A stretch of 64,000 nt of DNA. Origin: Granulicella sp. (GTDB taxonomy: Bacteria > Acidobacteriota > Terriglobia > Terriglobales > Acidobacteriaceae). Both the position numbers and the translations under genes were made by a program. Of the stretch, positions 1 through 64,000 are shown piece after piece (within the stretch, counting starts at the first letter, position 1; each line of letters starts with the position of its first letter). Where the stretch lies: NCBI GenBank assembly GCA_025408425.1, contig JANXYX010000001.1, positions 186,001 to 250,000 of the forward strand, given 5' to 3'. Below the pieces are notes generated by a model. It worked only from the letters and a program-made list of their open reading frames with translations. It searched no databases and was not told the DNA's origin.

Positions 1-1227
1 CCGCCGCCAACCCGCACCCTCATCCGTGCCGGTCACCTCCTCGACGTCAAAACTGGCGCAGAGCCCGCCGCCCAGACCATCATCGTCACCGGCGACCGCA
101 TCACGGCCATCGCTGCCACCGCATCCACGCCCGCGCAGTCCGGCGATAAAGAGATCGATCTCTCTCGTTACACTGTCATGCCCGGCCTCATCGACGTCCA
201 CACCCACCTCACCGGCGCCAACAACTTCGATCCTCTCTTCGAACTCACCATGACCCCCGCGAAAGAGGCCATCATCGGCGTCGAAAACGCCAAAGTCACC
301 ATAGAGGCCGGCTTCACCTCCGTTCGCAACGTAGGCGCCGGCGACTACACCGACGTAGCCCTCCGCGACGAGATCGACGCCGGCAACATCCCCGGCCCGC
401 ACATGCAGGTCTCCGGCCCGCCCCTCGGCATCACCGGCGGCCACTGCGACGAGAACCTCCTCCCCGCCCAATACCACCTCACTGCAGACGGTGTAGCCGA
501 CGGCATTGCCGCCGTCCAGCAGAAGGTCCGTCAGAACATCAAATACGGTGCCGACCTTATCAAGATCTGCGCCACCGGCGGCGTCCTCTCCAAAGGTGAC
601 GACCCACAGGCCAGCCAGTACACCCGCGAAGAGATGCAGGCCATAGTCGCCGACGCCCACCGCCTCGGCCGCAAGGTAGCCGCCCATGCCCATGGAGCGC
701 AGGGCATCCTCTGGGCCACTGAAGCAGGCGTCGACTCCATCGAGCACGGCTCCTACCTCAACGACGAAGGCATCGCCGCCATGAAGCAGCACGGCACTTA
801 CCTCGTCCCCACCGCCTACCTCATCGACTGGATGCAGCAGTACGGCAAACTCCCCGCCATATACCAGCAGAAGATGAAGGACGTCAGCGCCGTCGAAAAG
901 CAGAACGCCATCAAGGCCATCAAGGCTGGAGTCAAAGTAGCCCTCGGAACCGACGCTGCTGTCTATCCCCACGGCCTCAACGCCCACGAGGTCGATGTCT
1001 ACGTCAACCAGTTCGGCATGTCTCCCCTTGCAGCAATCCAGGCCGGCACCGTCAACGCCGCCGACCTTATGGGCTGGACCGCCCGCACCGGTAGCCTCGA
1101 AAATGGAAAATGGGCTGACATCATCGCCATCGACGGCGATCCCCTCAAAGACGTCAAGCTTCTCCAGCACATCCCCTTCGTCATGAAGTCCGGCGTTGTC
1201 TACAAAGACGAGTCCCACAAGCAATAG
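1..1227 (+). CDS. Amidohydrolase family protein (metal-dependent peptidase/imidazolonepropionase type), 5' end cut by window
   Basis: The reading frame is open from the first base, so the true start lies outside the window; the ATG at 178 is internal to the fold. The visible protein carries the amidohydrolase metal signature: GLIDVHTH (first HxH), a likely carbamylated lysine in LIKICATGG, histidines in AAHAHG and SIEHG, and the aspartate in LGTDAA. It ends with the usual C-terminal beta-sandwich segment (GSLENGKWADIIAIDGDP). Members of this branch hydrolyse Xaa-Pro or Xaa-Arg dipeptides or cyclic amides, and many acidobacterial copies are secreted. The substrate cannot be told from sequence, and a signal peptide, if present, would be upstream of the window. 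The next gene starts 46 bases after the stop, so the two may be co-transcribed. Confidence 0.9.
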   Translation, partial: PPPTRTLIRAGHLLDVKTGAEPAAQTIIVTGDRITAIAATASTPAQSGDKEIDLSRYTVMPGLIDVHTHLTGANNFDPLFELTMTPAKEAIIGVENAKVTIEAGFTSVRNVGAGDYTDVALRDEIDAGNIPGPHMQVSGPPLGITGGHCDENLLPAQYHLTADGVADGIAAVQQKVRQNIKYGADLIKICATGGVLSKGDDPQASQYTREEMQAIVADAHRLGRKVAAHAHGAQGILWATEAGVDSIEHGSYLNDEGIAAMKQHGTYLVPTAYLIDWMQQYGKLPAIYQQKMKDVSAVEKQNAIKAIKAGVKVALGTDAAVYPHGLNAHEVDVYVNQFGMSPLAAIQAGTVNAADLMGWTARTGSLENGKWADIIAIDGDPLKDVKLLQHIPFVMKSGVVYKDESHKQ

Positions 1228-1273
1228 CCCCGCCAGCAGCAATCGGAAAGGACCCACCGCGCACCGCGCCGCC

Positions 1274-1990
1274 ATGAAAGCAACCGCAATCGAGTTCCGC
1301 CTTCGCTTCCTCATCCATGCCGTTGTCTACACGGTGGGCTTCATCGCGCCCTGGAACTACGCGCTCCACCTTGACACCATCAGCACCTGGCAGTTGCTCG
1401 CGGCGTGGTCCTTCCGTTACGCACACTTCAGCTTCAGTGCTGCCACTGTCGCCTTCCTTATCCTTGGAATCCTCTTTGCGCTCATCGCAGCCTCACTCCG
1501 CACCTGGGGTTCCGCCTATCTCGGAGCGGCTGTTGTGCAGGACGTCAGCATGCATGGCGATCAGGTCGTCGCCGCCGGTCCTTACCGCTACGTGCGAAAC
1601 CCTCTCTATCTGGGCACGTTCATCCACACCTTTGCCCTTGCGCTCCTCATGCCACCCACCGGAGCCCTCTTCTCCATTCTGGCCCTCGGCATCTTCCAAC
1701 TCCGCCTCATCGCCGCGGAAGAGGCCTTCCTTGCCAACAAGCTCGGCGAACCATACCTTGCCTATCTGGACCGCGTCCCCAGCCTCCTGCCCGCTCTCAC
1801 GCCTCGCGTAGCAGCATCACCAGTTCACCCAGCATGGCTCACCGCCATACTCGGCGAAATCTACATGTGGGGAGTAGCCGCCTCCTTCATCATCACCGGA
1901 GGCCGCTACAACGCGCGCCTCGTCACCCAGGGCATCATCGTCGCACTGGGGGTCTCTCTCGTGGCCCGAGCCTTCCTGCCAAAAAAATAA
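1274..1990 (+). CDS. Isoprenylcysteine carboxyl methyltransferase (ICMT/PEMT)-like membrane protein
   Basis: A 238-residue integral membrane protein with about five or six hydrophobic segments. The signature of the ICMT/phospholipid methyltransferase group is present: GPYRYVRNPLYLG followed by a hydrophobic helix and then RLIAAEEAFLANKLGEPYLAY, the E-E-x-L/F and Y-x-x-Y region that binds S-adenosylmethionine. I chose the ATG at 1274 because the frame upstream overlaps the preceding gene and is not protein-like. The substrate (a lipid or small molecule rather than a prenylated protein) is unknown. Its stop codon lies in the A-run that serves as the T-tract of the terminator of the convergent HU gene. 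Confidence 0.82.
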   Translation: MKATAIEFRLRFLIHAVVYTVGFIAPWNYALHLDTISTWQLLAAWSFRYAHFSFSAATVAFLILGILFALIAASLRTWGSAYLGAAVVQDVSMHGDQVVAAGPYRYVRNPLYLGTFIHTFALALLMPPTGALFSILALGIFQLRLIAAEEAFLANKLGEPYLAYLDRVPSLLPALTPRVAASPVHPAWLTAILGEIYMWGVAASFIITGGRYNARLVTQGIIVALGVSLVARAFLPKK

Positions 1991-2026
1991 CCCGTCATAC
2001 CCCGGCAATCACCTGGGCATAACGGG
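1991..2026 (-). terminator. Rho-independent terminator of the HU gene
   Basis: Read on the minus strand, the 12-base arms pair completely if two G-U pairs are allowed, and the stem is followed by a T-rich run (ttattttttt) lying in 1981-1990. On the plus strand the same arms contain A-C mismatches, so the element is oriented for the HU gene. The T-run overlaps the last codons and stop of the convergent methyltransferase gene. Confidence 0.75.
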
Positions 2027-2129
2027 CTTCTGTTCTCAGCGTCCCTCATTCGAAGGACGCAGCGTTCAGGGGAGGGAATCTTCTACGCAGCAATCAACGC
2101 AAGACGCAGCGTCGATTGCCGCGCCAGAA

Positions 2130-2426
2130 CTACTTCTTTACTGGTGCAATCGTGTCCTTTGCAACCTTGGCCACGCGGAACTTGACCACGGTCTTGGCCT
2201 TGATCTTGATCGTCTCACCGGTCTGGGGATTGCGGCCAAGACGCGCCTTGCGCTCTGCCTTCACCAGCTTGCCGATGCCAGGAATGGTGAACTCGCCATT
2301 CTTCTTGGTCTCTTTCACTGCGGTCTCTGCCAGCAGTTCCAGAAAAGCCGCGGTCTGCTTGTTCGTGAGCTCCAGCTTCTCTGCCAGATGACGCACAAGC
2401 GCTGTCTTTGTCATTCCCTTTGCCAT
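2130..2426 (-). CDS. HU family DNA-binding protein
   Basis: A 98-residue basic protein of the HU/IHF family, which bends and compacts DNA in the nucleoid. It has the N-terminal helix pair (KTALVRHLAEKLELTNKQTAAFLELLAETA), the GIGKL turn and the beta-arm signature GRNPQTGETIKI, followed by a lysine-rich C-terminus. Its length fits the family (90-100 residues). A Shine-Dalgarno GGAG sits 8 bases before the ATG at 2426. It stands alone with its own terminator, as is common for HU. HU or IHF subunit identity cannot be separated from sequence alone. Confidence 0.95.
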   Translation of the reverse strand: MAKGMTKTALVRHLAEKLELTNKQTAAFLELLAETAVKETKKNGEFTIPGIGKLVKAERKARLGRNPQTGETIKIKAKTVVKFRVAKVAKDTIAPVKK

Positions 2427-2742
2427 TGTGTTTCTCCTTCATTTCTTCAAAAAATTGTGTTTCGAGTGGCCCACCTCCCCGCAAGAATATCTATACGAAA
2501 TCCCCAATGTTCATGCGGGTGCGGAGAACTGTACCGCCATTCACCTTCGGCTTTTCTAAATCCTTTGTCAATGGCATTTCATCGGTTTCCACAGGTTTTT
2601 TTAGGTTTTTACCTGTTTTGTACGGTTTTTGGCACATTTTCCGTAAAAATACCGCAAAAATAGCCCATTTGTTACCTTCCACACACCAGCATCGCATCAG
2701 TCCACCCACTCTACGCCCATCCCGGGAACCGCGCTTCAAGCC
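2427..2742. other. Intergenic region upstream of the HU gene
   Basis: No credible gene. It is A/T-rich between about 2560 and 2680 compared with its surroundings, which fits a promoter region for the minus-strand HU gene. A TTGACA hexamer occurs on the minus strand at about 2560-2565, but I see no convincing -10 box at the right distance. Confidence 0.5.
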
Positions 2743-3435
2743 CTAAAACATGGGTTGTTTCGGCTTGCCCAGCAAAGGAGTATTCAGCAGCTTCACCACC
2801 GGAGCAGCCAGCCGGAACCGTTCCACAATCTCCTTCACCAGCGTCGGCTTGGTCGCTACCTCTACCGGTAGAGTTGCCGCCACGCCCCACTGCCTGCACA
2901 GCAGCAGATCCATCGCCGGATCATCCGCCGCAAACCCCTTGGGAGGCCGCATCAGCCGCTGCCCATCAAACTCGCTCAGCTTCGCCTTCAGCTTCTTTCC
3001 CGCCAGCAGCCCGCGCAACTCAGCATGATGCTCCACCAGGTATCGCCGAATCGCCAGCAACTGCTCCCGCTCCGGCATATACACCCCCGCCGCAATCGTC
3101 ACCTCGGTCCCGCTCACGTGGAAGTAGTACCCACCCCCCGAAGTCTTCTCCAACCCCTCCCGCGCCCACCATGCCGCCACCTGTGTCTTGTAAGGGCTCT
3201 TATCGCTGCTAAACCGTATATCCCGATAGATACGCATCATCGCCTTCTGCGGAGGCCGCACATTCTCCGGCGCAAACTCCACCATCGCATCATTCACCTC
3301 TGCGATCACCGCCAGCATCGGCCCCTTCAGCTCTTTCTCATACACACTCTTCCGCGCATCGAACCACTCGCGATCATTGTTCCGCTTCAACCCCCGCAGA
3401 AACTTCAAACCCTCATTCGAAAAGTGCGTCGCCAT
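2743..3435 (-). CDS. DUF2461 (TIGR02453) family protein
   Basis: A 230-residue soluble protein matching the DUF2461 family over its full length. Recognisable segments are the N-terminal FLRGLKRNNDREWFDARKSVYE, the middle MMRIYRDIRFSSDKSPYKTQ and the GGYYFHVSG core. The family is widespread and of unknown biochemical function, so I give none. The start at 3435 gives the standard N-terminus (MATHFSNEGLKFL). It is transcribed divergently from the SPFH gene 72 bases away. Confidence 0.9.
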   Translation of the reverse strand: MATHFSNEGLKFLRGLKRNNDREWFDARKSVYEKELKGPMLAVIAEVNDAMVEFAPENVRPPQKAMMRIYRDIRFSSDKSPYKTQVAAWWAREGLEKTSGGGYYFHVSGTEVTIAAGVYMPEREQLLAIRRYLVEHHAELRGLLAGKKLKAKLSEFDGQRLMRPPKGFAADDPAMDLLLCRQWGVAATLPVEVATKPTLVKEIVERFRLAAPVVKLLNTPLLGKPKQPMF

Positions 3436-3507
3436 GCCTCAATCCTAAATCCGTCGTTCATCTGAAAACTCCCTCATGTATCCTCGCTGCAAAGGACGCG
3501 CACACCT

Positions 3508-4455
3508 ATGGATCCCTTGAATACCTTCCTGCTCATCGTCGTCGTCGTCATGGGAATCGTGGTCCTCGTCACCATCCTCAAAACCCTTTACACCGTCCGC
3601 ACCTACACCGCTGGCGTAGTCGAGCGATTCGGCAAGTTCAACCGCATCGAGCGCCCCGGCCTCCACGTCCTCATCCCCTTCGCCGAGAGCGTCTACATCG
3701 TCGATCTCCAGGTCAAGCAGGTCCAGATCGCCGTCGAGACCAAGACCCACGACAACGTCTTCGTCCAGATCCCCGTCTCCGTCCAGTACCAGGTCCTCGA
3801 CGACAAGATCTACGACGCCTTCTACAAGCTCTCCGCCCCGCAAAAGCAGATCGAGTCCTTCGTCTTCAGCTCCATCCTCGGCCACGTCCCCAGGCTCTCC
3901 CTCGACGAGACCTTTGAGCAGCAATCCGGCATCTCCATCAACGTCAAAACCGAGCTCGACTCCATCATGTCCGGCTTCGGCTTTAACATCCTCACCGCTC
4001 TCGTCACGGACATCATCCCCGACGTCAAAGTCAAAACTGCGATGAACGACATCAACGCCGCCCAGCGCGCTCAAGTCGCAGCTCAGGCCCGCGGCGAAGC
4101 CGAAAAAATACTCAAGGTCAAACAAGCTGAGGCCGAAGCAGAATCCAAAGCCCTCCAGGGCAAAGGCATCGCCGCAGAGCGTCAGGCCATCATCGACGGC
4201 CTCCGCTCCTCCATCGAGCACTTCCGCGAGTCCGTCCCCGGAGCCACCGCCGAAGACGTCATGGCCCTCGTCCTCGTCACCCAGTACTTCGACACCCTCA
4301 AAGAAATCGGCACCCGCTCCGGCTCCAACACCCTCTTCCTCCCCAGCAACCCCGGCGCCGCCAACGACTTTATGACCCAGATCCTCGCAGGACTTCGCGG
4401 CAGTACCCACGCCAGCGCCACACCGCTGCCATCCCTACCCAACTCATCGTCGTAG
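3508..4455 (+). CDS. SPFH/Band 7 domain membrane protein (stomatin/HflK-like)
   Basis: A 315-residue protein with one N-terminal transmembrane helix (about residues 4-25), an SPFH domain (about 28-200, beginning VRTYTAGVVERFGKFNRIERPGL) and an alanine/glutamate-rich coiled coil (about 180-235). This is the layout of stomatin/prohibitin-type scaffold proteins that oligomerise at the membrane and often accompany proteases. The usual partner gene nfeD is not adjacent, so no specific role is assigned. The ATG at 3508 has little Shine-Dalgarno support but gives the expected N-terminal anchor. Confidence 0.9.
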   Translation: MDPLNTFLLIVVVVMGIVVLVTILKTLYTVRTYTAGVVERFGKFNRIERPGLHVLIPFAESVYIVDLQVKQVQIAVETKTHDNVFVQIPVSVQYQVLDDKIYDAFYKLSAPQKQIESFVFSSILGHVPRLSLDETFEQQSGISINVKTELDSIMSGFGFNILTALVTDIIPDVKVKTAMNDINAAQRAQVAAQARGEAEKILKVKQAEAEAESKALQGKGIAAERQAIIDGLRSSIEHFRESVPGATAEDVMALVLVTQYFDTLKEIGTRSGSNTLFLPSNPGAANDFMTQILAGLRGSTHASATPLPSLPNSSS

Positions 4456-4498
4456 TCGCGTGCTTCTGTCAGACAACCCAGCTCAAGAGACTTCCAGG

Positions 4499-5347
4499 CT
4501 AGTTACATCGTTGATCTTTTTGTCCATTCGCATGGAAAACTAAACAGTAATCAAAAGAAAGATCTTGTAAGCCGCCTCTCCCGATTCCCTGGGGCCATCC
4601 TCTGGGGACGATCTCTTTTACAAACGTTCCATTCCTATCCCATACTTCCAGCTCACCATTACCCAGCCAGCCTGTCGTATAAAACTGGACTCCATCGAAC
4701 GTAATGCCGGTGGGAGTAGAAGCACTCTGATTGTTGATAAGACGTGACGGATCGATGAAGCTATCAGTCACTAAATTTCCGGATAGGTCGTATAAGTCGT
4801 ACGGTCCCCGCCGAAAACCGCGACTGGAGATGAGGTAGCCGACACCACCTCTCTCGAAGTACTCCAGTCCAACGCAGGGGCCCACACACCTTGACAGCGT
4901 TATCGTTGCTAGCAAACTGCCTGTACTCGAATACCGATAGACATTGTTGGATCCGCTACCGTCGGCGAAATAGAAGTCCTTGCCGTCGTACGCGATTCCC
5001 GCGATTCCGACGGGGATGCTGAACAAAAATCCGTTGTCTGTGCGAGTGCGAAGGTTATACGAGTAGACGAATGAGGGAACACCCGGAGGAGTATAGAACT
5101 GGTTGCAAAGCACGACACAGCTCTGCAGAACTGTCGTGTAGTACAGCGTGTCCCCCACAACAGCAACCCCGCGTCCGCTGTATCCGCTCAGGTTCGTAAA
5201 GACGTCCGTAATTTGTCCATTGACCGCGTCAATCTGGACGATATAGGGAGGCCCAAATCCCCCGGAAATCGCATAGATCAATCTATCTTTGGCGTAGCTG
5301 ATACCGCATACACCCAGCAGGCAACACAGAATAATGAGTCGTCGCAT
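4499..5347 (-). CDS. Secreted protein of unknown function, beta-propeller-like
   Basis: 282 residues with a Sec signal peptide (MRRLIILCCLLGVCGISYA, cleavage expected before KDRL). The mature part is rich in short strands and repeats of the form GIAYDGKDFYFADGSGSNNVYRY and GITFDGVQFYTTGWLGNGELEVWD, resembling NHL/SMP30-type propeller blades. I chose the ATG at 5347, not an in-frame one 21 bases upstream, because GGAG lies 5 bases before it and the signal peptide then starts correctly. No enzymatic motif is visible. The codon pattern is less C-ending than its neighbours. Confidence 0.7.
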   Translation of the reverse strand: MRRLIILCCLLGVCGISYAKDRLIYAISGGFGPPYIVQIDAVNGQITDVFTNLSGYSGRGVAVVGDTLYYTTVLQSCVVLCNQFYTPPGVPSFVYSYNLRTRTDNGFLFSIPVGIAGIAYDGKDFYFADGSGSNNVYRYSSTGSLLATITLSRCVGPCVGLEYFERGGVGYLISSRGFRRGPYDLYDLSGNLVTDSFIDPSRLINNQSASTPTGITFDGVQFYTTGWLGNGELEVWDRNGTFVKEIVPRGWPQGIGRGGLQDLSFDYCLVFHANGQKDQRCN

Positions 5348-5609
5348 GGCTTCTCCCTCAAGGGTCAAAATTGGGAATGCGTGGCCCGCTTACGTGTCTC
5401 AATGTTGATCTTTACCTTTCGCATCCCGAAATTAGCTCAGTAAGATGCTTCAATCCCCTCACACAGAGGCCTGAACGGACCTCGATCCCCAGAAGGATAG
5501 GAGAAAGTGGGGGAACTTTGTTCAGCCCCATACGTGAGAGAGCCTGAATCTCTGCAAATTCCAAGACACCAACCACAAACTCTGCTACCTTCTCCGCGGA
5601 GGTAAAACC

Positions 5610-6173
5610 ATGCATCGTCGCTCCTTCTTGTCCCTCGCCGCTAGCACTGTCTCTGCCGCCGCTCTAGGACAGTCGTCCGCATCCGCGTCCACCCCGGCCT
5701 CTCAGGAACCCTCATCCCCCGTGCCTGCCCACCCAGTCCCCGACCATCAGGACCGCACCGGCGACTTGCACCACATGCCCTACAGCACGCTCGCCTTCAA
5801 AGTCCTCACCCAGGACACCCAGGTAGCCCTCTTCACCATCGAACACACCCACCACAGGAAAGCCGGTCCTCCCCGTCACGTCCACCCCCATCAGGACGAG
5901 TGGTTCTACGTCCTCGAAGGCGAGTTCATCGCGGAGATCGGCGACCAGCGCGTCACCCTCCACCCCGGCGACTCCGTCCTCGGCCCACGTGGCGTACCCC
6001 ACGCCTTCGCCTGCGTCAGCGACGGAACTGGAAGACTCCTCATCACCTTCACCCCCGCAGGCAAGATGGAGGCATTCTTCAACCACGTCTCCCAGACCAA
6101 CGCTCCCCTTCAGGACGCAGCCCTCTTCAGCCAGTACGACATGGAACTCCTCGGCCCCCCGCTCAAGGTCTAA
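5610..6173 (+). CDS. Cupin domain protein with Tat-like signal peptide
   Basis: 187 residues. The N-terminus MHRRSFLSLAASTVSAAALG has the twin arginine and hydrophobic stretch of a Tat signal, so a folded metal-bound protein may be exported. The central part is one cupin barrel: motif 1 at GPPRHVHPHQDEWFYVLEGEF (histidines and glutamate for a metal) and motif 2 at PGDSVLGPRGVPHAF. A strong GGAGGT lies 8 bases before the ATG. The substrate is unknown; similar proteins are called quercetin 2,3-dioxygenase-like, but sequence alone does not support that activity. Confidence 0.85.
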   Translation: MHRRSFLSLAASTVSAAALGQSSASASTPASQEPSSPVPAHPVPDHQDRTGDLHHMPYSTLAFKVLTQDTQVALFTIEHTHHRKAGPPRHVHPHQDEWFYVLEGEFIAEIGDQRVTLHPGDSVLGPRGVPHAFACVSDGTGRLLITFTPAGKMEAFFNHVSQTNAPLQDAALFSQYDMELLGPPLKV

Positions 6174-6390
6174 CCGATGTCAGACTATAGCTTGGCCAAA
6201 CTCGCACTCTGCGAATGCCTCAACCTCACCCCTTCGGCCGGATATCCATCCCAAGGCTCTTTTCCATCCGCTCATACCAGGTATCATCGTCGGCGGCGAT
6301 AACCGTTTTCGTCTGGCATCACACTCTACCGCCCAACAACTCAGTTGAACCGAGTCAGCAAAATTGACAGGCACAATATAACCTCATCCC

Positions 6391-7773
6391 ATGGGCTCAG
6401 ACACCCATCTCGATCAAGACACTATCGTCGCCATCTCCACCCCGCCCGGCCGCGGCGGCATTGGCATCGTTCGCCTCTCCGGCCCCGCCGCCCGCTCCAT
6501 CGCTGAACCCTTCCTCCTCCTCCGCCACCCTCTCGCCCCCGCGCAAGCCCGCTTCGCCGAAATCCTTGACGCCGAAACTCAACGACCGCTCGACGAAGCA
6601 GTCATCACCTTCTTCGCCGCCCCGCACTCCTACACCACCGAAGACGTCGTCGAAATCGCCGCCCACGGCTCCCCAGTCCTCCTCGACTACCTTCTCCGCC
6701 AGTGCCTCGCCGCCGGTGCCCGCCTCGCCGAACCCGGCGAATTCACCCAGCGCGCCTTCCTCGCCGGACGCCTCGATCTCACTCAGGCCGAAGCCGTCCA
6801 CGACCTCATCGAGTCGCAAACCCTCCATCAGGCTCGCATCGCCGCTCAGCAGCTAGGCGGCTCCATCTCCCGCCTCATCAGCCCCATCAAGCAGCAACTC
6901 ATCGCCCTCATCGCCGCCCTTGAGGCAGGTATCGACTTCGCCGAAGACGACATCGACGTCCTCCCCACCACTGCTATCACCGCCCAGATCGCCGCAGTCC
7001 AGGCCCCGCTCCACGCGTTGGAGCAAACCTTCACCTACGGCCGCATCGTCCACGACGGCTTCACCCTCGCCATCGTCGGACGCCCCAACGCCGGAAAATC
7101 CTCCCTCTTCAACTGCCTCGTCCAGCGCGACCGCGCCATCGTCACCGCAACTCCTGGAACCACCCGCGACCTCGTCACCGAGCAAGTTGCCATTGACGGC
7201 ATCCCCATCCACCTCATCGACACCGCCGGCATCCGCACCTCAGCCGACCAGCCAGCCGACGAGGCAGAATCCATCGGCATCGCCAAGTCCCGCGAAGCCA
7301 TCGCCGACGCCGATGTCATCCTCCTCGTCATCGACACCACCCGCCCCCCCACCGCAGAAGACTCCAACCTCCTCCACACCCTCGCCGGCCGGCCCGTAAT
7401 TCTCGTCCACAACAAATCCGACCTGCTCCCTATCCAGCCTCTGCCAGAACCCCAAACCCCGCAGCCAATTCCCACCTCTGCCCTTACCGGCAGCGGCATC
7501 CCCCAACTCCGCCAGGCCATCCTGGCGCAAGTCACCACCGGCGCTCCTAACACCGAGACAGCCCTGCTCACCAACCTCCGCCAGCAGCAATCCGTATCTG
7601 CTGCCCTCGCCGCTCTCGCCCGTGCCTTCAACGCAGCAGACGCATCAATCCCCCACGAGATGCTCCTGCTCGACCTCTACGAAGCCCTGCAAGCGCTCGA
7701 CACCCTCACCGGCGCCACCACCAGCGATGACATCCTGCACCTCATATTCAGTAAATTCTGCATCGGCAAATAA
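6391..7773 (+). CDS. mnmE: tRNA uridine-5-carboxymethylaminomethyl modification GTPase MnmE
   Basis: 460 residues, the full family length. Domain order: N-terminal tetrahydrofolate-binding domain (about 1-120, starting DTIVAISTPPGRGGIGIVRLSG), helical domain, and an inserted Ras-like G domain with G1 GRPNAGKSS (230-238), G3 DTAG (277-280) and NKSD. The family's C-terminal cysteine motif is intact as CIGK at the last four residues. MnmE works with MnmG to modify U34 of several tRNAs. mnmG is not in the window. Base usage is extremely C-ending, as in the other plus-strand genes of this end. Confidence 0.97.
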   Translation: MGSDTHLDQDTIVAISTPPGRGGIGIVRLSGPAARSIAEPFLLLRHPLAPAQARFAEILDAETQRPLDEAVITFFAAPHSYTTEDVVEIAAHGSPVLLDYLLRQCLAAGARLAEPGEFTQRAFLAGRLDLTQAEAVHDLIESQTLHQARIAAQQLGGSISRLISPIKQQLIALIAALEAGIDFAEDDIDVLPTTAITAQIAAVQAPLHALEQTFTYGRIVHDGFTLAIVGRPNAGKSSLFNCLVQRDRAIVTATPGTTRDLVTEQVAIDGIPIHLIDTAGIRTSADQPADEAESIGIAKSREAIADADVILLVIDTTRPPTAEDSNLLHTLAGRPVILVHNKSDLLPIQPLPEPQTPQPIPTSALTGSGIPQLRQAILAQVTTGAPNTETALLTNLRQQQSVSAALAALARAFNAADASIPHEMLLLDLYEALQALDTLTGATTSDDILHLIFSKFCIGK

Positions 7774-7852
7774 GTGACGTTGGGAGTATCTCGGAGAAGA
7801 CTCTGCACCACACAAATCCTTTGAATGGAATAAGCTGTTTTGTCTCGCAATT

Positions 7853-7920
7853 CAGGCGCAAGCCTGTTCGCAAGTTTTCCAGTAGATGTTGATTTGAAGC
7901 GACCAAAGCCTTCAGGCTTT
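7853..7920. repeat. Two small inverted repeats in the mnmE-MFS intergenic region
   Basis: CAGGC/GCCTG at 7853-7857 and 7862-7866 and AAAGCC/GGCTTT at 7905-7910 and 7915-7920, within 228 bases without a gene. They resemble short repetitive extragenic palindromes, but only one copy is seen here. Confidence 0.3.
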
Positions 7921-8002
7921 CACAATGGAAGAGGCGCGCAATCGTCCAGAAAAGGCTGCGTAAGTTGCCTCCGCACTGCCTTAGCGAAAGGAAAAGCACT
8001 CG

Positions 8003-9253
8003 ATGAAGACGCAGATCAAAGTAAGACTCAGCGCAATGATGTTTCTGGAGTACTTCATCTGGGGAGCGTGGTATGTCACGCTCGGCACCTGGCTCGCCCA
8101 ATCGCTTCACTTCTCCGGCCAGCAGATCGGCCTCGCCGCCGGTGCCACCGCCATCGGAGCCATCCTCTCGCCCTTCTTCGTCGGCCTCGTCGCGGATCGT
8201 CTCTTCGCCACGCAGCGAGTCCTCGGCTTCCTGCACTGCGCTGGCGCTGTCATCCTCTTCATCGCCTCCCGCCAGATAGCGTTTCCAGCGTTCTACTCAC
8301 TTGTCCTGGTCTACTGTCTCTGCTTCATGCCGACGCTGGCCCTCACCAACTCCCTCGCCTTCCGCCAGATGAAAGACCCCCAGACCGAGTTCGGCACCAT
8401 CCGCGTCCTTGGTACTCTCGGTTGGATCATCGCCGGTCTCTTCATCGGCTCCATGAAGCTCGAAGCCACCGCAGTCCCCATGCAACTCGCCGCAGCCTGC
8501 TCCTTGCTGATGGGCCTCTACTCGTTCACCCTGCCGCACACACCACCCGTCACCCAGACCACCAGCCTCTCCATCCAATCCATCTTCCCAAAGGAAGCCG
8601 TATCGCTTCTGGGGGAACGCTCCATGGCGATCTTCGCCATCGCCTCCTTCCTCATCTGCATCCCGCTGCAGTTCTACTACGCCTTCACCAACCTCTTCCT
8701 CAATCAGGTCGGCGTCGTCAACGCAGCAGGCAAGATGACCGGCGGCCAGATGTCAGAGCTCTTCTGCATGCTCCTCATCCCGTGGTTCTTCCGCCGCCTT
8801 GGTGTGAAGTACATGCTCGTCGCTGGCATGCTCGCCTGGACTCTGCGCTACGTCTTCTTTGCCTGTGGCAATCCCGGCTCGCAGGTCTGGATGCTCTGGG
8901 CCGGAATCCTCCTGCACGGCATCTGCTACGACTTCTTCTTCGTCACCGGACAGATCTACATCGACCGCAAAGCCTCCGCCGGCCTTCGCTCAGCCGCTCA
9001 GGGCCTCATGACCTTCCTCACCTACGGAATCGGCATGTTCACCGGCTCCTGGCTCTCCGGTGCTGTGGTCCAGCACTACGCCATCGCCAACGACGCAGGC
9101 GCAGTCCTCTACCGCTGGCGTCCTATCTGGCTCTTCGCCGCTGGGGTGTCAGGCATCGTGCTGCTGCTCTTCACCTTCACCTTCTCAGATAAGTCACAAG
9201 TCGAAACCAGCATCTCCGAAGCCGAAAGAAGCCTCCCGGAGACACTGGCCTAG
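8003..9253 (+). CDS. MFS permease of the nucleoside:H+ symporter (NupG/XapB) family
   Basis: 416 residues with about 12 hydrophobic helices. The N-terminus (MMFLEYFIWGAWYVTLGTWLAQSL) and the FFVGLVADRLFATQRVLGFLH loop match the nucleoside:proton symporter branch of the major facilitator superfamily. Family members move nucleosides, but acidobacterial and Bacteroidota homologues are often found beside glycoside hydrolases, so a sugar substrate is possible here given the GH31 gene next door (inference). An AAAGGA precedes the ATG. It converges on the GH31 gene across a shared hairpin. Confidence 0.85.
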   Translation: MKTQIKVRLSAMMFLEYFIWGAWYVTLGTWLAQSLHFSGQQIGLAAGATAIGAILSPFFVGLVADRLFATQRVLGFLHCAGAVILFIASRQIAFPAFYSLVLVYCLCFMPTLALTNSLAFRQMKDPQTEFGTIRVLGTLGWIIAGLFIGSMKLEATAVPMQLAAACSLLMGLYSFTLPHTPPVTQTTSLSIQSIFPKEAVSLLGERSMAIFAIASFLICIPLQFYYAFTNLFLNQVGVVNAAGKMTGGQMSELFCMLLIPWFFRRLGVKYMLVAGMLAWTLRYVFFACGNPGSQVWMLWAGILLHGICYDFFFVTGQIYIDRKASAGLRSAAQGLMTFLTYGIGMFTGSWLSGAVVQHYAIANDAGAVLYRWRPIWLFAAGVSGIVLLLFTFTFSDKSQVETSISEAERSLPETLA

Positions 9254-9282
9254 CCTCTAGAATTCAGCCCTTAGACTCAGCC

Positions 9283-9317
9283 TCTGGAGTCCAGCCTTTT
9301 TGGGTCTGGACTCCAGA
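9283..9317. terminator. Bidirectional terminator-like hairpin between convergent genes
   Basis: Perfect 12-base inverted repeat (9283-9294 with 9306-9317) and an 11-base loop, lying between the stop of the MFS gene and the stop of the GH31 gene. The flanking T-tracts are weak; the T-run is inside the loop. Position and stem strength support a terminator role. Confidence 0.6.
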
Positions 9318-9325
9318 CCCGTACA

Positions 9326-11734
9326 CTAGCGCCCAACCACCTCAACGATCTCAGCCTCCGGCCTGTCCCAGGCCTTCGCGCCCGAGTGCTCCAGCTTGCC
9401 CGATGCATCCGACCAGTGCAGGCGCGTCAACTCAAGCTTTCCCTGCTCGTAGGCGTAGGTTGTGCCGTCATCGCTATAAAGCTCAAAGTCGCCATCCGCT
9501 CCGGGATACACCCGCAGCTTGGCAATCTTCTGCACCTCGTTTGTGCTCTCGACAGGCTCGCCCAACGGCAGAATCGACCCAGCCTTCACAAATAGCGGAA
9601 TCGTATCGATCGGCGCATTCACCGTAATCGTCTGGCCGCCATGCAACCGCTCGTTCGTCCAGTAGTTGTACCAGTCCGTCCCGGCAGGCAGATAGACACT
9701 CCGGCTCGTCACTCCCTGCTCCGTCACCGGAGCCACCAGCAGCGCCGGCCCAAACATGTACTCATCGCCAATATCCGCAACCTTCGGATCGTTGCCGAAG
9801 TCCATGAACAGCCCACGCATAAACGGAGCACCCGTCTTATTCGTAAAGTGCCCGAGCGAGTAGATATATGGCATCAACTGATACCGCAGCCGCAGATACT
9901 TCTCCAGAATCGGCTCCGCCTGCTTGCCATACGACCACACCTCATTCTGCGGACGGCTGCCGTGGCTGCGGAAGTTCGGCTGAAAAGCCCCATACTCGAA
10001 CCACCGCACATACAACTCCGGATAGTCGTCATAGTGGCCCACATTGTCCCGCGCATCGGACGGATCAAGCAGCGGCGCACGATCTGGCTTGTGCGACTGT
10101 GGCAGGTACTGCCAGCCACCAATATCCGTACTCCAGTAAGGCATCCCCGACGCAACAAAGTTGATCCCCGTAGGAACCTGCCGCTTCAGTGTGTCCCAGT
10201 TCCCGCTGATGTCCGACGACCAGAAGATCGTCCCATTATGCTGCGCCCCAAGATACGCATCCCGCGCCAGAATCACCGCCCGATTCTTCGTATCCCGCCG
10301 CATCCCGTCATAAAACGCCGCCGTATGGAACAGCGGATAGACATTGAAGAACTGTGTCCCCGGCCCAATCTTCCAGTAGCTGCCATTCGGTGGCAGGTCC
10401 GGCTCCGTCTCGTCCGCCCAGAAGGCATCGAAGCCCTTCGTGATGTAGTTCTCGCGGATAATATTCCAGTACCACTTCGCCGCTTCAGGATTGGTCGTAT
10501 CGATATCTGACCCAGCCCGGTCATACGGCAGTCCATTCGTAGGCGTCCCATCCGCCAGTTGCTGAAACCACCCATTCTTCAGCACCGTATCGTAGTACCG
10601 CGACTCCGGTACGAACCGCGGCCACACACTGATCATCGTGTGGAAGTTCATCGCGTGCAGTTGCTTGTTCATCGCTGTCGGATCAGGCCACTTCGCCGGA
10701 TCCATATCCATCTCACCCATCTTGGTGTAGTGGAACCAGTCGATCACCAGAACATCCGCAGGCAGATGCCGGTCCCGATACCCCTTCGCAACATCCAGCA
10801 ACTCCTGCTGACTCGTGTAGCGCTGCTTGCACTGGATATAGCCATACGCGGCCTTTGGCAGCATCGGCGTATCCCCAGTCAGCAGCCGATAACCCGAGTA
10901 AATCTCGTCATACGTCTTGCCCGCAATCACGAAGAACGACACCCGCTGCCCCACATCGGACGTCCACCGCGTCTGATCATTAAAGCCAAACGCCACCGTC
11001 GTCTTGGATGGGTTATCCCATATCAGTCCATAGCCTTTATTCGTCACCACAAAAGGCACACAAACGCTCTGTCCCGCAGGAGCGTTGTAGTCATGCGCAC
11101 ATCGCACCGCATGCCCACGACGATCCAGGTAGCCTTCCTGGTTCTGACCGAGTCCGTAATAATGCTCATCCGCCGGTGAAGCAAACGAAGCCCCAACCTC
11201 GAAGAACGGCGGATCTGTCGGCCTACGGTCGTGCAGCCGGTCCGCATTCCCATCCTTATAGTTCGGCACCGACATCTGCCACCCCTGCATCTGCAGCAGC
11301 GTCGCGCCCTCCGGCGTCTTGATCGACAGGCCAACCCCCGGTGTCGACCCATTGAAGAACTTGGCGATATCGGCCTGTGTCCCGGTGGGTGTCCATTTGC
11401 GGCCTTCAGGAGAGACCGTCACCACCATCCGCGATGACCGCAGCACATCCCCGCTACTACCTGTCTCGCGCGTCCAGCCGGCGGTCAGCGGTTTGGCGAC
11501 AATCCCGTAGCCCGGAGCACTCACGGCGTCTTCTTTTCGCAGACTCATACTCACCCGAACAATGTTCGGAGCGTAGGCCTCGACCATCACCGTTGCTTCA
11601 CCACGGCTCAATGTCACCTGCTGGGCGACCGCCGGTACTCCCATAGCCAATGCAAGCGCACACAAAACCAATCGGCGCGTGCGGAAGCCGCACCCCCGAT
11701 CGCCAGCTGACAACGCGTTCAACATACCGTCCAT
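9326..11734 (-). CDS. Secreted glycoside hydrolase family 31 protein (alpha-xylosidase-like)
   Basis: 802 residues. An N-terminal signal peptide is followed by the GH31 N-terminal beta-sandwich, a catalytic (beta/alpha)8 barrel (about 285-640) and C-terminal beta domains. The barrel contains DVLVIDWFHYTKMGEMD, the nucleophile region DAFWADETEPD (aspartate at about 441), and the acid/base region IFWSSDISGNWDTL. The WADETEPD form is the one seen in alpha-xylosidases acting on xyloglucan oligosaccharides. Substrate choice between xylosidase and glucosidase is inferred. GAGG lies 9 bases before the ATG at 11734. Divergent TonB receptor and convergent permease suggest a sugar-uptake neighbourhood. 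Confidence 0.92.
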   Translation of the reverse strand: MDGMLNALSAGDRGCGFRTRRLVLCALALAMGVPAVAQQVTLSRGEATVMVEAYAPNIVRVSMSLRKEDAVSAPGYGIVAKPLTAGWTRETGSSGDVLRSSRMVVTVSPEGRKWTPTGTQADIAKFFNGSTPGVGLSIKTPEGATLLQMQGWQMSVPNYKDGNADRLHDRRPTDPPFFEVGASFASPADEHYYGLGQNQEGYLDRRGHAVRCAHDYNAPAGQSVCVPFVVTNKGYGLIWDNPSKTTVAFGFNDQTRWTSDVGQRVSFFVIAGKTYDEIYSGYRLLTGDTPMLPKAAYGYIQCKQRYTSQQELLDVAKGYRDRHLPADVLVIDWFHYTKMGEMDMDPAKWPDPTAMNKQLHAMNFHTMISVWPRFVPESRYYDTVLKNGWFQQLADGTPTNGLPYDRAGSDIDTTNPEAAKWYWNIIRENYITKGFDAFWADETEPDLPPNGSYWKIGPGTQFFNVYPLFHTAAFYDGMRRDTKNRAVILARDAYLGAQHNGTIFWSSDISGNWDTLKRQVPTGINFVASGMPYWSTDIGGWQYLPQSHKPDRAPLLDPSDARDNVGHYDDYPELYVRWFEYGAFQPNFRSHGSRPQNEVWSYGKQAEPILEKYLRLRYQLMPYIYSLGHFTNKTGAPFMRGLFMDFGNDPKVADIGDEYMFGPALLVAPVTEQGVTSRSVYLPAGTDWYNYWTNERLHGGQTITVNAPIDTIPLFVKAGSILPLGEPVESTNEVQKIAKLRVYPGADGDFELYSDDGTTYAYEQGKLELTRLHWSDASGKLEHSGAKAWDRPEAEIVEVVGR

Positions 11735-12268
11735 TGTCTTATTCCTCTCGTTACTTTTCCGCAGCGATCATGATCCAGGTGTTGCTACAAACAATCTCTG
11801 CTGTGCTCACTCATCAACGCTCAGCTCAACTAGACAGCTCAGCTCCGGGCAATCAGGCAATCCTATATCGAGAAGTTCAGCCTCTGCCTGCTGTCCAACC
11901 ACAAACTCGTATACCGTTCCCTATCTATAAAGAGCAGGTCACGAACGAAAAGGTCGTGTCCGCGCCAGGGCGCTTGGCATCACGCCATGCTCTACTCGAC
12001 ACCCGCCGTGGCAATTCACAGCGTCGCAATTCCATCAACTTTTATTTGTCACCCAACGAATCACATTAATTTCTAGCCAATCTTCCGTGTATGCGTTATG
12101 TTGGGAAGCGAAACCTCATTTCAGATTTTTACCGCAAGTTGCCGCTCAAGCACCCTGCTGTACCTGTATCTCTGCTCATTCGACGCAGCTGAATTCCTGT
12201 TTTTCATAACTCTGAAAACCTCGGTATCCGTTCACGTAAAAGCCACAACTTATTAGGAGGCCTCTCCC
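11735..12268. other. Intergenic region between GH31 and TonB receptor (divergent promoters)
   Basis: No supported gene: the open frames here are rich in serine, arginine and proline and start inside the GH31 gene. The region must hold the divergent promoters. An AGGAGG ribosome binding site at 12255-12260 precedes the receptor start. I could not assign -35/-10 boxes with confidence. Confidence 0.5.
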
Positions 12269-15200
12269 ATGGCTAGCCGTACGCGCACCATTCTCTCAGT
12301 GTCTCTGCTTGCTGTCCTCGCTCTCACCTGCCCTTTATTTGCACACGCGCAGCAGACGTTAGGCGGCATCACAGGCGTTATAACGGACGCAACCGGCAGC
12401 ATCCTGCCAAGCACTGACGTCACCGTTGTTGGCGATCAGACCGGCCTCAAGCGCACCCAGAAGTCCGGCAGCAACGGCTTCTACGACTTCCCCAATCTCC
12501 CCATTGGCAACTACAGCCTCACGTTCAACCACGACGGATTTCAGTCGCAGAATATCCCCAGCATTCTGGTGCAGGGCAATCGCACCGCAACGGTTAACGC
12601 TCAGTTGACGCTCGGTAGCGTCAGCACCTCGGTAACGGTCGAAGCTTCCCCTCTCACCAACGCCGTAGACACCACCAACGGCTACATCATGGATAAGGCG
12701 CAGATCGAGTCGATCCCACTGCCCACCGGCAGCTTCACCGGCCTCGCCATCCTCTCTCCCGGCGTCAATGCAGAGCTCACGGGCGGCACCGGCTCCAACT
12801 CCGGCCTCGGCAACTCGCCCATCTGGGCCAACGGCCAGCGCGATACCTCCAACTCCTTCATGCTTAACGGCGTAGACGCTTCCAACCTCTTCAACGGCAA
12901 GTCCACCTCCCAGGTCGCCAGCGCTCGCGTCGTCAACAATACCGGCGGCGGCAACGCAGCCTCGGGCGGCGTCATTCAGTCCTCGGTGTCCGTATACCTC
13001 GCCATCGGCAACGCCATTCCCACCCCCGCTCCGGAGACCCTCGCTGAAGTTCGCGTCAACGCCTCCATGTACGACACCTCTCAGGGTGGAGCCAGCGGCG
13101 CCCATATCGATGTCAGCACCGGCTCCGGAACCAACAGCATCCACGGCACTGGCTACTTCCATCGCGGCACAGACTGGCTCAACGCCGCTCCCTTCTTCTT
13201 CAAGCAGGACAGCAACATTCCCGCCAGCCAGAAGATCCCCGAGCTTCACCGCTACACCTCCGGCTTCAGCGTCGGCGCACCCATCATCAAGGACAAGCTC
13301 TTCGCCTTCCTCGGTTACCAGCACGTCCACGTCTCCGACCAGGAGACTGGCATCTCCCGCCTGACCGTTCCCTTCGGCCTCTCAGACGACCGCTCCGCCG
13401 GTGCTCTCGCCGCCTTGGCAAACACCAACTTCGGCAGCAGCATCACGCCCTCCCACATCAGCCCCGTCGCTCTCTTCCTCTTCCAGCATCCCTCCTTGCC
13501 CGGCCAGCCCGGGAAGTACCTCATCCCCAGCGCCAACGGAAACATCCCCAACTACTCCGTTCCAGACAACGCCGCCATCCCCGGAACCTCCTACTTCACC
13601 TCGAACCAGGCGGTCGCCAACCTCGACTGGAACGCCACCGGCCGCGACACCCTCTCCGCCAAGTACTACTACCAGCACGATCCCAGCCTTGCTCCTTACG
13701 GCTACTCCGCCGTCCCCGGCTTCGCCGTCCACATGGATACCGGCAGCCAGGTATTCGCCCTGACCAATACCCTTACTCTCAGATCCAACCTCTCCACCGT
13801 CCAGACCCTCGGCTTCCTCCGCGAGAAGGTCTACGGCACCAACGACCAGCCCTTCACGTCGCAGCAGGCTGGCATCAACAGCTTCGGCTCCTCCTACTTT
13901 CCCGGCATCCAGATCCTCGACGCCCTCGGAAACGAATCCCACAACGACCAGAATCCCGACTATCTCTACAACGCCGGATTCTCCATCGGTGCCGGACCGA
14001 ATGCCCAGGGTGTCTATACCGGAGTCTTCCAGAACCGCTTGATGCCCTCCGCTGCCATCTTCCTGACCCTCGGCAAACACACCATCAGCTTTGGCAGCAG
14101 CTACGCCTACACCCAACTCAACACCCGCGACCAGCGCACCAACAAGGGAATGATCTCCACCTCAGACTTAAGCGGCTTCCTTGAGGGCTCTATCGCCAGC
14201 CAGAACACCGCCTTTACCACCACCACCTTCCTGCTCGGCAACGCCAACCGCTACTACCGTGCCAACCAGGTCGGCGCCTTCGTGCAGGATAAGTTCCAGG
14301 TCACACCCACCCTCTCCCTCACTGCCGGCCTCCGTTACGACTGGAACGGCGGCCTCACTGAGAAGTATGGACGCATCTTCAACTTCGACCCCACCGCCTA
14401 CTCGTACAGCGAGACATCCGGGCAGGTCATCAACAACGGCTTCATCATCGCTGGCAACAACGCACAGGGCACACAGGGAGTCAGCGACACTACCCTTACC
14501 GGACGCCAGTGGGGTATAGCTCCCCGCCTTGGCGCAGCCTGGCAGCCTGGGATGTTTGCTGGAAAGATCGTCGTCCGTGCCGGTGCAGGCATGTACTACG
14601 ACCGAGGCGAGCTCTTCAGCTACCTCTCCCCCGGCTATGCAGCGGGCGAGGTCACGGGCGGTCCGTTCGGCGTCAATCAGACACCGCCCTTCGTCAACGC
14701 CATCCAGTGCGATATCAACAACCCCGGCCCGACCCCGGCGTCCAACTGCACCGCCAATACCACCAACCCCACCAATCCCAACGGTTTTGCCTATGATCTA
14801 ACCAATCCATTCGGTACGACCCCAGGCAACGCCCCCAGCGGCAAGGCGTCAGATATCAGCAAATACCTGCCCAGTCGAGATGCAATCAAGCAGGGTGCCC
14901 AACTGTTCTCCTTCGCCAGCTACGACCGCGCCAACAAGCTGCCCTACACCATCAACTACACCTTCGATGTGCAGTGGCAGCCCCGCAACGATCTCGCTGT
15001 GACCTTCGGCTACGTCGGCAATCTGGGCCGCCACCAGGTCATCCCCGTACCCTTCAATCAGGCGCAGATCGCTTCACCCACTCACAACATCCACGATCAG
15101 AAGTACACCTACGGCTATGCAGTTCAGGCTCCCGGAACCTGCAGCAACGGCTACTTCAACTGCACTCCCGCAACCCTGCCCGACGGCAGCAAGTACCAGG

Positions 15201-16135
15201 GCACTTACGAGGGTGGCAACGTCGACCTCCGCGTCCCGTACATCGGCTACTCGGCTGAGAGCGAGACTTACAAAGCGGCTGGCGTCTCCGCTTACAACGC
15301 CCTCACCGTCCACGTTGAGAAGCGCATGAGCCACGGCCTCCAGGTCGGCTTCTCCTACACCTACTCCCATGCCCTCGACGAGCAGTCTGGCATCGGCCTC
15401 TTCTACAACGGCAATAACCCGCTCAACCTCCGCGACGGCTACGCCTCCGCAGACTTCGATCGTACCCACGTCTATAACTTCAGCTACGTCTACCAGTTCC
15501 CCAGGTTGGTCCCTGAAAACACCATCTACGGCAAGATGTTCGATGGCTGGTCTGTCCAGGGCATCACCGTCATCCAGTCCGGCCAGCCTTACTCGATCAT
15601 CGACTACTCTGGCGCTGTAGGCAGCATCTTCTACGGCACGGCGGACGGCATCACCAACCCCATCGTTCCGCTCGCACCAGGGTGCACTCCTCAGAGCGCC
15701 GCCACCGGTGCCTCCGGAGCCTTCACCAACGGCGGTGGCGAACCTGCACTCAAGGCCTCCTGCTTTACTCTCCCGCTGCTCGCCCCCGGTGGTCTGGGTG
15801 GCGCCATCCCAAACAACGACACCTTCGAGACCAACTTCACCAATGGCCAGCGCAACATCTTCCGCCAGGCTTACCAGAAACGCGCCGATGCATCCCTCGT
15901 CAAGGCCTTCTCCGTTACCGAGAAGTACAAGTTCCAATACACCTTTGACGTCTTCAACCTGACCAACACCACCAGCTTCGACGTCCCAGGCGACAACGTC
16001 ACCCAGAACCCCTACTACATCAACTCACCCACACTGGGCGACTCGCTCTATCAGGCACCCGCTGGCCTGGGTATCACTACCCGCGCCATCGGCAGTCCGC
16101 GCCAGATTCAGATGTCTCTGCGCGCAACCTTCTAA
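12269..16135 (+). CDS. Oar-like TonB-dependent receptor with carboxypeptidase-regulatory-like domain
   Basis: 1288 residues. Signal peptide (cleavage after FAHA, before QQTLGG), then a carboxypeptidase-regulatory-like domain (about 30-110: GGITGVITDATGSILPSTDVTVV), a plug-like region (about 120-300) and a large outer-membrane beta-barrel ending in the typical C-terminal phenylalanine (SLRATF). This architecture is strongly expanded in Acidobacteriota and is thought to import large or hydrophobic nutrients with energy from TonB. Substrate unknown; divergence from GH31 hints at oligosaccharides. AGGAGG lies 8 bases before the ATG. Confidence 0.93.
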   Translation: MASRTRTILSVSLLAVLALTCPLFAHAQQTLGGITGVITDATGSILPSTDVTVVGDQTGLKRTQKSGSNGFYDFPNLPIGNYSLTFNHDGFQSQNIPSILVQGNRTATVNAQLTLGSVSTSVTVEASPLTNAVDTTNGYIMDKAQIESIPLPTGSFTGLAILSPGVNAELTGGTGSNSGLGNSPIWANGQRDTSNSFMLNGVDASNLFNGKSTSQVASARVVNNTGGGNAASGGVIQSSVSVYLAIGNAIPTPAPETLAEVRVNASMYDTSQGGASGAHIDVSTGSGTNSIHGTGYFHRGTDWLNAAPFFFKQDSNIPASQKIPELHRYTSGFSVGAPIIKDKLFAFLGYQHVHVSDQETGISRLTVPFGLSDDRSAGALAALANTNFGSSITPSHISPVALFLFQHPSLPGQPGKYLIPSANGNIPNYSVPDNAAIPGTSYFTSNQAVANLDWNATGRDTLSAKYYYQHDPSLAPYGYSAVPGFAVHMDTGSQVFALTNTLTLRSNLSTVQTLGFLREKVYGTNDQPFTSQQAGINSFGSSYFPGIQILDALGNESHNDQNPDYLYNAGFSIGAGPNAQGVYTGVFQNRLMPSAAIFLTLGKHTISFGSSYAYTQLNTRDQRTNKGMISTSDLSGFLEGSIASQNTAFTTTTFLLGNANRYYRANQVGAFVQDKFQVTPTLSLTAGLRYDWNGGLTEKYGRIFNFDPTAYSYSETSGQVINNGFIIAGNNAQGTQGVSDTTLTGRQWGIAPRLGAAWQPGMFAGKIVVRAGAGMYYDRGELFSYLSPGYAAGEVTGGPFGVNQTPPFVNAIQCDINNPGPTPASNCTANTTNPTNPNGFAYDLTNPFGTTPGNAPSGKASDISKYLPSRDAIKQGAQLFSFASYDRANKLPYTINYTFDVQWQPRNDLAVTFGYVGNLGRHQVIPVPFNQAQIASPTHNIHDQKYTYGYAVQAPGTCSNGYFNCTPATLPDGSKYQGTYEGGNVDLRVPYIGYSAESETYKAAGVSAYNALTVHVEKRMSHGLQVGFSYTYSHALDEQSGIGLFYNGNNPLNLRDGYASADFDRTHVYNFSYVYQFPRLVPENTIYGKMFDGWSVQGITVIQSGQPYSIIDYSGAVGSIFYGTADGITNPIVPLAPGCTPQSAATGASGAFTNGGGEPALKASCFTLPLLAPGGLGGAIPNNDTFETNFTNGQRNIFRQAYQKRADASLVKAFSVTEKYKFQYTFDVFNLTNTTSFDVPGDNVTQNPYYINSPTLGDSLYQAPAGLGITTRAIGSPRQIQMSLRATF

Positions 16136-16155
16136 CCCACTGACCCACCTCAACG

Positions 16156-16186
16156 CGAATACCCCACCGACTCGGTGGGGTATTCG
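16156..16186. terminator. Strong terminator hairpin after the TonB receptor
   Basis: 15-base perfect inverted repeat with a tight loop, 20 bases after the receptor stop, followed on the plus strand by tgttt. It lies between the convergent receptor and panC genes and can serve both. Confidence 0.8.
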
Positions 16187-16213
16187 TGTTTGATCCCAAT
16201 CATTTGCTTCTGG

Positions 16214-17065
16214 TCACGCCTTCAATCCCACCAGAAAATTATCAATCAACCGCGTAGTCCCCACCCAGACCGCCACCGCCACCAGATTCCCAGCCCCAAC
16301 TCGCTCCACTGGCAGCAGAGTCTTCGCATCCACCACTTCTAGGTAATCCACCCTCACGCCTGGCTCCTCCCGCAGCACCCGCAACCCGTCCGCAAGCAAA
16401 ATCTCACGCTCCAGGACTCCCGCAGAAATACTCCGTTCGATAGCCAGTAAACACCGTCGAATTACCAGCGCCTGTCCACGTTCCACCACGTTTAAATAGC
16501 GGTTCCGGCTGCTCAAAGCGAGCCCATCCGCATCCCGAACGATCGGACAACCCACCAATTCCACATCAAAGTTCAAATCCCGAACCATCTGCCGCAAAAC
16601 CGCCAACTGGACCGCATCCTTCTGCCCAAAGTAGGCTCGGTGCGGCCCCACCGTGTGCAACAGCTTCGCCACAACCGTAGCCACGCCAGTAAAGTGTCCC
16701 GGTCGCGAAGCTCCATCCAGCCGGTCCCCAAGTCCGGCTACCGTCACCGTCGTCACCGCTCCCAATGGATACATGTCTGCTGTATCTGGTGCAAACAATG
16801 CAGATACACCTACAACCTCAAGCTTTGATCGGTCATCTTCCAATGTTCGCGGATACTTCTCGAAGTCCTCTGTCGGTCCAAACTGCAGCGGATTCACAAA
16901 GATCGACGCCACGACGAATTGACACTCGGCCACCGCCCGCCGGATCAACGAAAGATGCCCTTCATGCAGCGCACCCATCGTAGGGACAAAGCCAAGCGAC
17001 GATGAGCTCTTGCGTATCCCTCGGCTGAATTCCTGCATTTCTGCAACAGTTTTGATAACTTCCAC
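16214..17065 (-). CDS. panC: Pantothenate synthetase (pantoate--beta-alanine ligase)
   Basis: 283 residues, the usual PanC length. It condenses pantoate and beta-alanine with ATP. Landmarks: FVPTMGALHEGHLSLI (the HxGH nucleotidyl-transfer motif), FVNPLQFGPTEDFEKYPRT, RPGHFTGVATVVAKL, YFGQKDAVQLAVLRQM and LALSSRNRYL. I chose the GTG at 17065, whose G is shared with the TAG stop of panB, because it gives the standard N-terminus; longer frames run through panB. The one-base overlap indicates translational coupling. It ends close to the terminator of the convergent receptor. Confidence 0.95.
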   Translation of the reverse strand: MEVIKTVAEMQEFSRGIRKSSSSLGFVPTMGALHEGHLSLIRRAVAECQFVVASIFVNPLQFGPTEDFEKYPRTLEDDRSKLEVVGVSALFAPDTADMYPLGAVTTVTVAGLGDRLDGASRPGHFTGVATVVAKLLHTVGPHRAYFGQKDAVQLAVLRQMVRDLNFDVELVGCPIVRDADGLALSSRNRYLNVVERGQALVIRRCLLAIERSISAGVLEREILLADGLRVLREEPGVRVDYLEVVDAKTLLPVERVGAGNLVAVAVWVGTTRLIDNFLVGLKA

Positions 17066-18000
17066 TACAGTTCGTCCCCATGCTTGACCGCAAGCAACTC
17101 CTGTGTCTCGCGCGAAAGATGGTAGCTCTCTTCGTCCGACGGAAACGTCCGTGCTTCGACGTCCCGCTTGTAATCGACAAGCCCTTGACGCATCGCACCG
17201 GACAAATCCGCATAGCGCCGGACGAACTTTGCCGCAGGAGCAAACGTCATTGTCATCATGTCGTGCAGCACCAGAATCTGGCCGTCGCAATCAGGCCCTG
17301 CGCCGATCCCGATCGTCGGAATAGTTAGGTCCTTTGTTATCAGTTGAGCCAGCTCTCGGGGGACACCCTCCAGCACGATCGAAAAGCATCCGGCCGCCTC
17401 GAGCGCTAATGCATCAGCTCGCAGTTGCTCCATTGCGTTCACAGTCTTGCCCTGTACCTTATATCCACCCATGCGATGCACGCTTTGGGGAGTGAGCCCG
17501 ATATGACCCATCACCGGAATCTCGGCACTGGTCAAGCGCCGCACTAAGCTACAGCGAGTAAGGCCGCCTTCTACTTTGACCGCTTCGGCTCCCGCCTCTT
17601 TCACGAATCGCAGAGCGTTGGCAACGCCGTCGCGTTCATCCACGTGATAGCTGCCATATGGCATGTCGGCCACCAGGAGCGCTCGCCGCACACCTCGCCG
17701 CACGCCGCGAACATACAACAACATCTCTTCCATTGTTACGGGTAGCGTGTTCTCGTATCCCTGCATTACCATCGCCAGCGAGTCACCTACCAGCAGCAGA
17801 TCCAGGCCGGCCTCATCCACTAGTCTGGCACTGGCGTAGTCATACGCTGTAACGGCCGAAATAGGATGATGCAGCAGCTTCCTCTGCAGTAGCCAGGGAA
17901 CAGTTATTTTCTTGATGGTTTCAGCAATACCGCGCTCCACCCGCGCAGCACCATAGTCGACTTCACCCGCAGGCGAAGTTCGAAACGTAGTTACACTCAT
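17065..18000 (-). CDS. panB: 3-methyl-2-oxobutanoate hydroxymethyltransferase
   Basis: 311 residues. It makes ketopantoate from alpha-ketoisovalerate and methylene-tetrahydrofolate. Motifs: ISAVTAYDYASARLVDEAG, LLLVGDSLAMVMQGYENTLPVTMEEML (metal and substrate loop), MGHIGLTPQSVHRMGGYKVQGK and IGIGAGPDCDGQILVLHDM. The N-terminus is about 40 residues longer than in E. coli PanB; I take the ATG at 18000 with GGAG 8 bases upstream. It lies between coaBC and panC, all in one direction, so the three form a pathway operon. Confidence 0.95.
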   Translation of the reverse strand: MSVTTFRTSPAGEVDYGAARVERGIAETIKKITVPWLLQRKLLHHPISAVTAYDYASARLVDEAGLDLLLVGDSLAMVMQGYENTLPVTMEEMLLYVRGVRRGVRRALLVADMPYGSYHVDERDGVANALRFVKEAGAEAVKVEGGLTRCSLVRRLTSAEIPVMGHIGLTPQSVHRMGGYKVQGKTVNAMEQLRADALALEAAGCFSIVLEGVPRELAQLITKDLTIPTIGIGAGPDCDGQILVLHDMMTMTFAPAAKFVRRYADLSGAMRQGLVDYKRDVEARTFPSDEESYHLSRETQELLAVKHGDEL

Positions 18001-18186
18001 CTCACCACTCCAGTGCAGTTCCACCGTGTACCGCCGAAACGCATTGCGCGCCAGCGGTTTTGGCCGGATACCACCTATCGCCGGGCAGTTATGAAGAGAG
18101 ATGACTTTCTTCAGCCACTGCTATGCGATGTCTTTGAGCCTACTCGTTTCTGACTGGTGCTTGCAAGCCGCGCGTGTTCGCTGGCC

Positions 18187-19488
18187 CTATCCCTCGCTCC
18201 GAGAGCGTACCTGCTGATCCTTACGGTCGCGGAGAGCAGCTACCTGGTCGAGGATTCTATCCGCCATCTCCAGTTTGCTCATTGGCGGGATCTCAACTTC
18301 GCTCTGCGCTGTGATAAAGCTTCCGGCATTCTTCTCGCTATCGAAACCCAGGTCAGCCGAAGAGACATCATTTACCACTAGAGCGTCGACGCCCTTGCGC
18401 GCCAGCTTGGCGCGCCCGTTGTCGAGCACGTTTTCTGTCTCGGCAGCAAACCCAATCACTACGGTCTCGGGGAGCTTTCGCGCGACAATCTCACGCAGAA
18501 TATCTTCTGTGGGTTCCAGTTCCAGAACCAGCGGACCATCGCGCCGAATCTTTTGTTCCGCTACGTGAACAACTCGGTAGTCACTCACGGCTGCCGCCAT
18601 CACCACCAGCGTAGCCTCTGGCAATCGGTCCATCACGGCGTGGCGCATCTGCTCTGCCGAGACGACTTGCACGACATCACAACCGGCTGCTGCTTCTAAA
18701 CTTGATGGCGCAGTGATCAGCACCACCTTCGCCCCACGCGCATGTGCTGCTTCGGCGAGGGCGTAGCCCATGCGTCCGCTTGATCGGTTCCCGATGAAAC
18801 GAACAGGGTCGATTGCTTCGCGAGTCCCACCTGCTGTTACCAGCACTGTCTCTCCGACTAAATCTTTAAGCTTCTGGTGAACGCCCAGGCTCCGGCGGTC
18901 ATCAGAAGCTGGCTGCAGCGCTTGAACGACGGCTGCTACGATTTCCTGACTCTCGGCGAGCCGTCCACTGCCCACCATGCCGCAGGCAAGGTACCCACTC
19001 CCTGGCTCCACCACTATGGTTCCGCGAGCGCGAAGGACGTCCAGATTCGCGCGTGTCGCTGGGTGCTCCCACATGTTTACATTCATCGCCGGAGCCACAA
19101 TCACTGGAGCCGCAGTTGCCAGATACATGGTCGACACGAAATCATCCGCCAGCCCATGGGCAAACTTTGCCAGTATGTCCGCGGTTGCCGGAGCCACAAT
19201 CAACGCCTGAGTGGTCTGCGCCTCGTTGATGTGATCGATTGCGGAGGACAGGTTCGCGGAGTCATCACCGTGACTTTCCGACCAAAGTCCAGTGATCACC
19301 TGATGACCTGAGATCGCCGCAAATGTGAGTGGGCGCACAAATTCTTCTGCGGCTCGAGTCATCACAACATGCGGATCAAGCCCCGCATCTTGCAACATCC
19401 GTACCAATTCCACTGCCTTATATGCGGCGATACCACCGCAGACGGCCACCGTCACCTTGGCTTTCACAGTTGTGTCTCCACGTTCCAT
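18187..19488 (-). CDS. coaBC: Bifunctional phosphopantothenoylcysteine decarboxylase/phosphopantothenate--cysteine ligase
   Basis: 433 residues. The N-terminal flavoprotein domain (CoaC, about 1-190) starts VTVAVCGGIAAYKAVELVRMLQ and has the PAMNVNMWEHPATRANL motif and the mobile flap cysteine in GSGYLACGMVGSGRLAE. The C-terminal ligase domain (CoaB) starts VLVTAGGTREAIDPVRFIGNRSSGRMGYALAEAA. It performs two consecutive steps from phosphopantothenate to phosphopantetheine. The ATG at 19488 was preferred over an upstream extension that is not conserved in character. It is first in the coaBC-panB-panC cluster, with 186 bases before panB. Confidence 0.95.
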   Translation of the reverse strand: MERGDTTVKAKVTVAVCGGIAAYKAVELVRMLQDAGLDPHVVMTRAAEEFVRPLTFAAISGHQVITGLWSESHGDDSANLSSAIDHINEAQTTQALIVAPATADILAKFAHGLADDFVSTMYLATAAPVIVAPAMNVNMWEHPATRANLDVLRARGTIVVEPGSGYLACGMVGSGRLAESQEIVAAVVQALQPASDDRRSLGVHQKLKDLVGETVLVTAGGTREAIDPVRFIGNRSSGRMGYALAEAAHARGAKVVLITAPSSLEAAAGCDVVQVVSAEQMRHAVMDRLPEATLVVMAAAVSDYRVVHVAEQKIRRDGPLVLELEPTEDILREIVARKLPETVVIGFAAETENVLDNGRAKLARKGVDALVVNDVSSADLGFDSEKNAGSFITAQSEVEIPPMSKLEMADRILDQVAALRDRKDQQVRSRSEG

Positions 19489-19672
19489 GATAGTGCCCTC
19501 TTGAGGCGCTGAGGTACGGCAAGACTGCCCAGCTACCAAAAACTGAGATAAATCAACGTCGTAACGATAATGCAATCTTCCCGTCACGTTCTTATCACAC
19601 TGCTCGCGCACACTCAGTCTGGCCACCTACAAATCCACTTTTTACTTGCCCCACCTAGAGGGAGTACATCTT

Positions 19673-22222
19673 ATGCAGTTCATTTCTCGCCGCCTCACGA
19701 TATTCGTACTTACGGCAATATTCTGTTTGCCTGCGCTTGCGCACCTCACAGCGTCCTGCGTCCTGGCCCAGAGCGCCACGGCTACCGGATCCGTCACTGG
19801 CACGGTTCTCGATCCCAGGGGCAGCGCGCTCCCGAATGCTGCTGTCGTCGTCAAAAACGACACGACTGGCGCAACCCATAAGAGCACTGCAGATAGTCAG
19901 GGACATTTCTCGGTGTCCGGTCTGACGGCCGGCAAATACTCCGTTGAAGCCTCGGTACCAGGCTTTGCGTCGACGACCAAGCGGGGTCTTCAGATTGCGG
20001 GAGACCAGTCGCAGGATGTTGCCATCACGCTGAGCGTTGCAGCTACGGCGGATCAAATTACGGTTGAAGCAACGAATGCCGGTTCGATTGCAGCTCAGCT
20101 TGCGCCAATGGATGGTTTACTGGATGCTCGTTCTGCGCGTACTGAGATCAGCACCGCCTTCATCCAGAACTTCACCTCGCCGATCTCCGACTTCAGTGAA
20201 CTGCTGCAGATGGCTCCCGGCACCTTTAGTGTGAATGCCAACGGAGTCGGCCTCGGCGACAGCAAGACTTATTTCCGCGGGTTTAAAGATGGCAACTACG
20301 ACATCACGTTTGACGGCATCCCGTTCAACGACACGAATGACCCTACCCATCACTCCTGGGCCATGTTCCCATCGCAGTGGATCGGCGGCATAGACTTCGA
20401 CCGCAGCCCTGGTTCTGCCGCCACTGTCGGACCCGCTCCCTACGGCGGCTCGATCAATCTGCTCTCCAAAGAAATGCCCACCGATCAGTCGATCCGCGGT
20501 GGCGTCTCGTATGGCTCCTTCAATACGCTTCTCTACGACGCCCACTACGACTCCGGCAACTTTGGCGGCCATGCACACAAATCAAATTTGTTCCTGGATG
20601 TTCACCACTTTACGTCGGATGGTTATGAGACCTTCAACTTTCAAACCCGCAACGCAGGCGGACTCAAGTATCAATACCGCTTCTCCGAAAAGACCGTTTT
20701 TACCGGCTTCGCAGGAGTCGTGTGGTTAGACTCGAATACGCCGAACATCAAGGGTCCCACCCGCGCGCAGGTCGCTCTGAACGGCGACAACTTTTTGCTG
20801 CAGAACTCTGATACCACGGCTGTAAATTACTACATCTACAACACATACCATGTGCCTACCGACTTCGAGTATGTTGGCTTAAAGACCGACCTTGGTCATG
20901 GCTGGCACATTGACGTCAAGCCTTATACCTACAGCTACTACAACGCGCAGTACTATGCCCAGACCCCAAAGGGGACTGGTCTTATCAACGCAACCAACTG
21001 CCTGCCCATCAAAGGCATTCGAACCTGCGCGACCGACAAGCTGAACAGCTATCGCAAGTATGGCGACATAAGCACGATCAGCCAGACATCGAAGTATGGC
21101 GTCTTCCGCACGGGTCTCTGGTACGAGTGGGCGACAACGAATCGCTACCAGACTCCGTCCGATCCAACTACATCCAACCGGCAGGACGACGTTCTGCCCA
21201 ACTTCCACGAGAAGTTCTACACCAACTCCTATCAGCCGTTCGCTGAGTACGAATACCACGCAACCCCTAAACTCAGCTTGACCGGTGGCTTCAAATACGC
21301 CCACTATAACCAGAGCCTGACGCAGTACGCCGACAACGGCAAGACGGTCGGCAGTCTTGGCGGCCTGCCTTTTGTAACCAATTCGGGTGGTTATACCTCC
21401 TATCTTCCCTCAGCTGATGTCAACTACCGGTTGAAGGGCAACTGGTCCGTGTACGGGCAGTTTGCAACTGGCAGCATCATTCCCCCCAGCAGCGTGTTCG
21501 ACTACAACCAGACAACCTCAACGACCAACCCGGCCCCAAAGATTACGATCCTGCCTAAGCCGACGACTGCGCGTACCTTTCAGGGCGGTACGGTGTTGAA
21601 GTTGAAGCGTGTGACATTCAACGCTGATGCCTACTACACGCACTTCCAGAACTCTTACGCGTCAGTACTCGACTCAGCCGGTGAGACCTATTTTGTTCAG
21701 ACGGGCGACTCGGTGAGCAAGGGCTTTGAGGCGGAGACCAACCTGTACCTTACTCACGGTCTTAGCATCTACGCTAATGGCACTGCCGGCTCTGCGAAGT
21801 ATGCCAGCCACTCAGTGAACGGCACGACACTTGCCAATTACAACCAATGGGTGGCGAGCACTCCGGCGAATACGGAAGCGCTGGGCCTTACCTATCAGCA
21901 GAAGTACTTTGATCTGGGTATCTTCAACAAGCGGATTGGGCCGATGTGGAACGACAGCGGGTCCTTCAACCAGGCCGTTCCGATCGATCCCTTTACCGTT
22001 ACCAACATGTACTTCAACTACACGGTCAGAAACGGATCGCACTTCGATCAGACCAAGGTCCGGCTGACCCTCAACAACGTGCTCGACAACCACAACATCA
22101 CTGGAGTCTCGACCGCTTCGTCGTCCCAAACATTTACCCCAGCGGCTGGCGATGCCCTGACCATGTTGCCTGGGCGTAGCGTTACTCTCTCCGTGACGTT
22201 TGGTTACGCGCCAAAGCGGTAG
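19673..22222 (+). CDS. TonB-dependent receptor with carboxypeptidase-regulatory-like domain and classic plug
   Basis: 849 residues. Signal peptide, then a carboxypeptidase-regulatory-like domain (GSVTGTVLDPRGSALPNAAVVVKN), a true plug domain (FSELLQMAPGTFSVNANGVG, then DSKTYFRGFKDGNYDITFDG and APYGGSINLLSKE) and a 22-strand-type barrel. The plug resembles siderophore or vitamin receptors more than the Oar-like receptors at 12 and 41 kb. The barrel ends FGYAPKR rather than in an aromatic residue, which is unusual. Start at the ATG at 19673 with GGGAG upstream. The ligand is unknown. Confidence 0.92.
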   Translation: MQFISRRLTIFVLTAIFCLPALAHLTASCVLAQSATATGSVTGTVLDPRGSALPNAAVVVKNDTTGATHKSTADSQGHFSVSGLTAGKYSVEASVPGFASTTKRGLQIAGDQSQDVAITLSVAATADQITVEATNAGSIAAQLAPMDGLLDARSARTEISTAFIQNFTSPISDFSELLQMAPGTFSVNANGVGLGDSKTYFRGFKDGNYDITFDGIPFNDTNDPTHHSWAMFPSQWIGGIDFDRSPGSAATVGPAPYGGSINLLSKEMPTDQSIRGGVSYGSFNTLLYDAHYDSGNFGGHAHKSNLFLDVHHFTSDGYETFNFQTRNAGGLKYQYRFSEKTVFTGFAGVVWLDSNTPNIKGPTRAQVALNGDNFLLQNSDTTAVNYYIYNTYHVPTDFEYVGLKTDLGHGWHIDVKPYTYSYYNAQYYAQTPKGTGLINATNCLPIKGIRTCATDKLNSYRKYGDISTISQTSKYGVFRTGLWYEWATTNRYQTPSDPTTSNRQDDVLPNFHEKFYTNSYQPFAEYEYHATPKLSLTGGFKYAHYNQSLTQYADNGKTVGSLGGLPFVTNSGGYTSYLPSADVNYRLKGNWSVYGQFATGSIIPPSSVFDYNQTTSTTNPAPKITILPKPTTARTFQGGTVLKLKRVTFNADAYYTHFQNSYASVLDSAGETYFVQTGDSVSKGFEAETNLYLTHGLSIYANGTAGSAKYASHSVNGTTLANYNQWVASTPANTEALGLTYQQKYFDLGIFNKRIGPMWNDSGSFNQAVPIDPFTVTNMYFNYTVRNGSHFDQTKVRLTLNNVLDNHNITGVSTASSSQTFTPAAGDALTMLPGRSVTLSVTFGYAPKR

Positions 22223-22250
22223 AAATAAATCGATGGTGCTGCAAAGAAAC

Positions 22251-22286
22251 CAGCTGGGCCCCGGATTGGATTCGGGGGCCCAGCTG
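22251..22286 (+). terminator. Rho-independent terminator after the TonB receptor
   Basis: Long G+C-rich hairpin: cagctgggcccc pairs with the segment ending at 22286. It is followed by cgtttt and lies 28 bases after the receptor stop. Confidence 0.75.
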
Positions 22287-22562
22287 CGTTTTCATGGGTC
22301 GGGGGTACCCCCCCAGGGGATACCCTATGCTAAGCCGTTTATTTGCTATTACTTAGAAAAATAGTAGCGGCTAACATGCAGTAAACAGAGGATTTACGCG
22401 CAAATATTAGATTCAAAAGGTGATAGCGGAAGATTCAGACGGTAGATCCGGGAGAAGCGGTCTCCGGGGTTGGATATGGGGCATTTGGAGGGGATAGTTT
22501 GTCAAGTTCTACGGAGTGAAGAAACTGCTGATGGAAGGGGAACATCTAACGCGGTTATGAGC
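22287..22562. other. Intergenic region with an A/T-rich imperfect palindrome
   Basis: No gene. It has a G/C palindrome-like stretch (gggggtacccccc, about 22303-22315) followed by an A/T-rich block (22335-22400). That block contains an interrupted inverted repeat: agccg near 22334 with cggct near 22370, and ctatt with aatag inside. This is close to the place where the strand composition of the window flips. No DnaA-box consensus was seen. Confidence 0.4.
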
Positions 22563-23555
22563 ATGAAAAGGGTAAGTCTCGGTTCAGAGGGCGCGATCGT
22601 CTCCCGGATGGGTCTCGGTTGCATGGGTATGAGTGAGTTTTACGGCGAGCGCAATGATATGGAGTCGGCGGCGACGCTGTTGCGAGCGCTGGAGTTGGGG
22701 ATCGACTTTTTCGATACTGCGGATGTCTACGGGATGGGGGACAACGAGGAACTGATCGGCAAGACGCTGGGTTCGCGGCGGGAGGAGGTGTTTCTGGCGA
22801 CGAAGTTCGCGAATGTGAGGAAGAAGGAGGATCCGAGCTACTGGGGGATAAGCGGCAAGCCAGAGTATGTGCGTGCGGCGTGCGATGCCTCGTTGAAGCG
22901 GCTGGGAGTGGACTATATCGATTTGTACTATCAGCACCGGGTTGATCCGGAGACCCCGATTGAAGAGACGGTGGGCGCGATGGCGGAGCTGGTGCAGGCG
23001 GGTAAGGTGAAGTACCTGGGTTTGTCTGAGGCATCACCGGCGACCATTCGGCGGGCGCACAAGGTGCATCCGATTACTGCACTGCAGACGGAGTACTCGC
23101 TATGGGAGCGGCATGTGGAGGATAAGATTCTGCCGACGGTGCGGGAGCTGGGAATCGGGTTTGTGCCGTACAGTCCGCTGGGGCGTGGGTTTTTGACGGG
23201 TACCATTACGAAGAAGAGTGACCTGGGGGACAAGGACTTTCGATCGGAGCGGTATCCTCGGCTTGCGGGCGAGAACTTTGAGAAGAACCAGGTGCTGGTG
23301 GAGCGGGTTTGCGCGATTGCAACGCGCAAGGGCGTGAAGCCGGGACAACTGGCTCTGGCATGGGTGCTGTCGAAGGGTGAAGACCTGGTTCCGATTCCGG
23401 GGACGAAGCACCGGAAGTATCTCGAGGAGAATGCAGCTGCTGCGAATATCCGGCTGACGGCGCATGAGGTGGAGGAGTTAGAAGCCGCTGTGCCGCAAGA
23501 TGAGATTCAGGGCGAGCGTTATGCGGCGCAGAGCTTGAAGGCGATTGATCGGTAG
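22563..23555 (+). CDS. Aldo/keto reductase
   Basis: 330 residues in the chosen frame. This is a NAD(P)H-dependent oxidoreductase barrel: N-terminus [20 protein letters not shown], catalytic D and Y in [10 protein letters not shown] in FLATKFAN, H in YYQHRVDP, and the NADP-binding C-terminal part [17 protein letters not shown]. It resembles the YakC/AKR13-like group. The start at 22563 aligns with the family; an ATG six bases earlier is also possible, and neither has a clear Shine-Dalgarno. It is the first clearly G-ending gene of the window. Substrate unknown. Confidence 0.92.
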
Positions 23556-23626
23556 TGGCGGCTTGATATGAGCAGGATGGCGTCGCGGGAGACGTCTATT
23601 GGATCGGAACGGAAGCTTGAAGGTTG

Positions 23627-23959
23627 CTACGGTTTATCGGTGTCTGCGAGTAAATCGCCGAGCCGATCGAACCGCTCCTCCCAGACGGTACGACGATCGT
23701 CGATCCATTGCTGCACGACCGAAAACCCGGAGGGCTCGATACGGCATGTACGGACCCTGCCGGTCTTTTCGGTGTGGACCAGACCACTTTCCTCCAGTAT
23801 CTGCAGGTGTTGAACGACTGCGGCCAGACTGATTGCAAGCGGAATCGCCAGCTGCGAGACCGAGATGGGTCCCTCGCTCAGCTTCTCGACGATGGTGCGT
23901 CGGGTGGGATCGCCGAGGGCGTGGAAGACGCGGTGGATACTGGCTTTTTTGCTAGGCAT
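23627..23959 (-). CDS. ArsR-family winged-helix transcriptional regulator
   Basis: 110 residues. The helix-turn-helix begins FHALGDPTRRTIVEKLSEGPISVSQLA, and the recognition helix and wing follow (AAVVQHLQILEESGLVHTEKTGR). The metal-binding cysteines of classical ArsR/SmtB sensors are absent, so it belongs to the YgaV/SdpR-like subgroup that is typically paired with SRPBCC genes. It sits 29 bases after the SRPBCC gene and is probably translated from the same message. It probably represses that operon through the dyad at 24513-24530. Confidence 0.9.
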   Translation of the reverse strand: MPSKKASIHRVFHALGDPTRRTIVEKLSEGPISVSQLAIPLAISLAAVVQHLQILEESGLVHTEKTGRVRTCRIEPSGFSVVQQWIDDRRTVWEERFDRLGDLLADTDKP

Positions 23960-23988
23960 GGGTCGTGACTTTCCGGCGCACTGGTTGA

Positions 23989-24462
23989 TTAGTGTGCCAA
24001 CTCATTGGCCAGGGCTTCAAGAAGTTTGCGCCATCCTTCTTCCCGTCGTTCCGCACCATCAGCGCCCGGAAAGAATGCCGACTGTTCTGTGAAGATGAGG
24101 TCGGTTCCTTTTTCCGTTGGCAAAAACTCAACGGTAGCGAGAGATGCTGAGATGCGCTGATCCCCGAGAGTCATGGTGTAAGCCAAGACGATGCGGCGGT
24201 TGGGAACGATGTCCTGATAGCTGGTGTTGTTCTCAAGCGCTACCCCCGGAAAAGGGCTGTCCTGCGGGAGGAGGGTACGGATACGGTCGACGCCTCCGAC
24301 TCGAAAATCCATCTTAAATTCTTCGAGTGGGGCGCCTGAACGTTCAGCAAACCATCGGCGTTTCTTGTTTGGGTCGGCGAAGGCGTCGAAGACGCGCTCG
24401 GGCGTGGTGGGATAAGTTCGTTCGATTACAAATGTGCTGTGGACAACCGATTGGTCTGTCAT
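23989..24462 (-). CDS. SRPBCC (AHSA1-like) domain protein
   Basis: 157 residues with the START/Bet v1-like fold: FVIERTYPTTPERVFDAFADPNKKRRWFAE at the N-terminus, RIVLAYTMTL in the middle, and the GWRKLLEALANEL C-terminal helix. Such proteins bind hydrophobic ligands or act as Hsp90-activator homologues, and are commonly co-encoded with an ArsR regulator. The usual order is regulator first; here SRPBCC comes first. AGGA lies upstream of the ATG at 24462. Ligand unknown. Confidence 0.9.
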   Translation of the reverse strand: MTDQSVVHSTFVIERTYPTTPERVFDAFADPNKKRRWFAERSGAPLEEFKMDFRVGGVDRIRTLLPQDSPFPGVALENNTSYQDIVPNRRIVLAYTMTLGDQRISASLATVEFLPTEKGTDLIFTEQSAFFPGADGAERREEGWRKLLEALANELAH

Positions 24463-24505
24463 GATCCATTCCTTTCTCAGAGCCTATTAGTTAAGTGCAT
24501 GCTTG

Positions 24506-24533
24506 AGTATCTACAATTTAATAAAATTGTCAA
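24506..24533 (-). promoter_or_regulatory. Promoter with overlapping operator dyad for the SRPBCC-ArsR operon
   Basis: On the minus strand a consensus TTGACA (24528-24533) is followed after 16 bases by GATACT (24506-24511). Between the boxes, and touching the -35 box, lies a perfect inverted repeat ACAATTT-4-AAATTGT (24513-24530). This placement fits repression by the winged-helix protein encoded downstream. The site is markedly A/T-rich against the G+C-rich background. Confidence 0.6.
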
Positions 24534-24652
24534 GTATTTACTTAAGTGTTTTCTGTGGTGCTATGAATGGGAGCGAAGGCGGTCGAGAGGCCAAATTATT
24601 AAGGATAGGTTGGAGGGTTTTGCAGGGATCACAGCAATGGATCTAAATGTGT

Positions 24653-26299
24653 CTATTTGCAGAGGGTTCCGTTGAGGTAGAACTCGACGGGGGCCTGATT
24701 GGGGCGGGAGTAGTTGGCGTTGAAGCCGATACCTGCCTGCTCGCCATTGGCTGGGATGGTGGCGTTCCAGTCGAGATTGGTGATGGTGACGGTCTGCCCG
24801 TCCTGAGCGTAACCGCCGTTCCAGATCTGGGTGATCTTCTGGCTTCCGGGGAAGGTCCAGGTGAGCTTCCAACCGTTGATGGCTTCGTTGCCGCTGCTAT
24901 GGATGACGATGCCTGCGGTGAAGCCCTGCTGCCAGTCGTTTTGATTCGTGTAGGTGATGTGGCACTGGGCTGAATTGGCATCGGCGGGGGGCACTACCAC
25001 GACGACTGTGGCGTCAGTGGAACGTGCCGTCCGCGCCGGAACGTCGGTTGTAGAGAGGCTATCGGATGTTTCGCGCGTGCTGTTGGTGGTTCCGATGTTC
25101 AAGGGAAACTGGATGCTGGCCAGGGCGTCCTGTCGGGCAGAGCTCTTTGGAGTGGGGTCGTAGTTGGCGTTGAGCAGCCCGTTGTGGTCGCCGCCGTTGA
25201 GGGTCCAGTAGGTCCAGCTGACGCGCTGGCTTTTGTTGAGAAAGTCGATCATGCTCTGGAACCAGAGAGCTTCGATGGCCTCAGCAGGGGTCGGGCTGTC
25301 GGGATTGTTTGGAATTTCGACCCCGAACTCACCGAGCCAGACGGGAGCGATGCCTTCCTGGCTGATGTAGGCCCAATGCTTTGTCCAGACGTCGCTGAGG
25401 ATGGCTGCGTTCATATTTGGGGTGAACCAGGGCTGCCCGGATTCGATGGGGCCGTAGTCGTGGGCGGAGTAGACGAGCTGGTGGGGGACGTTGAGCGCAA
25501 CGGGGGCGGACCGGACTCCCATGAGATTGCCGCCCCACCAGTAATAGTCGTTCTCGTAGGAGTCGACGCCTTCGACGAAGATGAGCAGGCGTGGATTGAT
25601 GTGGAGGATTGCGTTACCGGCGCGCTGGGCGGCAAGATGCCAGTCGATGTTTCCGCCACAGCTCCAACAGGCGCCACCGCTGCTGGCGTTGTGCGGCTCG
25701 TTGCGGATGTCGAATCCGATGACTGCCGGATTGGCTGCATAGCGCTGGGCCAGCATCTGCCAGTCGGCGATCCAGGCGCTCTCGGGGTAGGCCTGGGTAT
25801 ACCAGAGGCCGGTCATCTCCGGGCCGTCGCCGGCTTCGGAACGGTGGTTGTCGAGGATGATCTTCAGGCCCTGGCTGCCAGCGTAGGCGATGATGTGGTC
25901 GAGAATCTGAAGGGAGTTGAGGCCTTTGAGATCGGTGTTGATGGGGCCGGAGTGGTTCGAGAACTTGAGCTCGGTGGGGACGATGGGAGTTTCGACCATC
26001 TGATTGGAGATGGGTAGCCGGATGGCGTTGTAGCCATTCTTGCGGATGGTATCGAGGATGGCCTTGTAGTCCTGTACGTCGAGGCCGCCGGGAATACCCT
26101 TGGTGGTCTCGAAGCCATACCAGTTGATGCCGGCGATCCGAACGGGGCGGTTGCCCGTGTCGAGGATCTGGCTTCCGGAGGTGTGCCAGTAGCCGTCACC
26201 CAGGCCTGGCGTCACGGCCGGTGTGGGATGGAAGGCAAGCATCATCCACAGCACGAGTACGTGGTAGCCAGTCTCCAAAAATGAGGCCAGAGTGTTCAC
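24653..26299 (-). CDS. Secreted glycoside hydrolase family 5 cellulase with C-terminal CBM2
   Basis: 548 residues. N-terminal hydrophobic segment, then a GH5 barrel (about 35-370). It has GINWYGFETTKGIPGGL, the HRSEAGDG loop, the acid/base glutamate in FDIRNEPHN (about 201) and the nucleophile in WLGEFGVE (about 324). A Ser/Thr-rich linker follows (about 400-445), then a family 2 cellulose-binding module with tryptophans in NGWKLTW and QIWNGG and flanking cysteines in QCHITY and GTLCK. Probably an endo-beta-1,4-glucanase. The start is a GTG at 26299, with GGAG very close to it, so the start and signal peptide are less certain. Confidence 0.93.
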   Translation of the reverse strand: MNTLASFLETGYHVLVLWMMLAFHPTPAVTPGLGDGYWHTSGSQILDTGNRPVRIAGINWYGFETTKGIPGGLDVQDYKAILDTIRKNGYNAIRLPISNQMVETPIVPTELKFSNHSGPINTDLKGLNSLQILDHIIAYAGSQGLKIILDNHRSEAGDGPEMTGLWYTQAYPESAWIADWQMLAQRYAANPAVIGFDIRNEPHNASSGGACWSCGGNIDWHLAAQRAGNAILHINPRLLIFVEGVDSYENDYYWWGGNLMGVRSAPVALNVPHQLVYSAHDYGPIESGQPWFTPNMNAAILSDVWTKHWAYISQEGIAPVWLGEFGVEIPNNPDSPTPAEAIEALWFQSMIDFLNKSQRVSWTYWTLNGGDHNGLLNANYDPTPKSSARQDALASIQFPLNIGTTNSTRETSDSLSTTDVPARTARSTDATVVVVVPPADANSAQCHITYTNQNDWQQGFTAGIVIHSSGNEAINGWKLTWTFPGSQKITQIWNGGYAQDGQTVTITNLDWNATIPANGEQAGIGFNANYSRPNQAPVEFYLNGTLCK

Positions 26300-26693
26300 T
26301 CCTAGAGGCTCGCAGTCTGAGCGAGCTTAGGAACAACGATACGGCAGATAACGAGGCAGCAGATCTCGCAGATCTGAGTTACGGGAACCACGCCAGCTAC
26401 TCCGCGGTTGGTGGAAGAAGGACGGCGATGATTGATGGAGTGTGCATTCGTCATGTTCATAACCCCATTGATTGCAATGTGGGTTCCAAACGGGGAGGAT
26501 GCGAGATTTATATGCAAAACATTGCAAAGTGCGGATATATGCGAGTTTAGGGAGATAGAACCTATGTCCGTTGGTGGTAGTTTCCCTTGATATGCCTAGA
26601 TGGGAGGTAAAAGGGAAATGATTTTCCCTTGTTGGGCGAGTGATTTGCCCTTGGCGAGGATGGTTGGGAGGAGGGGAATTACAATCGGCCTAC
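26300..26693. other. Divergent intergenic region between GH5 cellulase and ruvA
   Basis: No supported gene. It contains repeated motifs: TTTCCCTT at 26581-26588, its inverse AAGGGAAA at 26611-26618, and TTTTCCCTT again at 26622-26630. TTGCA pentamers occur near 26472, 26513 and 26523. These could be regulator sites for either gene; nothing more can be said. Confidence 0.4.
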
Positions 26694-27293
26694 ATGATTG
26701 CCCATCTGCGCGGCCGCTTACTTTTGAAGAATCCTAACCAGGCGATTATTGAGTGCGCTGGTGTGGGATATGACGTAACCATATCCGTTGCAACGTTTAC
26801 GAGCCTTCCGGCGGAGGGGGCGGAGAGTGCGCTGCACATTTTTACGAATGTGCGGGAGGACCAGATTGCGCTGTTTGGCTTCTCTGACAAGCAGGAGAAG
26901 CGGCTGTTCGAGCGGTTGATTGCGGTGAGTGGAATTGGGCCAAAGCTAGCTATTACAGTACTTAGCGGGATTGCTGCGGACCGGCTGGTGATGGCGATCC
27001 GGGCGAAGGACCATGGGACGCTGACGAAGATTCCGGGGATTGGGAAGAAGACTGCGGAGCGGGTGGTGCTGGAGCTGAAGGACAAGCTGGATGATCTGGC
27101 GGTTGCTCCGGTGTTTGATTCTGCAGGGGTTAGCTATGGGGTGGCAGGCGAGGATGCGCTTTCGGCACTGGTGAATCTGGGTTATGCGCGGCCTGCGGCG
27201 CAGAAAGCGATTGAGGTGGCACTGGAGAAAGAGCCTGATGCGGCTGGGGATTTTGAGCGGTTATTTCGGGCGGCGATGGGTAGTATTCGCTAG
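26694..27293 (+). CDS. ruvA: Holliday junction branch migration protein RuvA
   Basis: 199 residues, full length. N-terminal OB fold (MIAHLRGRLLLKNPNQAIIECAGVGYDV), tandem helix-hairpin-helix region (FERLIAVSGIGPKLAITVLSG and KIPGIGKKTAERVVLELKDKL) and the flexible linker to domain III (ALVNLGYARPAAQKAIE), which contacts RuvB. The start at 26694 gives the canonical N-terminus. ruvB and ruvC are not adjacent, as is common in this phylum. Confidence 0.97.
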   Translation: MIAHLRGRLLLKNPNQAIIECAGVGYDVTISVATFTSLPAEGAESALHIFTNVREDQIALFGFSDKQEKRLFERLIAVSGIGPKLAITVLSGIAADRLVMAIRAKDHGTLTKIPGIGKKTAERVVLELKDKLDDLAVAPVFDSAGVSYGVAGEDALSALVNLGYARPAAQKAIEVALEKEPDAAGDFERLFRAAMGSIR

Positions 27294-27404
27294 GGTTTTT
27301 GTGGTTTCGACGTGGTTTTCGGGTGGTCAGAATGTGGTGAATTGGTGGTGAAGCGTGGTCACTTTGTGGCATCAAATCTGACCCTACACGTGTTTAATAA
27401 ATCC

Positions 27405-28949
27405 ATGAGTTCACCAGATGCTCCCGTGATCGGGTCGCCAGCGCTTTCGGGCTGCGACCGCGATCTCGTTCGTTTCGGTTTTGAAAACACCTATGCGCGG
27501 TTGCCGGAGCGCTTCTACGCTCGGCTGGACCCGACACCGGTAGCTGCCCCGCGCCTGGTCAAAGTGAATGTGGAGCTGGCCCTAAGCCTGGGGCTGGATC
27601 CGGAGGCGCTGGCTAGCGTGCGAGGCGTGGAGATTCTGGCCGGCAACAGCGTGGCCGAGGGGGCCGAGCCACTGGCGCTTGCGTACGCCGGACACCAGTT
27701 CGGGCATTTCGTGCCTCAGCTTGGCGATGGCCGCGCCAACCTGCTGGGAGAGGTGATGGGTCGTGACGGCGTGCGGTACGATCTTCAGCTCAAGGGCTCC
27801 GGTCCGACTCCCTTCTCCCGCCGCGGTGACGGCAGAGCCGCACTTGGTCCGGTCTTGAGGGAGTACATCGTGAGCGAGGCCATGGCGGCCCTTGGGGTGC
27901 CGACCACCCGGGCCCTGGCCGCGGTGACGACGGGAGAACGAGTGCTGCGGGAGACGGATTTGCCTGGAGCCGTACTAACCCGCGTAGCAGCGAGCCACCT
28001 CCGCGTGGGCACCTTCCAGTATTTCGCTGCACAGGGCGACACGGAAGGGACTCGCAAGCTGGCGGACTATGCGATCGCCCGGCACTACCCTGAAGCCGCA
28101 CAGGCGACGCATCCTTACCGCGCCCTGCTGGATGGCGTGATCTTCCGGCAGGCGCACCTGCTCGCACAGTGGATGCTCCTCGGCTTCATCCACGGCGTGA
28201 TGAACACCGACAACACTTCCATCTCGGGCGAGACGATCGATTATGGCCCCTGCGCCTTTATGGAGGCATACGATCCGGCCATGGTGTTCAGCTCCATCGA
28301 CCGTCAGGGGCGCTACTCCTATAGCAATCAGGCCAACGCGGCACACTGGAATCTGACGCGTCTCGCCGAGGCACTGCTGCCCGTTCTGGTGCAGGAAGCG
28401 GGGAGCGAAGAGGCTGGGCTGGCCTCAGCCTACGAGGCGCTGGCGGCCTTCGGTCCGCAGTTCGAGGCGGCTCGTGACGCCGGCCTGCGCCGCAAGCTTG
28501 GCCTGTTCACAGAACGCGAAGGCGATGCGGGGCTTGCTCAGGACTTGCTGGAGCGGATGGCCGCCAACCACGCGGACTTCACCCTGACCTTTCGCCGGTT
28601 GTGCGATGCCGGAGCCGGGCCGGAAGGCGACCGGGGAGTACGCGCGCTGTTCGCCGACCCTGGCGCTTATGACTCGTGGGCTACTGGATGGCGCCGGCGG
28701 CTGGAAGAAGAGTCCGTCTCGGGGCGGGAGCGCACGGCGATGATGCGGATGGCAAGTCCGGCATTTATCCCGCGCAACCACATGGTGGAGGCGGCGCTCG
28801 ATGCTGCCGTCGAGCGGCAGGACTTCCAGCGGTTCGAGGAGTTGCTGGACGTGGTGTCACGTCCGTACGAAGACAGGCCGGAGCTGGCGCGGTATGCCAC
28901 GCCGGCTCGCCCTGAGGAGTGCGTCAGCCAGACCTTCTGCGGGACATAA
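27405..28949 (+). CDS. selO: SelO-family protein adenylyltransferase (YdiU/UPF0061)
   Basis: 514 residues. A pseudokinase-like enzyme that transfers AMP from ATP to proteins. Motifs: [50 protein letters not shown] and [28 protein letters not shown] (metal-binding N and D). The protein ends CVSQTFCGT: the cysteine third from the end is in the position of the selenocysteine of eukaryotic SelO, so this is a Cys form. The ATG at 27405 matches the family; the upstream extension of the frame does not. Likely role in redox stress. Confidence 0.95.
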
Positions 28950-29816
28950 GCGGCGGGAACGCGATGGGTTGGAAGATTCGAAGCTTGAGCCTTGCTTGAA
29001 ATCTGTCCCGAAGCTTCTGTTGCTGCACAGCCATACATAGGGTCCGGCTTTTTCATCGGATGCTGTTCAATCACGAGAAGCGCATTTTCCGTTACCGATC
29101 CTGCCTGCTTCGCCGAGGATCGATTGATCCCGCCCCATAGAGACGCCAGAACGCTCCCATTCCCGCCCATTGTGGCCCCGTCTCGCGCTCGCGTTGCTAA
29201 ATGCGAATGTTAAATGCCGACAACGCACTCAATACTCGCAGATGGGAGTTATTCTCACCTGACAAGTCGGGCTAAGCTGAGCGGTGAGCTGCTTCACGTG
29301 GCTGACTCAGGCGCATGATTACCGTGCTCGTGCCTGAGCGGAATGTGAGGTCATGACTTCTGCTAGCAGCCCAGATACCCGAGGCGTCCAACCGGACGCG
29401 AGATAGGTTCCGCAGTGCCCTTATTTTGAATTGCTGGCGCGTGAACGGTGTCACAGTCAGACGTGCTTCCAGTCACAGACTAAGTGACAGCTTTAGATTA
29501 AAAAAGCTGCAGTAGGGAACGATTGTCTCCTCTCCTAAGTGAATCTCTCTGTCAGAGAAGAGCGGAGATCCGTACGATCCCGGGGCTCGGTTACACGTTT
29601 CGCATACACACGACGAGTGCAAGAACTAAGGCATGCACCGCGAGCTGTCCTGAAAAATTCGGGGAATCTCACGCTCCACAAGTGGGTGTGTGATCTGGAG
29701 GGGAGAGCCGGATGCGGTTCTCCCCTCCGACTACAAGCACGTATTCGGCCCGGCACAGAAAAGCGCACGTCTGGCAAGCCACGCGGCTTGGCAACCTCTC
29801 ACCAAGGAGAACTGCA
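28950..29816. other. Gene-poor region between selO and a secreted unknown protein
   Basis: About 870 bases with no supported gene on either strand. The open frames (60-90 residues) are arginine/serine-rich and have no initiation signals. The base composition is more balanced than the flanks. It includes a strong hairpin (29697-29728, listed separately). The region could be the remnant of a mobile element, but I see no transposase, terminal repeats or integrase. Confidence 0.4.
29697..29728 (+). other. Strong isolated hairpin (possible group II intron domain V remnant)
   Basis: A 14-base stem with one G-U pair closes a GATG loop, without a T-tract. The core gagccg-gatg-cggttc looks like the base of a group II intron domain V whose tip has been lost. 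This likeness is only suggestive, and a simple structured leader of the downstream gene is an alternative. Confidence 0.3.
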
Positions 29817-31390
29817 ATGAGGATTCAACGCTATCTCGCTCTCGGTTGGCCTGTCTCGGCCTAGCATCGTGCCTTGGCGCGTCGTCGGCCTGGGCCGAGG
29901 ATCACGCTGCCGTCGCCGCAACCGATCCACTTGGCAACATCAATCGGCTGCCTCCCGCACTCGAGCAGACGGTCGGACTGCTGCGCACCGACCTCGCGGC
30001 GCACGGTTTCGCGGTCGCGCGCGGCTACTGGACACTGTGGGGCGTGAACGACTGCAAGTACCCGCTCCAGACCCTTGGCTACTGCTATGGCAACAATCCG
30101 ACGGCGCCGTACGTGCTCGCGGTTGTGCCGCCGTGGAAGGACGAGTACCTGGACCAGAAGTTCCATCACATACTGAACGAGCCGCAGCGCAACATGTCTG
30201 CGACCTACAGACTGGACCAGCGCGAGGCGCTCGTCATCGTGGCCCAGCTTCCTCCGCAGGCCCGCTATTTTGGGATCCAGTCGAACGTCTTCACACGAGA
30301 GGCTGCCTTCAACCCGAATGATCCGATCTACCCGAGGGTCGCCGATGATCCGCTGCTGCAGAGCATCCTATTTGGCGTCTCCACCGATCCGTCGCGGATG
30401 ATGCTGGTGGCGAGTATCGGCAACAGCACGAACAACGTCGTCATCGGACAGCAGACCCGACAGGCCTCGTGGAACAGGCCGGCGTACTTCGTGATCACGT
30501 CCGACGCCGACATGGCGGCGGGGATGACCGACGCGCTCGTACGCGCTGGCGCTTCCTCGTCTGACATTTTCACGGAGCCCGTCTCCCCCGAGTTGGTCAA
30601 GCTGGGACTCGGCCACTCGGCGGACGATCTGATCACCTACATCCGATACGCGCTGCCGCTCGACCAGGCGGCGGGTGAGCAATGGCGCCAGGATCTGCCC
30701 CTCACGATCCTCCGTGTCCGCGACGTGAGTTCGCGGCAGTACCACAATCCGCTCCCGATCCCCAAATATGAGGACCGCACGGCAAACTACGATGAGACGG
30801 CGCTGGCCGATGACCTCGTGTCGCTTCAGAACGCCGTCCGCGCGAGCTGGGCACAACCAAAGGCGACGGTCCTTTCGTTTTTCAGCGCGTACGAGTTCCT
30901 TGATCTCATCGGGCAGCACTGTCTTGGTTATCCCGATGCGGCGCGTGGTCCGATGGACTGCCTGGGCGACACGCAGGACGCCGATTACCAGATCAGCGCG
31001 TCGGCGCAGATCGACAATGGCCAGGTTATCGCCGTGATCGGGACGCTCTCGACGGAGACTGGGAATGCGAACTACACGAGCCTGTCGGTGAACTGGTTCC
31101 CTGAACTCGTCGGCGTCGCGGACATCAATGACACCAATCTCGATCGAACCGCCGCGAGCTTCGCGGGTGCGCTCCAGCACAATTCCGACCTGTTTTATGT
31201 GTATTACATAGCTCGCGACTGCACCGGACTGGCTCACTGTCGCGAGGTTCCGACAAAGCTCGTGCCGACCGGCGGGACGATCAAATTCATACAGCGCAAC
31301 TATGTCAATCCGGGCTCGAGACGTGGGCCAGATCCGGCAAAGATTCTGAACCCTGTCGCGATCGTTCTCGATGGACGGAATCGTCCGTGA
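29817..31390 (+). CDS. Secreted protein of unknown function, apparent frameshift in the signal peptide
   Basis: I do not recognise the family. About 520 residues rich in aromatic and charged residues. It has GYWTLWGVNDCKYP, YVLAVVPPWKDEYLDQKFHHILNEP and a cysteine-containing C-terminal part (YYIARDCTGLAHCREVPTK). An ATG at 29817 with a good AAGGAG reads MRIQRYLALG but soon meets a stop. The long frame contributes LACLGLASCLGASSAWA/EDH, the rest of a signal peptide, in a different phase. Loss of two bases from the CT-rich run near 29838-29845 would join them. Translation may otherwise begin at an in-frame TTG. The gene stands alone after a gene-poor stretch. Confidence 0.6.
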
Positions 31391-31711
31391 GTACAAGCGC
31401 ATGGTCTATGCGGTGAATGCGAAGAGCAACCGCGTGCCAGAATTAGCTCAAGCCAGAATCCCGCGGCCAATACATGCAGTACAACAAGGATTTGAATAAC
31501 GGTGCTGCTTTCCGCTTGTTACAGGTTCTCCGCGGATTACTCCCCTAAAGTCGGCTTGTGGGAAGCTATCCGGCATCGGCCTTTTCGAATCTTTCAGTAG
31601 TTCCTCTAGACGCTGGTTTTGTATTGAGACGCTGATAAATGGGATCAGCGGGGTTCTGGGCGTGGCCGGGTCTATCGACCGTTCGATCAAACATTCTATG
31701 ATCTAGTTATC
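31391..31711. other. Intergenic region upstream of trhO
   Basis: No supported gene or RNA. A minus-strand frame of 80 codons lacks a ribosome binding site and resembles no family. It presumably contains the trhO promoter, but no clear boxes were found. Confidence 0.4.
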
Positions 31712-32425
31712 GTGACTTACACAATTGCAGCCTTCTATCGATTCGTTTCCTTATCCGAGCCGGATGCTCTAGGGAAAGAACTACGCGCTAAATTTGGCGG
31801 CGGTGATCTCCGCGGCACCATGCTGATTGCCGGCGAAGGTGTGAACGGCACCATGGCAGGTTCGCCTGCGACCATCGACCACCTCTTGAGCGTGCTGGCA
31901 GAGAAGGCGGGAATAGACAGGGCAGAAGTGAAGTTCTCCTTCTCAGATGAGTGCCCTTTCAAACGACTCAAGTTTCTGGTCAAGCCCGAGATAATTACCT
32001 TCCGCAGAGCCAAGGTCGATCCGACGCAGTGCGGAGAATACGTGCATCCGCAGAATTGGAATGCGCTGATTGCAGATACTGAAGTACTGGTACTGGACAC
32101 TCGAAACCGCTATGAGACGGACATAGGCACCTTCGCCGGAGCCACCGCTCCCGGCACGGAGACGTTTTCGGATTTCGTCACCTATGTGCGCGAAAACCTC
32201 GATCCGGCGAAGCACCGTAAGGTAGCGATGTTCTGCACCGGCGGGATACGCTGTGAAAAAGCTTCGGCCTTCATGCTGCAGGAAGGCTTCGAAGAGATCT
32301 ACCATTTGAAGGGTGGGATTCTGAAGTACCTCGAGGACGTGCCAAAGCAAGACAGTCAATGGCAAGGCGCATGTTATATCTTCGACCGCCGAACTTCGGT
32401 CGAACATGCAGACTTCGAAGACTGA
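31712..32425 (+). CDS. trhO: Oxygen-dependent tRNA uridine(34) hydroxylase TrhO (UPF0176, rhodanese domain)
   Basis: 237 residues. N-terminal acylphosphatase-like domain (TIAAFYRFVSLSEPDALGKEL, then GTMLIAGEGVNGTMAGS) and a rhodanese domain with the conserved catalytic loop CTGGIRCEKASAFML (Cys about 175). The family hydroxylates U34 of tRNA, the first step to 5-methoxyuridine derivatives. It starts at a GTG; there is no in-frame ATG upstream. It lacks the zinc-binding C-terminal part present in longer homologues such as E. coli YceA, a common short form. Confidence 0.92.
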   Translation: MTYTIAAFYRFVSLSEPDALGKELRAKFGGGDLRGTMLIAGEGVNGTMAGSPATIDHLLSVLAEKAGIDRAEVKFSFSDECPFKRLKFLVKPEIITFRRAKVDPTQCGEYVHPQNWNALIADTEVLVLDTRNRYETDIGTFAGATAPGTETFSDFVTYVRENLDPAKHRKVAMFCTGGIRCEKASAFMLQEGFEEIYHLKGGILKYLEDVPKQDSQWQGACYIFDRRTSVEHADFED

Positions 32426-32429
32426 TAGT

Positions 32430-33740
32430 TCAACTGGATCCTATGGATTCGAGTGCGGCAGGTTCGCTCGTCTGGCGACTGAGAAGGAAGGTCAAAAGCG
32501 CGGATATCGCGAGTGTGGCACCAACCAGATACAAACCGCCGGTATAACTCCCGGATTTTCCTTTGATCCATCCGATCAGAAAGGGACCGATGAATCCACC
32601 AAGATTCCCGATGGAGTTGATCGTAGCAATGCCGGCGGCGGCACTGGCTCCGGACAGAAACGTGGTTGCCATGGCCCATAGTGGAGCTTTCGCTGCGCTG
32701 ATCCCGACGTTCACGATCACGAGTGCAAGAATGACACCGATCGCGGTAAGTGCTGTTCCAGCCCATATAAATCCAAGGCATGCGGCAGCACAGGGAAGAA
32801 CGACATGCCACGTGCGTTCCAGAGTTTGATCGGAATGACGGGCCCAGATTGTCATCGCGGCGATAGCGACAACGCTTGGTACCGCGTTGATCCAACCGGT
32901 TTCGATCGACGAGAACGCAAACTGCCGAAGGATAAGAGGAGCCCAAAGCCCCAGGGTATAGAGTCCCGCCGAGGTGCCGAGGTAAATGAGAGACAGGGCC
33001 AGTACGCGGGGGTCGCGCATGGTGCGCCAAGCGCTCGTTAGACCCGCTGCATGCGGTGATTTGGCGCTGGTGCGTTCGGATTGGAGCGTAGCCACTAACC
33101 AGTCGCGTTCTTCTGCATTCAGCCATTTTGCCTGCTCGGGTTTGTCGGTCAGGACCTTCAGGACTGCGAATCCCAACACGATGGCCGGGGCAGCCTCGAT
33201 GATGTAGAGCCACTGCCAATTGCTGAGTCCGGCAAATTTGGGCAACTCCATCAGGGCTCCTGAAATGGGAGAGCCAATTGCGGTTGACAGGGGTGCAGCA
33301 GCCATAAACGCAGCAGCGGCAATCGCCCGAAATCGCGCAGGAAACCAGAGACTGAGGTAGAGGATGATGCCTGGGAAGAAGCCAGCTTCCGCGACGCCCA
33401 ACAAGAAGCGGAGAGCATAAAAGCTGTGCGGTCCGGTGACGAAGGCAGAGGCCGCCGAGACAATGCCCCAGGTCACCATGACCCGGGCGATCCACACTCT
33501 TACGCCAACGCGATAGAGGATGAGATTTGACGGGACCTCAAACAAGAAATAGCCAATAAAGAAAAGGCCTCCGCCTAAGCCGTACATGGCGGGAGTCAAG
33601 CCAATCGCTTTGTTCATCGTGAATGCGGCGAAACCAACGTTCACTCGATCGAGGAAGCTGATGAAATATAACAGCATGACGAACGGCAGGATCCGCCAAC
33701 TGATCTTGCGCACAACACGAGCTTCGAGGTCGTCGGGCAT
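32430..33740 (-). CDS. MFS transporter, anion:cation symporter (tartrate/phthalate permease) type
   Basis: 436 residues with 12 predicted helices. The N-terminus RILPFVMLLYFISFLDRVNVGFAA is the hallmark of the ACS family, which imports organic anions such as tartrate, phthalate, galactarate or 4-hydroxyphenylacetate. FLLGVAEAGFFPGIILYLSLWFP confirms this. It starts 14 bases after the tartrate dehydrogenase-like gene on the same strand, so the substrate is probably a hydroxy-dicarboxylate (inference from context). Confidence 0.92.
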   Translation of the reverse strand: MPDDLEARVVRKISWRILPFVMLLYFISFLDRVNVGFAAFTMNKAIGLTPAMYGLGGGLFFIGYFLFEVPSNLILYRVGVRVWIARVMVTWGIVSAASAFVTGPHSFYALRFLLGVAEAGFFPGIILYLSLWFPARFRAIAAAAFMAAAPLSTAIGSPISGALMELPKFAGLSNWQWLYIIEAAPAIVLGFAVLKVLTDKPEQAKWLNAEERDWLVATLQSERTSAKSPHAAGLTSAWRTMRDPRVLALSLIYLGTSAGLYTLGLWAPLILRQFAFSSIETGWINAVPSVVAIAAMTIWARHSDQTLERTWHVVLPCAAACLGFIWAGTALTAIGVILALVIVNVGISAAKAPLWAMATTFLSGASAAAGIATINSIGNLGGFIGPFLIGWIKGKSGSYTGGLYLVGATLAISALLTFLLSRQTSEPAALESIGSS

Positions 33741-33754
33741 AGTTCCCAGAGTGT

Positions 33755-34849
33755 TCAGGCTACGGTCAGATGGCTTTTGGCAGTTGAAGTTACCTGTGCA
33801 CAGACGGCAGCAGTGACTTCAGCGGTAGTTGCGGTGCCGCCAAGATCAGGCGTGTGTAACGCCGGATTTGCAGTGACATGCTCTATCGCCTGCATCACGC
33901 GTGCGGCAGCCTCAAATTCTCCGAGGTGTTCGAGCAACATGACTACAGACCAGAACGTTCCAACTGGGTTGGCCACGCCCTTTCCCATGATGTCGAAGGC
34001 TGAGCCGTGGATCGGTTCGAACATGGAGGGGTAGAGGCGCTCAGGGTTGATGTTTCCAGTTGGCGCAATGCCCATGCTGCCGGCCAGCGCCGCAGCGAGA
34101 TCGCTCAAGATGTCGGCATGTAAATTTGTAGCCACAATGGTGTCGAGAGACGCCGGACGATTCACCATTCGCGCCGTTGCAGCATCGACCAACTCCTTGT
34201 CCCATTTTACGTCTGGGAATTCCTTCGCAACTTGAGCAGCAATCTCATCCCACATGACCATGGCGTGGCGTTGCGCATTGCTCTTGGTGATGACGGTCAG
34301 CAGTTTGCGCGGACGCGATTGAGCGAGTCGAAACGCGTAGCGATGAATGCGTTCTACTCCAGCCCGAGTCATTAAGGACAGGTCGGTGGCAACTTCAATT
34401 GGATGTCCCTGATGCATGCGGCCGCCGACGCCTGAATACTCGCCCTCAGTGTTCTCGCGCACGATAACCCAGTTCAAGTCTTCGGACTTGCAGCGCTTGA
34501 GCGGCCCGTCGATGCCGGGAAGGATTCGTGTGGGGCGAACGTTGGCGTATTGGTCCAGTCCCTGGCAGATCTTGAGCCGCAGACCCCATAGCGTGATGTG
34601 GTCCGGAATATCCGGATCTCCTGCGGAGCCGAAGAGGATCGCGTCTTTTTTGAGGAGAGCATCGAGTCCGTCTACGGGCATCATCATGCCGTGTTGACGG
34701 AAATAATCCCCACCCCAGTCGAAGTTTTCAAACTCGAAGGTGAAGGAGCGTTCAGAGAGAGCAAGCGCTTCAAGAACCTGCCGCCCGGCTGGTATCACTT
34801 CTTTGCCAATGCCATCGCCAGGAATAGTCGCAATACGGTACGTCTTCAT
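33755..34849 (-). CDS. Tartrate dehydrogenase/D-malate decarboxylating dehydrogenase family
   Basis: 364 residues, the length of the isocitrate/isopropylmalate dehydrogenase superfamily. N-terminus MKTYRIATIPGDGIGKEVIPAG; substrate loop LWGLRLKICQGLDQYANVRP; VIVRENTEGEYSGVGGRMHQG; metal-binding NLHADILSDLAA; and the nucleotide loop EPIHGSAFDIMGKGVANP. The motif set is that of the TtuC/DmlA group rather than LeuB, and it acts on tartrate or D-malate with NAD+. ATG 34849 has GAGG upstream; an in-frame upstream extension is not family-like. Operon with the permease downstream and the esterase upstream. Confidence 0.92.
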   Translation of the reverse strand: MKTYRIATIPGDGIGKEVIPAGRQVLEALALSERSFTFEFENFDWGGDYFRQHGMMMPVDGLDALLKKDAILFGSAGDPDIPDHITLWGLRLKICQGLDQYANVRPTRILPGIDGPLKRCKSEDLNWVIVRENTEGEYSGVGGRMHQGHPIEVATDLSLMTRAGVERIHRYAFRLAQSRPRKLLTVITKSNAQRHAMVMWDEIAAQVAKEFPDVKWDKELVDAATARMVNRPASLDTIVATNLHADILSDLAAALAGSMGIAPTGNINPERLYPSMFEPIHGSAFDIMGKGVANPVGTFWSVVMLLEHLGEFEAAARVMQAIEHVTANPALHTPDLGGTATTAEVTAAVCAQVTSTAKSHLTVA

Positions 34850-34918
34850 ATCTGTGGTCCTCATCAGCCTAGAGAATTCTACCTGCTCGCTCTTGCCAGC
34901 TTGCACCCATCGCTTGCC

Positions 34919-35974
34919 TCAGTGACCGAGGTGCTTGTCGAAGAATGCGGTGATCTCGCCGAACGCCTCTCTGGTCTCAGGCACGCGATCGTCGAACTGG
35001 TACTGAGCATGAGACTGGCCTTCGTAGACTTCAAGCTCCGCATCAACGCCGGCCTGGCGCAGCTTCCGGTGTACGCGCACCGTGTTGCTGAGCAGCAGGT
35101 CGCGTGTCCCGGTGGTTAGTATCGCGGGTGGAAAACCATGCATATCTCCGTAGATGGGAGAGAGCAGAGGATCCTTGAGGTCGTGGCCGTTCGCGTATAC
35201 AAGCGTTGCGGCGTCACAGAATCCGTCGCGGGATACGAGAACATTGTCGACCATCTCATTGGTGTAAAAGCTGTCACCTGTCTTCGTAACGTCTGACATC
35301 GGGGTACCAGGTGCGATGGCCCCGGGCAGCCGGAGCCCCTGCTGCTTTGCTCGCAGCATCATCTCGAGCACCAAAGCGCCCCCGGCGGAGGTACCGAAGA
35401 CCGCCACGTTCTTTGGATTGGATGTCTTTAATGCCGCACTGTAAACCGTCATCGCGTCATCGAGCGCGCCTGGGAAATAAGCCTCGGGCGGCATGCGATA
35501 GTCCACCGAGATCACTTTGAAGTGTCCAAGCCCGGCCATCATGATCGCCTCGGACGTTCCAGCCTCTCCGGGAGACAGGACGTAGCAGCCACCATGAACG
35601 TGAATCAGGAGTTTGTCGCGGTGTTCGGGTGGAATCACGTCGGGCGTGACGACATACACCCTTACACCGTTCATCGTCGAGGGTTGGACGGTGACATGCA
35701 GCCGCTCTCGCATTGCGGGGAGAGTCTGCACGGCCCTGGAGGCCTGCGCATTGGCAGCCGCTCTCCACTCTTCGCCCGTCTTCCACAAGACATCCCAACC
35801 GGGCCTGCGCGGTGCAGCAATAATCTTCTGCAACTCCGGGCTGACATCGGCTGGGACGGGCAGAGTCTTCGCCGGCACCTGCAAAGGTGTAAAGGCCCCA
35901 TCGCTGGCCTGGGCGGCACAATGAGCCGCACCGAGAGCAGCACAGGTGAGTACAAGGAGCTTGGCAATGTTCAT
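34919..35974 (-). CDS. Secreted alpha/beta hydrolase of the hormone-sensitive lipase (HSL/BD-FAE-like) type
   Basis: 351 residues. Signal peptide (MNIAKLLVLTCAALGAAHCAAQA). The HSL oxyanion motif HVHGGCYVLSPG, nucleophile GTSAGGAL, the aspartate region TTGTRDLLLS and the histidine in EGQSHAQYQF are all present, so an active esterase is expected. It precedes the tartrate dehydrogenase-like gene by 69 bases in the same direction. It may therefore release a hydroxy acid from an ester outside the cytoplasm, which the operon then imports and oxidises. That link is inference. Confidence 0.9.
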   Translation of the reverse strand: MNIAKLLVLTCAALGAAHCAAQASDGAFTPLQVPAKTLPVPADVSPELQKIIAAPRRPGWDVLWKTGEEWRAAANAQASRAVQTLPAMRERLHVTVQPSTMNGVRVYVVTPDVIPPEHRDKLLIHVHGGCYVLSPGEAGTSEAIMMAGLGHFKVISVDYRMPPEAYFPGALDDAMTVYSAALKTSNPKNVAVFGTSAGGALVLEMMLRAKQQGLRLPGAIAPGTPMSDVTKTGDSFYTNEMVDNVLVSRDGFCDAATLVYANGHDLKDPLLSPIYGDMHGFPPAILTTGTRDLLLSNTVRVHRKLRQAGVDAELEVYEGQSHAQYQFDDRVPETREAFGEITAFFDKHLGH

Positions 35975-36130
35975 GAATGAATTCCTATCGTAATGTTCAA
36001 CTGTTCAAGATACCGTTTGCCGGGATCTCGTGGGCTCGACAATTTTACCCGCCGTGCCAGACAGGGGGTTCGTTACGATTATCGATGGACGGAGGGTTAA
36101 CCACGGCCAACTCTCTGGTGTTGTGACATA

Positions 36131-36180
36131 TATTGGACAGGCTAAGTATTGGGCAGGCCAGTGCGGGGTATTGGACAGGC
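36131..36180. repeat. Three direct repeats TATTGGRCAGGC upstream of the GH51 gene
   Basis: Near-identical 12-base units start at 36131, 36147 and 36169. The first and third are identical; the middle one has G for A. They lie in the 300-base intergenic region between the divergent esterase and arabinofuranosidase genes, a natural place for a regulator array. No known regulator consensus is recognised. Confidence 0.5.
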
Positions 36181-36274
36181 CAGGGCGGGATTTTCCCGGT
36201 CGTCGCAGAGGTCTCTTCCTACTTTTTGAATGTTGGCAATTTCGATTTGAGTCCCAGTTCCAGAGGAGCGTTCA

Positions 36275-38272
36275 ATGTTTTATGTCGATGAGGCTAGAGA
36301 TGGTCGCAGGAGGTCCGGCTCGGACTCTCAACCATTGTGGTCCGCCGTTCTTTGCGTTTGCTGTGCGCTGTTCGTCACGGCTTCGACTGGTCACAGTGCT
36401 GTGGCGCAGGCTCCGGGAGGATCGGCTGCTGTCGCAAAGCTCTCGATCGATGCGACGCAGGTTGTGTCGCCGGTGAGCCCCACGCTCTACGGTTTGATGA
36501 CGGAAGAGATTAATCATTCGTACGACGGTGGGCTGTATGCGGAGATGATCCAAAATCGTAGCTTCCATTCCACGTGGGAGGGTGAACCACCGTGGGACCT
36601 GGTACGGCGTGGCGATGCTCTTGCGAGCAGGTCTCTGGATCGGTCGACGGGGCCGAGCCGGGCTTTGCCGTACAGTCTGAAGCTCTCGGTGAGTGCGGCG
36701 TCCGCTCGTAATGAGGCCGGCCTGACCAACCCGGGATACTGGGGCTACGGGCTGCAGCCGCAGACGACTTATGCGGGATCTCTTTATGCTCAGGTGGAGA
36801 GCGCAGACATTGGGCCGCTGATGATCCGTCTGGTGAACGATCGCACGGGAGCAGTGCAGGCGCAGGCGCGGGTTGAGTTGAAGGCAGGCGCGTGGGCTCG
36901 CTATGAGTACAAGCTCACGACGGGAGCGATTGCAGCATCGAAGGCGAACCACCTGGAGCTGACGGTGGCGCATCCCGGGACAGTGTGGTTGCAACTGGTG
37001 TCGCTGATGCAGCCGACCTTCAACAATCGGCCGAACGGCAACCGTTCCGACTTGATGAACCGCATGGCCGCGATGCACCCACAATTTCTGCGTCTCCCAG
37101 GGGGGAACTATCTGGAGGGTACGAGGCTGGCGGATTGGTACGACTGGAAGAAGACGATTGGCCCGCTGGTGGACCGTCCCGGTCACCAAGGGCCCTGGTT
37201 TTACTGGTCTACTGACGGGCTGGGTTTACTGGAGTTTCTGGAGTGGTGCGAGGACTTGAAGATTGAGCCGGTGCTTGCGGTGTACGCAGGCTACGCCCTG
37301 AATGGAAGCCATGTGGCGACAGGCAAAGACCTGGAACCGTATGTGCAGGCGGCATTGGACGAAGTGGAGTATATCACAGGCGATACGAGTACGCGCTGGG
37401 GAGCGGAGCGGGCGCGCAATGGACATCCGGCACCGTTTCCCCTGCGCTACATCGAGGTAGGGAATGAGGACTACCTCGACCGGTCGGGCAGCTACACTGC
37501 CCGTTATGCGCAGTTCGCCGAAGCACTGCATCAGCGCTACCCGCAGTACAAGCTGATCGCGACGGACGGGAACAGTGAGTATGCGACGAAAGTGAATCCT
37601 GATATCTCGGATGAGCATTACTACAAATCGCCTGCAGACATGATGGATCTGGTGCATCACTACGATTCGGTATCGCGGACAGGCCCGAAGATATTTGTGG
37701 GAGAGTGGGCTACACGCTCGGGCTCGCCTACGCCCAACTTTGGCGACGCTCTGGGCGATGCAGCCTGGATGACTTCGATGGAGCGCAACAGCGACCTGAT
37801 TATCATGGCCAGCTATGCTCCGCTGCTGGTCAATGTAAGCCCGGGTGCGATGCAGTGGCCAACGGATTTGATCGGCTTTGATGCGGGGACGACCTATGCT
37901 TCACCGAGCTACTGGGCTCAGTGTCTCTTTGCCGCGCACCTGGGCGATGGGACGGTGCGCAGTGCTATCGCCGGGGAGAACAAGCGCTTTTTCTACTCGG
38001 CCACGGTGAGCTCGGGAGAGAGATTGCTGCATCTGAAGCTGGTGAACGCATCGAATGTGGACCAGCCGCTGTCGGTCGAATTAACGGGGATTAATGGCGC
38101 ACACAAGGCCAAGATGACGTCGCTTCATGGTGCAACTTTTCAAGCGACGAACTCAATCAACGACCCGGAGGCGATTCATCCGATAGAGTCCACGGTGCCG
38201 GTTCCCGGCAGCACGTGGACTCATACGGTTCCGGCATTCACGATCGAAGTTCTCGATATACCGCTGCGCTGA
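36275..38272 (+). CDS. Secreted alpha-L-arabinofuranosidase, glycoside hydrolase family 51
   Basis: 665 residues. N-terminal signal region (hydrophobic AVLCVCCALFVTA, cleavage around AVAQA). A (beta/alpha)8 barrel and C-terminal beta-sandwich follow. GH51 signatures: LYGLMTEEINHSYDGGLYAEMIQNRSF, FLRLPGGNYLEG, the acid/base glutamate in RYIEVGNEDY (about 398) and the nucleophile in FVGEWATRSG (about 477). The family releases arabinose from arabinan and arabinoxylan. GAGGAG lies 8 bases before the ATG. Confidence 0.93.
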   Translation: MFYVDEARDGRRRSGSDSQPLWSAVLCVCCALFVTASTGHSAVAQAPGGSAAVAKLSIDATQVVSPVSPTLYGLMTEEINHSYDGGLYAEMIQNRSFHSTWEGEPPWDLVRRGDALASRSLDRSTGPSRALPYSLKLSVSAASARNEAGLTNPGYWGYGLQPQTTYAGSLYAQVESADIGPLMIRLVNDRTGAVQAQARVELKAGAWARYEYKLTTGAIAASKANHLELTVAHPGTVWLQLVSLMQPTFNNRPNGNRSDLMNRMAAMHPQFLRLPGGNYLEGTRLADWYDWKKTIGPLVDRPGHQGPWFYWSTDGLGLLEFLEWCEDLKIEPVLAVYAGYALNGSHVATGKDLEPYVQAALDEVEYITGDTSTRWGAERARNGHPAPFPLRYIEVGNEDYLDRSGSYTARYAQFAEALHQRYPQYKLIATDGNSEYATKVNPDISDEHYYKSPADMMDLVHHYDSVSRTGPKIFVGEWATRSGSPTPNFGDALGDAAWMTSMERNSDLIIMASYAPLLVNVSPGAMQWPTDLIGFDAGTTYASPSYWAQCLFAAHLGDGTVRSAIAGENKRFFYSATVSSGERLLHLKLVNASNVDQPLSVELTGINGAHKAKMTSLHGATFQATNSINDPEAIHPIESTVPVPGSTWTHTVPAFTIEVLDIPLR

Positions 38273-38291
38273 AGCCGGGTGTGTGGCCCGG

Positions 38292-39080
38292 TTAGTTGAG
38301 TTCTCTGACCCAGATGTTGCGGAAGCTGAGAGGTTCGCTCTTGTCTCCGTGGGCCTGGAGTTTGATGGGGGCGCGGTCGTAGGCTTTGTAGAAGGGCTTG
38401 CCGATGTAGCGGGTTTCGCCTTGCAGCTCGAAGTGGTTCTGGACGAGGACGCCGTTGAAGAAGACGGTGGCGAAGGCAGGGGATTTGAGGGAGCCGTCGG
38501 AGTTGAAGGTGGGGGCAGTCCAGACGACGTCATAGGTCTGCCATTCGCCGGGCTTGCGGCCGGGGTTGGCGAGGGGGATGGCTTGCTTGTAGATGCTGCC
38601 GGCCATGCCGTTGACGTAGGTCTTGTTGTTGTAGGAGTCGAGGACCTGGAGCTCGTATCCGGCGTCGCCGAGGCCGGTGGAGGCGAGGAAGACGCCACTG
38701 TTACCGCGTGCCTGGCCGGAGCCGGTGATGTTTTGGGGGACTCGCCATTCGATGTGGAGCTGGTAGTTTTTGAAGGATCGTTTGGTCTCGATGTTGCCCT
38801 CGGTCTTGCTGACGGTGAGGATTCCGTCGCCGACGATCCATTTTGCCGGGGATTTGTCGTGATTCGAGACCCACTGGTCGAGGTTCTTGCCGTCGAAGAG
38901 GACGATGGCGTCGGAGGGAGGGGCGGCGAAGGTGGCGCCGGGCGTGACGACGGTTGGAATGGGCTCCCAGAACTCGGTGTCCTCGGGTTTTGGCGCGGCG
39001 GGCGCCTGTGCAAGAAGCGGGGTGGCTACGGCAATGAGAGCCGCGAACGCAAGGGACTTCGGAAACTGAATGGGAATCAT
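38292..39080 (-). CDS. Secreted DUF1080 (3-keto-disaccharide hydrolase) domain protein
   Basis: 262 residues. Signal peptide MIPIQFPKSLAFAALIAVATPLLA is implied by the ATG at 39080; the frame upstream is not protein-like. The DUF1080 concanavalin-like fold follows: AIVLFDGKNLDQWVS, IVGDGILTVSKTEGNIETKRSF, YQLHIEWRVP, SGVFL, GYELQVLDSY and the C-terminal RAPIKLQAHG...FRNIWVREL. Some members hydrolyse 3-keto-disaccharides; others have no known activity. No Shine-Dalgarno is visible. It converges on the GH51 gene. Confidence 0.88.
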   Translation of the reverse strand: MIPIQFPKSLAFAALIAVATPLLAQAPAAPKPEDTEFWEPIPTVVTPGATFAAPPSDAIVLFDGKNLDQWVSNHDKSPAKWIVGDGILTVSKTEGNIETKRSFKNYQLHIEWRVPQNITGSGQARGNSGVFLASTGLGDAGYELQVLDSYNNKTYVNGMAGSIYKQAIPLANPGRKPGEWQTYDVVWTAPTFNSDGSLKSPAFATVFFNGVLVQNHFELQGETRYIGKPFYKAYDRAPIKLQAHGDKSEPLSFRNIWVRELN

Positions 39081-39241
39081 CAGAAGAAAATACACGGAAT
39101 TGCATCGATTTGGCGATGGCGGCTGCGAATGAGTTCTAGCAGAGGGCGCATTGATTGAGCCTGGGCCGCACCGTGGCGTTGCCACTAGTCTCCTGAATTC
39201 TCCTGAAGGTGTCTGGTTCTTCTTAAGGTAGCGGGGGATTA

Positions 39242-40091
39242 CTAGGGGGTGAGGCCAGCTTTGGCCAGCATGCGGAGGAGCTGCATCTGGGTGCGCATGT
39301 CGATGGATTGGGCGACGAGTTTGCCGTTGCGGTCGAAGACGAAGGACTCGGGGATGGCGTTGACGTGGAACTGAGTAGCGGCTTTGCGGCTGGGGTCGAG
39401 GAGGATGGGGTAGGTGAAGCCGGATTGCTGGATGAAGGAGCCGACTTTGAACATCTGCTCGTCGGTGATGGAGAGGATGACGAGGCCGTGGGATTTGAAG
39501 TGGTTGTAGATGAGGTCGAGGTCAGGCATCTCTTTGCGGCAGGGCGGGCACCAGGTGGCCCAGAAATTGACGAGGACGATTTGGCCGCGGAGAGAGCTGA
39601 GGGTGACCTTTTTGTTGTGGAGGTCGGTGAGGGTGAAGTCGGCCTTCTGGACGTCGGCGTCGTTGGCTTCGAGGATGGCGAGGGCCTGGGTATATTGGGG
39701 GTCGGCGAGGGTGGTGGTGAGGCCTTCGTAGCGGGTGAGTCGGGCGAGATCGACGTAGGGTGAGGCGGGTTTGTCGCCTTTGGCTGGGATGGGGTCTTCA
39801 GCGAGCGCAGTAGTGAGGGTGGTGACGACGGCTTGCAGATTGTCGAGTCCGGGGTCGCCTTCGGTGGCGAGGTGGGAGAGGCGGACGGCGAGCTTGAGTT
39901 TAGGAAGACCGGCGGGGAGTTCGCGGATTTCGAGGGCGATCTCGCCAGTGCGGGCACCGCGTTGGGCGTCGGGGACGCTGCGGAGGGTATCGATCTGTTT
40001 GGTGATGTCTTTTTCCGACGACGCGGATTGTGCGAAGGGTGTGATGAGAAGGGCCAACAGCGGCAGAGTGGTGCGCAGGATACGGCTCCAT
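39242..40091 (-). CDS. TlpA/ResA-like secreted thioredoxin-fold protein, apparent one-base frameshift at the start
   Basis: About 280 residues. An N-terminal helical domain is followed by a TlpA-like thioredoxin fold (FTLTDLHNKKVTLSSLRGQIVLVNFWATWCPPCRKEMPDL) with the active CPPC motif and the cis-proline region NAIPESFVFDRNG. Expected to be a periplasmic thiol oxidoreductase. The well-placed start is ATG 40091 (AAGGGA 9 bases upstream), but it is out of frame with the body. Removing one C from the pair at 40084-40085 gives MERILRTTLPLLALL, a perfect signal peptide continuing into TPFAQSA. The only in-frame alternative start is a TTG at 40057 with no ribosome binding site. Confidence 0.75.
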
Positions 40092-40198
40092 GGTTGCAGG
40101 TCCCTTAGTGAGGGTTTCTGTGGAGATTATGCTTCGTGGGAAGCATAACCGTGGGTGCGGGGGGTGTATAGGGAATTCCGAGGGCGCAACGGAAAGAT

Positions 40199-40231
40199 GG
40201 CCCCGAGGCCGTTTGAACGGTGATCGGGGCC
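40199..40231 (-). terminator. Terminator hairpin downstream of RNase P RNA
   Basis: GGCCCCGA/TCGGGGCC arms (40199-40206 and 40224-40231) enclose a second small stem, 10 bases past the 3' end of the RNA gene. The following T-run is weak (atcttt). Confidence 0.55.
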
Positions 40232-40240
40232 ACGCGGATT

Positions 40241-40675
40241 GCAGACGGCCCGTAAGCCGAATTTTGTTTTAGACGATCATTCCTCTACGCGACGCATTAC
40301 TGCGGCGCTTTAGCAACCTACCCGCAGGTTTCGGCTCCTCTTTCGAGGTCTCTTCGCCTAGGCGCATCGGGCCGATACGCACCGTCCGCCTGAAGAGGAG
40401 CGGATGATTCCCTGCCTATTTGGTCTTGCTCCGTGTGGGGTTTACCCTGCCGTCCGACTTACGCCTGACGCGGTGCGCTCTTACCGCACCTTTTCACCCT
40501 TACCCTTCGGCTGCTTTCGCGACCGAGTGGCGGTTCATTCTCTGTTGCACTAGCCGTCCAGATGGCTTGAACCATCCGTCCCGGACGTTATCCGGCACAC
40601 TGCCCTGCGGAGTTCGGACTTTCCTCCCCCTCCCGACGGCGAGCCGCGGGAGGCAGCGATCATCCAGCCGCCTGC
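40241..40675 (-). ncRNA. rnpB: RNase P RNA (rnpB), bacterial type A
   Basis: The catalytic RNA that matures tRNA 5' ends. Universal blocks are present on the minus strand. Near the 5' end is GAGGAAAGTCCGAACTCC (P4/J3-4 core). In the 3' part are AAATAGGCAGGGAATCATCC and the final AAAACAAAATTCGGCTTACG that leads to the end. The ends were set by the P1 helix: the nine bases at 40667-40675 pair with 40241-40249 (one G-U pair). About 435 nucleotides, as expected for type A. It is transcribed away from the TonB receptor gene. Confidence 0.95.
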
Positions 40676-40681
40676 ATCTCT

Positions 40682-40687
40682 ATTTTA
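40682..40687 (-). promoter_or_regulatory. Putative -10 box of rnpB
   Basis: TAAAAT on the minus strand, six bases before the predicted first base of the RNA. A clear -35 box is not seen in the very C-rich upstream sequence. Confidence 0.45.
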
Positions 40688-40917
40688 GCGCATTGGGAGG
40701 TTCGGGGGGGTGCGGTAGGGGTGGAGGTGAGAATCATACCTACGGTGGATGACATGAGCGGGTGCAGTTCATAGGATTGGATGACCCAAGCCGATTGCTT
40801 CCGATCAGACTGCCATGGATGTGCTGGCGGCTGAACGGGTATGTGGCGTCGAAGGCCCGACCCATCCACAGATAGGAAGTGGAGGGCGGAGCAGGACGAT
40901 TTTTCAGGAGACTAGAT

Positions 40918-43900
40918 ATGAAACGCTCATTTTTGCTGGCTGTTGTCTATGTGTTTGCGGTGGTAACAGCTCTATCGGCGCAGTCGAATTACGTGGCGTT
41001 GCGCGGGGTGGTGAGCGATCCGCAACATCTTGCGATTCCGCATGCGAGTGTGAAGCTGACCCTGGTGAAGACGGGAGCGGTCCATGAGGTGACGGCGGAC
41101 GCGCATGGGGCGTACGAGGTTGGGGGGCTTCTGCCGGGGGCGTATGTGGTGGAGGCGGCGAGCAAGGGATTTGCGATGGCGCGGCGGTCGTTGCAGTTGG
41201 AGGTGGGACAGCAGTCGACGCTGGATATGACGCTGTCGGTGGGAGCGGAGAGCCAGACTATTTCTGCGGTGGCGGCGGTAGAGTTGCTGAAGACTTCGGA
41301 TGCGAGTGTGGGTGAGGTGGTGGACCAGCGTTCGGTGGCACAGTTGCCGCTGAATGGGCGGATGCTGGTGGACCTGATGTTGACGGTTCCGGGCGCGCAC
41401 ATGAGCCATGGGGCGCAGTCGGGCGACATGAATCCTTTGTACTGGCGGCCGGGGCAGCGGTCGGCGATCAGTGTGGGGGGAAATCGTCCGAACGCGAACT
41501 ATTTCCTGCTGGACGGGGCGACGAATACTGACCCGACGTTTAATACGCAGAACTTCAGCGCTTCGCCGGATGCAGTACAGGAGTTCAACGTGCAGGTGGG
41601 GAGCTACTCTGCGGAGATGGGCGGCGCGGGCGGAGGGCAGGTGAACATCATCACGCGGTCAGGTGGGAGCCGCATGCATGGGACGGCGTATGAGTTTGTT
41701 CGGAATGGGGCGATGGATGCGCACTCGTTCAACGACATGGGTGGAACGAAGCATCTGGTGCAGAACAACTTTGGTGGATCTTTGAGCGGGCCGGTGGCGG
41801 GGCTGGGGCTGAAGAAGAACACGTTCTTCTTTGTGAACTATGAGGCGCTTCGGCATGTGCAGGCCGACTCGATGACGGAGACTGTTCCTACTGCGGATGA
41901 GATTGGCGGCGACTTTAGCATGAGTGGCGTCACGATTTACGATCCTGCGACGTCGGTAGCGAATCCGAACTACAACCCGAGCCTACCGGTGACCGCGCAG
42001 AATCCTCAGTTTACGCGGCAGGCATTTCCGAATAACGTGATTCCTGCGTCCCGGCTGAGCGCTGTTTCGGTGAAGATGCTGACGCAGTATGTTCCGCAAC
42101 CGAACCTGATGATGGGCATGGGCGGCGGAATGACGATGATGGGGCAGCCGACGGTGATCGGCGTTGGCAATGACACCAATAACTACCTGGATGTGCGGAA
42201 CGAGGTTCACGACACGGACCAGGGAACGGCGCGGGTGGATCATCAGTTTGGCGCGAAAGATACGGTGTTTGCGCGGTACAGCGCGGGTGGTGAGCACGGC
42301 TTTATGCCGCAGAATCTTCCTGGGTTTGGCTATGCCCACGACAATCTGTCACAGCAGGGAGTGGGGTCGTACAGCCATATTTTTTCTCCAGTGCTGCTGA
42401 ATGTGGCGACGGTGTCAATCTCGCGGCTGAGCATGAACCACACGACGGAGAGCGCGAACAAGAACGACATTACCGGTGAGCTTGGGATTGCGGGTGTGGG
42501 ATTTGGCGGTCCGGGAGCGTGGGGTGCTCCTTACTTCAACGTGCAGGGCTACTCGCCGATTGGGGACAGTTATGCAGCTACACCGATGCACGCGTGGGAC
42601 ACGCTGATTGAGGGACGGGATTCGGTGAACTGGCTGGTGGGCAATCATAGCCTGAAGTTTGGCGGCGTATATCAGTGGTATATCTGGCCGATGTGGGGGT
42701 TCTTCCAGAATCGGGGTTACTACCAGTTCACGAATGGGTTTACGACGGATATTGGAGCGAATGATGGAACGGGCTCTGCGCTGGCGAGCTTTCTGCTGGG
42801 ACTGCCGGCGGTGCGACAGCGTCAGGCGGGGATTCCTCAGATGAATTTGCGGCAGTGGTATGCGGACGGTTATGTGCAGGACACTTTCCGGCTGACGAAG
42901 AATACAACGATCGACTATGGCGTGCGGTATGAGTACATGAGCGCGTTGCGGGACATCACGTATGCGAACAGCAACCTGACGTTTGACGCGAGTGGTACGC
43001 CGAGCGTGTTTATTGGTGGGCAGAATGGGATGCCGGAGGGGTTGATGTATCCGAACCGGACGGACTTCGCGCCGCGGTTTGGGATCTCGCAGAACATCCC
43101 AAGTGTGGGGCTGGTGCTGCATGGTGCGTACGGTATCTTCTTTACGCCGGTGGACATGAATACATGGTGTAATCAGCGGCACAACGTTCCGTATGTGTTT
43201 CCGGAGACGAACCAGAGCGACAACTTTACGCCTTCGATCAAGACGTTTGATTTTGCTCCTGCGGTGTTGGGAACGACTGTTGTGGGCTTTACGGCGATGC
43301 CTACGCATCCATCGCCCCAGTACATCCAGCAATGGAGCGGGTCGATTGAGCAGAGTCTGGGGAAGACGACGGTTCTGGAGATTGGCTACCTGGGATCGCG
43401 CGGGTTCCATCTGCAGCGGTCGCATCTGATTAACAATGCGCAGCCGGGGCCTGGGTTGATTCAACCTCGCCGGCCCTTCAAGAAGATCAGCTTTGTGCCG
43501 AACACGGTGCTGCCGCCGAATATTACGGTGGCGAGTACGACGTTTGGCGTGAGCACGATCAACTATCTGGAGAACTCCGCGCAGAGCTGGTACGACGCTG
43601 GGTATGTGAATGTTCGGCGGCGGGCGGTGAATGGGCTGAGTTTTCTGGCGAACTATACGTGGTCGAAGAGCTTGTCGAATGCACCGGATTTTCGTTCTCC
43701 GATGTTTGAAGCCGCGATTCCGCAGAACAACAGCAACCTGGCGGCTGAGAAAGGGCCAGCGTGCGATGTTCGAAACCGGGTGGCGGTGAGTGCGGTATAC
43801 GACGTTCCGAAGTGGGGACGTAGCCGGTTGACCCGGGCGGTGACGTCGGACTGGCGTGCCTCGACGATCTTCCAGGCGCAGAGCGGATTTCCGCTGACGA

Positions 43901-44301
43901 TCTCGGTGTTTGGGGATACTGCCAATGCGGGGACGGCGCTGGGTGAGAATCCTGTTCGTGCGAATGTGACAGGAAAGCAGGTGTTTGGCGCGGGGACGCA
44001 TAATGCGACGACGTGGTTCAATCCTGCAGCATTTGCGGCTCCACCGGCGTATACGTTTGGGAACGCTGGGAGGAACTCCGTGGTAGGGCCGGGCATGCAG
44101 ACGATGGATGTGAGCGTGGTGCGGAGTATTGCGGTTCGCGAGACGGCACGGTTGGAGGTGCGAGGTGAGTTCTTCAATGCGCTGAACCACACGAATCTGG
44201 GGACGCCGAACCGGTTTGTGAATACAGCCGGGTTTGGATCGATCACCGAGGTGACAACGCCGGGGAGAGAGATCCAGCTGAGTGCACGGCTTTCGTTCTA
44301 A
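40918..44301 (+). CDS. Oar-like TonB-dependent receptor with carboxypeptidase-regulatory-like domain
   Basis: 1127 residues. Signal peptide (MKRSFLLAVVYVFAVVTALSAQS), carboxypeptidase-regulatory-like domain (YVALRGVVSDPQHLAIPHASVKL onward), plug (about 115-230, with VAQLPLNGRMLVDLMLTVPG and GGQVNIITRSGG) and a large barrel ending in phenylalanine (SARLSF). The NxxxxDG motif NYFLLDGATNTDPTF is typical of the acidobacterial group. AGGAG lies 8 bases before the ATG at 40918. Its codons are G-ending, opposite to the paralogue at 12 kb. Substrate unknown. Confidence 0.93.
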   Translation: MKRSFLLAVVYVFAVVTALSAQSNYVALRGVVSDPQHLAIPHASVKLTLVKTGAVHEVTADAHGAYEVGGLLPGAYVVEAASKGFAMARRSLQLEVGQQSTLDMTLSVGAESQTISAVAAVELLKTSDASVGEVVDQRSVAQLPLNGRMLVDLMLTVPGAHMSHGAQSGDMNPLYWRPGQRSAISVGGNRPNANYFLLDGATNTDPTFNTQNFSASPDAVQEFNVQVGSYSAEMGGAGGGQVNIITRSGGSRMHGTAYEFVRNGAMDAHSFNDMGGTKHLVQNNFGGSLSGPVAGLGLKKNTFFFVNYEALRHVQADSMTETVPTADEIGGDFSMSGVTIYDPATSVANPNYNPSLPVTAQNPQFTRQAFPNNVIPASRLSAVSVKMLTQYVPQPNLMMGMGGGMTMMGQPTVIGVGNDTNNYLDVRNEVHDTDQGTARVDHQFGAKDTVFARYSAGGEHGFMPQNLPGFGYAHDNLSQQGVGSYSHIFSPVLLNVATVSISRLSMNHTTESANKNDITGELGIAGVGFGGPGAWGAPYFNVQGYSPIGDSYAATPMHAWDTLIEGRDSVNWLVGNHSLKFGGVYQWYIWPMWGFFQNRGYYQFTNGFTTDIGANDGTGSALASFLLGLPAVRQRQAGIPQMNLRQWYADGYVQDTFRLTKNTTIDYGVRYEYMSALRDITYANSNLTFDASGTPSVFIGGQNGMPEGLMYPNRTDFAPRFGISQNIPSVGLVLHGAYGIFFTPVDMNTWCNQRHNVPYVFPETNQSDNFTPSIKTFDFAPAVLGTTVVGFTAMPTHPSPQYIQQWSGSIEQSLGKTTVLEIGYLGSRGFHLQRSHLINNAQPGPGLIQPRRPFKKISFVPNTVLPPNITVASTTFGVSTINYLENSAQSWYDAGYVNVRRRAVNGLSFLANYTWSKSLSNAPDFRSPMFEAAIPQNNSNLAAEKGPACDVRNRVAVSAVYDVPKWGRSRLTRAVTSDWRASTIFQAQSGFPLTISVFGDTANAGTALGENPVRANVTGKQVFGAGTHNATTWFNPAAFAAPPAYTFGNAGRNSVVGPGMQTMDVSVVRSIAVRETARLEVRGEFFNALNHTNLGTPNRFVNTAGFGSITEVTTPGREIQLSARLSF

Positions 44302-44332
44302 GGTGTCTTGTTGGTTGGGGTTACAGTGAGGT

Positions 44333-44357
44333 CTCCTGCCACTTTTGGTGGCGGGAG
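44333..44357 (+). terminator. Possible terminator hairpin after the TonB receptor
   Basis: Ten-base stem with one G-U pair and a ttttg loop, 31 bases after the receptor stop. There is no T-tract, so termination efficiency is doubtful and read-through into the permease genes is possible. Confidence 0.4.
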
Positions 44358-44500
44358 GCTGACTGGGCTGGTTGGGCTTTTCTCCTGGGCGAACGAAAAG
44401 GGGCTGGATTGCGTATTAGAGCAGATGCCGCCTCGCTTTTGGTTGAGCGGGGCTGTAGTCTCAAGCCAATCCGCTGGACATTCCCTGGGTATAGACAACG

Positions 44501-45724
44501 ATGGAACTGAAAGAAGCAGTGATGATCGCGTTGCAGTCGCTGTGGGCGAATAAACTTCGCACGCTGTTGACGTTGCTTGGCGTGGTGATTGGCGTGTCCA
44601 GCGTGATTGCGGTGGTGACGCTGGTGAACGGTGCGAACAGCTATGTGACGACGAAGTTTGCGAGCTACGGCGCGGACGTGTTCACGGTATCGAAGATGCC
44701 GCAGCTCATTACGAACTCCGAGGACTACGAGCGGTATCAGAAGCGCAAGAACATTTTGTACGACGACTATTTATATGTGGAGTCGAACTGCAAGCGTTGC
44801 CTGGGGCTTGGGGCGCAGCAGGCGACGGTAGCGAAGGTGGTGCGGGGGACAGAGTCGGTAACGGATTCCACGGTACGCGGGTATACGTGGCAGATGCCGT
44901 CGCTGCAGAATCTGAATATTACTGAGGGCCGCGGGTTTACGCAGGTGGATGAAGACCATGCGTCGCATGTAGCGATTATTGGAACGGACATTCAGGACCA
45001 CCTGTTTGCGGGAATCGATCCGCTTGGGCAGGAGTTGCGGGTGGATGGCGCGCCTTATACGGTGATCGGGGTTAGTGAGAAGCAGGGGAGCACGTTTGGA
45101 GCGAGCCAGGATAACTGGGTTGGGGTTCCGCTGACGGCTTACCAGAAGAGTTATGGCACGGCGAAGACACTGACGATCTATGTGAAGGCTGGCAGCGCGG
45201 GACCTGCCCTGGAGACGGTGGCGGATGAGGTTCGGGTGCTGGTGCGGTCGAAGCGGCATGATGCGCCGAACGCTCCAGACTCATTTGAGCTGGATACGAA
45301 CAATACGCTGGTGGGATTTTTCTCGACGATTACGAAGTCGTTTGGGGCGGTGGCTGGCGCGATTGCGCTGATCTCGCTGGTGGTGGGCGGCATTGTGATT
45401 ATGAACATCATGCTGGTGAGCGTGACGGAGCGGACCCGGGAGATTGGGATTCGGAAGGCTCTGGGCGCTCGGCCGAAGGACATAATGCTGCAGTTTCTGA
45501 TTGAGTCGGCGACGATGGCGCTGGTGGGTGGAGCGATTGGAGTGGTGGGCGGGATTGTAGTGGCTCAGGTGGTGACGCTGGTGATTGGATTTCCGTCGGC
45601 GATTGCGCTATGGAGTGTGCTGGCGGGACTTCTGATGGCGACCTCGACCGGAATTTTCTTTGGAGTTTATCCAGCGAGCAAGGCGGCGCGACTGGATCCG
45701 ATTGTGGCATTGAGAGCGGACTAG
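44501..45724 (+). CDS. MacB/FtsX-type ABC transporter permease (no ATPase adjacent)
   Basis: 407 residues. One N-terminal helix (ALQSLWANKLRTLLTLLGVVIGVSSVIAVVTLV), a MacB-like periplasmic core domain (about 50-260), then an FtsX domain of three helices. The FtsX domain has the conserved GIVIMNIMLVSVTERTREIGIRKALGARPKDI and the C-terminal YPASKAARLDPIVALRAD. Such permeases work as mechanotransmission or efflux components with a cytoplasmic ATPase. None is encoded in this window. It sits 74 bases before a paralogous permease. Confidence 0.92.
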   Translation: MELKEAVMIALQSLWANKLRTLLTLLGVVIGVSSVIAVVTLVNGANSYVTTKFASYGADVFTVSKMPQLITNSEDYERYQKRKNILYDDYLYVESNCKRCLGLGAQQATVAKVVRGTESVTDSTVRGYTWQMPSLQNLNITEGRGFTQVDEDHASHVAIIGTDIQDHLFAGIDPLGQELRVDGAPYTVIGVSEKQGSTFGASQDNWVGVPLTAYQKSYGTAKTLTIYVKAGSAGPALETVADEVRVLVRSKRHDAPNAPDSFELDTNNTLVGFFSTITKSFGAVAGAIALISLVVGGIVIMNIMLVSVTERTREIGIRKALGARPKDIMLQFLIESATMALVGGAIGVVGGIVVAQVVTLVIGFPSAIALWSVLAGLLMATSTGIFFGVYPASKAARLDPIVALRAD

Positions 45725-45798
45725 GGACAGAGCAGTTGTTGGCTGGTGGTTGTTTTTCGCGGCAACGACGACGGCAGGTTTGAGACGGGAAGGTTTGT

Positions 45799-47052
45799 AT
45801 GCGGATTGCTGATTTCAAAGAGACGGTTGCGATGGCGTTGGATACGCTGCGGACGAACAAGGTGCGGAGCGGCCTGACGATTCTGGGAATCGTGATTGGC
45901 GTGTTGACCGTGATTGTGATTTCGTCGGTGGTGAATGGCCTGAACAATAATGTTGAGGCGCTGGTGCAGTCGTTGGGTTCGAATGTGCTGTTTGTATTTC
46001 GGTTTCCGGTGTTTGGGCAGCGGCCTACGACGGAGATGCTGACGCGGAAGCAGATGACGTACGAGGATGCGATCGCGATGCGGAGCTTGCCGCATGTGGT
46101 GGCGGTGTCTCCGGCGCTGCAGTACACGGACAATACTGCTCCGGGACGCGGTGGTACGACGGCGATCAAGGCTGGTAGCCGGAAGATGCAGAACACAATT
46201 ATCACAGGCAATACTCCGGATCAGAAGGACGTGAGCGAACTGGATTTGCAGGAAGGCCGGTTCTTCAACGAGGGCGATCTGGAGCGGGCCGGGAAGATAA
46301 CGGTGCTGGGCCACGACACGGCGTCGGAGCTTTTCCCGAATGAGAGTGCGGTAGGGAAAGAGGTGGCGGTGAGCGGAATGCTGTTTACCGTGGTGGGGGT
46401 TCTGGACAAGCAGAAGACGGCGTTTGGAGGTGGTAAGAATCCGCAGGACAACCAGGCCTATTTTCCGATTACGACATTTCACTATATGCATCCGGAGCAG
46501 TTGGACTACTGGATTACGCTGAAGTATGACGATCCGAAGAACCGCGTTGCGGTGGAGGATGAGTTGCAGGAGTTGCTGCGGCGGCGGCGGAAGGTGGCGA
46601 ATGAGAAGCCGGACAACTTTGCGATCTTTGGGACCGACTCGCTGACACGTTTGTGGAACCAGGTGACGGGTGGGCTGTTTCTACTGCTGTTTGCGCTGTC
46701 GAGCGTGGCTCTGCTGGTGGGCGGCGTGGGCGTGATGAACATCATGCTGGTGAGCGTTACGGAGCGGACAAGAGAGATTGGGATTCGAAAGGCGATTGGA
46801 GCGACGAAGAAGACAATTCTGGCGCAGTTTACGCTGGAGGCGATGACGCTGTGCGCTGTGGGCGGCTTGATTGGTGTGGTGCTTGGGAGCGCAGTTGCGT
46901 TGGGGCTGCGGTACATCATTTCGTCGCTGGTATCGCCGCTGTGGATCCTGATTGCGTTTGGGAGTTCGTGCGGGATTGGGCTGGTGTTCGGGATCTATCC
47001 GGCCTGGAAGGCTGCGAATCTGGATCCGATTGATGCGCTGCGGTATGAGTAG
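45799..47052 (+). CDS. MacB/FtsX-type ABC transporter permease, second of a pair
   Basis: 417 residues and the same architecture as its upstream neighbour: N-terminal helix (ALDTLRTNKVRSGLTILGIVIGVLTVIVI), MacB-like periplasmic core, and an FtsX domain with GVGVMNIMLVSVTERTREIGIRKAIGATKKTI and final YPAWKAANLDPIDALRYE. The two differ most in the periplasmic domain, suggesting a heterodimer or two separate specificities. No ATPase or periplasmic adaptor gene is near, so an ATPase must come from elsewhere. Confidence 0.92.
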   Translation: MRIADFKETVAMALDTLRTNKVRSGLTILGIVIGVLTVIVISSVVNGLNNNVEALVQSLGSNVLFVFRFPVFGQRPTTEMLTRKQMTYEDAIAMRSLPHVVAVSPALQYTDNTAPGRGGTTAIKAGSRKMQNTIITGNTPDQKDVSELDLQEGRFFNEGDLERAGKITVLGHDTASELFPNESAVGKEVAVSGMLFTVVGVLDKQKTAFGGGKNPQDNQAYFPITTFHYMHPEQLDYWITLKYDDPKNRVAVEDELQELLRRRRKVANEKPDNFAIFGTDSLTRLWNQVTGGLFLLLFALSSVALLVGGVGVMNIMLVSVTERTREIGIRKAIGATKKTILAQFTLEAMTLCAVGGLIGVVLGSAVALGLRYIISSLVSPLWILIAFGSSCGIGLVFGIYPAWKAANLDPIDALRYE

Positions 47053-47127
47053 GGTGAGGTAGGTTCCGCGTTGTTTCGCAGACTCGCGGGGTGCGGTTCG
47101 AGTAGGTGGTGTCCTCCCTCATCATGT

Positions 47128-47615
47128 TCATTTTGTAGGAGTCCAAAGGGCAGCATGGGTCAACGTATTGGCGGCCGTAGAAGAGCCGACCACCTGGCCG
47201 CGGCTGTTGATACCCAAAGCTTCGCTGAAGTTGCCACCTGGGAGGGTGCCGAGGTCGACCATTGCTCCGTTTTCGAATAAAAATGCGTGTCCGAATGAGC
47301 TCGGTGTGGACGAGGAGCCGACTATCTGGCCGCGGTCGTTGATAGCGGCAGCGCGACTGGTGGAGCCGCCGGGGAGAGTGCCGAAAAGGCATGGGGTTGA
47401 AACAGACCGTTGGTTTCCGAAGTACCGACTATTTGGCCGCGGTTGTTGATGCCTGTAGCCTGGCTGGTGAAGCCATTGGCGAGCGTGCCTAGATTCTGGA
47501 TGCTGAAACTTTGGGCTATGGCAGGCTGCAATGCGGCGATGCATAGCAGGGCGAAGATAATAAGCGTGCGGCGAAGGCAGTGACTCCTGCCAAGTAGCTT
47601 GCAAGGCAATTCCAT
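47128..47615 (-). pseudogene. HAF-repeat secreted protein, disrupted by a deletion/frameshift
   Basis: From the ATG at 47615 there is a signal peptide (CLRRTLIIFALLCIAALQPAIAQ) and a first repeat (NLGTLANGFTSQATGINNRGQIVGTS...HAF). At about 47381-47393 the phase changes: the continuation GTLPGGSTSRAAAINDRGQIVGSS...HAFLFENGAMVDLGTLPGG and a third repeat ending LWTPTK is in another frame. Compared with the intact repeat, the segment between HAF and GTLPGG is missing at the junction. A short out-of-phase deletion is therefore the simplest explanation. HAF-repeat proteins are presumed extracellular, function unknown. Confidence 0.7.
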
Positions 47616-47906
47616 GATGAACTCCTTTGAGGGCTGATATGGGCCAAGTCACACGCTGAGTGGCATTCGCGGTTATAAGAGCAGCCCGACAGGACATCGC
47701 TTTCCAGGGGCCACGGGGAGGACAAATTCACTGTACCCGGAGCCGCGATATCAGGCTGTGTGCTGCGTCACACGGCCTAAGGAAGCTCCAATTGGCCTAT
47801 TAACTCGTTGAGTTTTCAGAAGCTCCTGCCTAGTCGGTTTTAGTCGACGGACTGCGCATAGGCATAGGAACATGGGGTCTGGTGGGTGGTTGGGTAGACT
47901 GTTGGG

Positions 47907-49178
47907 ATGGCTGGTGCGATTGAGATTCTGTTTACGCTGCTGACTTTGAGTGGGTTGGCTTATCTGTTGATTGCGCTGTGGAGCGCGCGGGACTTCTCGC
48001 ACTACTGGGCGAAGGTGCGGCGGGCTGGTGGGGTGGCTGGGGGAAGTGCAAGTGCAAATGCAGGTCCTTCGACTGCGGCGGCAAAGAGCGCCGCCTTCGC
48101 TGAGGATGACAATTTATTTGAAGGGGGAGAGCAGAACTGTCCTGGGGTTTCGATTTTGAAGCCGGTGAAAGGGAGCGATCCGCGGATGTATGAGGGGTTT
48201 GTGAGCCACTGCAAGCAGGAGTATGCAGGGGAGTTCGAGCTTGTGTTTGGGGTGACTTCGCTGGATGATCCGGCGGTGGCTGAGGTGGAGTGGCTGCGGG
48301 GGGAGTTTCCGGAGGTTGCGATCAAGCTGGTGGAGTGCCGCGAGCGGCTGGGGACGAGCGGGAAGGTGAGCAACCTGGTGCAGATGCTGCGCGAGGCGCG
48401 GTATGAGCATGTGTTGGTGAACGACAGCGACATCTTTGTGGGGCCGCGGTATCTGGCGCGGGTGATGGGTTCGTTTGCGGATGCGCGGGTGGGGATGGTG
48501 ACGGCGCCTTATCTGGGGAGGGCGATTGCTGGCGCGGATGGGCGGATTACGGTGTGGTCGCGGCTGGAGGCGCTGGGGATTTCGACGGATTTTATGCCGG
48601 GGGTGCTGACGGCTCGACGGCTGGAGGGTGGGATATGGTTTGGGCTGGGTTCTACGCTGGCTACGACGAAGACGGCGCTGGCGAAGATTGGCGGGATGGA
48701 GTCGCTGTTGGAGTGTCTGGCGGACGACTATGAGATGGGGGCGAGGATTGCGGCGGCGGGGTATCGGGTGGAGTTGTCGGACGAAGTGGTGGAGACGACG
48801 GTGCCGGCGTATGCGTTGCGGGGTTTCTGGGAGCACCAGATGCGGTGGGCACGGACGACGCGGGACTCGCGGAAGCTGGGGTATGTGGGGCTGGGGATTA
48901 CGTATGCGGTGCCGTGGGCTTTGATGACGATGGTGGCGAGCGGGTTTGCGCTGTGGAGCTTTTCGCTGTTGAGCGTGGTGGCGCTGGCGCGGGTGGCGGT
49001 GGCGTTGAGCGTGGGAGTGGGCGTGTTGCGGGACGAGCAGGTGCTGCGGGATTTGTGGTTGCTGCCGCTGCGGGATTGCTTTGGGCTGGTGGTGTGGGCG
49101 TGGAGCTTTGCGGGGGACACGGTGATTTGGCGAGGAGAACGGTTTCGTCTGCGGGATGGGCGGATGGAGCGGGTTTAG
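47907..49178 (+). CDS. hpnI: HpnI-like hopanoid glycosyltransferase (GT2, ceramide-glucosyltransferase type)
   Basis: 423 residues. N-terminal membrane helix, GT2 catalytic domain and C-terminal helices. Motifs: PGVSILKPVKGSDPRMYEGF, the acidic VNDSDIFV (DxD-like), LADDYEMGARI and HQMRWARTTRDSR, which is the form of the (Q/R)xxRW motif in this family. HpnI adds N-acetylglucosamine to bacteriohopanetetrol during composite hopanoid synthesis. Other hpn genes are not adjacent, so the assignment rests on sequence character only. A family GT2 ceramide glucosyltransferase-like enzyme is the fallback. Confidence 0.82.
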   Translation: MAGAIEILFTLLTLSGLAYLLIALWSARDFSHYWAKVRRAGGVAGGSASANAGPSTAAAKSAAFAEDDNLFEGGEQNCPGVSILKPVKGSDPRMYEGFVSHCKQEYAGEFELVFGVTSLDDPAVAEVEWLRGEFPEVAIKLVECRERLGTSGKVSNLVQMLREARYEHVLVNDSDIFVGPRYLARVMGSFADARVGMVTAPYLGRAIAGADGRITVWSRLEALGISTDFMPGVLTARRLEGGIWFGLGSTLATTKTALAKIGGMESLLECLADDYEMGARIAAAGYRVELSDEVVETTVPAYALRGFWEHQMRWARTTRDSRKLGYVGLGITYAVPWALMTMVASGFALWSFSLLSVVALARVAVALSVGVGVLRDEQVLRDLWLLPLRDCFGLVVWAWSFAGDTVIWRGERFRLRDGRMERV

Positions 49179-49256
49179 GGCGGGGAGAGCGAGGGCAGAA
49201 GCAGGTTCTCCGCTGCGCGAGAGCGTCAATGTTTTTCAGCCAAGTTGGACGCGGGT

Positions 49257-49709
49257 CTAGTGGGTGGTTGGTGGTTGGTCGACTTCCATGCCGAAGCGCG
49301 AGAGTTCGCGCTTCTGCAGGTGGTAGTCGATGAAGAATCCGATGCCGATGGCGAGCGGGATGAGGCCGGAGGCTGCGACGGCATAGATCTGGTGGACGCC
49401 GATGATCCAGGTGAGGACGCAGCCAAATATGGCGAGGCCGAGGCCGACTGAGGTGAGGATGATTCCGGTGCGACGGGCGTTGCCCAGGCTGCGGAGTGGA
49501 TCTTTGGGGGCGGGGCGATCGTCGTCGTGAGATGCACCGAGGACGCGCTCGATCTCGGCGATGCTGATACCGCGAGCGAGCATGGCCATGCGCTGATCTG
49601 CTTTGACGCGACGGGCCTGGGCCTGGCCCCAGACGCCGGCGATGATGGCGACGATAGGGATGAGCATGGCGACAACGGGGATGATGAATGGGCTGTTGAG
49701 AGCGTTCAT
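49257..49709 (-). CDS. DUF6249-like small membrane protein
   Basis: 150 residues with three hydrophobic helices (about 8-28, 83-103 and 110-130). A cytoplasmic linker carries RMAMLARGISIAEIERVL, the segment seen in DUF6249-type proteins that accompany ECF sigma factors. It is divergent from the sigma factor gene, and the promoters of the two genes have the same sequence and spacing, so it is probably part of the sigma regulon. Function unknown. Confidence 0.75.
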   Translation of the reverse strand: MNALNSPFIIPVVAMLIPIVAIIAGVWGQAQARRVKADQRMAMLARGISIAEIERVLGASHDDDRPAPKDPLRSLGNARRTGIILTSVGLGLAIFGCVLTWIIGVHQIYAVAASGLIPLAIGIGFFIDYHLQKRELSRFGMEVDQPPTTH

Positions 49710-49734
49710 GGGTGTACCTGCCTTTCTGCCCGCG

Positions 49735-49763
49735 TTAGACAGGGGTAGGTAGGGAAAGTTTCA
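49735..49763 (-). promoter_or_regulatory. ECF-type promoter of the DUF6249-like gene
   Basis: On the minus strand: TGAAACTTT (49755-49763), a 14-base spacer, GTCTAA (49735-49740). The GAAAC-type -35 and GTC-type -10 are characteristic of group IV sigma factors. The start codon lies 26 bases beyond the -10 box. Confidence 0.7.
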
Positions 49764-49773
49764 TGGGGATGCG

Positions 49774-49802
49774 TGAAACTTTGGCGGGGGTGTATGGTCT
49801 AA
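49774..49802 (+). promoter_or_regulatory. ECF-type promoter of the sigma factor gene (autoregulation)
   Basis: TGAAACTTT (49774-49782), 14-base spacer, GTCTAA (49797-49802): identical boxes and spacing to the divergent promoter. Transcription would start only a few bases before the ATG at 49815, where no Shine-Dalgarno is seen, so the message may be nearly leaderless. Confidence 0.7.
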
Positions 49803-49814
49803 CTCGACTTGGCT

Positions 49815-50390
49815 ATGGGCGTGGAGATCGACGGCAGTTTCGAGCAAGTGGTTCGGGAGCATCAGGCGCTGGTGTTCAGGACACTGCTGCGGCTGACGGG
49901 GAGCCGGGAGCATCTGGAGGATCTGGCGCAGGATGTTTTTCTGCGGCTGTATAAAGCGCTGCCAGGGTTTCGAGGTGAGGCGCTGGTGTCGACGTATCTG
50001 TACCGGATTGCGGTGAATGTGGCACAGGATGAGTGGAAGCGACGGCGACGGGAGGATAAGCCGCTGGTGTCAATCTCGGATGAGGTGAGTGAGTGGGAAG
50101 ACCGGTTGGAGCATCCGGATGCGAATGCGGAAGAGCAACTGGAGCAGAAGGAGTTTGAGGGGCTGGTGGAGGAGGAGATGCAGCGGCTGAGCAATGTAGA
50201 GCGGGCAGTGCTGGTGCTGTATCACCAGGAGGAACGGACGTATGAGCAGATTTCGCTGGCACTGGGATTGCCGATTGGGACGGTGCGGACGCATCTGCAT
50301 CGAGGACGGAAGAAGTTGAGGGATGGGATTGCGGCGCGGCAGGCGGCAGATGGGAGGAGACATGCAGGACGAATCGATGAAGAGTGCTGA
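49815..50390 (+). CDS. ECF (group IV) RNA polymerase sigma factor
   Basis: 191 residues. Sigma region 2 (FEQVVREHQALVFRTLLRLTGSREHLEDLAQDVFLRLYKAL...STYLYRIAVNVAQDEWKRRRR) and region 4 (QRLSNVERAVLVLYHQEERTYEQISLALGLPIGTVRTHLHRGRKKL) are complete, joined by an acidic linker. It redirects RNA polymerase to promoters of the type found on both sides of its 5' end. The next gene overlaps its 3' end by 29 bases and is the likely anti-sigma partner. The inducing signal is unknown. Confidence 0.94.
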   Translation: MGVEIDGSFEQVVREHQALVFRTLLRLTGSREHLEDLAQDVFLRLYKALPGFRGEALVSTYLYRIAVNVAQDEWKRRRREDKPLVSISDEVSEWEDRLEHPDANAEEQLEQKEFEGLVEEEMQRLSNVERAVLVLYHQEERTYEQISLALGLPIGTVRTHLHRGRKKLRDGIAARQAADGRRHAGRIDEEC

Positions 50391-50724
50391 GAGCGAGTTG
50401 GACGAGGAGCGGCGATTGGATGCGCGTGTGGTGCGGGTGCTGGAGAGAGTTGCGGAGGTGAAGATCTCTGCGGATTTTGCAGCGCGTGTGGCGGGGCTGG
50501 TTCCGGCGCGGCGGGTGATGAGGGAGAGTGTGCGAACGACGCGGATTGGGTACTGGGTGATGGCGGTGAGCCTGGTGGTGTTGGTGGCGGCGATGGTGTT
50601 GGTGGCGGCTTCGAGGAGTCATGGAACGGTTGGTGTGTTGGTGGAGTGGACATTGTGTGGAGAGTTTGTTGGTCTGGCGATGTGGTTGAGTATCTGGCGG
50701 TGGCGGAGCGGGGATGCAAGCTGA
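50362..50724 (+). CDS. Small membrane protein, putative anti-sigma factor
   Basis: 120 residues: a cytoplasmic N-terminal part of about 65 residues (ELDEERRLDARVVRVLERVAEVKISADFAARVAGLVPAR) and two membrane helices (about 72-92 and 97-115). ATG 50362 has GGAGG just upstream and overlaps the end of the sigma gene, which suggests coupled translation. No zinc-binding HxxxCxxC motif of classical anti-sigma factors is present. The role is inferred from overlap and topology. Confidence 0.65.
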   Translation: MQDESMKSAESELDEERRLDARVVRVLERVAEVKISADFAARVAGLVPARRVMRESVRTTRIGYWVMAVSLVVLVAAMVLVAASRSHGTVGVLVEWTLCGEFVGLAMWLSIWRWRSGDAS

Positions 50725-51026
50725 AGCCCTTGATGGGTAAGGACATCGGGAAGTTTTGACGCAGGTCACGGTCGAAACTTCTAGGGGGGACGGTGCCCGG
50801 ATGGGTGTGGTGGAGACAGACGCAGGGAATACTTGGGGAATATTGAGATTGCAGGCAACTAATTCAGTTGGCTGTGCAATTGCTTGCAGAAAGCCGGAAA
50901 CACTACTACGCGATCGGTCCATTGATCACAGTCAACATCGTTCGCCCTGGTTGGCGCATGTGAGTTGTCTTGTGCTTTTTTTTGAGGCGACTTTTGAAAC
51001 CGCAAGAATCTACACGGAGCCGCTCT
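50725..51026. other. Intergenic region after the sigma/anti-sigma pair
   Basis: No supported gene. A CGAAACTTC near 50774 recalls the ECF -35 box, but no GTCTAA follows at the right distance. CGGAG before 51027 serves as the ribosome binding site of the next gene. Confidence 0.4.
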
Positions 51027-53159
51027 ATGGGCAAGAATTTCAGTTCTATCTGCAGCCTGCTGCTGGTTGTTGCGTTTCTCTTGAGTGGTCGGGATGGGTT
51101 CTCTCAAACGCTCGCGCAAGCGCAGAAGATGGGGCTTGGCGTAGGAGCCGGCTTGAACGGCTTCCGTCCGTTTCCGGCGTCTGACGCGTGGAACACGCCG
51201 GTTGCGAATGCTGCGGTTGATCCGAACTCTGCGACGATCATTAGTGGAATCGGCGGGAGTTCTCTGCATCCTGATTTCGGCTCTACTGCGTCAGGGTATG
51301 GCATTCCGTACACCGTGGTGGACTCGTCGGTTACGGCTAGCTCGCCGATCAATTTTGTTATGTACCCCAGCGACTCCGACAACGTGGTGTGGCCGATTGC
51401 ATCCGGAGTTGCGATCGAAGGCTTTCCGGGTAACTGCCCAAGTGACTCGAATGATCGACACATGCTGATTCTGGATCGACACACCGCGTTTCTGTACGAG
51501 GTATGGCAGGCTGCAAATTGCAATGGTGCGTGGAGTGGATCGAACGGCAACATCTGGGACATGACGAAGCCCAGCTATGGGGCGCGGCCTTTTGGGTGGA
51601 CCTCTGCTGACGCTGCTGGTCTGTCGATCTTCGCAGGGTTGCTGACGTATGACGACATTCTGAGCGGAGCGGTCAATCATGCCATCCGGTTCACGCTGAA
51701 CTATACGAAGAACAGTGTTAATGGTGGGTATTTTACCGCTCCGGCAACACATGGGGCGGGCAACAACTCGGCGACCGCGAACATCATGGGGATGCGCCTT
51801 CGGCTGAAAGCGAACTATGACGTTTCGGGATTTTCGCCTACGAATCAGATCATTCTGAATGGGATGAAGAACTATGGCTTGCTGCTGGCGGACAATGGAG
51901 GCAATGGTTTTTTCCAAGGCACGAATGATGCTCACTGGAATGACAACGATCTGAATGCACTGAAGACGGTTCCTCTGTCTGCATTCGATGTTGTGGCGAT
52001 GAGCGCTGCTTATAACACTGCCACCATGCCTACTGGCGCAGCACCGATTATCAGCAATGTAGTTGTGTCACCGAACACGACGGTTTCCGCGGGGACACCT
52101 GTGACGGTGTCGTTTGCTGCAAACAGCACCTACGACTTTATCGACCTGGTTGGTCCCGTTCTGAACCAGACGATTACATTTACGCCGACTTCAACACAGA
52201 CTTATACGATTAATTCTACGAATCAGTATGGGCGTACGACGCAACTGGTAACTGTTACGGTTACAGGTTCGTCTCCTGCACCTACTCCGACACCTGTACC
52301 AACTCCAACGCCGGTACCAACACCTGCACCTGCACCTGTTCCTGCACCTATTCCCACGCCTGCACCGGCACCTGCGTCAATAGTCGCGGCGAATCCTGTG
52401 TTTTCTGTTGCTGCGGGGACCTATAGTTCGGCGGTTACGGTTGTTATGAGTGACGCTACGCCTGGCGCGACGATTCACTATACGACTAACGGGACCAATC
52501 CGACGGCCAGTTCTGCGGTGTATACGAGGCCGTTTGTTGCGTCGTCGACGACAACGGTTGCAGCGATTGCAATTGCACCCGGATATGTTACAAGTTTGGT
52601 GAGCACTGCAACGTATACGATCACTGCCAGTGCGCCTTCGCTGGACTTCACGGTTACGGGGGCCGGATCAGGGAGTCAGACGGTGTTTGCGGGAAGCAGT
52701 GTTAGCTACAGTGTTCTGATCACGCCGACGAACGGCGTCTATCCGGGCGCGGTGGTTTTTGCGGCGAGCGGGCTTCCGGCGGGAGCAACGGCAACGTTTT
52801 CTCCAGCTATGATTCCAGCCAATGGTGGAGCACAGACGGTGAGGATGACGATCGATACGCCTGTTGCTGTTGGAGCGATTCGCAAGCCGTGGTTGGGACG
52901 AACTATTACTCCGGTGGCGTTCGCCTTTCTGCTGCCACTGTTTGGATTGAGGCGGATATCGAAGTATCGAGGGAGCGTGTTGCGGCTGCTCTGCCTGATG
53001 TTGATTGGGTTGAGTGGAGTTGGGGCAACGTCACTTCTGAGTGGATGCGGCAGTGGTGGCATCCTGGGCGGGTTGAATCCGCAGAGCTATACGGTGGTGA
53101 TTGCACCGACGAGCGGAGGGGTGCAGCACACGGTTCAGGTGACTCTTACGGTGCAGTAG
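51027..53159 (+). CDS. Large secreted multidomain protein with chitobiase-C-like domain and internal two-helix GCGSGG tail
   Basis: 710 residues. Signal peptide (MGKNFSSICSLLLVVAFLLSG), then a ~350-residue N-terminal domain I do not recognise (from FPASDAWNTPV). Next are an Ig-like strand region, a Pro/Thr/Ala linker (about 414-451), a chitobiase/beta-hexosaminidase C-terminal-like domain (about 455-531: PGATIHYTTNGTNPTASS) and an Ig-like domain. Two hydrophobic helices (about 620-640 and 650-672) joined by a basic GLRR loop interrupt the last Ig-like domain. They end in LLSGCGSGG, followed by its closing strands. Probably surface-exposed; function unknown. Confidence 0.8.
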   Translation: MGKNFSSICSLLLVVAFLLSGRDGFSQTLAQAQKMGLGVGAGLNGFRPFPASDAWNTPVANAAVDPNSATIISGIGGSSLHPDFGSTASGYGIPYTVVDSSVTASSPINFVMYPSDSDNVVWPIASGVAIEGFPGNCPSDSNDRHMLILDRHTAFLYEVWQAANCNGAWSGSNGNIWDMTKPSYGARPFGWTSADAAGLSIFAGLLTYDDILSGAVNHAIRFTLNYTKNSVNGGYFTAPATHGAGNNSATANIMGMRLRLKANYDVSGFSPTNQIILNGMKNYGLLLADNGGNGFFQGTNDAHWNDNDLNALKTVPLSAFDVVAMSAAYNTATMPTGAAPIISNVVVSPNTTVSAGTPVTVSFAANSTYDFIDLVGPVLNQTITFTPTSTQTYTINSTNQYGRTTQLVTVTVTGSSPAPTPTPVPTPTPVPTPAPAPVPAPIPTPAPAPASIVAANPVFSVAAGTYSSAVTVVMSDATPGATIHYTTNGTNPTASSAVYTRPFVASSTTTVAAIAIAPGYVTSLVSTATYTITASAPSLDFTVTGAGSGSQTVFAGSSVSYSVLITPTNGVYPGAVVFAASGLPAGATATFSPAMIPANGGAQTVRMTIDTPVAVGAIRKPWLGRTITPVAFAFLLPLFGLRRISKYRGSVLRLLCLMLIGLSGVGATSLLSGCGSGGILGGLNPQSYTVVIAPTSGGVQHTVQVTLTVQ

Positions 53160-53255
53160 ATCGCCGGAGTTTTTCGTGGGGTACGGTGGGGAACTAAGTG
53201 TTGCGTTGCGGCGTATGGCAATAGGTGAGTTCAATCTCGATTCCTGAGGAACACT

Positions 53256-53750
53256 ATGCGCCTTATGTCCATCTCCGCTGTGCGTCGGATGCTGTTGGTT
53301 CTTTCTTTGCTGGTGGCGGGTGGGTCGCGATTGGTGGCGCAGGGGGCTTCGGCTGCGGAGCGGGAGGCGCTGTTTCTGACGATCAAGGCGCAGGATGCCG
53401 CACTGTTTGAGGCTTACAGCACTTGCGATTTGAAGACGCTGGGGAAGATGGTGTCGGAGGACCTGGAATTTTATCACGATCTGACGGGGCTGGCGGTGGG
53501 GCGCGCGGTGTTTGTGGAGGCCATCAAGAACAATATTTGCGGGAAGGTGACGCGGGAGTTGGTGCCGGGGACGCTGGAGGTTTATCCGCTGAAGGGGTAT
53601 GGGGCGGTGGAGATGGGGGTGCACCGGTTTCATCATCCGGGGGATGCGGGCAATGTGGGGGAGGCGCGGTTTGTGCATCTTTGGCGGTTGAAGGATGGGG
53701 TTTGGCAGGTGACGCGGGTGATCAGTTATGAGCATGGGGCGGCGAAGTGA
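53256..53750 (+). CDS. Secreted NTF2-like (DUF4440) protein
   Basis: 164 residues. Signal peptide (RRMLLVLSLLVAGGSRLVAQG) and an NTF2/SnoaL-like fold: AALFEAYSTCDLKTLGKMVSEDLEFYHDLTGLAVGRAVFVEAIKNN, then HLWRLKDGVWQVTRVISY at the end. The fold serves as enzyme or ligand binder in many contexts, so no reaction is assigned. GAGGA lies about 6 bases before the ATG at 53256. Confidence 0.85.
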   Translation: MRLMSISAVRRMLLVLSLLVAGGSRLVAQGASAAEREALFLTIKAQDAALFEAYSTCDLKTLGKMVSEDLEFYHDLTGLAVGRAVFVEAIKNNICGKVTRELVPGTLEVYPLKGYGAVEMGVHRFHHPGDAGNVGEARFVHLWRLKDGVWQVTRVISYEHGAAK

Positions 53751-53790
53751 GATGATGTTGCGCTTGAGTAATTAGTCTAGGATCGTGTAC

Positions 53791-54486
53791 ATGTTGCGGT
53801 CTCACAGTGTTCTCATCGCCGTTTTAGCCGTCCAAGCTTTGTCGGTATCAGCGCATGGTGCTGCTGGAAGCGACCCATGGCAATCCGTGAAGCAATTGCC
53901 GAGTCATGGCAGTTTTACGTTTGTCGAACGCAATCTAACTTGCCACTATGGTCAAGTCAAATCGGTAGCGGCACAGAGCGTTGTCGTCCGCACGGATAAA
54001 TTGGATATCACGGTTCAGAAGGCAAATCTCCTTCGCATTCGACGGGGAAATCTTTCTGTTGCTTCGGACAATCCTTATTTAGTTTTGTCTTTGATGTACA
54101 GCGGCAGAAGTTCCTGGGTTGACCTATTGGGGTTCATGACGTTGTTATCGAAATATCCCAATTCAATTAAGGTTCGCCTGTCAGTGGCTATGATCGACGG
54201 CAAGTTGAGGAAGGGCGATCTCAAAGATGTGACGGAAACTGAAATCGTCTTGGTTGACTCGTTTTTCGAGGAAACTCGAATACCAAGGACAGAGGTTTCC
54301 CGCGTGGACTACATCCAAACTAAGCCACTGAGCGACAGCCAAGAATTTGACTGGGAGGAACTAACACTGCTCAGGATTTTCGATCCCAAGCTCTATCCAC
54401 GCCTGTTTCATCTAGGGGATACTATGCCGGTGCGCATGTATGACCGTGCTGTACCTGAAGACGACTCACCTGTGCGGTGCCGTTAG
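53791..54486 (+). CDS. Secreted protein of unknown function with two Sm-like strand repeats
   Basis: 231 residues; not a family I recognise. Signal peptide MLRSHSVLIAVLAVQALSVSAHG. Two similar beta-rich segments follow: GQVKSVAAQSVVVRTDKLDITVQKANLLRIRR and, about 85 residues later, GKLRKGDLKDVTETEIVLVDS...TRIPRTEVSRVDY. Both have the G-x-V/L-x5-V/I-x-L...I-x-x-x-x-I/V-x-R pattern of small SH3/Sm barrels. TAGGA precedes the ATG at 53791. Codon use is less G-ending than its neighbours, so it may be acquired. Confidence 0.65.
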   Translation: MLRSHSVLIAVLAVQALSVSAHGAAGSDPWQSVKQLPSHGSFTFVERNLTCHYGQVKSVAAQSVVVRTDKLDITVQKANLLRIRRGNLSVASDNPYLVLSLMYSGRSSWVDLLGFMTLLSKYPNSIKVRLSVAMIDGKLRKGDLKDVTETEIVLVDSFFEETRIPRTEVSRVDYIQTKPLSDSQEFDWEELTLLRIFDPKLYPRLFHLGDTMPVRMYDRAVPEDDSPVRCR

Positions 54487-54837
54487 AGATTGGGCTGAAG
54501 ATGGTGCTGAAAAACTTTATTAGCCGCCGAAACATTGCCCTCCGCGGCTAAAGCCGAGTTGCAATTAAGACATTTACGGCACGGATAAATCCGTGCCCTT
54601 AAGCAAGACGGGCTTTTTCAGCATCGTCTAAAGCGACATCCTTTCCAAACAACCCTTATGAGCGAAGTTCTAAACGGGTTCTGAGGATTTGTCTAAAAGC
54701 TAATTTTGCCGGGACTTTAGAGATACAGAAACAGGCAACGACAAGAGAGAAATACAGGGGTCTCTCCACTGCGCCGCGCGATGAAGCTGCGCGGCTTCGG
54801 TCGAGATGACGCCTTTTTGTGGCTATTGGACAGCTTT
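54487..54837. repeat. Intergenic region with REP-like inverted repeats
   Basis: No gene. Inverted repeats TAGCCGC/GCGGCTA (54521-54527 and 54544-54550) and GGCACGGAT-AA-ATCCGTGCC (54578-54597) are followed by a palindromic CGCGCGATGAAGCTGCGCG-type stretch near 54775. Such clusters are usual for repetitive extragenic palindromes of this group of bacteria. Copies elsewhere in the window are not clear. Confidence 0.5.
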
Positions 54838-56877
54838 TTAGAAGGGGTTGGGTTGGTTGCTTAGGATTTCTTTGCCTCCGGATTGGGTGATGAAGTAGGT
54901 TTTGCCGGGGAGGGGTGGGAGTGGGTTGGTGAGGTCTTGCCAGAGGAAGATGCGTTGGACGCTGGACCACTTGAGGCTGAGGGAGGTGTTGTCTTCGAAG
55001 ATAGGTGGGGCGTCGGGGAAGAAGGATCCGTACCAGAGGTTGGAGCTGCGTCCGTTGAGGATGTGGATGGGCTGGCTGCCGGGGTCGGGGCGGTGGAGGT
55101 AGAAGCCGAGGGTGCTGGCTGATTCGTACTCGCCGTTGATGATGATGATGTCGTTGGGCTTGAGTTCGGGGGCGATAGCGGCGGCTAGTTGGCGTGAGGA
55201 GAGGACGGGGGAGAAGATCTGGAGGCCGAGGTGGGCGGCGAGCAGGAAGGCGAAGGTTGCGGCGGCGAGCCAGAGATTGGCGGCGTGGGGTTTGTAGTTG
55301 CGGCGAGCGAACCAGTTGGCGAGGGTTCCGGCGAAGAGGGCGATGGCGGTGATGAGGAGCGGATCGTGGAAGGCTCCCATGGCCTGGGCGTTGAGGTCGA
55401 GGAAGTGGCCGAAGGAGAGGGCGTAGTCGCCGGGGTTCTGCTGGAGGAGGGTGGCGAGGTCGGTGTTGGGGCCGGGTGGGGTGGAGTGGATGGCGAGGAA
55501 TCCGGCGGCGAGGGCGGCTATTGAGCCGAGGACGAGGAGCAGGACGGAGATGCGCTGGCCGGCGGTGACGCGGGGGTTGGGGACGGTGAAGGATTCGGCT
55601 TCGATGGCTTCTTCGGTGAGCCATGCGGCGATTAAAAGGGCGAAGGCGGGGAGGGTGGGGAGGACGTAGTACTCCTGGCGGGTGGAGAGGGAGAAGAAGA
55701 GCATGGGGATGGCGGCCCATAGTCCGAGGAGGAGGAGAGTGGACTCGCGGGGGGTGAGGTGGGCGCGGATGAGGACTTTCCAGGCGGGGATGCGGGCGAG
55801 GGCGTTGGGGAGGAAGGCGGACCAGGGCATGAGCCAGATGATGAGGAGTCCCCAGAAGAGGGCGAGGGGGACGGTGTCGTAGTCGCGGGGGACGCGGAGG
55901 TTGAGGTAGCGGAGGAGGTGCTCGTTGATGAAGTAGAACCAGGTCCAGCCGTGGACGTTTCCCTGGGTGGGTTGGGGGACTTGCCAGTGGTGGTGGCTGA
56001 AGGCGAGGTGGCCGGGGGTTCCTTGTGTGGGGTTGGCGAGGCCGATGAGGATGTGCCAAGGGGCGGCGAAGGTGAAGAAGACGAGAGTGCTGGAGATGGG
56101 GTGGAGTTGGCAGAGGCGTTTGATGGCGCCGCTTATTCCTCGGGTGAGCAGGAGGTGGAGGAGGACGATTGCGATGGGGAAGACGATTCCGATGAGGCCC
56201 TTGGTGAGGACGTTGAGGGCGCAGGCGGCGGCGAAGGTGTAGCTGAGGAGGCGGGGGGCGTGTGTGGCAAGGACGTGAGTGCGGTTCGCTTCGGGAATGC
56301 CCACCTTAGCGACGGTGAGACTGTCGCGAAGATGGGGCACCCGGCTCTGTGGTGGGTCGGGCTGCTGTTCGGTGAGGTAGTAGGCGAAGAGGGCGAGGGT
56401 TAGCCAGAGGCAGACCATGGCGTCGGGGATGGTGATGCGGGTGAAGATGAAGATGCCGAAGCTGGAGAGGAGGATGAGGGCTGCGTAGAGGCCGGCTCGG
56501 GTGGAGTTGAAGGCTCGGCGGGCGAAGGATTCCAGGATGAGGGCGAGGGCGAGGACGGTGAAGGCGAGGGGCAGGCGGGCGGCGAAGGTGTGGGGGCCGA
56601 AGAGTTTGAAGCTGGCAGCCATGCTCCAGTAGAGGAGCGGAGCTTTTTCGAGGTAGCGGATGCCGTTGGCGTAGAGGGTGACCCAGTCGTGGCGGAGGAG
56701 CATTTCGCGTGCGACTTCAGAGTGGACAGAGTCTGCGTCATCGAGGAGCGGTGGGGTGAAGAGGGTGAAGCTGGCGTAGAAGGCGAGCCAGAGGAGGAAG
56801 ATGGTGAGGCGATTGTCGCCGCGGAGGTTGGAGCTGGCGGCGTTGGGTGGAGGGAGTGGGTCGGCTATGGGCTGCAT
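54838..56877 (-). CDS. ArnT/PMT-like glycosyltransferase family 39 membrane protein
   Basis: 679 residues with about 11-13 hydrophobic helices. The first periplasmic loop holds the family motif PPLLDDADSVHSEVAREML and then YLEKAPLLYWSMAASFKLFG. This layout belongs to lipid-linked sugar transferases (GT39/GT83: protein mannosyltransferase or ArnT type) that use polyprenyl-phosphate sugars. Acceptor unknown: lipid A, protein or glycan. The C-terminal 150 residues form a soluble domain. It stands alone on the minus strand. Confidence 0.88.
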   Translation of the reverse strand: MQPIADPLPPPNAASSNLRGDNRLTIFLLWLAFYASFTLFTPPLLDDADSVHSEVAREMLLRHDWVTLYANGIRYLEKAPLLYWSMAASFKLFGPHTFAARLPLAFTVLALALILESFARRAFNSTRAGLYAALILLSSFGIFIFTRITIPDAMVCLWLTLALFAYYLTEQQPDPPQSRVPHLRDSLTVAKVGIPEANRTHVLATHAPRLLSYTFAAACALNVLTKGLIGIVFPIAIVLLHLLLTRGISGAIKRLCQLHPISSTLVFFTFAAPWHILIGLANPTQGTPGHLAFSHHHWQVPQPTQGNVHGWTWFYFINEHLLRYLNLRVPRDYDTVPLALFWGLLIIWLMPWSAFLPNALARIPAWKVLIRAHLTPRESTLLLLGLWAAIPMLFFSLSTRQEYYVLPTLPAFALLIAAWLTEEAIEAESFTVPNPRVTAGQRISVLLLVLGSIAALAAGFLAIHSTPPGPNTDLATLLQQNPGDYALSFGHFLDLNAQAMGAFHDPLLITAIALFAGTLANWFARRNYKPHAANLWLAAATFAFLLAAHLGLQIFSPVLSSRQLAAAIAPELKPNDIIIINGEYESASTLGFYLHRPDPGSQPIHILNGRSSNLWYGSFFPDAPPIFEDNTSLSLKWSSVQRIFLWQDLTNPLPPLPGKTYFITQSGGKEILSNQPNPF

Positions 56878-57070
56878 AGTTGGGGTGCGGCCACGTGCGG
56901 GGTTCTGCTAGTTGAGTGTATGCGGGGAGAGGTGCGAGGGCAAAAGATTTGCGGTGTGATGGGGTCGCGAGTGGGCTTGGAGGGTATTTGGGCAGTGGCT
57001 TCGCGCCGGGCGATACCCGCGCAGGTTACGTTTTGGGTTTGGGATCATCTAACTGGGCAGAGGTTTGAAG

Positions 57071-58132
57071 ATGACCAGGTTAAAGGTGATTCCCTTACTT
57101 TTCCTGGCGACTTTGTTTGCGCCAGCCTTCGCGCAGGGCGCCCACCCAGCCGGCCCAGGGACAATCAATTACGTGGAAGGAAGTGCATCGATCGATGGAC
57201 GTGCGATTACGTCGCGGTCGGTGGGAAATACTGCGCTCGGTGAGGGCGGAACGCTGTCGACGGCGAAAGGCAAGGTTGAGGTGCTGCTGACGCCGGGGGT
57301 GTTTTTGCGCGTGGACGATGAGAGTACGGTGCGGATGATTTCTCCGAGCGTGACGCATACCGAGGTGCAGATCCAGCGGGGACGGGCGCTGGTGGAGGTG
57401 AACCAACTCTCTCCGCAGGACAATATCCAGATCGATCTGAAGAACGGTCAGGCGGTGCTGGTAAAGCGGGGTCTGTATGAGTTTGATGTGGAGAAGCATA
57501 GGCTGCGGGTGTTTGAGGGCATGGCGGCGGCGTATGAGGGGAATGCTCCGCAGAGCGAGTCAGAGGCCATTGTGGTGAAGGACGGACAGCAGCTTGCTCT
57601 TACGGGCGAGCCGAGCAAGCCGCAGAGGTTCACCAAGAATACGACGGACGCGTTGTACCGGTGGAGCAGTCAGCGATCGGAGTATCTGGCTGAGGCGAAT
57701 GAAGGCCTGGCGGAGCGGTACGCTGGAAGCTATGACGACCACGGTGCGTATCCGAATGGCTGGGTGTGGGCTCCGGGGTTCTACGGATATACGTGGCTGC
57801 CGTGGAATGGGTATTTTTATAGTCCTTTTGACTTTGGGTACTACTCTCCCTGGTGGTATGGCTGGGGTTGGGGTTGGGGCGGCTACGGAGGGTATGGCTA
57901 TTGGGGGCACGGGTACCGCGGGGGGTATGGATATCGGGGCGGCCTTCCGGGGCGGCCTGGTGTAGGGCGGCCGGGTGGGCCTGGTGTAGGGCGGCCTGGT
58001 GGGCCTGGTGTAGGGCGGCCTGGCGGGGGGAGGCCGGGCGGTGGTGGTGTAGGGCGGCCTGGTGGTGGCGGTGGTGGCAGCGGCTCTCGTGGTGGTGGCT
58101 CTCATAGTAGCGGGGGTGGTGGCCACCGGTAG
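57071..58132 (+). CDS. Secreted FecR-domain protein with aromatic/glycine-rich low-complexity tail
   Basis: 353 residues. Signal peptide (MTRLKVIPLLFLATLFAPAFAQG). FecR-like beta domain (about 28-180: INYVEGSASIDGR...LGEGGTLSTAKGKVEVLLTPGVFLRVDDESTVRM). After a charged linker the tail becomes YGYTWLPWNGYFYSPFDFGYYSPWWYG with tandem GYGG and VGRPGGPG units, and ends in Gly/Ser/His. There is no kinase or TonB partner here, so the FecR domain probably has a structural, envelope-bound role. AGAGG lies upstream of ATG 57071. Confidence 0.8.
   Translation: MTRLKVIPLLFLATLFAPAFAQGAHPAGPGTINYVEGSASIDGRAITSRSVGNTALGEGGTLSTAKGKVEVLLTPGVFLRVDDESTVRMISPSVTHTEVQIQRGRALVEVNQLSPQDNIQIDLKNGQAVLVKRGLYEFDVEKHRLRVFEGMAAAYEGNAPQSESEAIVVKDGQQLALTGEPSKPQRFTKNTTDALYRWSSQRSEYLAEANEGLAERYAGSYDDHGAYPNGWVWAPGFYGYTWLPWNGYFYSPFDFGYYSPWWYGWGWGWGGYGGYGYWGHGYRGGYGYRGGLPGRPGVGRPGGPGVGRPGGPGVGRPGGGRPGGGGVGRPGGGGGGSGSRGGGSHSSGGGGHR
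57957..58061 (+). repeat. In-gene tandem repeat encoding VGRPGGPG units
   Basis: 24-base units of the type ggtgtagggcggcctggtgg occur three to four times with small changes, inside the C-terminal tail of the FecR-domain gene. The copy number may vary between strains. Confidence 0.75.
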
Positions 58133-58255
58133 TGAGGTTGATTTGCTGATTTGCAGGCTGCTTCGGGCGTCCACGGATGAGGTGGGCGCCTGATTGCGTG
58201 TGGGGCGGTCACGAGGGGAGCGGCTCTGATTGGAGCGGGCATCTATGATTGGAGT

Positions 58256-59383
58256 GTGGATCGATGGGAGCTGCGCTTGAATGACTTGGTGATATTGGCT
58301 GGGGCTGCTGGGAGTGCGGGGGCTGGTGTGAGTGGGCCTACGGCGGATCTGATTTTTGGAGATTGGTATCCGGCGTTGCGGGCGGACGTGCTGCGTGTGG
58401 GGAAGATGACGAAGGCGCTGCTGCTGGGGATTCCGATGGTGCTGGGGCGGAAGAACGACGGGACGTTGTTTGCGATGCGGGATTTGTGTCCTCACCGGGG
58501 GATACCGCTGTCGGCAGGGTGGTTTGATGGGGAGACGGTGACGTGCAAGTATCACGGGTGGCAGTTTGAGCCGTGCGGGGGGCAGTGCAAGGAGATACCT
58601 TCGCTGACGACGCATGACTCGCTGGACGCGACAAAGATTTATGCAGTGGCCTATCCGTGCGTGGAGCGAGATGGGTATGCGTGGGTGTATGTGCCTGAGC
58701 CGGGGACGGGGCGAAGTATGGGGGAGTTGCCACCGGTTCCGGAGGTGCCGAAGTTCTCTGCGAAGTATCGGAGTGCGCACCTGGTGGCGGACCTGCCGTG
58801 CAATGTCGACCATGGGATTATCGGGTTGATGGATCCGGCGCATGGGCCGTTTGTGCACCAGTCGTGGTGGTGGCGGAGCAAGGCGAGTATCCATGAGAAG
58901 GAGAAGCACTTCGAGCCGATTCCGGAGGGGTTCCGGATGTCGGCGCATGCTCCGAGCGGGAACAGCGCGCCGTACAAGTTGCTGGGGGTGTATGGGGAGC
59001 CGATTGTGACGACGATCGACTTTGTGCTGCCGAACCGGCGGTCTGAGACGATTCGCTGTGGGACGAAGTGGTTTTCTAGTTTGACTACGGTGACACCGGT
59101 GACGGCTTCTACGTGCCGGATCGATGTGTATGCGGCGTGGAATATTTTTTACAACGTTCCATTTGTAACTTCGATTGCTACTTTCTTTGGAGCGCGGTTT
59201 GTGGCGCAGGATCAGCAGACGATGGTGGAGCAGGCGGAGGGATTGCGGTCGAACCCTGCGCTGATGCTGATTGACGATGCGGACAAGCCGGCGAAGTGGT
59301 ATTTTGCGCTGAAGCAGGCGCGGTTGAAGGGGAGGAAGGAGCATCCGCTGGATGGGCCGGTGACGCTGCGGTGGCGGAGTTAG
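58256..59383 (+). CDS. Rieske [2Fe-2S] non-heme iron oxygenase, alpha-subunit type
   Basis: 375 residues. Rieske centre: CPHRG and CKYHGW (Cys78-x-His80 and Cys97-x2-His100). Mononuclear iron region: CNVDHGIIGLMDPAHGPFVH with His196 and His201 five apart, and Asp/Asn nearby. This is the architecture of ring-hydroxylating oxygenases such as PaO/Tic55-like or sterol/aromatic demethylases; no reductase gene is close. The start is unsure: GTG 58256 has GGAG too near, and an in-frame alternative is the TTG of LNDL. Substrate unknown. Confidence 0.88.
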   Translation: MDRWELRLNDLVILAGAAGSAGAGVSGPTADLIFGDWYPALRADVLRVGKMTKALLLGIPMVLGRKNDGTLFAMRDLCPHRGIPLSAGWFDGETVTCKYHGWQFEPCGGQCKEIPSLTTHDSLDATKIYAVAYPCVERDGYAWVYVPEPGTGRSMGELPPVPEVPKFSAKYRSAHLVADLPCNVDHGIIGLMDPAHGPFVHQSWWWRSKASIHEKEKHFEPIPEGFRMSAHAPSGNSAPYKLLGVYGEPIVTTIDFVLPNRRSETIRCGTKWFSSLTTVTPVTASTCRIDVYAAWNIFYNVPFVTSIATFFGARFVAQDQQTMVEQAEGLRSNPALMLIDDADKPAKWYFALKQARLKGRKEHPLDGPVTLRWRS

Positions 59384-59476
59384 GTTGGCGATTCCAGGTG
59401 CAGGCGAGGGCAAAGAGCAGGGAGTCCCACGTCAGACGTGAAGCTGCCTGACATGGGGAACCCGGCTTATGTGGGG

Positions 59477-61288
59477 TTATTTGTTGGTTGCGATGGCTTG
59501 GTGGGGTTGCCAGGCGGGGCCGCCCTCTTCCCACTGGTCGTCGGTGATTTGTTCGATCTGGGTTCCGTCGTAGCGCATGACGAAGATCTCTCCGTAGGGC
59601 TGGGGGGAGTCGGTGTAGAGGGCCTCGTCTTTGAAGCCCATGCGGGTGCTGGTGAAGAGGAGGCGTTCGCCGTCGGGCGACCAGGCGAGGTGGGCTTCGT
59701 TGCCGGGGGTGTTGGTTAGCTGCTTGAGGTCTTTGCCGTCGGGATGGATGGTGAAGACTTCGAAGTTGCCGTCGATCTGGCGGATGAAGGCGATGAGATC
59801 GTTGCGCGGCGACCAGAGGGGGAAGTTGTCGTACTCGGTGGTGAGTACGGAGGTGGTGTGGTCTTCGAGATTCATGATGCGCAGACCCTGGCCTTCAGGG
59901 CCGGCGGTGCGGTAGACGATGTGTTTGCCGTCGGGCGCGAAGCTTGCGAAGGCGTTGTTATTGGGACCGGAGGTGATGCGGTGGAAGCCGGTTCCGTCGG
60001 GGTTGATGACGGCGACCTGGGCTCCGCCATTTGCTGGATCCGCGGGCTTTTGGCCACCGACGGCGACGTCGAGGAAGGAAGAGAAGACACCGATTCCGAA
60101 GACGATCTGCCGGCTATCGGCAGACCATTGTGGAGCGAGCATCAACTCCTTCCGATCGAAGATGGAGCGGGCGGGCTTGCCTTCGTCGATGATGAAGATG
60201 GTGCTGCTCATGTCGGGATTGATGGTTGTTGTTACGAAGCGCCCTCCCGCCGGATCGTAGGCGGGCAGAAATGTGGTGGTGTCGACTTCGAAGTTCGGAT
60301 TACCGCTCCAAATCTTTGTTGGCTGGGGGGAGCGCTTCACGGTGTACCGGCTGTAGACGACCTGGGCGCCGTCGGGGGACCAGGAGGGAGAACGCAGATC
60401 TTCGCCTGCAGGACCAGGCTTACCACTGGCATAGAGGACTCCCGGGGTAGCATTGCGTTTGCGCACGTAGGCGGTTTCTCCTGATGGCAATACTGATGGG
60501 AATTCCTTGACGCCGGGACCAGCGGCTACGGGGGTCGTGGTGCCGGTCGCGATGTCGATACGGACGAGACTTGTTTCGCCCTCGCCTTTGCCTACGCGGT
60601 AGGTCCAGGTGTTCTCTGCGGACATGCAATAGGTGACGATGCTTTTGCTGTCGGGGGTCCATTTGGGGCTGCCGCAGAAGTTGCCGTGCTCGGAGATGCG
60701 TTTGAGTCCGGTGCCGTCGGGATGGATGAGATAGATATCGACGAGGTGCAGTCGCTCCCAGCGGCCTTTGGCGGGGGGCAGGTTGCTGCCGCGATCGGAG
60801 GAGAAGGCGATCCATTTGCCGTCGGGGGACCAGGCGGGGCGGAAGTCGCCGCTGTGGCCGGAGGTGAGAGGCGAGGCTTTATGGGTGGCGGTGTCGAGGG
60901 TCCAGAGGTTGGCGAATCCAGCGGCACGGGTGGAGACGAAGACGAGCTTTTTCCCGTCGGGGGAGAAGGCGGCCTGATCGTCGTAGGCGGGGTTGTCGGT
61001 GAGGCGCTCGATGCCGGTGCCGTCGGGGTGGACGCGGTAGAGATCGGCGGAGCCGACGCGCTCGGAGGTGAAGGCGATCCAGTCGGCGCGGGGGGACCAG
61101 GTGGGGTTGTAGTCGAGTTCGCCGGAGTGGGCGAGGGGGTGTTCTGCGGAGCCGTCTGCGTTGGAGATGAAGAGGTCGGCGTGGGTGGGGGCGATGCGCA
61201 GCAAGAGGATGTGATCGGCCGCAGGGCAAAGCAGCGATGTGGAGGCGAAGGCAGAGGCTATGACTAACAGGGTGCGGAGACGAAGCAT
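59477..61288 (-). CDS. Secreted TolB-like beta-propeller (WD40-like PD40) protein
   Basis: 603 residues. Signal peptide MLRLRTLLVIASAFASTSLLCPAA. The rest is a chain of PD40 repeats, each with a variant of P-W/F-S-P-D-G-x-x-I/L-x-F-x-S: WSPRADWIAFTSER, FSPDGKKLVFVSTR, WSPDGKWIAFSSDR, WTPDSKSIVTY and WSPDGAQVVYSR. Such propellers bind peptides or polysaccharides and occur in the periplasm. Without a tol-pal context it is not TolB proper. An in-frame upstream extension was rejected because the signal peptide begins at 61288. Confidence 0.85.
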   Translation of the reverse strand: MLRLRTLLVIASAFASTSLLCPAADHILLLRIAPTHADLFISNADGSAEHPLAHSGELDYNPTWSPRADWIAFTSERVGSADLYRVHPDGTGIERLTDNPAYDDQAAFSPDGKKLVFVSTRAAGFANLWTLDTATHKASPLTSGHSGDFRPAWSPDGKWIAFSSDRGSNLPPAKGRWERLHLVDIYLIHPDGTGLKRISEHGNFCGSPKWTPDSKSIVTYCMSAENTWTYRVGKGEGETSLVRIDIATGTTTPVAAGPGVKEFPSVLPSGETAYVRKRNATPGVLYASGKPGPAGEDLRSPSWSPDGAQVVYSRYTVKRSPQPTKIWSGNPNFEVDTTTFLPAYDPAGGRFVTTTINPDMSSTIFIIDEGKPARSIFDRKELMLAPQWSADSRQIVFGIGVFSSFLDVAVGGQKPADPANGGAQVAVINPDGTGFHRITSGPNNNAFASFAPDGKHIVYRTAGPEGQGLRIMNLEDHTTSVLTTEYDNFPLWSPRNDLIAFIRQIDGNFEVFTIHPDGKDLKQLTNTPGNEAHLAWSPDGERLLFTSTRMGFKDEALYTDSPQPYGEIFVMRYDGTQIEQITDDQWEEGGPAWQPHQAIATNK

Positions 61289-61424
61289 GTTTTGCCGCCT
61301 GGAGTTGTTGTGGAGCTGATGAGTGGCCCCAACAATATCATTCCGCAGGCGAGTTTGGGCCAAGAATCGCGATTGCTGGCCCACGTAGAGGGGGTGTGCG
61401 GCAGGAAGAGCTTTGGGAGTGCGG

Positions 61425-63995
61425 CTAGAAGGCGGTGACGCCCTCTTCGATGACGAGGCGGTCTACGGCGATGTTGAGGGCGAGGCCGAGTTTCTTGAAG
61501 CCATCCTTCCACTCTTCTGTCCAGTAGTCCTTGTCACTGCGGCGGAGGAGGTCGTTCCAGATGTTCTGGGCCTGCCAGAGGTTGACTTCGAAGGGCATGT
61601 CACGGAGGGTGTCTGCGATGGTGACGGCGCTGTTGAGAGCGGCAGAGGTGTTGTTGTCTCCGCCGACGGCGCCTTCGAGACGGACCATGGCGCGCTTCAT
61701 GCGCTGGCCTGCGGTGTAGCTGAGGAGCGCGGTGTCGAGGGGAATCTGGTCGGCTGTGGCGCGGGCGAGGAGGCTTTCGATTTCGACGGGGTCGAAGGCA
61801 TCGGACTCGAGGGCTCGGCGGAGGCTGGCGTTGATAGCGAAGTTGGCGGCGAGAGCGAGGGCTGGCGGGGGAGACATGCCGGCTTCGGTGAGGAAGTGCA
61901 TGAGGGAGGCGTGATCCTCGTAGATCTTGCGGAGGGAGTCTTCCATCTCGGCGAGGGTCTGGTTGAGGATAGTGCGCAGGATGCGGTGCTGCTCGTCGGC
62001 GAAGAGCGAGGTGAGGGAGTATCCGGTGGCGCTGACGGTGGTTTCGCCGCCGTCGGTGGAGCGGCGTGCGCCAAAGAAGCGATCTATGAGGCGGATGACC
62101 TCGGGGAGGTTGGCACGGCGCATGGCGGTGCCGATGTTTGCGGAGAAGGTGGCGAAACGTTCGACCTCGGTGGGATCGTCGGCGTTGTAACGTTTGACGG
62201 CGGCGGAGAGGTTCTGGTCGCCGAGGTGGAGGACGGCGAAGCAGATGGTTTCAGCCTCCTCGGTGATGCGGGAGCTAATGAGGGCGCGACCGAGTGCGAC
62301 GCGACCGCGTCCGGAGCTGAAGACCTCGTGGGAGTCGCGGTGGAGGTCGAAGCAGAAGAGCTCGCCGTCTTCGGGGTAGGAGCGGAAGATGGAGCTGATG
62401 GCGTAGTGTGCACCGACCTGTTCGAGGCCGATGCGCATGGTGGTGACGTAGCGGCGATAGACTTCGGCGCCGTCCTTGAGCTCTGGGACGTTGCTTTTTG
62501 CGTTGGCGAGGAGGGCGAGGAACTGGGCTTCGAGGGCGGCGCCGGGCTCGCCAAAGAGCTTGGCGGCGAGCTGGAGGACGCGTCCGGCGTAGGCGATGAT
62601 CTGGACGGTTTCGATGCCGGAGATCTCGTCGAAGAACCATCCGCAGCTGGTGTACATGAGCTGGGCGTGGCGCTGGAGCTCGAGGAGTTCAAATGCGGTG
62701 ACGCGCTCCGCGGGTGACAGAGGGTGAACCTGGTGAGCGGCAAAGAAGGATTCGGTATTGGCTGGGGAGCGATCAAGGATGATCTGGATGTAGGCGTCGC
62801 GAGCGGCCCAGAGATCTTTGAAGAGTCCCTTGGCCAGGGTTTCGGCGAGGGGGGCGGAGGTGTCGCGGAGGAGGTCGAGGGCTTCGCGGAGGGGCTTGCG
62901 CCACTGCTGGTTCCATCCGGCTTTGCCGCCGTTGCAGCCGCAGTCGGAGCGCCATCGTTCTATTCCGTGTGCGCAGGACCAGGAGGTATTTTCGGCGACC
63001 TCGGCTTGCCACTGGGGCGGGAACTTGTCGAGGAATTCTCCGTAGTTGGTGAGCTGGGCGACCTGGCCTTCGTCGATCCAGTGCATGGCGTAGGAGAGTG
63101 CCATCTCGCCGTGCTTGTGGTGGTGGCCGTAGCTTTCGCCGTCGGTGGCGACGTGTGAGAGCTGGGCGTTGTCGGGTTGGCCGGGAGTGGCGGAGTGGAG
63201 GCCGTTGAGGAGGCGACGGCCGAACTCTTCGCCGCTGTTGAGGAGGCCTTCGAAGGCGATGGCGCGGGAGCCGGGGCCATCGTAGAAGAAGACGGCGATG
63301 CTGCGGCCGTTGTTGAGGTTGACGGTGTAGGGGTGGGTGGGGTCGCAGGTGGCGTTGGGGGTGTCGGTCCAGGCTGCGTCTGGCGCCTCAGCGATATGGC
63401 GTACGCGGGCACACTGGATGGGGGCCAGGACGGTGAACTTGATGCCTTCCTGGGCCATGAGGTCGAGGACTTCGCGATTGGCTGCGGTTTCTGCGAGCCA
63501 CATACCTTCTGGCTTGCGGCCGAAGCGATGTTCGAAGTCAGCGATGCCCCAGCGGATCTGGGTGATGGCGTCTCGGCGGCTGGCGAGGGGCATGATGATG
63601 TGGTTGTAGACCTGGGCCATGGCCGAGCCGTGTCCGCTGTAGCGCTGGCGGCTGGTTTTGTCGGCGTCGAGGATCATGCGGTAGGTGCGGGGAGCTTTGT
63701 CCTGGAGCCAGCTGAGCAGGGTGGCGCCGAAGTTGAAGCTCATGCGGGCGTAGTTGTTGACGATGCGGATGATCTCGTTCTTGCTCTTGGTGTCGACGAT
63801 GCGAGAGGCGCCGTTGGGGGCGTAACACTCTGCAGTGATGCGGTCGTTCCAGTCGTGATAGGGAGCGGCGGAGTCCTGAACTTCGACGGTTTCGAGCCAG
63901 GGGTTCTCGCGGGGCGGCTGGTAGAAGTGGCCATGGACACAGACGTAGCGAGCAGGCTGGGTAACGGCCCTGGACAGCTTCGCGATGTTGAACAT
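61425..63995 (-). CDS. Glycoside hydrolase family 57 / DUF3536 protein
   Basis: 856 residues from the ATG at 63995. N-terminal GH57-like barrel: YVCVHGHFYQPPRENPWLETVE, then FGATLLSWLQDKAPRTY, GIADFEHRFGRKPEGMWLAETAANREVLDLMA and LSHVATDGESYGHHHKHGE. The DUF3536 C-terminal helical region follows. Related enzymes act on alpha-glucans (amylase or 4-alpha-glucanotransferase type). Only five bases precede the start in the window, so no ribosome binding site can be seen and the true start could be slightly upstream. Confidence 0.88.
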   Translation of the reverse strand: MFNIAKLSRAVTQPARYVCVHGHFYQPPRENPWLETVEVQDSAAPYHDWNDRITAECYAPNGASRIVDTKSKNEIIRIVNNYARMSFNFGATLLSWLQDKAPRTYRMILDADKTSRQRYSGHGSAMAQVYNHIIMPLASRRDAITQIRWGIADFEHRFGRKPEGMWLAETAANREVLDLMAQEGIKFTVLAPIQCARVRHIAEAPDAAWTDTPNATCDPTHPYTVNLNNGRSIAVFFYDGPGSRAIAFEGLLNSGEEFGRRLLNGLHSATPGQPDNAQLSHVATDGESYGHHHKHGEMALSYAMHWIDEGQVAQLTNYGEFLDKFPPQWQAEVAENTSWSCAHGIERWRSDCGCNGGKAGWNQQWRKPLREALDLLRDTSAPLAETLAKGLFKDLWAARDAYIQIILDRSPANTESFFAAHQVHPLSPAERVTAFELLELQRHAQLMYTSCGWFFDEISGIETVQIIAYAGRVLQLAAKLFGEPGAALEAQFLALLANAKSNVPELKDGAEVYRRYVTTMRIGLEQVGAHYAISSIFRSYPEDGELFCFDLHRDSHEVFSSGRGRVALGRALISSRITEEAETICFAVLHLGDQNLSAAVKRYNADDPTEVERFATFSANIGTAMRRANLPEVIRLIDRFFGARRSTDGGETTVSATGYSLTSLFADEQHRILRTILNQTLAEMEDSLRKIYEDHASLMHFLTEAGMSPPPALALAANFAINASLRRALESDAFDPVEIESLLARATADQIPLDTALLSYTAGQRMKRAMVRLEGAVGGDNNTSAALNSAVTIADTLRDMPFEVNLWQAQNIWNDLLRRSDKDYWTEEWKDGFKKLGLALNIAVDRLVIEEGVTAF

Positions 63996-64000
63996 GCCGG

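Follow-up and report, generated by a model that had tools for sequence, protein, structure and literature searches.

Mirrored promoters between an ECF sigma factor gene and a DUF6249 gene in Granulicella: a conserved and probably autoregulated divergon

Introduction

In ECF systems of the RpoE-RseA and SigW-RsiW type, a sigma factor composed of sigma2 and sigma4 has its own -35/-10 promoter and is followed by an overlapping gene for a membrane protein, with probable positive feedback. The locus described here is built alike, but it carries a second, identical promoter, which points in the opposite direction at a near-fixed distance onto a DUF6249 gene. It also differs in the essentially leaderless TTG or GTG start predicted for its sigma gene and in showing no wider regulon by consensus. 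It is unusual for a sigma factor to control only its own divergon.

Back-to-back promoters with a similar start-to-start distance and known polymerase interference are found at lambda PR/PRM. There, the two promoters differ from each other, depend on sigma70 and are under the control of repressors, whereas those of the present locus are identical and, as we propose, read by the product of one gene. The bidirectional promoters of Escherichia coli likewise fire both ways from one element, and mutual exclusion of polymerases is possible there as here; in the five regions studied, divergent starts lie 10-23 bp apart (PMC12825309). Our locus falls outside this range, as it has two complete back-to-back promoters with starts an estimated 77-81 bp apart.

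Class I anti-sigma factors, as far as the available text on them goes (PMC7406223), are similar to the candidate anti-sigma factor of this locus in gene location and membrane anchoring, and zinc-type members have the PxDFxxRV stretch in common with it. The candidate departs from them in having about 50 residues ahead of its first membrane helix, two modelled helices instead of four, and no zinc motif; in the same source, groups mixing zinc and non-zinc members are normal. Autoregulation of an ECF sigma factor is ordinary, while the conserved mirrored geometry appears to be new: no description of it was found among the open-access papers listed for DUF6249 or for ECF sigma factors with divergent, overlapping or bidirectional promoters.

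Results

The window, i.e., the whole stretch of 64,000 nucleotides of Granulicella DNA that was analyzed, contains the following features at this locus.

49257-49709, minus strand: gene of a DUF6249 membrane protein (PF19762), the divergent partner, with its ATG 25 nt past its own -10 box
49735-49763, minus strand: DUF6249-facing ECF promoter, with -35 box TGAAACTTT at 49763-49755, a 14-nt spacer and -10 box GTCTAA at 49740-49735
49764-49773, no strand: 10-bp DNA separating the two -35 boxes, diverged in sequence and near-constant in length among loci
49774-49802, plus strand: sigma-facing ECF promoter, with -35 box TGAAACTTT at 49774-49782, a 14-nt spacer and -10 box GTCTAA at 49797-49802
49809-50390, plus strand: ECF sigma factor gene (sigma2 and sigma4), with probable TTG start at 49809 and alternative ATG at 49815
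50362-50724, plus strand: gene of a small membrane protein of 120 residues without zinc motif, overlapping the sigma gene; candidate anti-sigma factor

The order is DUF6249 gene (minus strand), promoter pair, sigma gene (plus strand) and overlapping small membrane protein gene. The sigma protein matched PF04542 (65.7 bits), PF08281 (53.3 bits) and TIGR02937 (114 bits, cut-off 42.9), and no region 3 model was found with Pfam; with sigma2 and sigma4 but no region 3, it has the domain composition of an ECF (group IV) sigma factor. The divergent gene, which the initial annotation had called DUF6249-like, indeed belongs to this family, as its product scored 42 bits against PF19762, above the gathering score of 33. 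A structural model of the DUF6249 protein (pLDDT 85.6, pTM 0.58) gave no PDB fold match with E <0.1, the best being ExbB at 0.23. No DNA-binding domain other than that of the sigma factor was found in the module with Pfam. Neighboring genes encode a family 21 glycosyltransferase (47907-49178) and, at 50970-53159, a protein of 729 residues that combines a chitobiase C-terminal-like domain with a proline-rich linker.

Both promoter copies were located where they had been reported. The exact motif TGAAACTTT-N14-GTCTAA occurs at two sites in the 4.23-Mb genome, which are the mirrored pair, and the reversed control gave none. With up to three mismatches, the window contained only the two copies, compared with a mean of 0.56 in shuffled sequences and two or more in 7 of 100 shuffles, a comparison that applies to three-mismatch matches and not to exact ones. 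The two -10 boxes are 56 bp apart (49741-49796), and given this distance two holoenzymes on the mirrored promoters would be close to each other.

An orthologue of the sigma factor (E up to 1e-40) was found in 39 of 62 genomes of the genus. The mirrored pair was present in all 39 and in none of the 23 sigma-less genomes, which were screened at up to one mismatch a site. Genomes G063 and G064 have the same sigma sequence, and removal of duplicates by sigma sequence left 38 distinct loci (36 plus L092 of G070 and L097 of G083); all 38 have the pair when up to two substitutions a side are allowed, and it is also present in G064. Between the 38 loci, the boxes were 97% identical on the sigma side and 95% on the DUF6249 side, as opposed to 42 and 33%, respectively, for the spacers. 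The two 14-nt spacers of a given locus shared a mean identity of 24%, which is the chance level and agrees with the earlier statement that they are unrelated in sequence. GTCTAA-type boxes were located 17 nt from each TGAAAC in 36 of 36 loci, with 15-19 nt allowed, and in the two added loci. Judged by sequence, this conserved -35/-10 pair, which lies upstream of the sigma gene and is unique to it, is a putative autoregulated ECF promoter, and the comparison of genomes with and without the sigma factor (39/39 versus 0/23) strongly supports the autoregulation predicted from the window.

The two -35 boxes were separated by 10 bp in 37 of the 38 loci, G070 having 11 bp; for 36 loci any gap from 0 to 40 bp was admitted in the search, and the count covering all 38 admitted only 8-12 bp. 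The sequence within this gap occurred in 34 different versions in 37 loci, with a mean identity of 38%. When the AAGTTTCA / TGAAACTT repeat was searched in the 62 genomes with a gap of 0-30 bp, 34 genomes matched, and the gap was again 10 bp except in G070 (11 bp). One of these 34 genomes is the sigma-less G001 (L091, 1542-1567); near its AAGTTTCA-N10-TGAAACTT inverted repeat there is no match to the sigma factor, the small protein or DUF6249, and GTCTAA is too close to one arm of the repeat for this promoter.

Among 15 genomes of the genus compared for DUF6249, the 11 with the gene have the sigma factor and the four without it lack the sigma factor. G009 (L021, on the same contig as L118) has no small-protein open reading frame and its DUF6249 gene is in pieces, with no whole reading frame; its sigma factor is without some conserved residues and its sigma-side -35 box reads TAAAAC. 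This module (sigma factor, small protein, DUF6249 and sigma-side -35 box) seems to be decaying as a unit, assembly errors being possible in this MAG.

The -35 box varies by lineage (TGAAACTTT, TGAAACAATT, TGAAACCG, TGCAACC and TGTAACAATC), and both copies change together. In the sigma4 recognition helix, T follows K or R in 24 of 24 TGAAAC loci (GTVRTHLHR, GTVKTQLFR), while KA is found in five of five TGCAAC/TGTAAC loci (GTVKARIHR, GTVKAYIHR), a set that comprises perhaps three independent A lineages and in which the box assignments of L194 and L242 are weak. This covariation links both boxes to the sigma factor itself. Together with the conservation of the boxes amid diverged spacers, it argues for the defined sigma consensus proposed earlier and suggests that the boxes are recognized by this sigma factor.

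An in-frame TTG or GTG was found 6-9 nt past the sigma-side -10 box in 34 of the 38 loci (TTG at 6 nt in 22, at 7 nt in two and at 9 nt in one; GTG at 8 nt in nine, two of which also have TTG at 2 nt). The remaining four loci have ATG at 14 nt or TTG at 20, 21 and 23 nt. In 21 of the 38 loci the -10 box itself gives an in-frame stop, which makes an earlier start of the sigma gene impossible there. This is also the case in the window, where the stop is the TAA of GTCTAA and TTG 49809 lies 6 nt after the box. Since the start position is conserved in relatives, this TTG rather than ATG 49815 is probably the start of the sigma gene. Transcription from ECF promoters starts 5-8 nt after the -10 box, so that the sigma mRNA would be leaderless or nearly so. 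The initial annotation had correctly counted 12 bases from the end of GTCTAA to ATG 49815 and had predicted a nearly leaderless sigma mRNA on this basis; the prediction appears to hold in an even stronger form, in which the TTG kept by the relatives probably takes the place of the ATG. For comparison, an average of 13.3% leaderless genes is given for three genomes of Acidobacteria in the accessible part of an older survey (PMC3160421).

On the other side, 34 of the 35 readable loci had DUF6249 leaders of 21-43 nt. The exception is L092, where the start was called automatically at an upstream ATG located 6 nt past the -10 box; this count does not include L014 (contig edge), L021 or L097 (contig end). 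A Shine-Dalgarno-like core was detected in 33 of the 35 leaders, failing in L092 and in the window's own leader, which has the weak Shine-Dalgarno sequence AAAGGCAGG. As a sigma mRNA predicted to be leaderless or nearly so is paired with a DUF6249 leader that usually contains a Shine-Dalgarno sequence, unequal translation from the same promoter is predicted to be a recurrent feature of these loci.

The reading frame at 50362-50724 was confirmed to overlap the sigma gene and to encode 120 residues with long hydrophobic helices, and the absence of the Hx3Cx2C zinc motif from its product was likewise confirmed. A small membrane protein gene overlaps the sigma stop or lies close by in 37 of the 38 genus loci, the exception being L021. 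The protein consists of about 50 residues followed by two long hydrophobic helices and has the consensus LExxPxxxIPADFAARV; that of L038 was left out of the alignment. Three outgroup orthologues (L120, L121 and L125) do have Hx3Cx2C, and its absence here is therefore no argument against an anti-sigma role. The family profile weakly matches proteins of the zinc type whose genes follow other ECF genes (L145, L149 and L191), and a weak profile match to RsiW 53-76 (E 0.44) was also obtained. Matches to TFIIB profiles (E 0.07) were taken as chance. A model of the small protein (pLDDT 78.7, pTM 0.33), which is a weak test, contained only helices H3-29 and H37-46 before the long helices; a fold search of the PDB with it gave no match, and the four-helix N-terminal ASDI domain (three-helix bundle plus helix 4) was not seen in this low-confidence model. 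Because the full four-helix domain was not seen, we infer that the protein is a reduced anti-sigma factor. The earlier assignment as the likely anti-sigma factor is plausible from position and co-occurrence (37/38 loci), and we retain the protein as a candidate.

The own genome yielded 39 matches to the motif at up to three mismatches, including the pair, compared with 66 for the reversed control, i.e., apart from the pair the motif was not enriched. At up to one mismatch, 121 matches were found in the 62 genomes, of which 77 are in pairs and 44 elsewhere, while the reversed control gave 99; a random scatter of the motif, which had been named as the outcome that would speak against the prediction, was thus not observed. 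By hand count, 22 of the 44 non-pair matches read CGTCTAA. They may belong to other sigma factors, since the base before GTCTAA in the 76 paired promoters is G (47), T (24) or A (5) and never C. The same C is found at single exact sites near clpB in two sigma-less genomes, G061 (L093, 1486-1514) and G077 (L094, 1545-1573), which are possibly the promoter of another alternative sigma factor. Other single exact sites are located in G023 (L096), before a serine-hydrolase-like gene, and in G030 (L095). TGAATCTTTTTC...CGTCTAA recurs in five genomes (G014, G065, G076, G009 and G006) and TGAAACCT...CGTCTAA in seven (G061, G077, G078, G075, G034, G018 and G005); both look like promoters of other ECF sigma factors that share GTCTAA but have it preceded by C. 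No orthologous target common to the sigma-bearing genomes was noticed when the single exact sites were read. A wider regulon is not visible by consensus, and targets with weaker boxes are possible.

Among the 80 matches listed in a contig scan with the sigma factor, 17 loci (L112-L128) had at least 53% identity; their records are Granulicella, Edaphobacter, Bryocella, acidobacterial MAGs and one 'Verrucomicrobia', which may be mislabelled. In the latter (L128, Verrucomicrobia bacterium Tous-C9LFEB) the module resembles that of Acidobacteriaceae, due to either a mislabelled bin or transfer. Eight of the 17 loci are on contigs already counted. Of the nine new loci among the matches listed, eight have the pair, with a gap of 10 bp in seven and 11 bp in L126; the ninth, L127, has the sigma factor, the small protein and the sigma-facing box only, with no detected DUF6249 and no mirrored copy.

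Within the phylum, PF19762 matched at 57 places in 55 of 297 genomes; 55 of these places were examined (L192-L246), the other two being genus loci. Outside the genus, the 46 DUF6249 loci comprise 15 in which the gene is divergent from an ECF gene, 15 in which both are on the same strand and 16 in which no ECF gene was found; the last group was left out of the counts of mirrored pairs. DUF6249 lies upstream of the ECF gene on the same strand in L193, L197, L198, L202, L208, L213, L221, L224, L236, L237, L243 and others. DUF6249 is therefore not tied to the divergent layout, and in other acidobacterial lineages the DUF6249-ECF partnership exists without mirrored promoters.

Taking the phylum DUF6249 loci and the contig-scan loci together, there are 28 loci outside the genus in which DUF6249 and an ECF gene are divergent, and in 24 of them TGNAAC was mirrored within 30 bp. 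The gap was 9 bp in two, 10 bp in 11, 11 bp in two, 12 bp in three, 13 bp in one, and 18, 21, 23, 24 and 26 bp in one locus each, which places 19 of the 24 between 9 and 13 bp. The pairs of L194, L206 and L226 have spacings of 52, 59 and 115 bp, and in L242 a pair is absent. Mirrored TGNAAC was found in one of 56 control ECF loci without detected DUF6249 and in none of 18 codirectional DUF6249/ECF loci, which include L223, L232, L239 and L244, where DUF6249 was missed by the profile used. In the one positive control, L136, a divergent hydrophobic reading frame starts directly upstream, at the point where the contig breaks off. The TGNAAC motif was picked after some loci had been seen; a motif-free count (inverted arms of at least 9, gap 4-30) gave a weaker contrast, with 16 of 28 divergent loci versus eight of 56 and one of 18 controls.

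Discussion

Our results make it highly likely that the locus is a positively autoregulated divergon, in which the sigma factor reads both mirrored promoters and thereby drives its own gene and that of a candidate membrane anti-sigma factor in one direction and DUF6249 in the other. Release of the sigma factor by the membrane anti-sigma factor would allow the sigma-RNA polymerase to use both promoters. Rightward transcription of the sigma/anti-sigma operon would provide positive feedback and replenish the inhibitor, while leftward transcription would yield DUF6249, which presumably belongs to this stress circuit as a membrane component. The sigma mRNA would begin within a few nucleotides of the TTG or GTG start and have no Shine-Dalgarno sequence, whereas the DUF6249 mRNA would have a leader. 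Equal boxes combined with unequal translation would give much DUF6249 and little sigma factor per activation.

How the two promoters relate to each other is less certain. They may be two independent autoregulated promoters that are close by chance, the constant gap reflecting only shared descent or tight packing, and we place this just short of an even chance. ECF autoregulation is common, amounting to ~55% of those with predicted targets according to a review (PMC8103513), and the pairs 52, 59 and 115 bp apart as well as the five gaps of 18-26 bp, which follow no single phase, fit such independence. It accounts less well for gap DNA that has diverged and yet kept its length while the leaders on both sides vary in length, and for the prevalence of 9-13 bp in other lineages (19 of the 24 loci with a gap of up to 30 bp).

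Since the -35 boxes lie about one helical turn apart, the relation of two polymerases on them would be fixed, as exclusion or as contact. A spatially coupled double promoter might accordingly exist in DUF6249/ECF divergons across Acidobacteriota and beyond, with back-to-back holoenzymes, typically 9-13 bp between the -35 boxes, and occupancy of one side controlling the other and partitioning the transcripts, in a closed circuit in which the sigma factor serves only its own divergon. We regard this as a rather doubtful extension of the divergon model and have slightly lowered our estimate of it, because the longer gaps (18-26 bp), only five in number and widely scattered, do not suffice to show a second phase.

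An anti-sigma role of DUF6249 in place of the overlapping 120-residue protein is improbable. DUF6249 does adjoin ECF genes even where the sigma factor differs, divergently or on the same strand, but L127 keeps sigma factor and small protein without a detected DUF6249, and it is the small protein that has Hx3Cx2C in outgroup members and a family profile matching zinc-type proteins (L145, L149 and L191). Least probable is an operator role of the inverted repeat AAAGTTTCA-N10-TGAAACTTT, to which a dimeric repressor or activator would bind, the -10-like boxes being incidental: the half-site spacing is nearly constant (37/38 loci), as for a dimer site, and the repeat of G001 occurs without the sigma factor, but the pair tracks the sigma gene (39/39 versus 0/23 genomes), every TGAAAC of the genus loci has a GTCTAA-type box at 17 nt, the box tracks the recognition helix, the module has no DNA-binding domain but that of the sigma factor (Pfam), and gaps outside the genus range over 9-13 and 18-26 bp.

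For a phylum in which regulatory genetics is, in our judgement, scarce, the locus offers a sigma/promoter pair that can be tested. Its orthologues provide a natural series of double promoters, with joint changes in the recognition helix and in both boxes. It also ties the uncharacterised DUF6249 membrane family to ECF signalling. If the near-fixed spacing does reflect contact or exclusion of two polymerases, the locus would be a natural and conserved example of two promoters coupled through identical holoenzymes.
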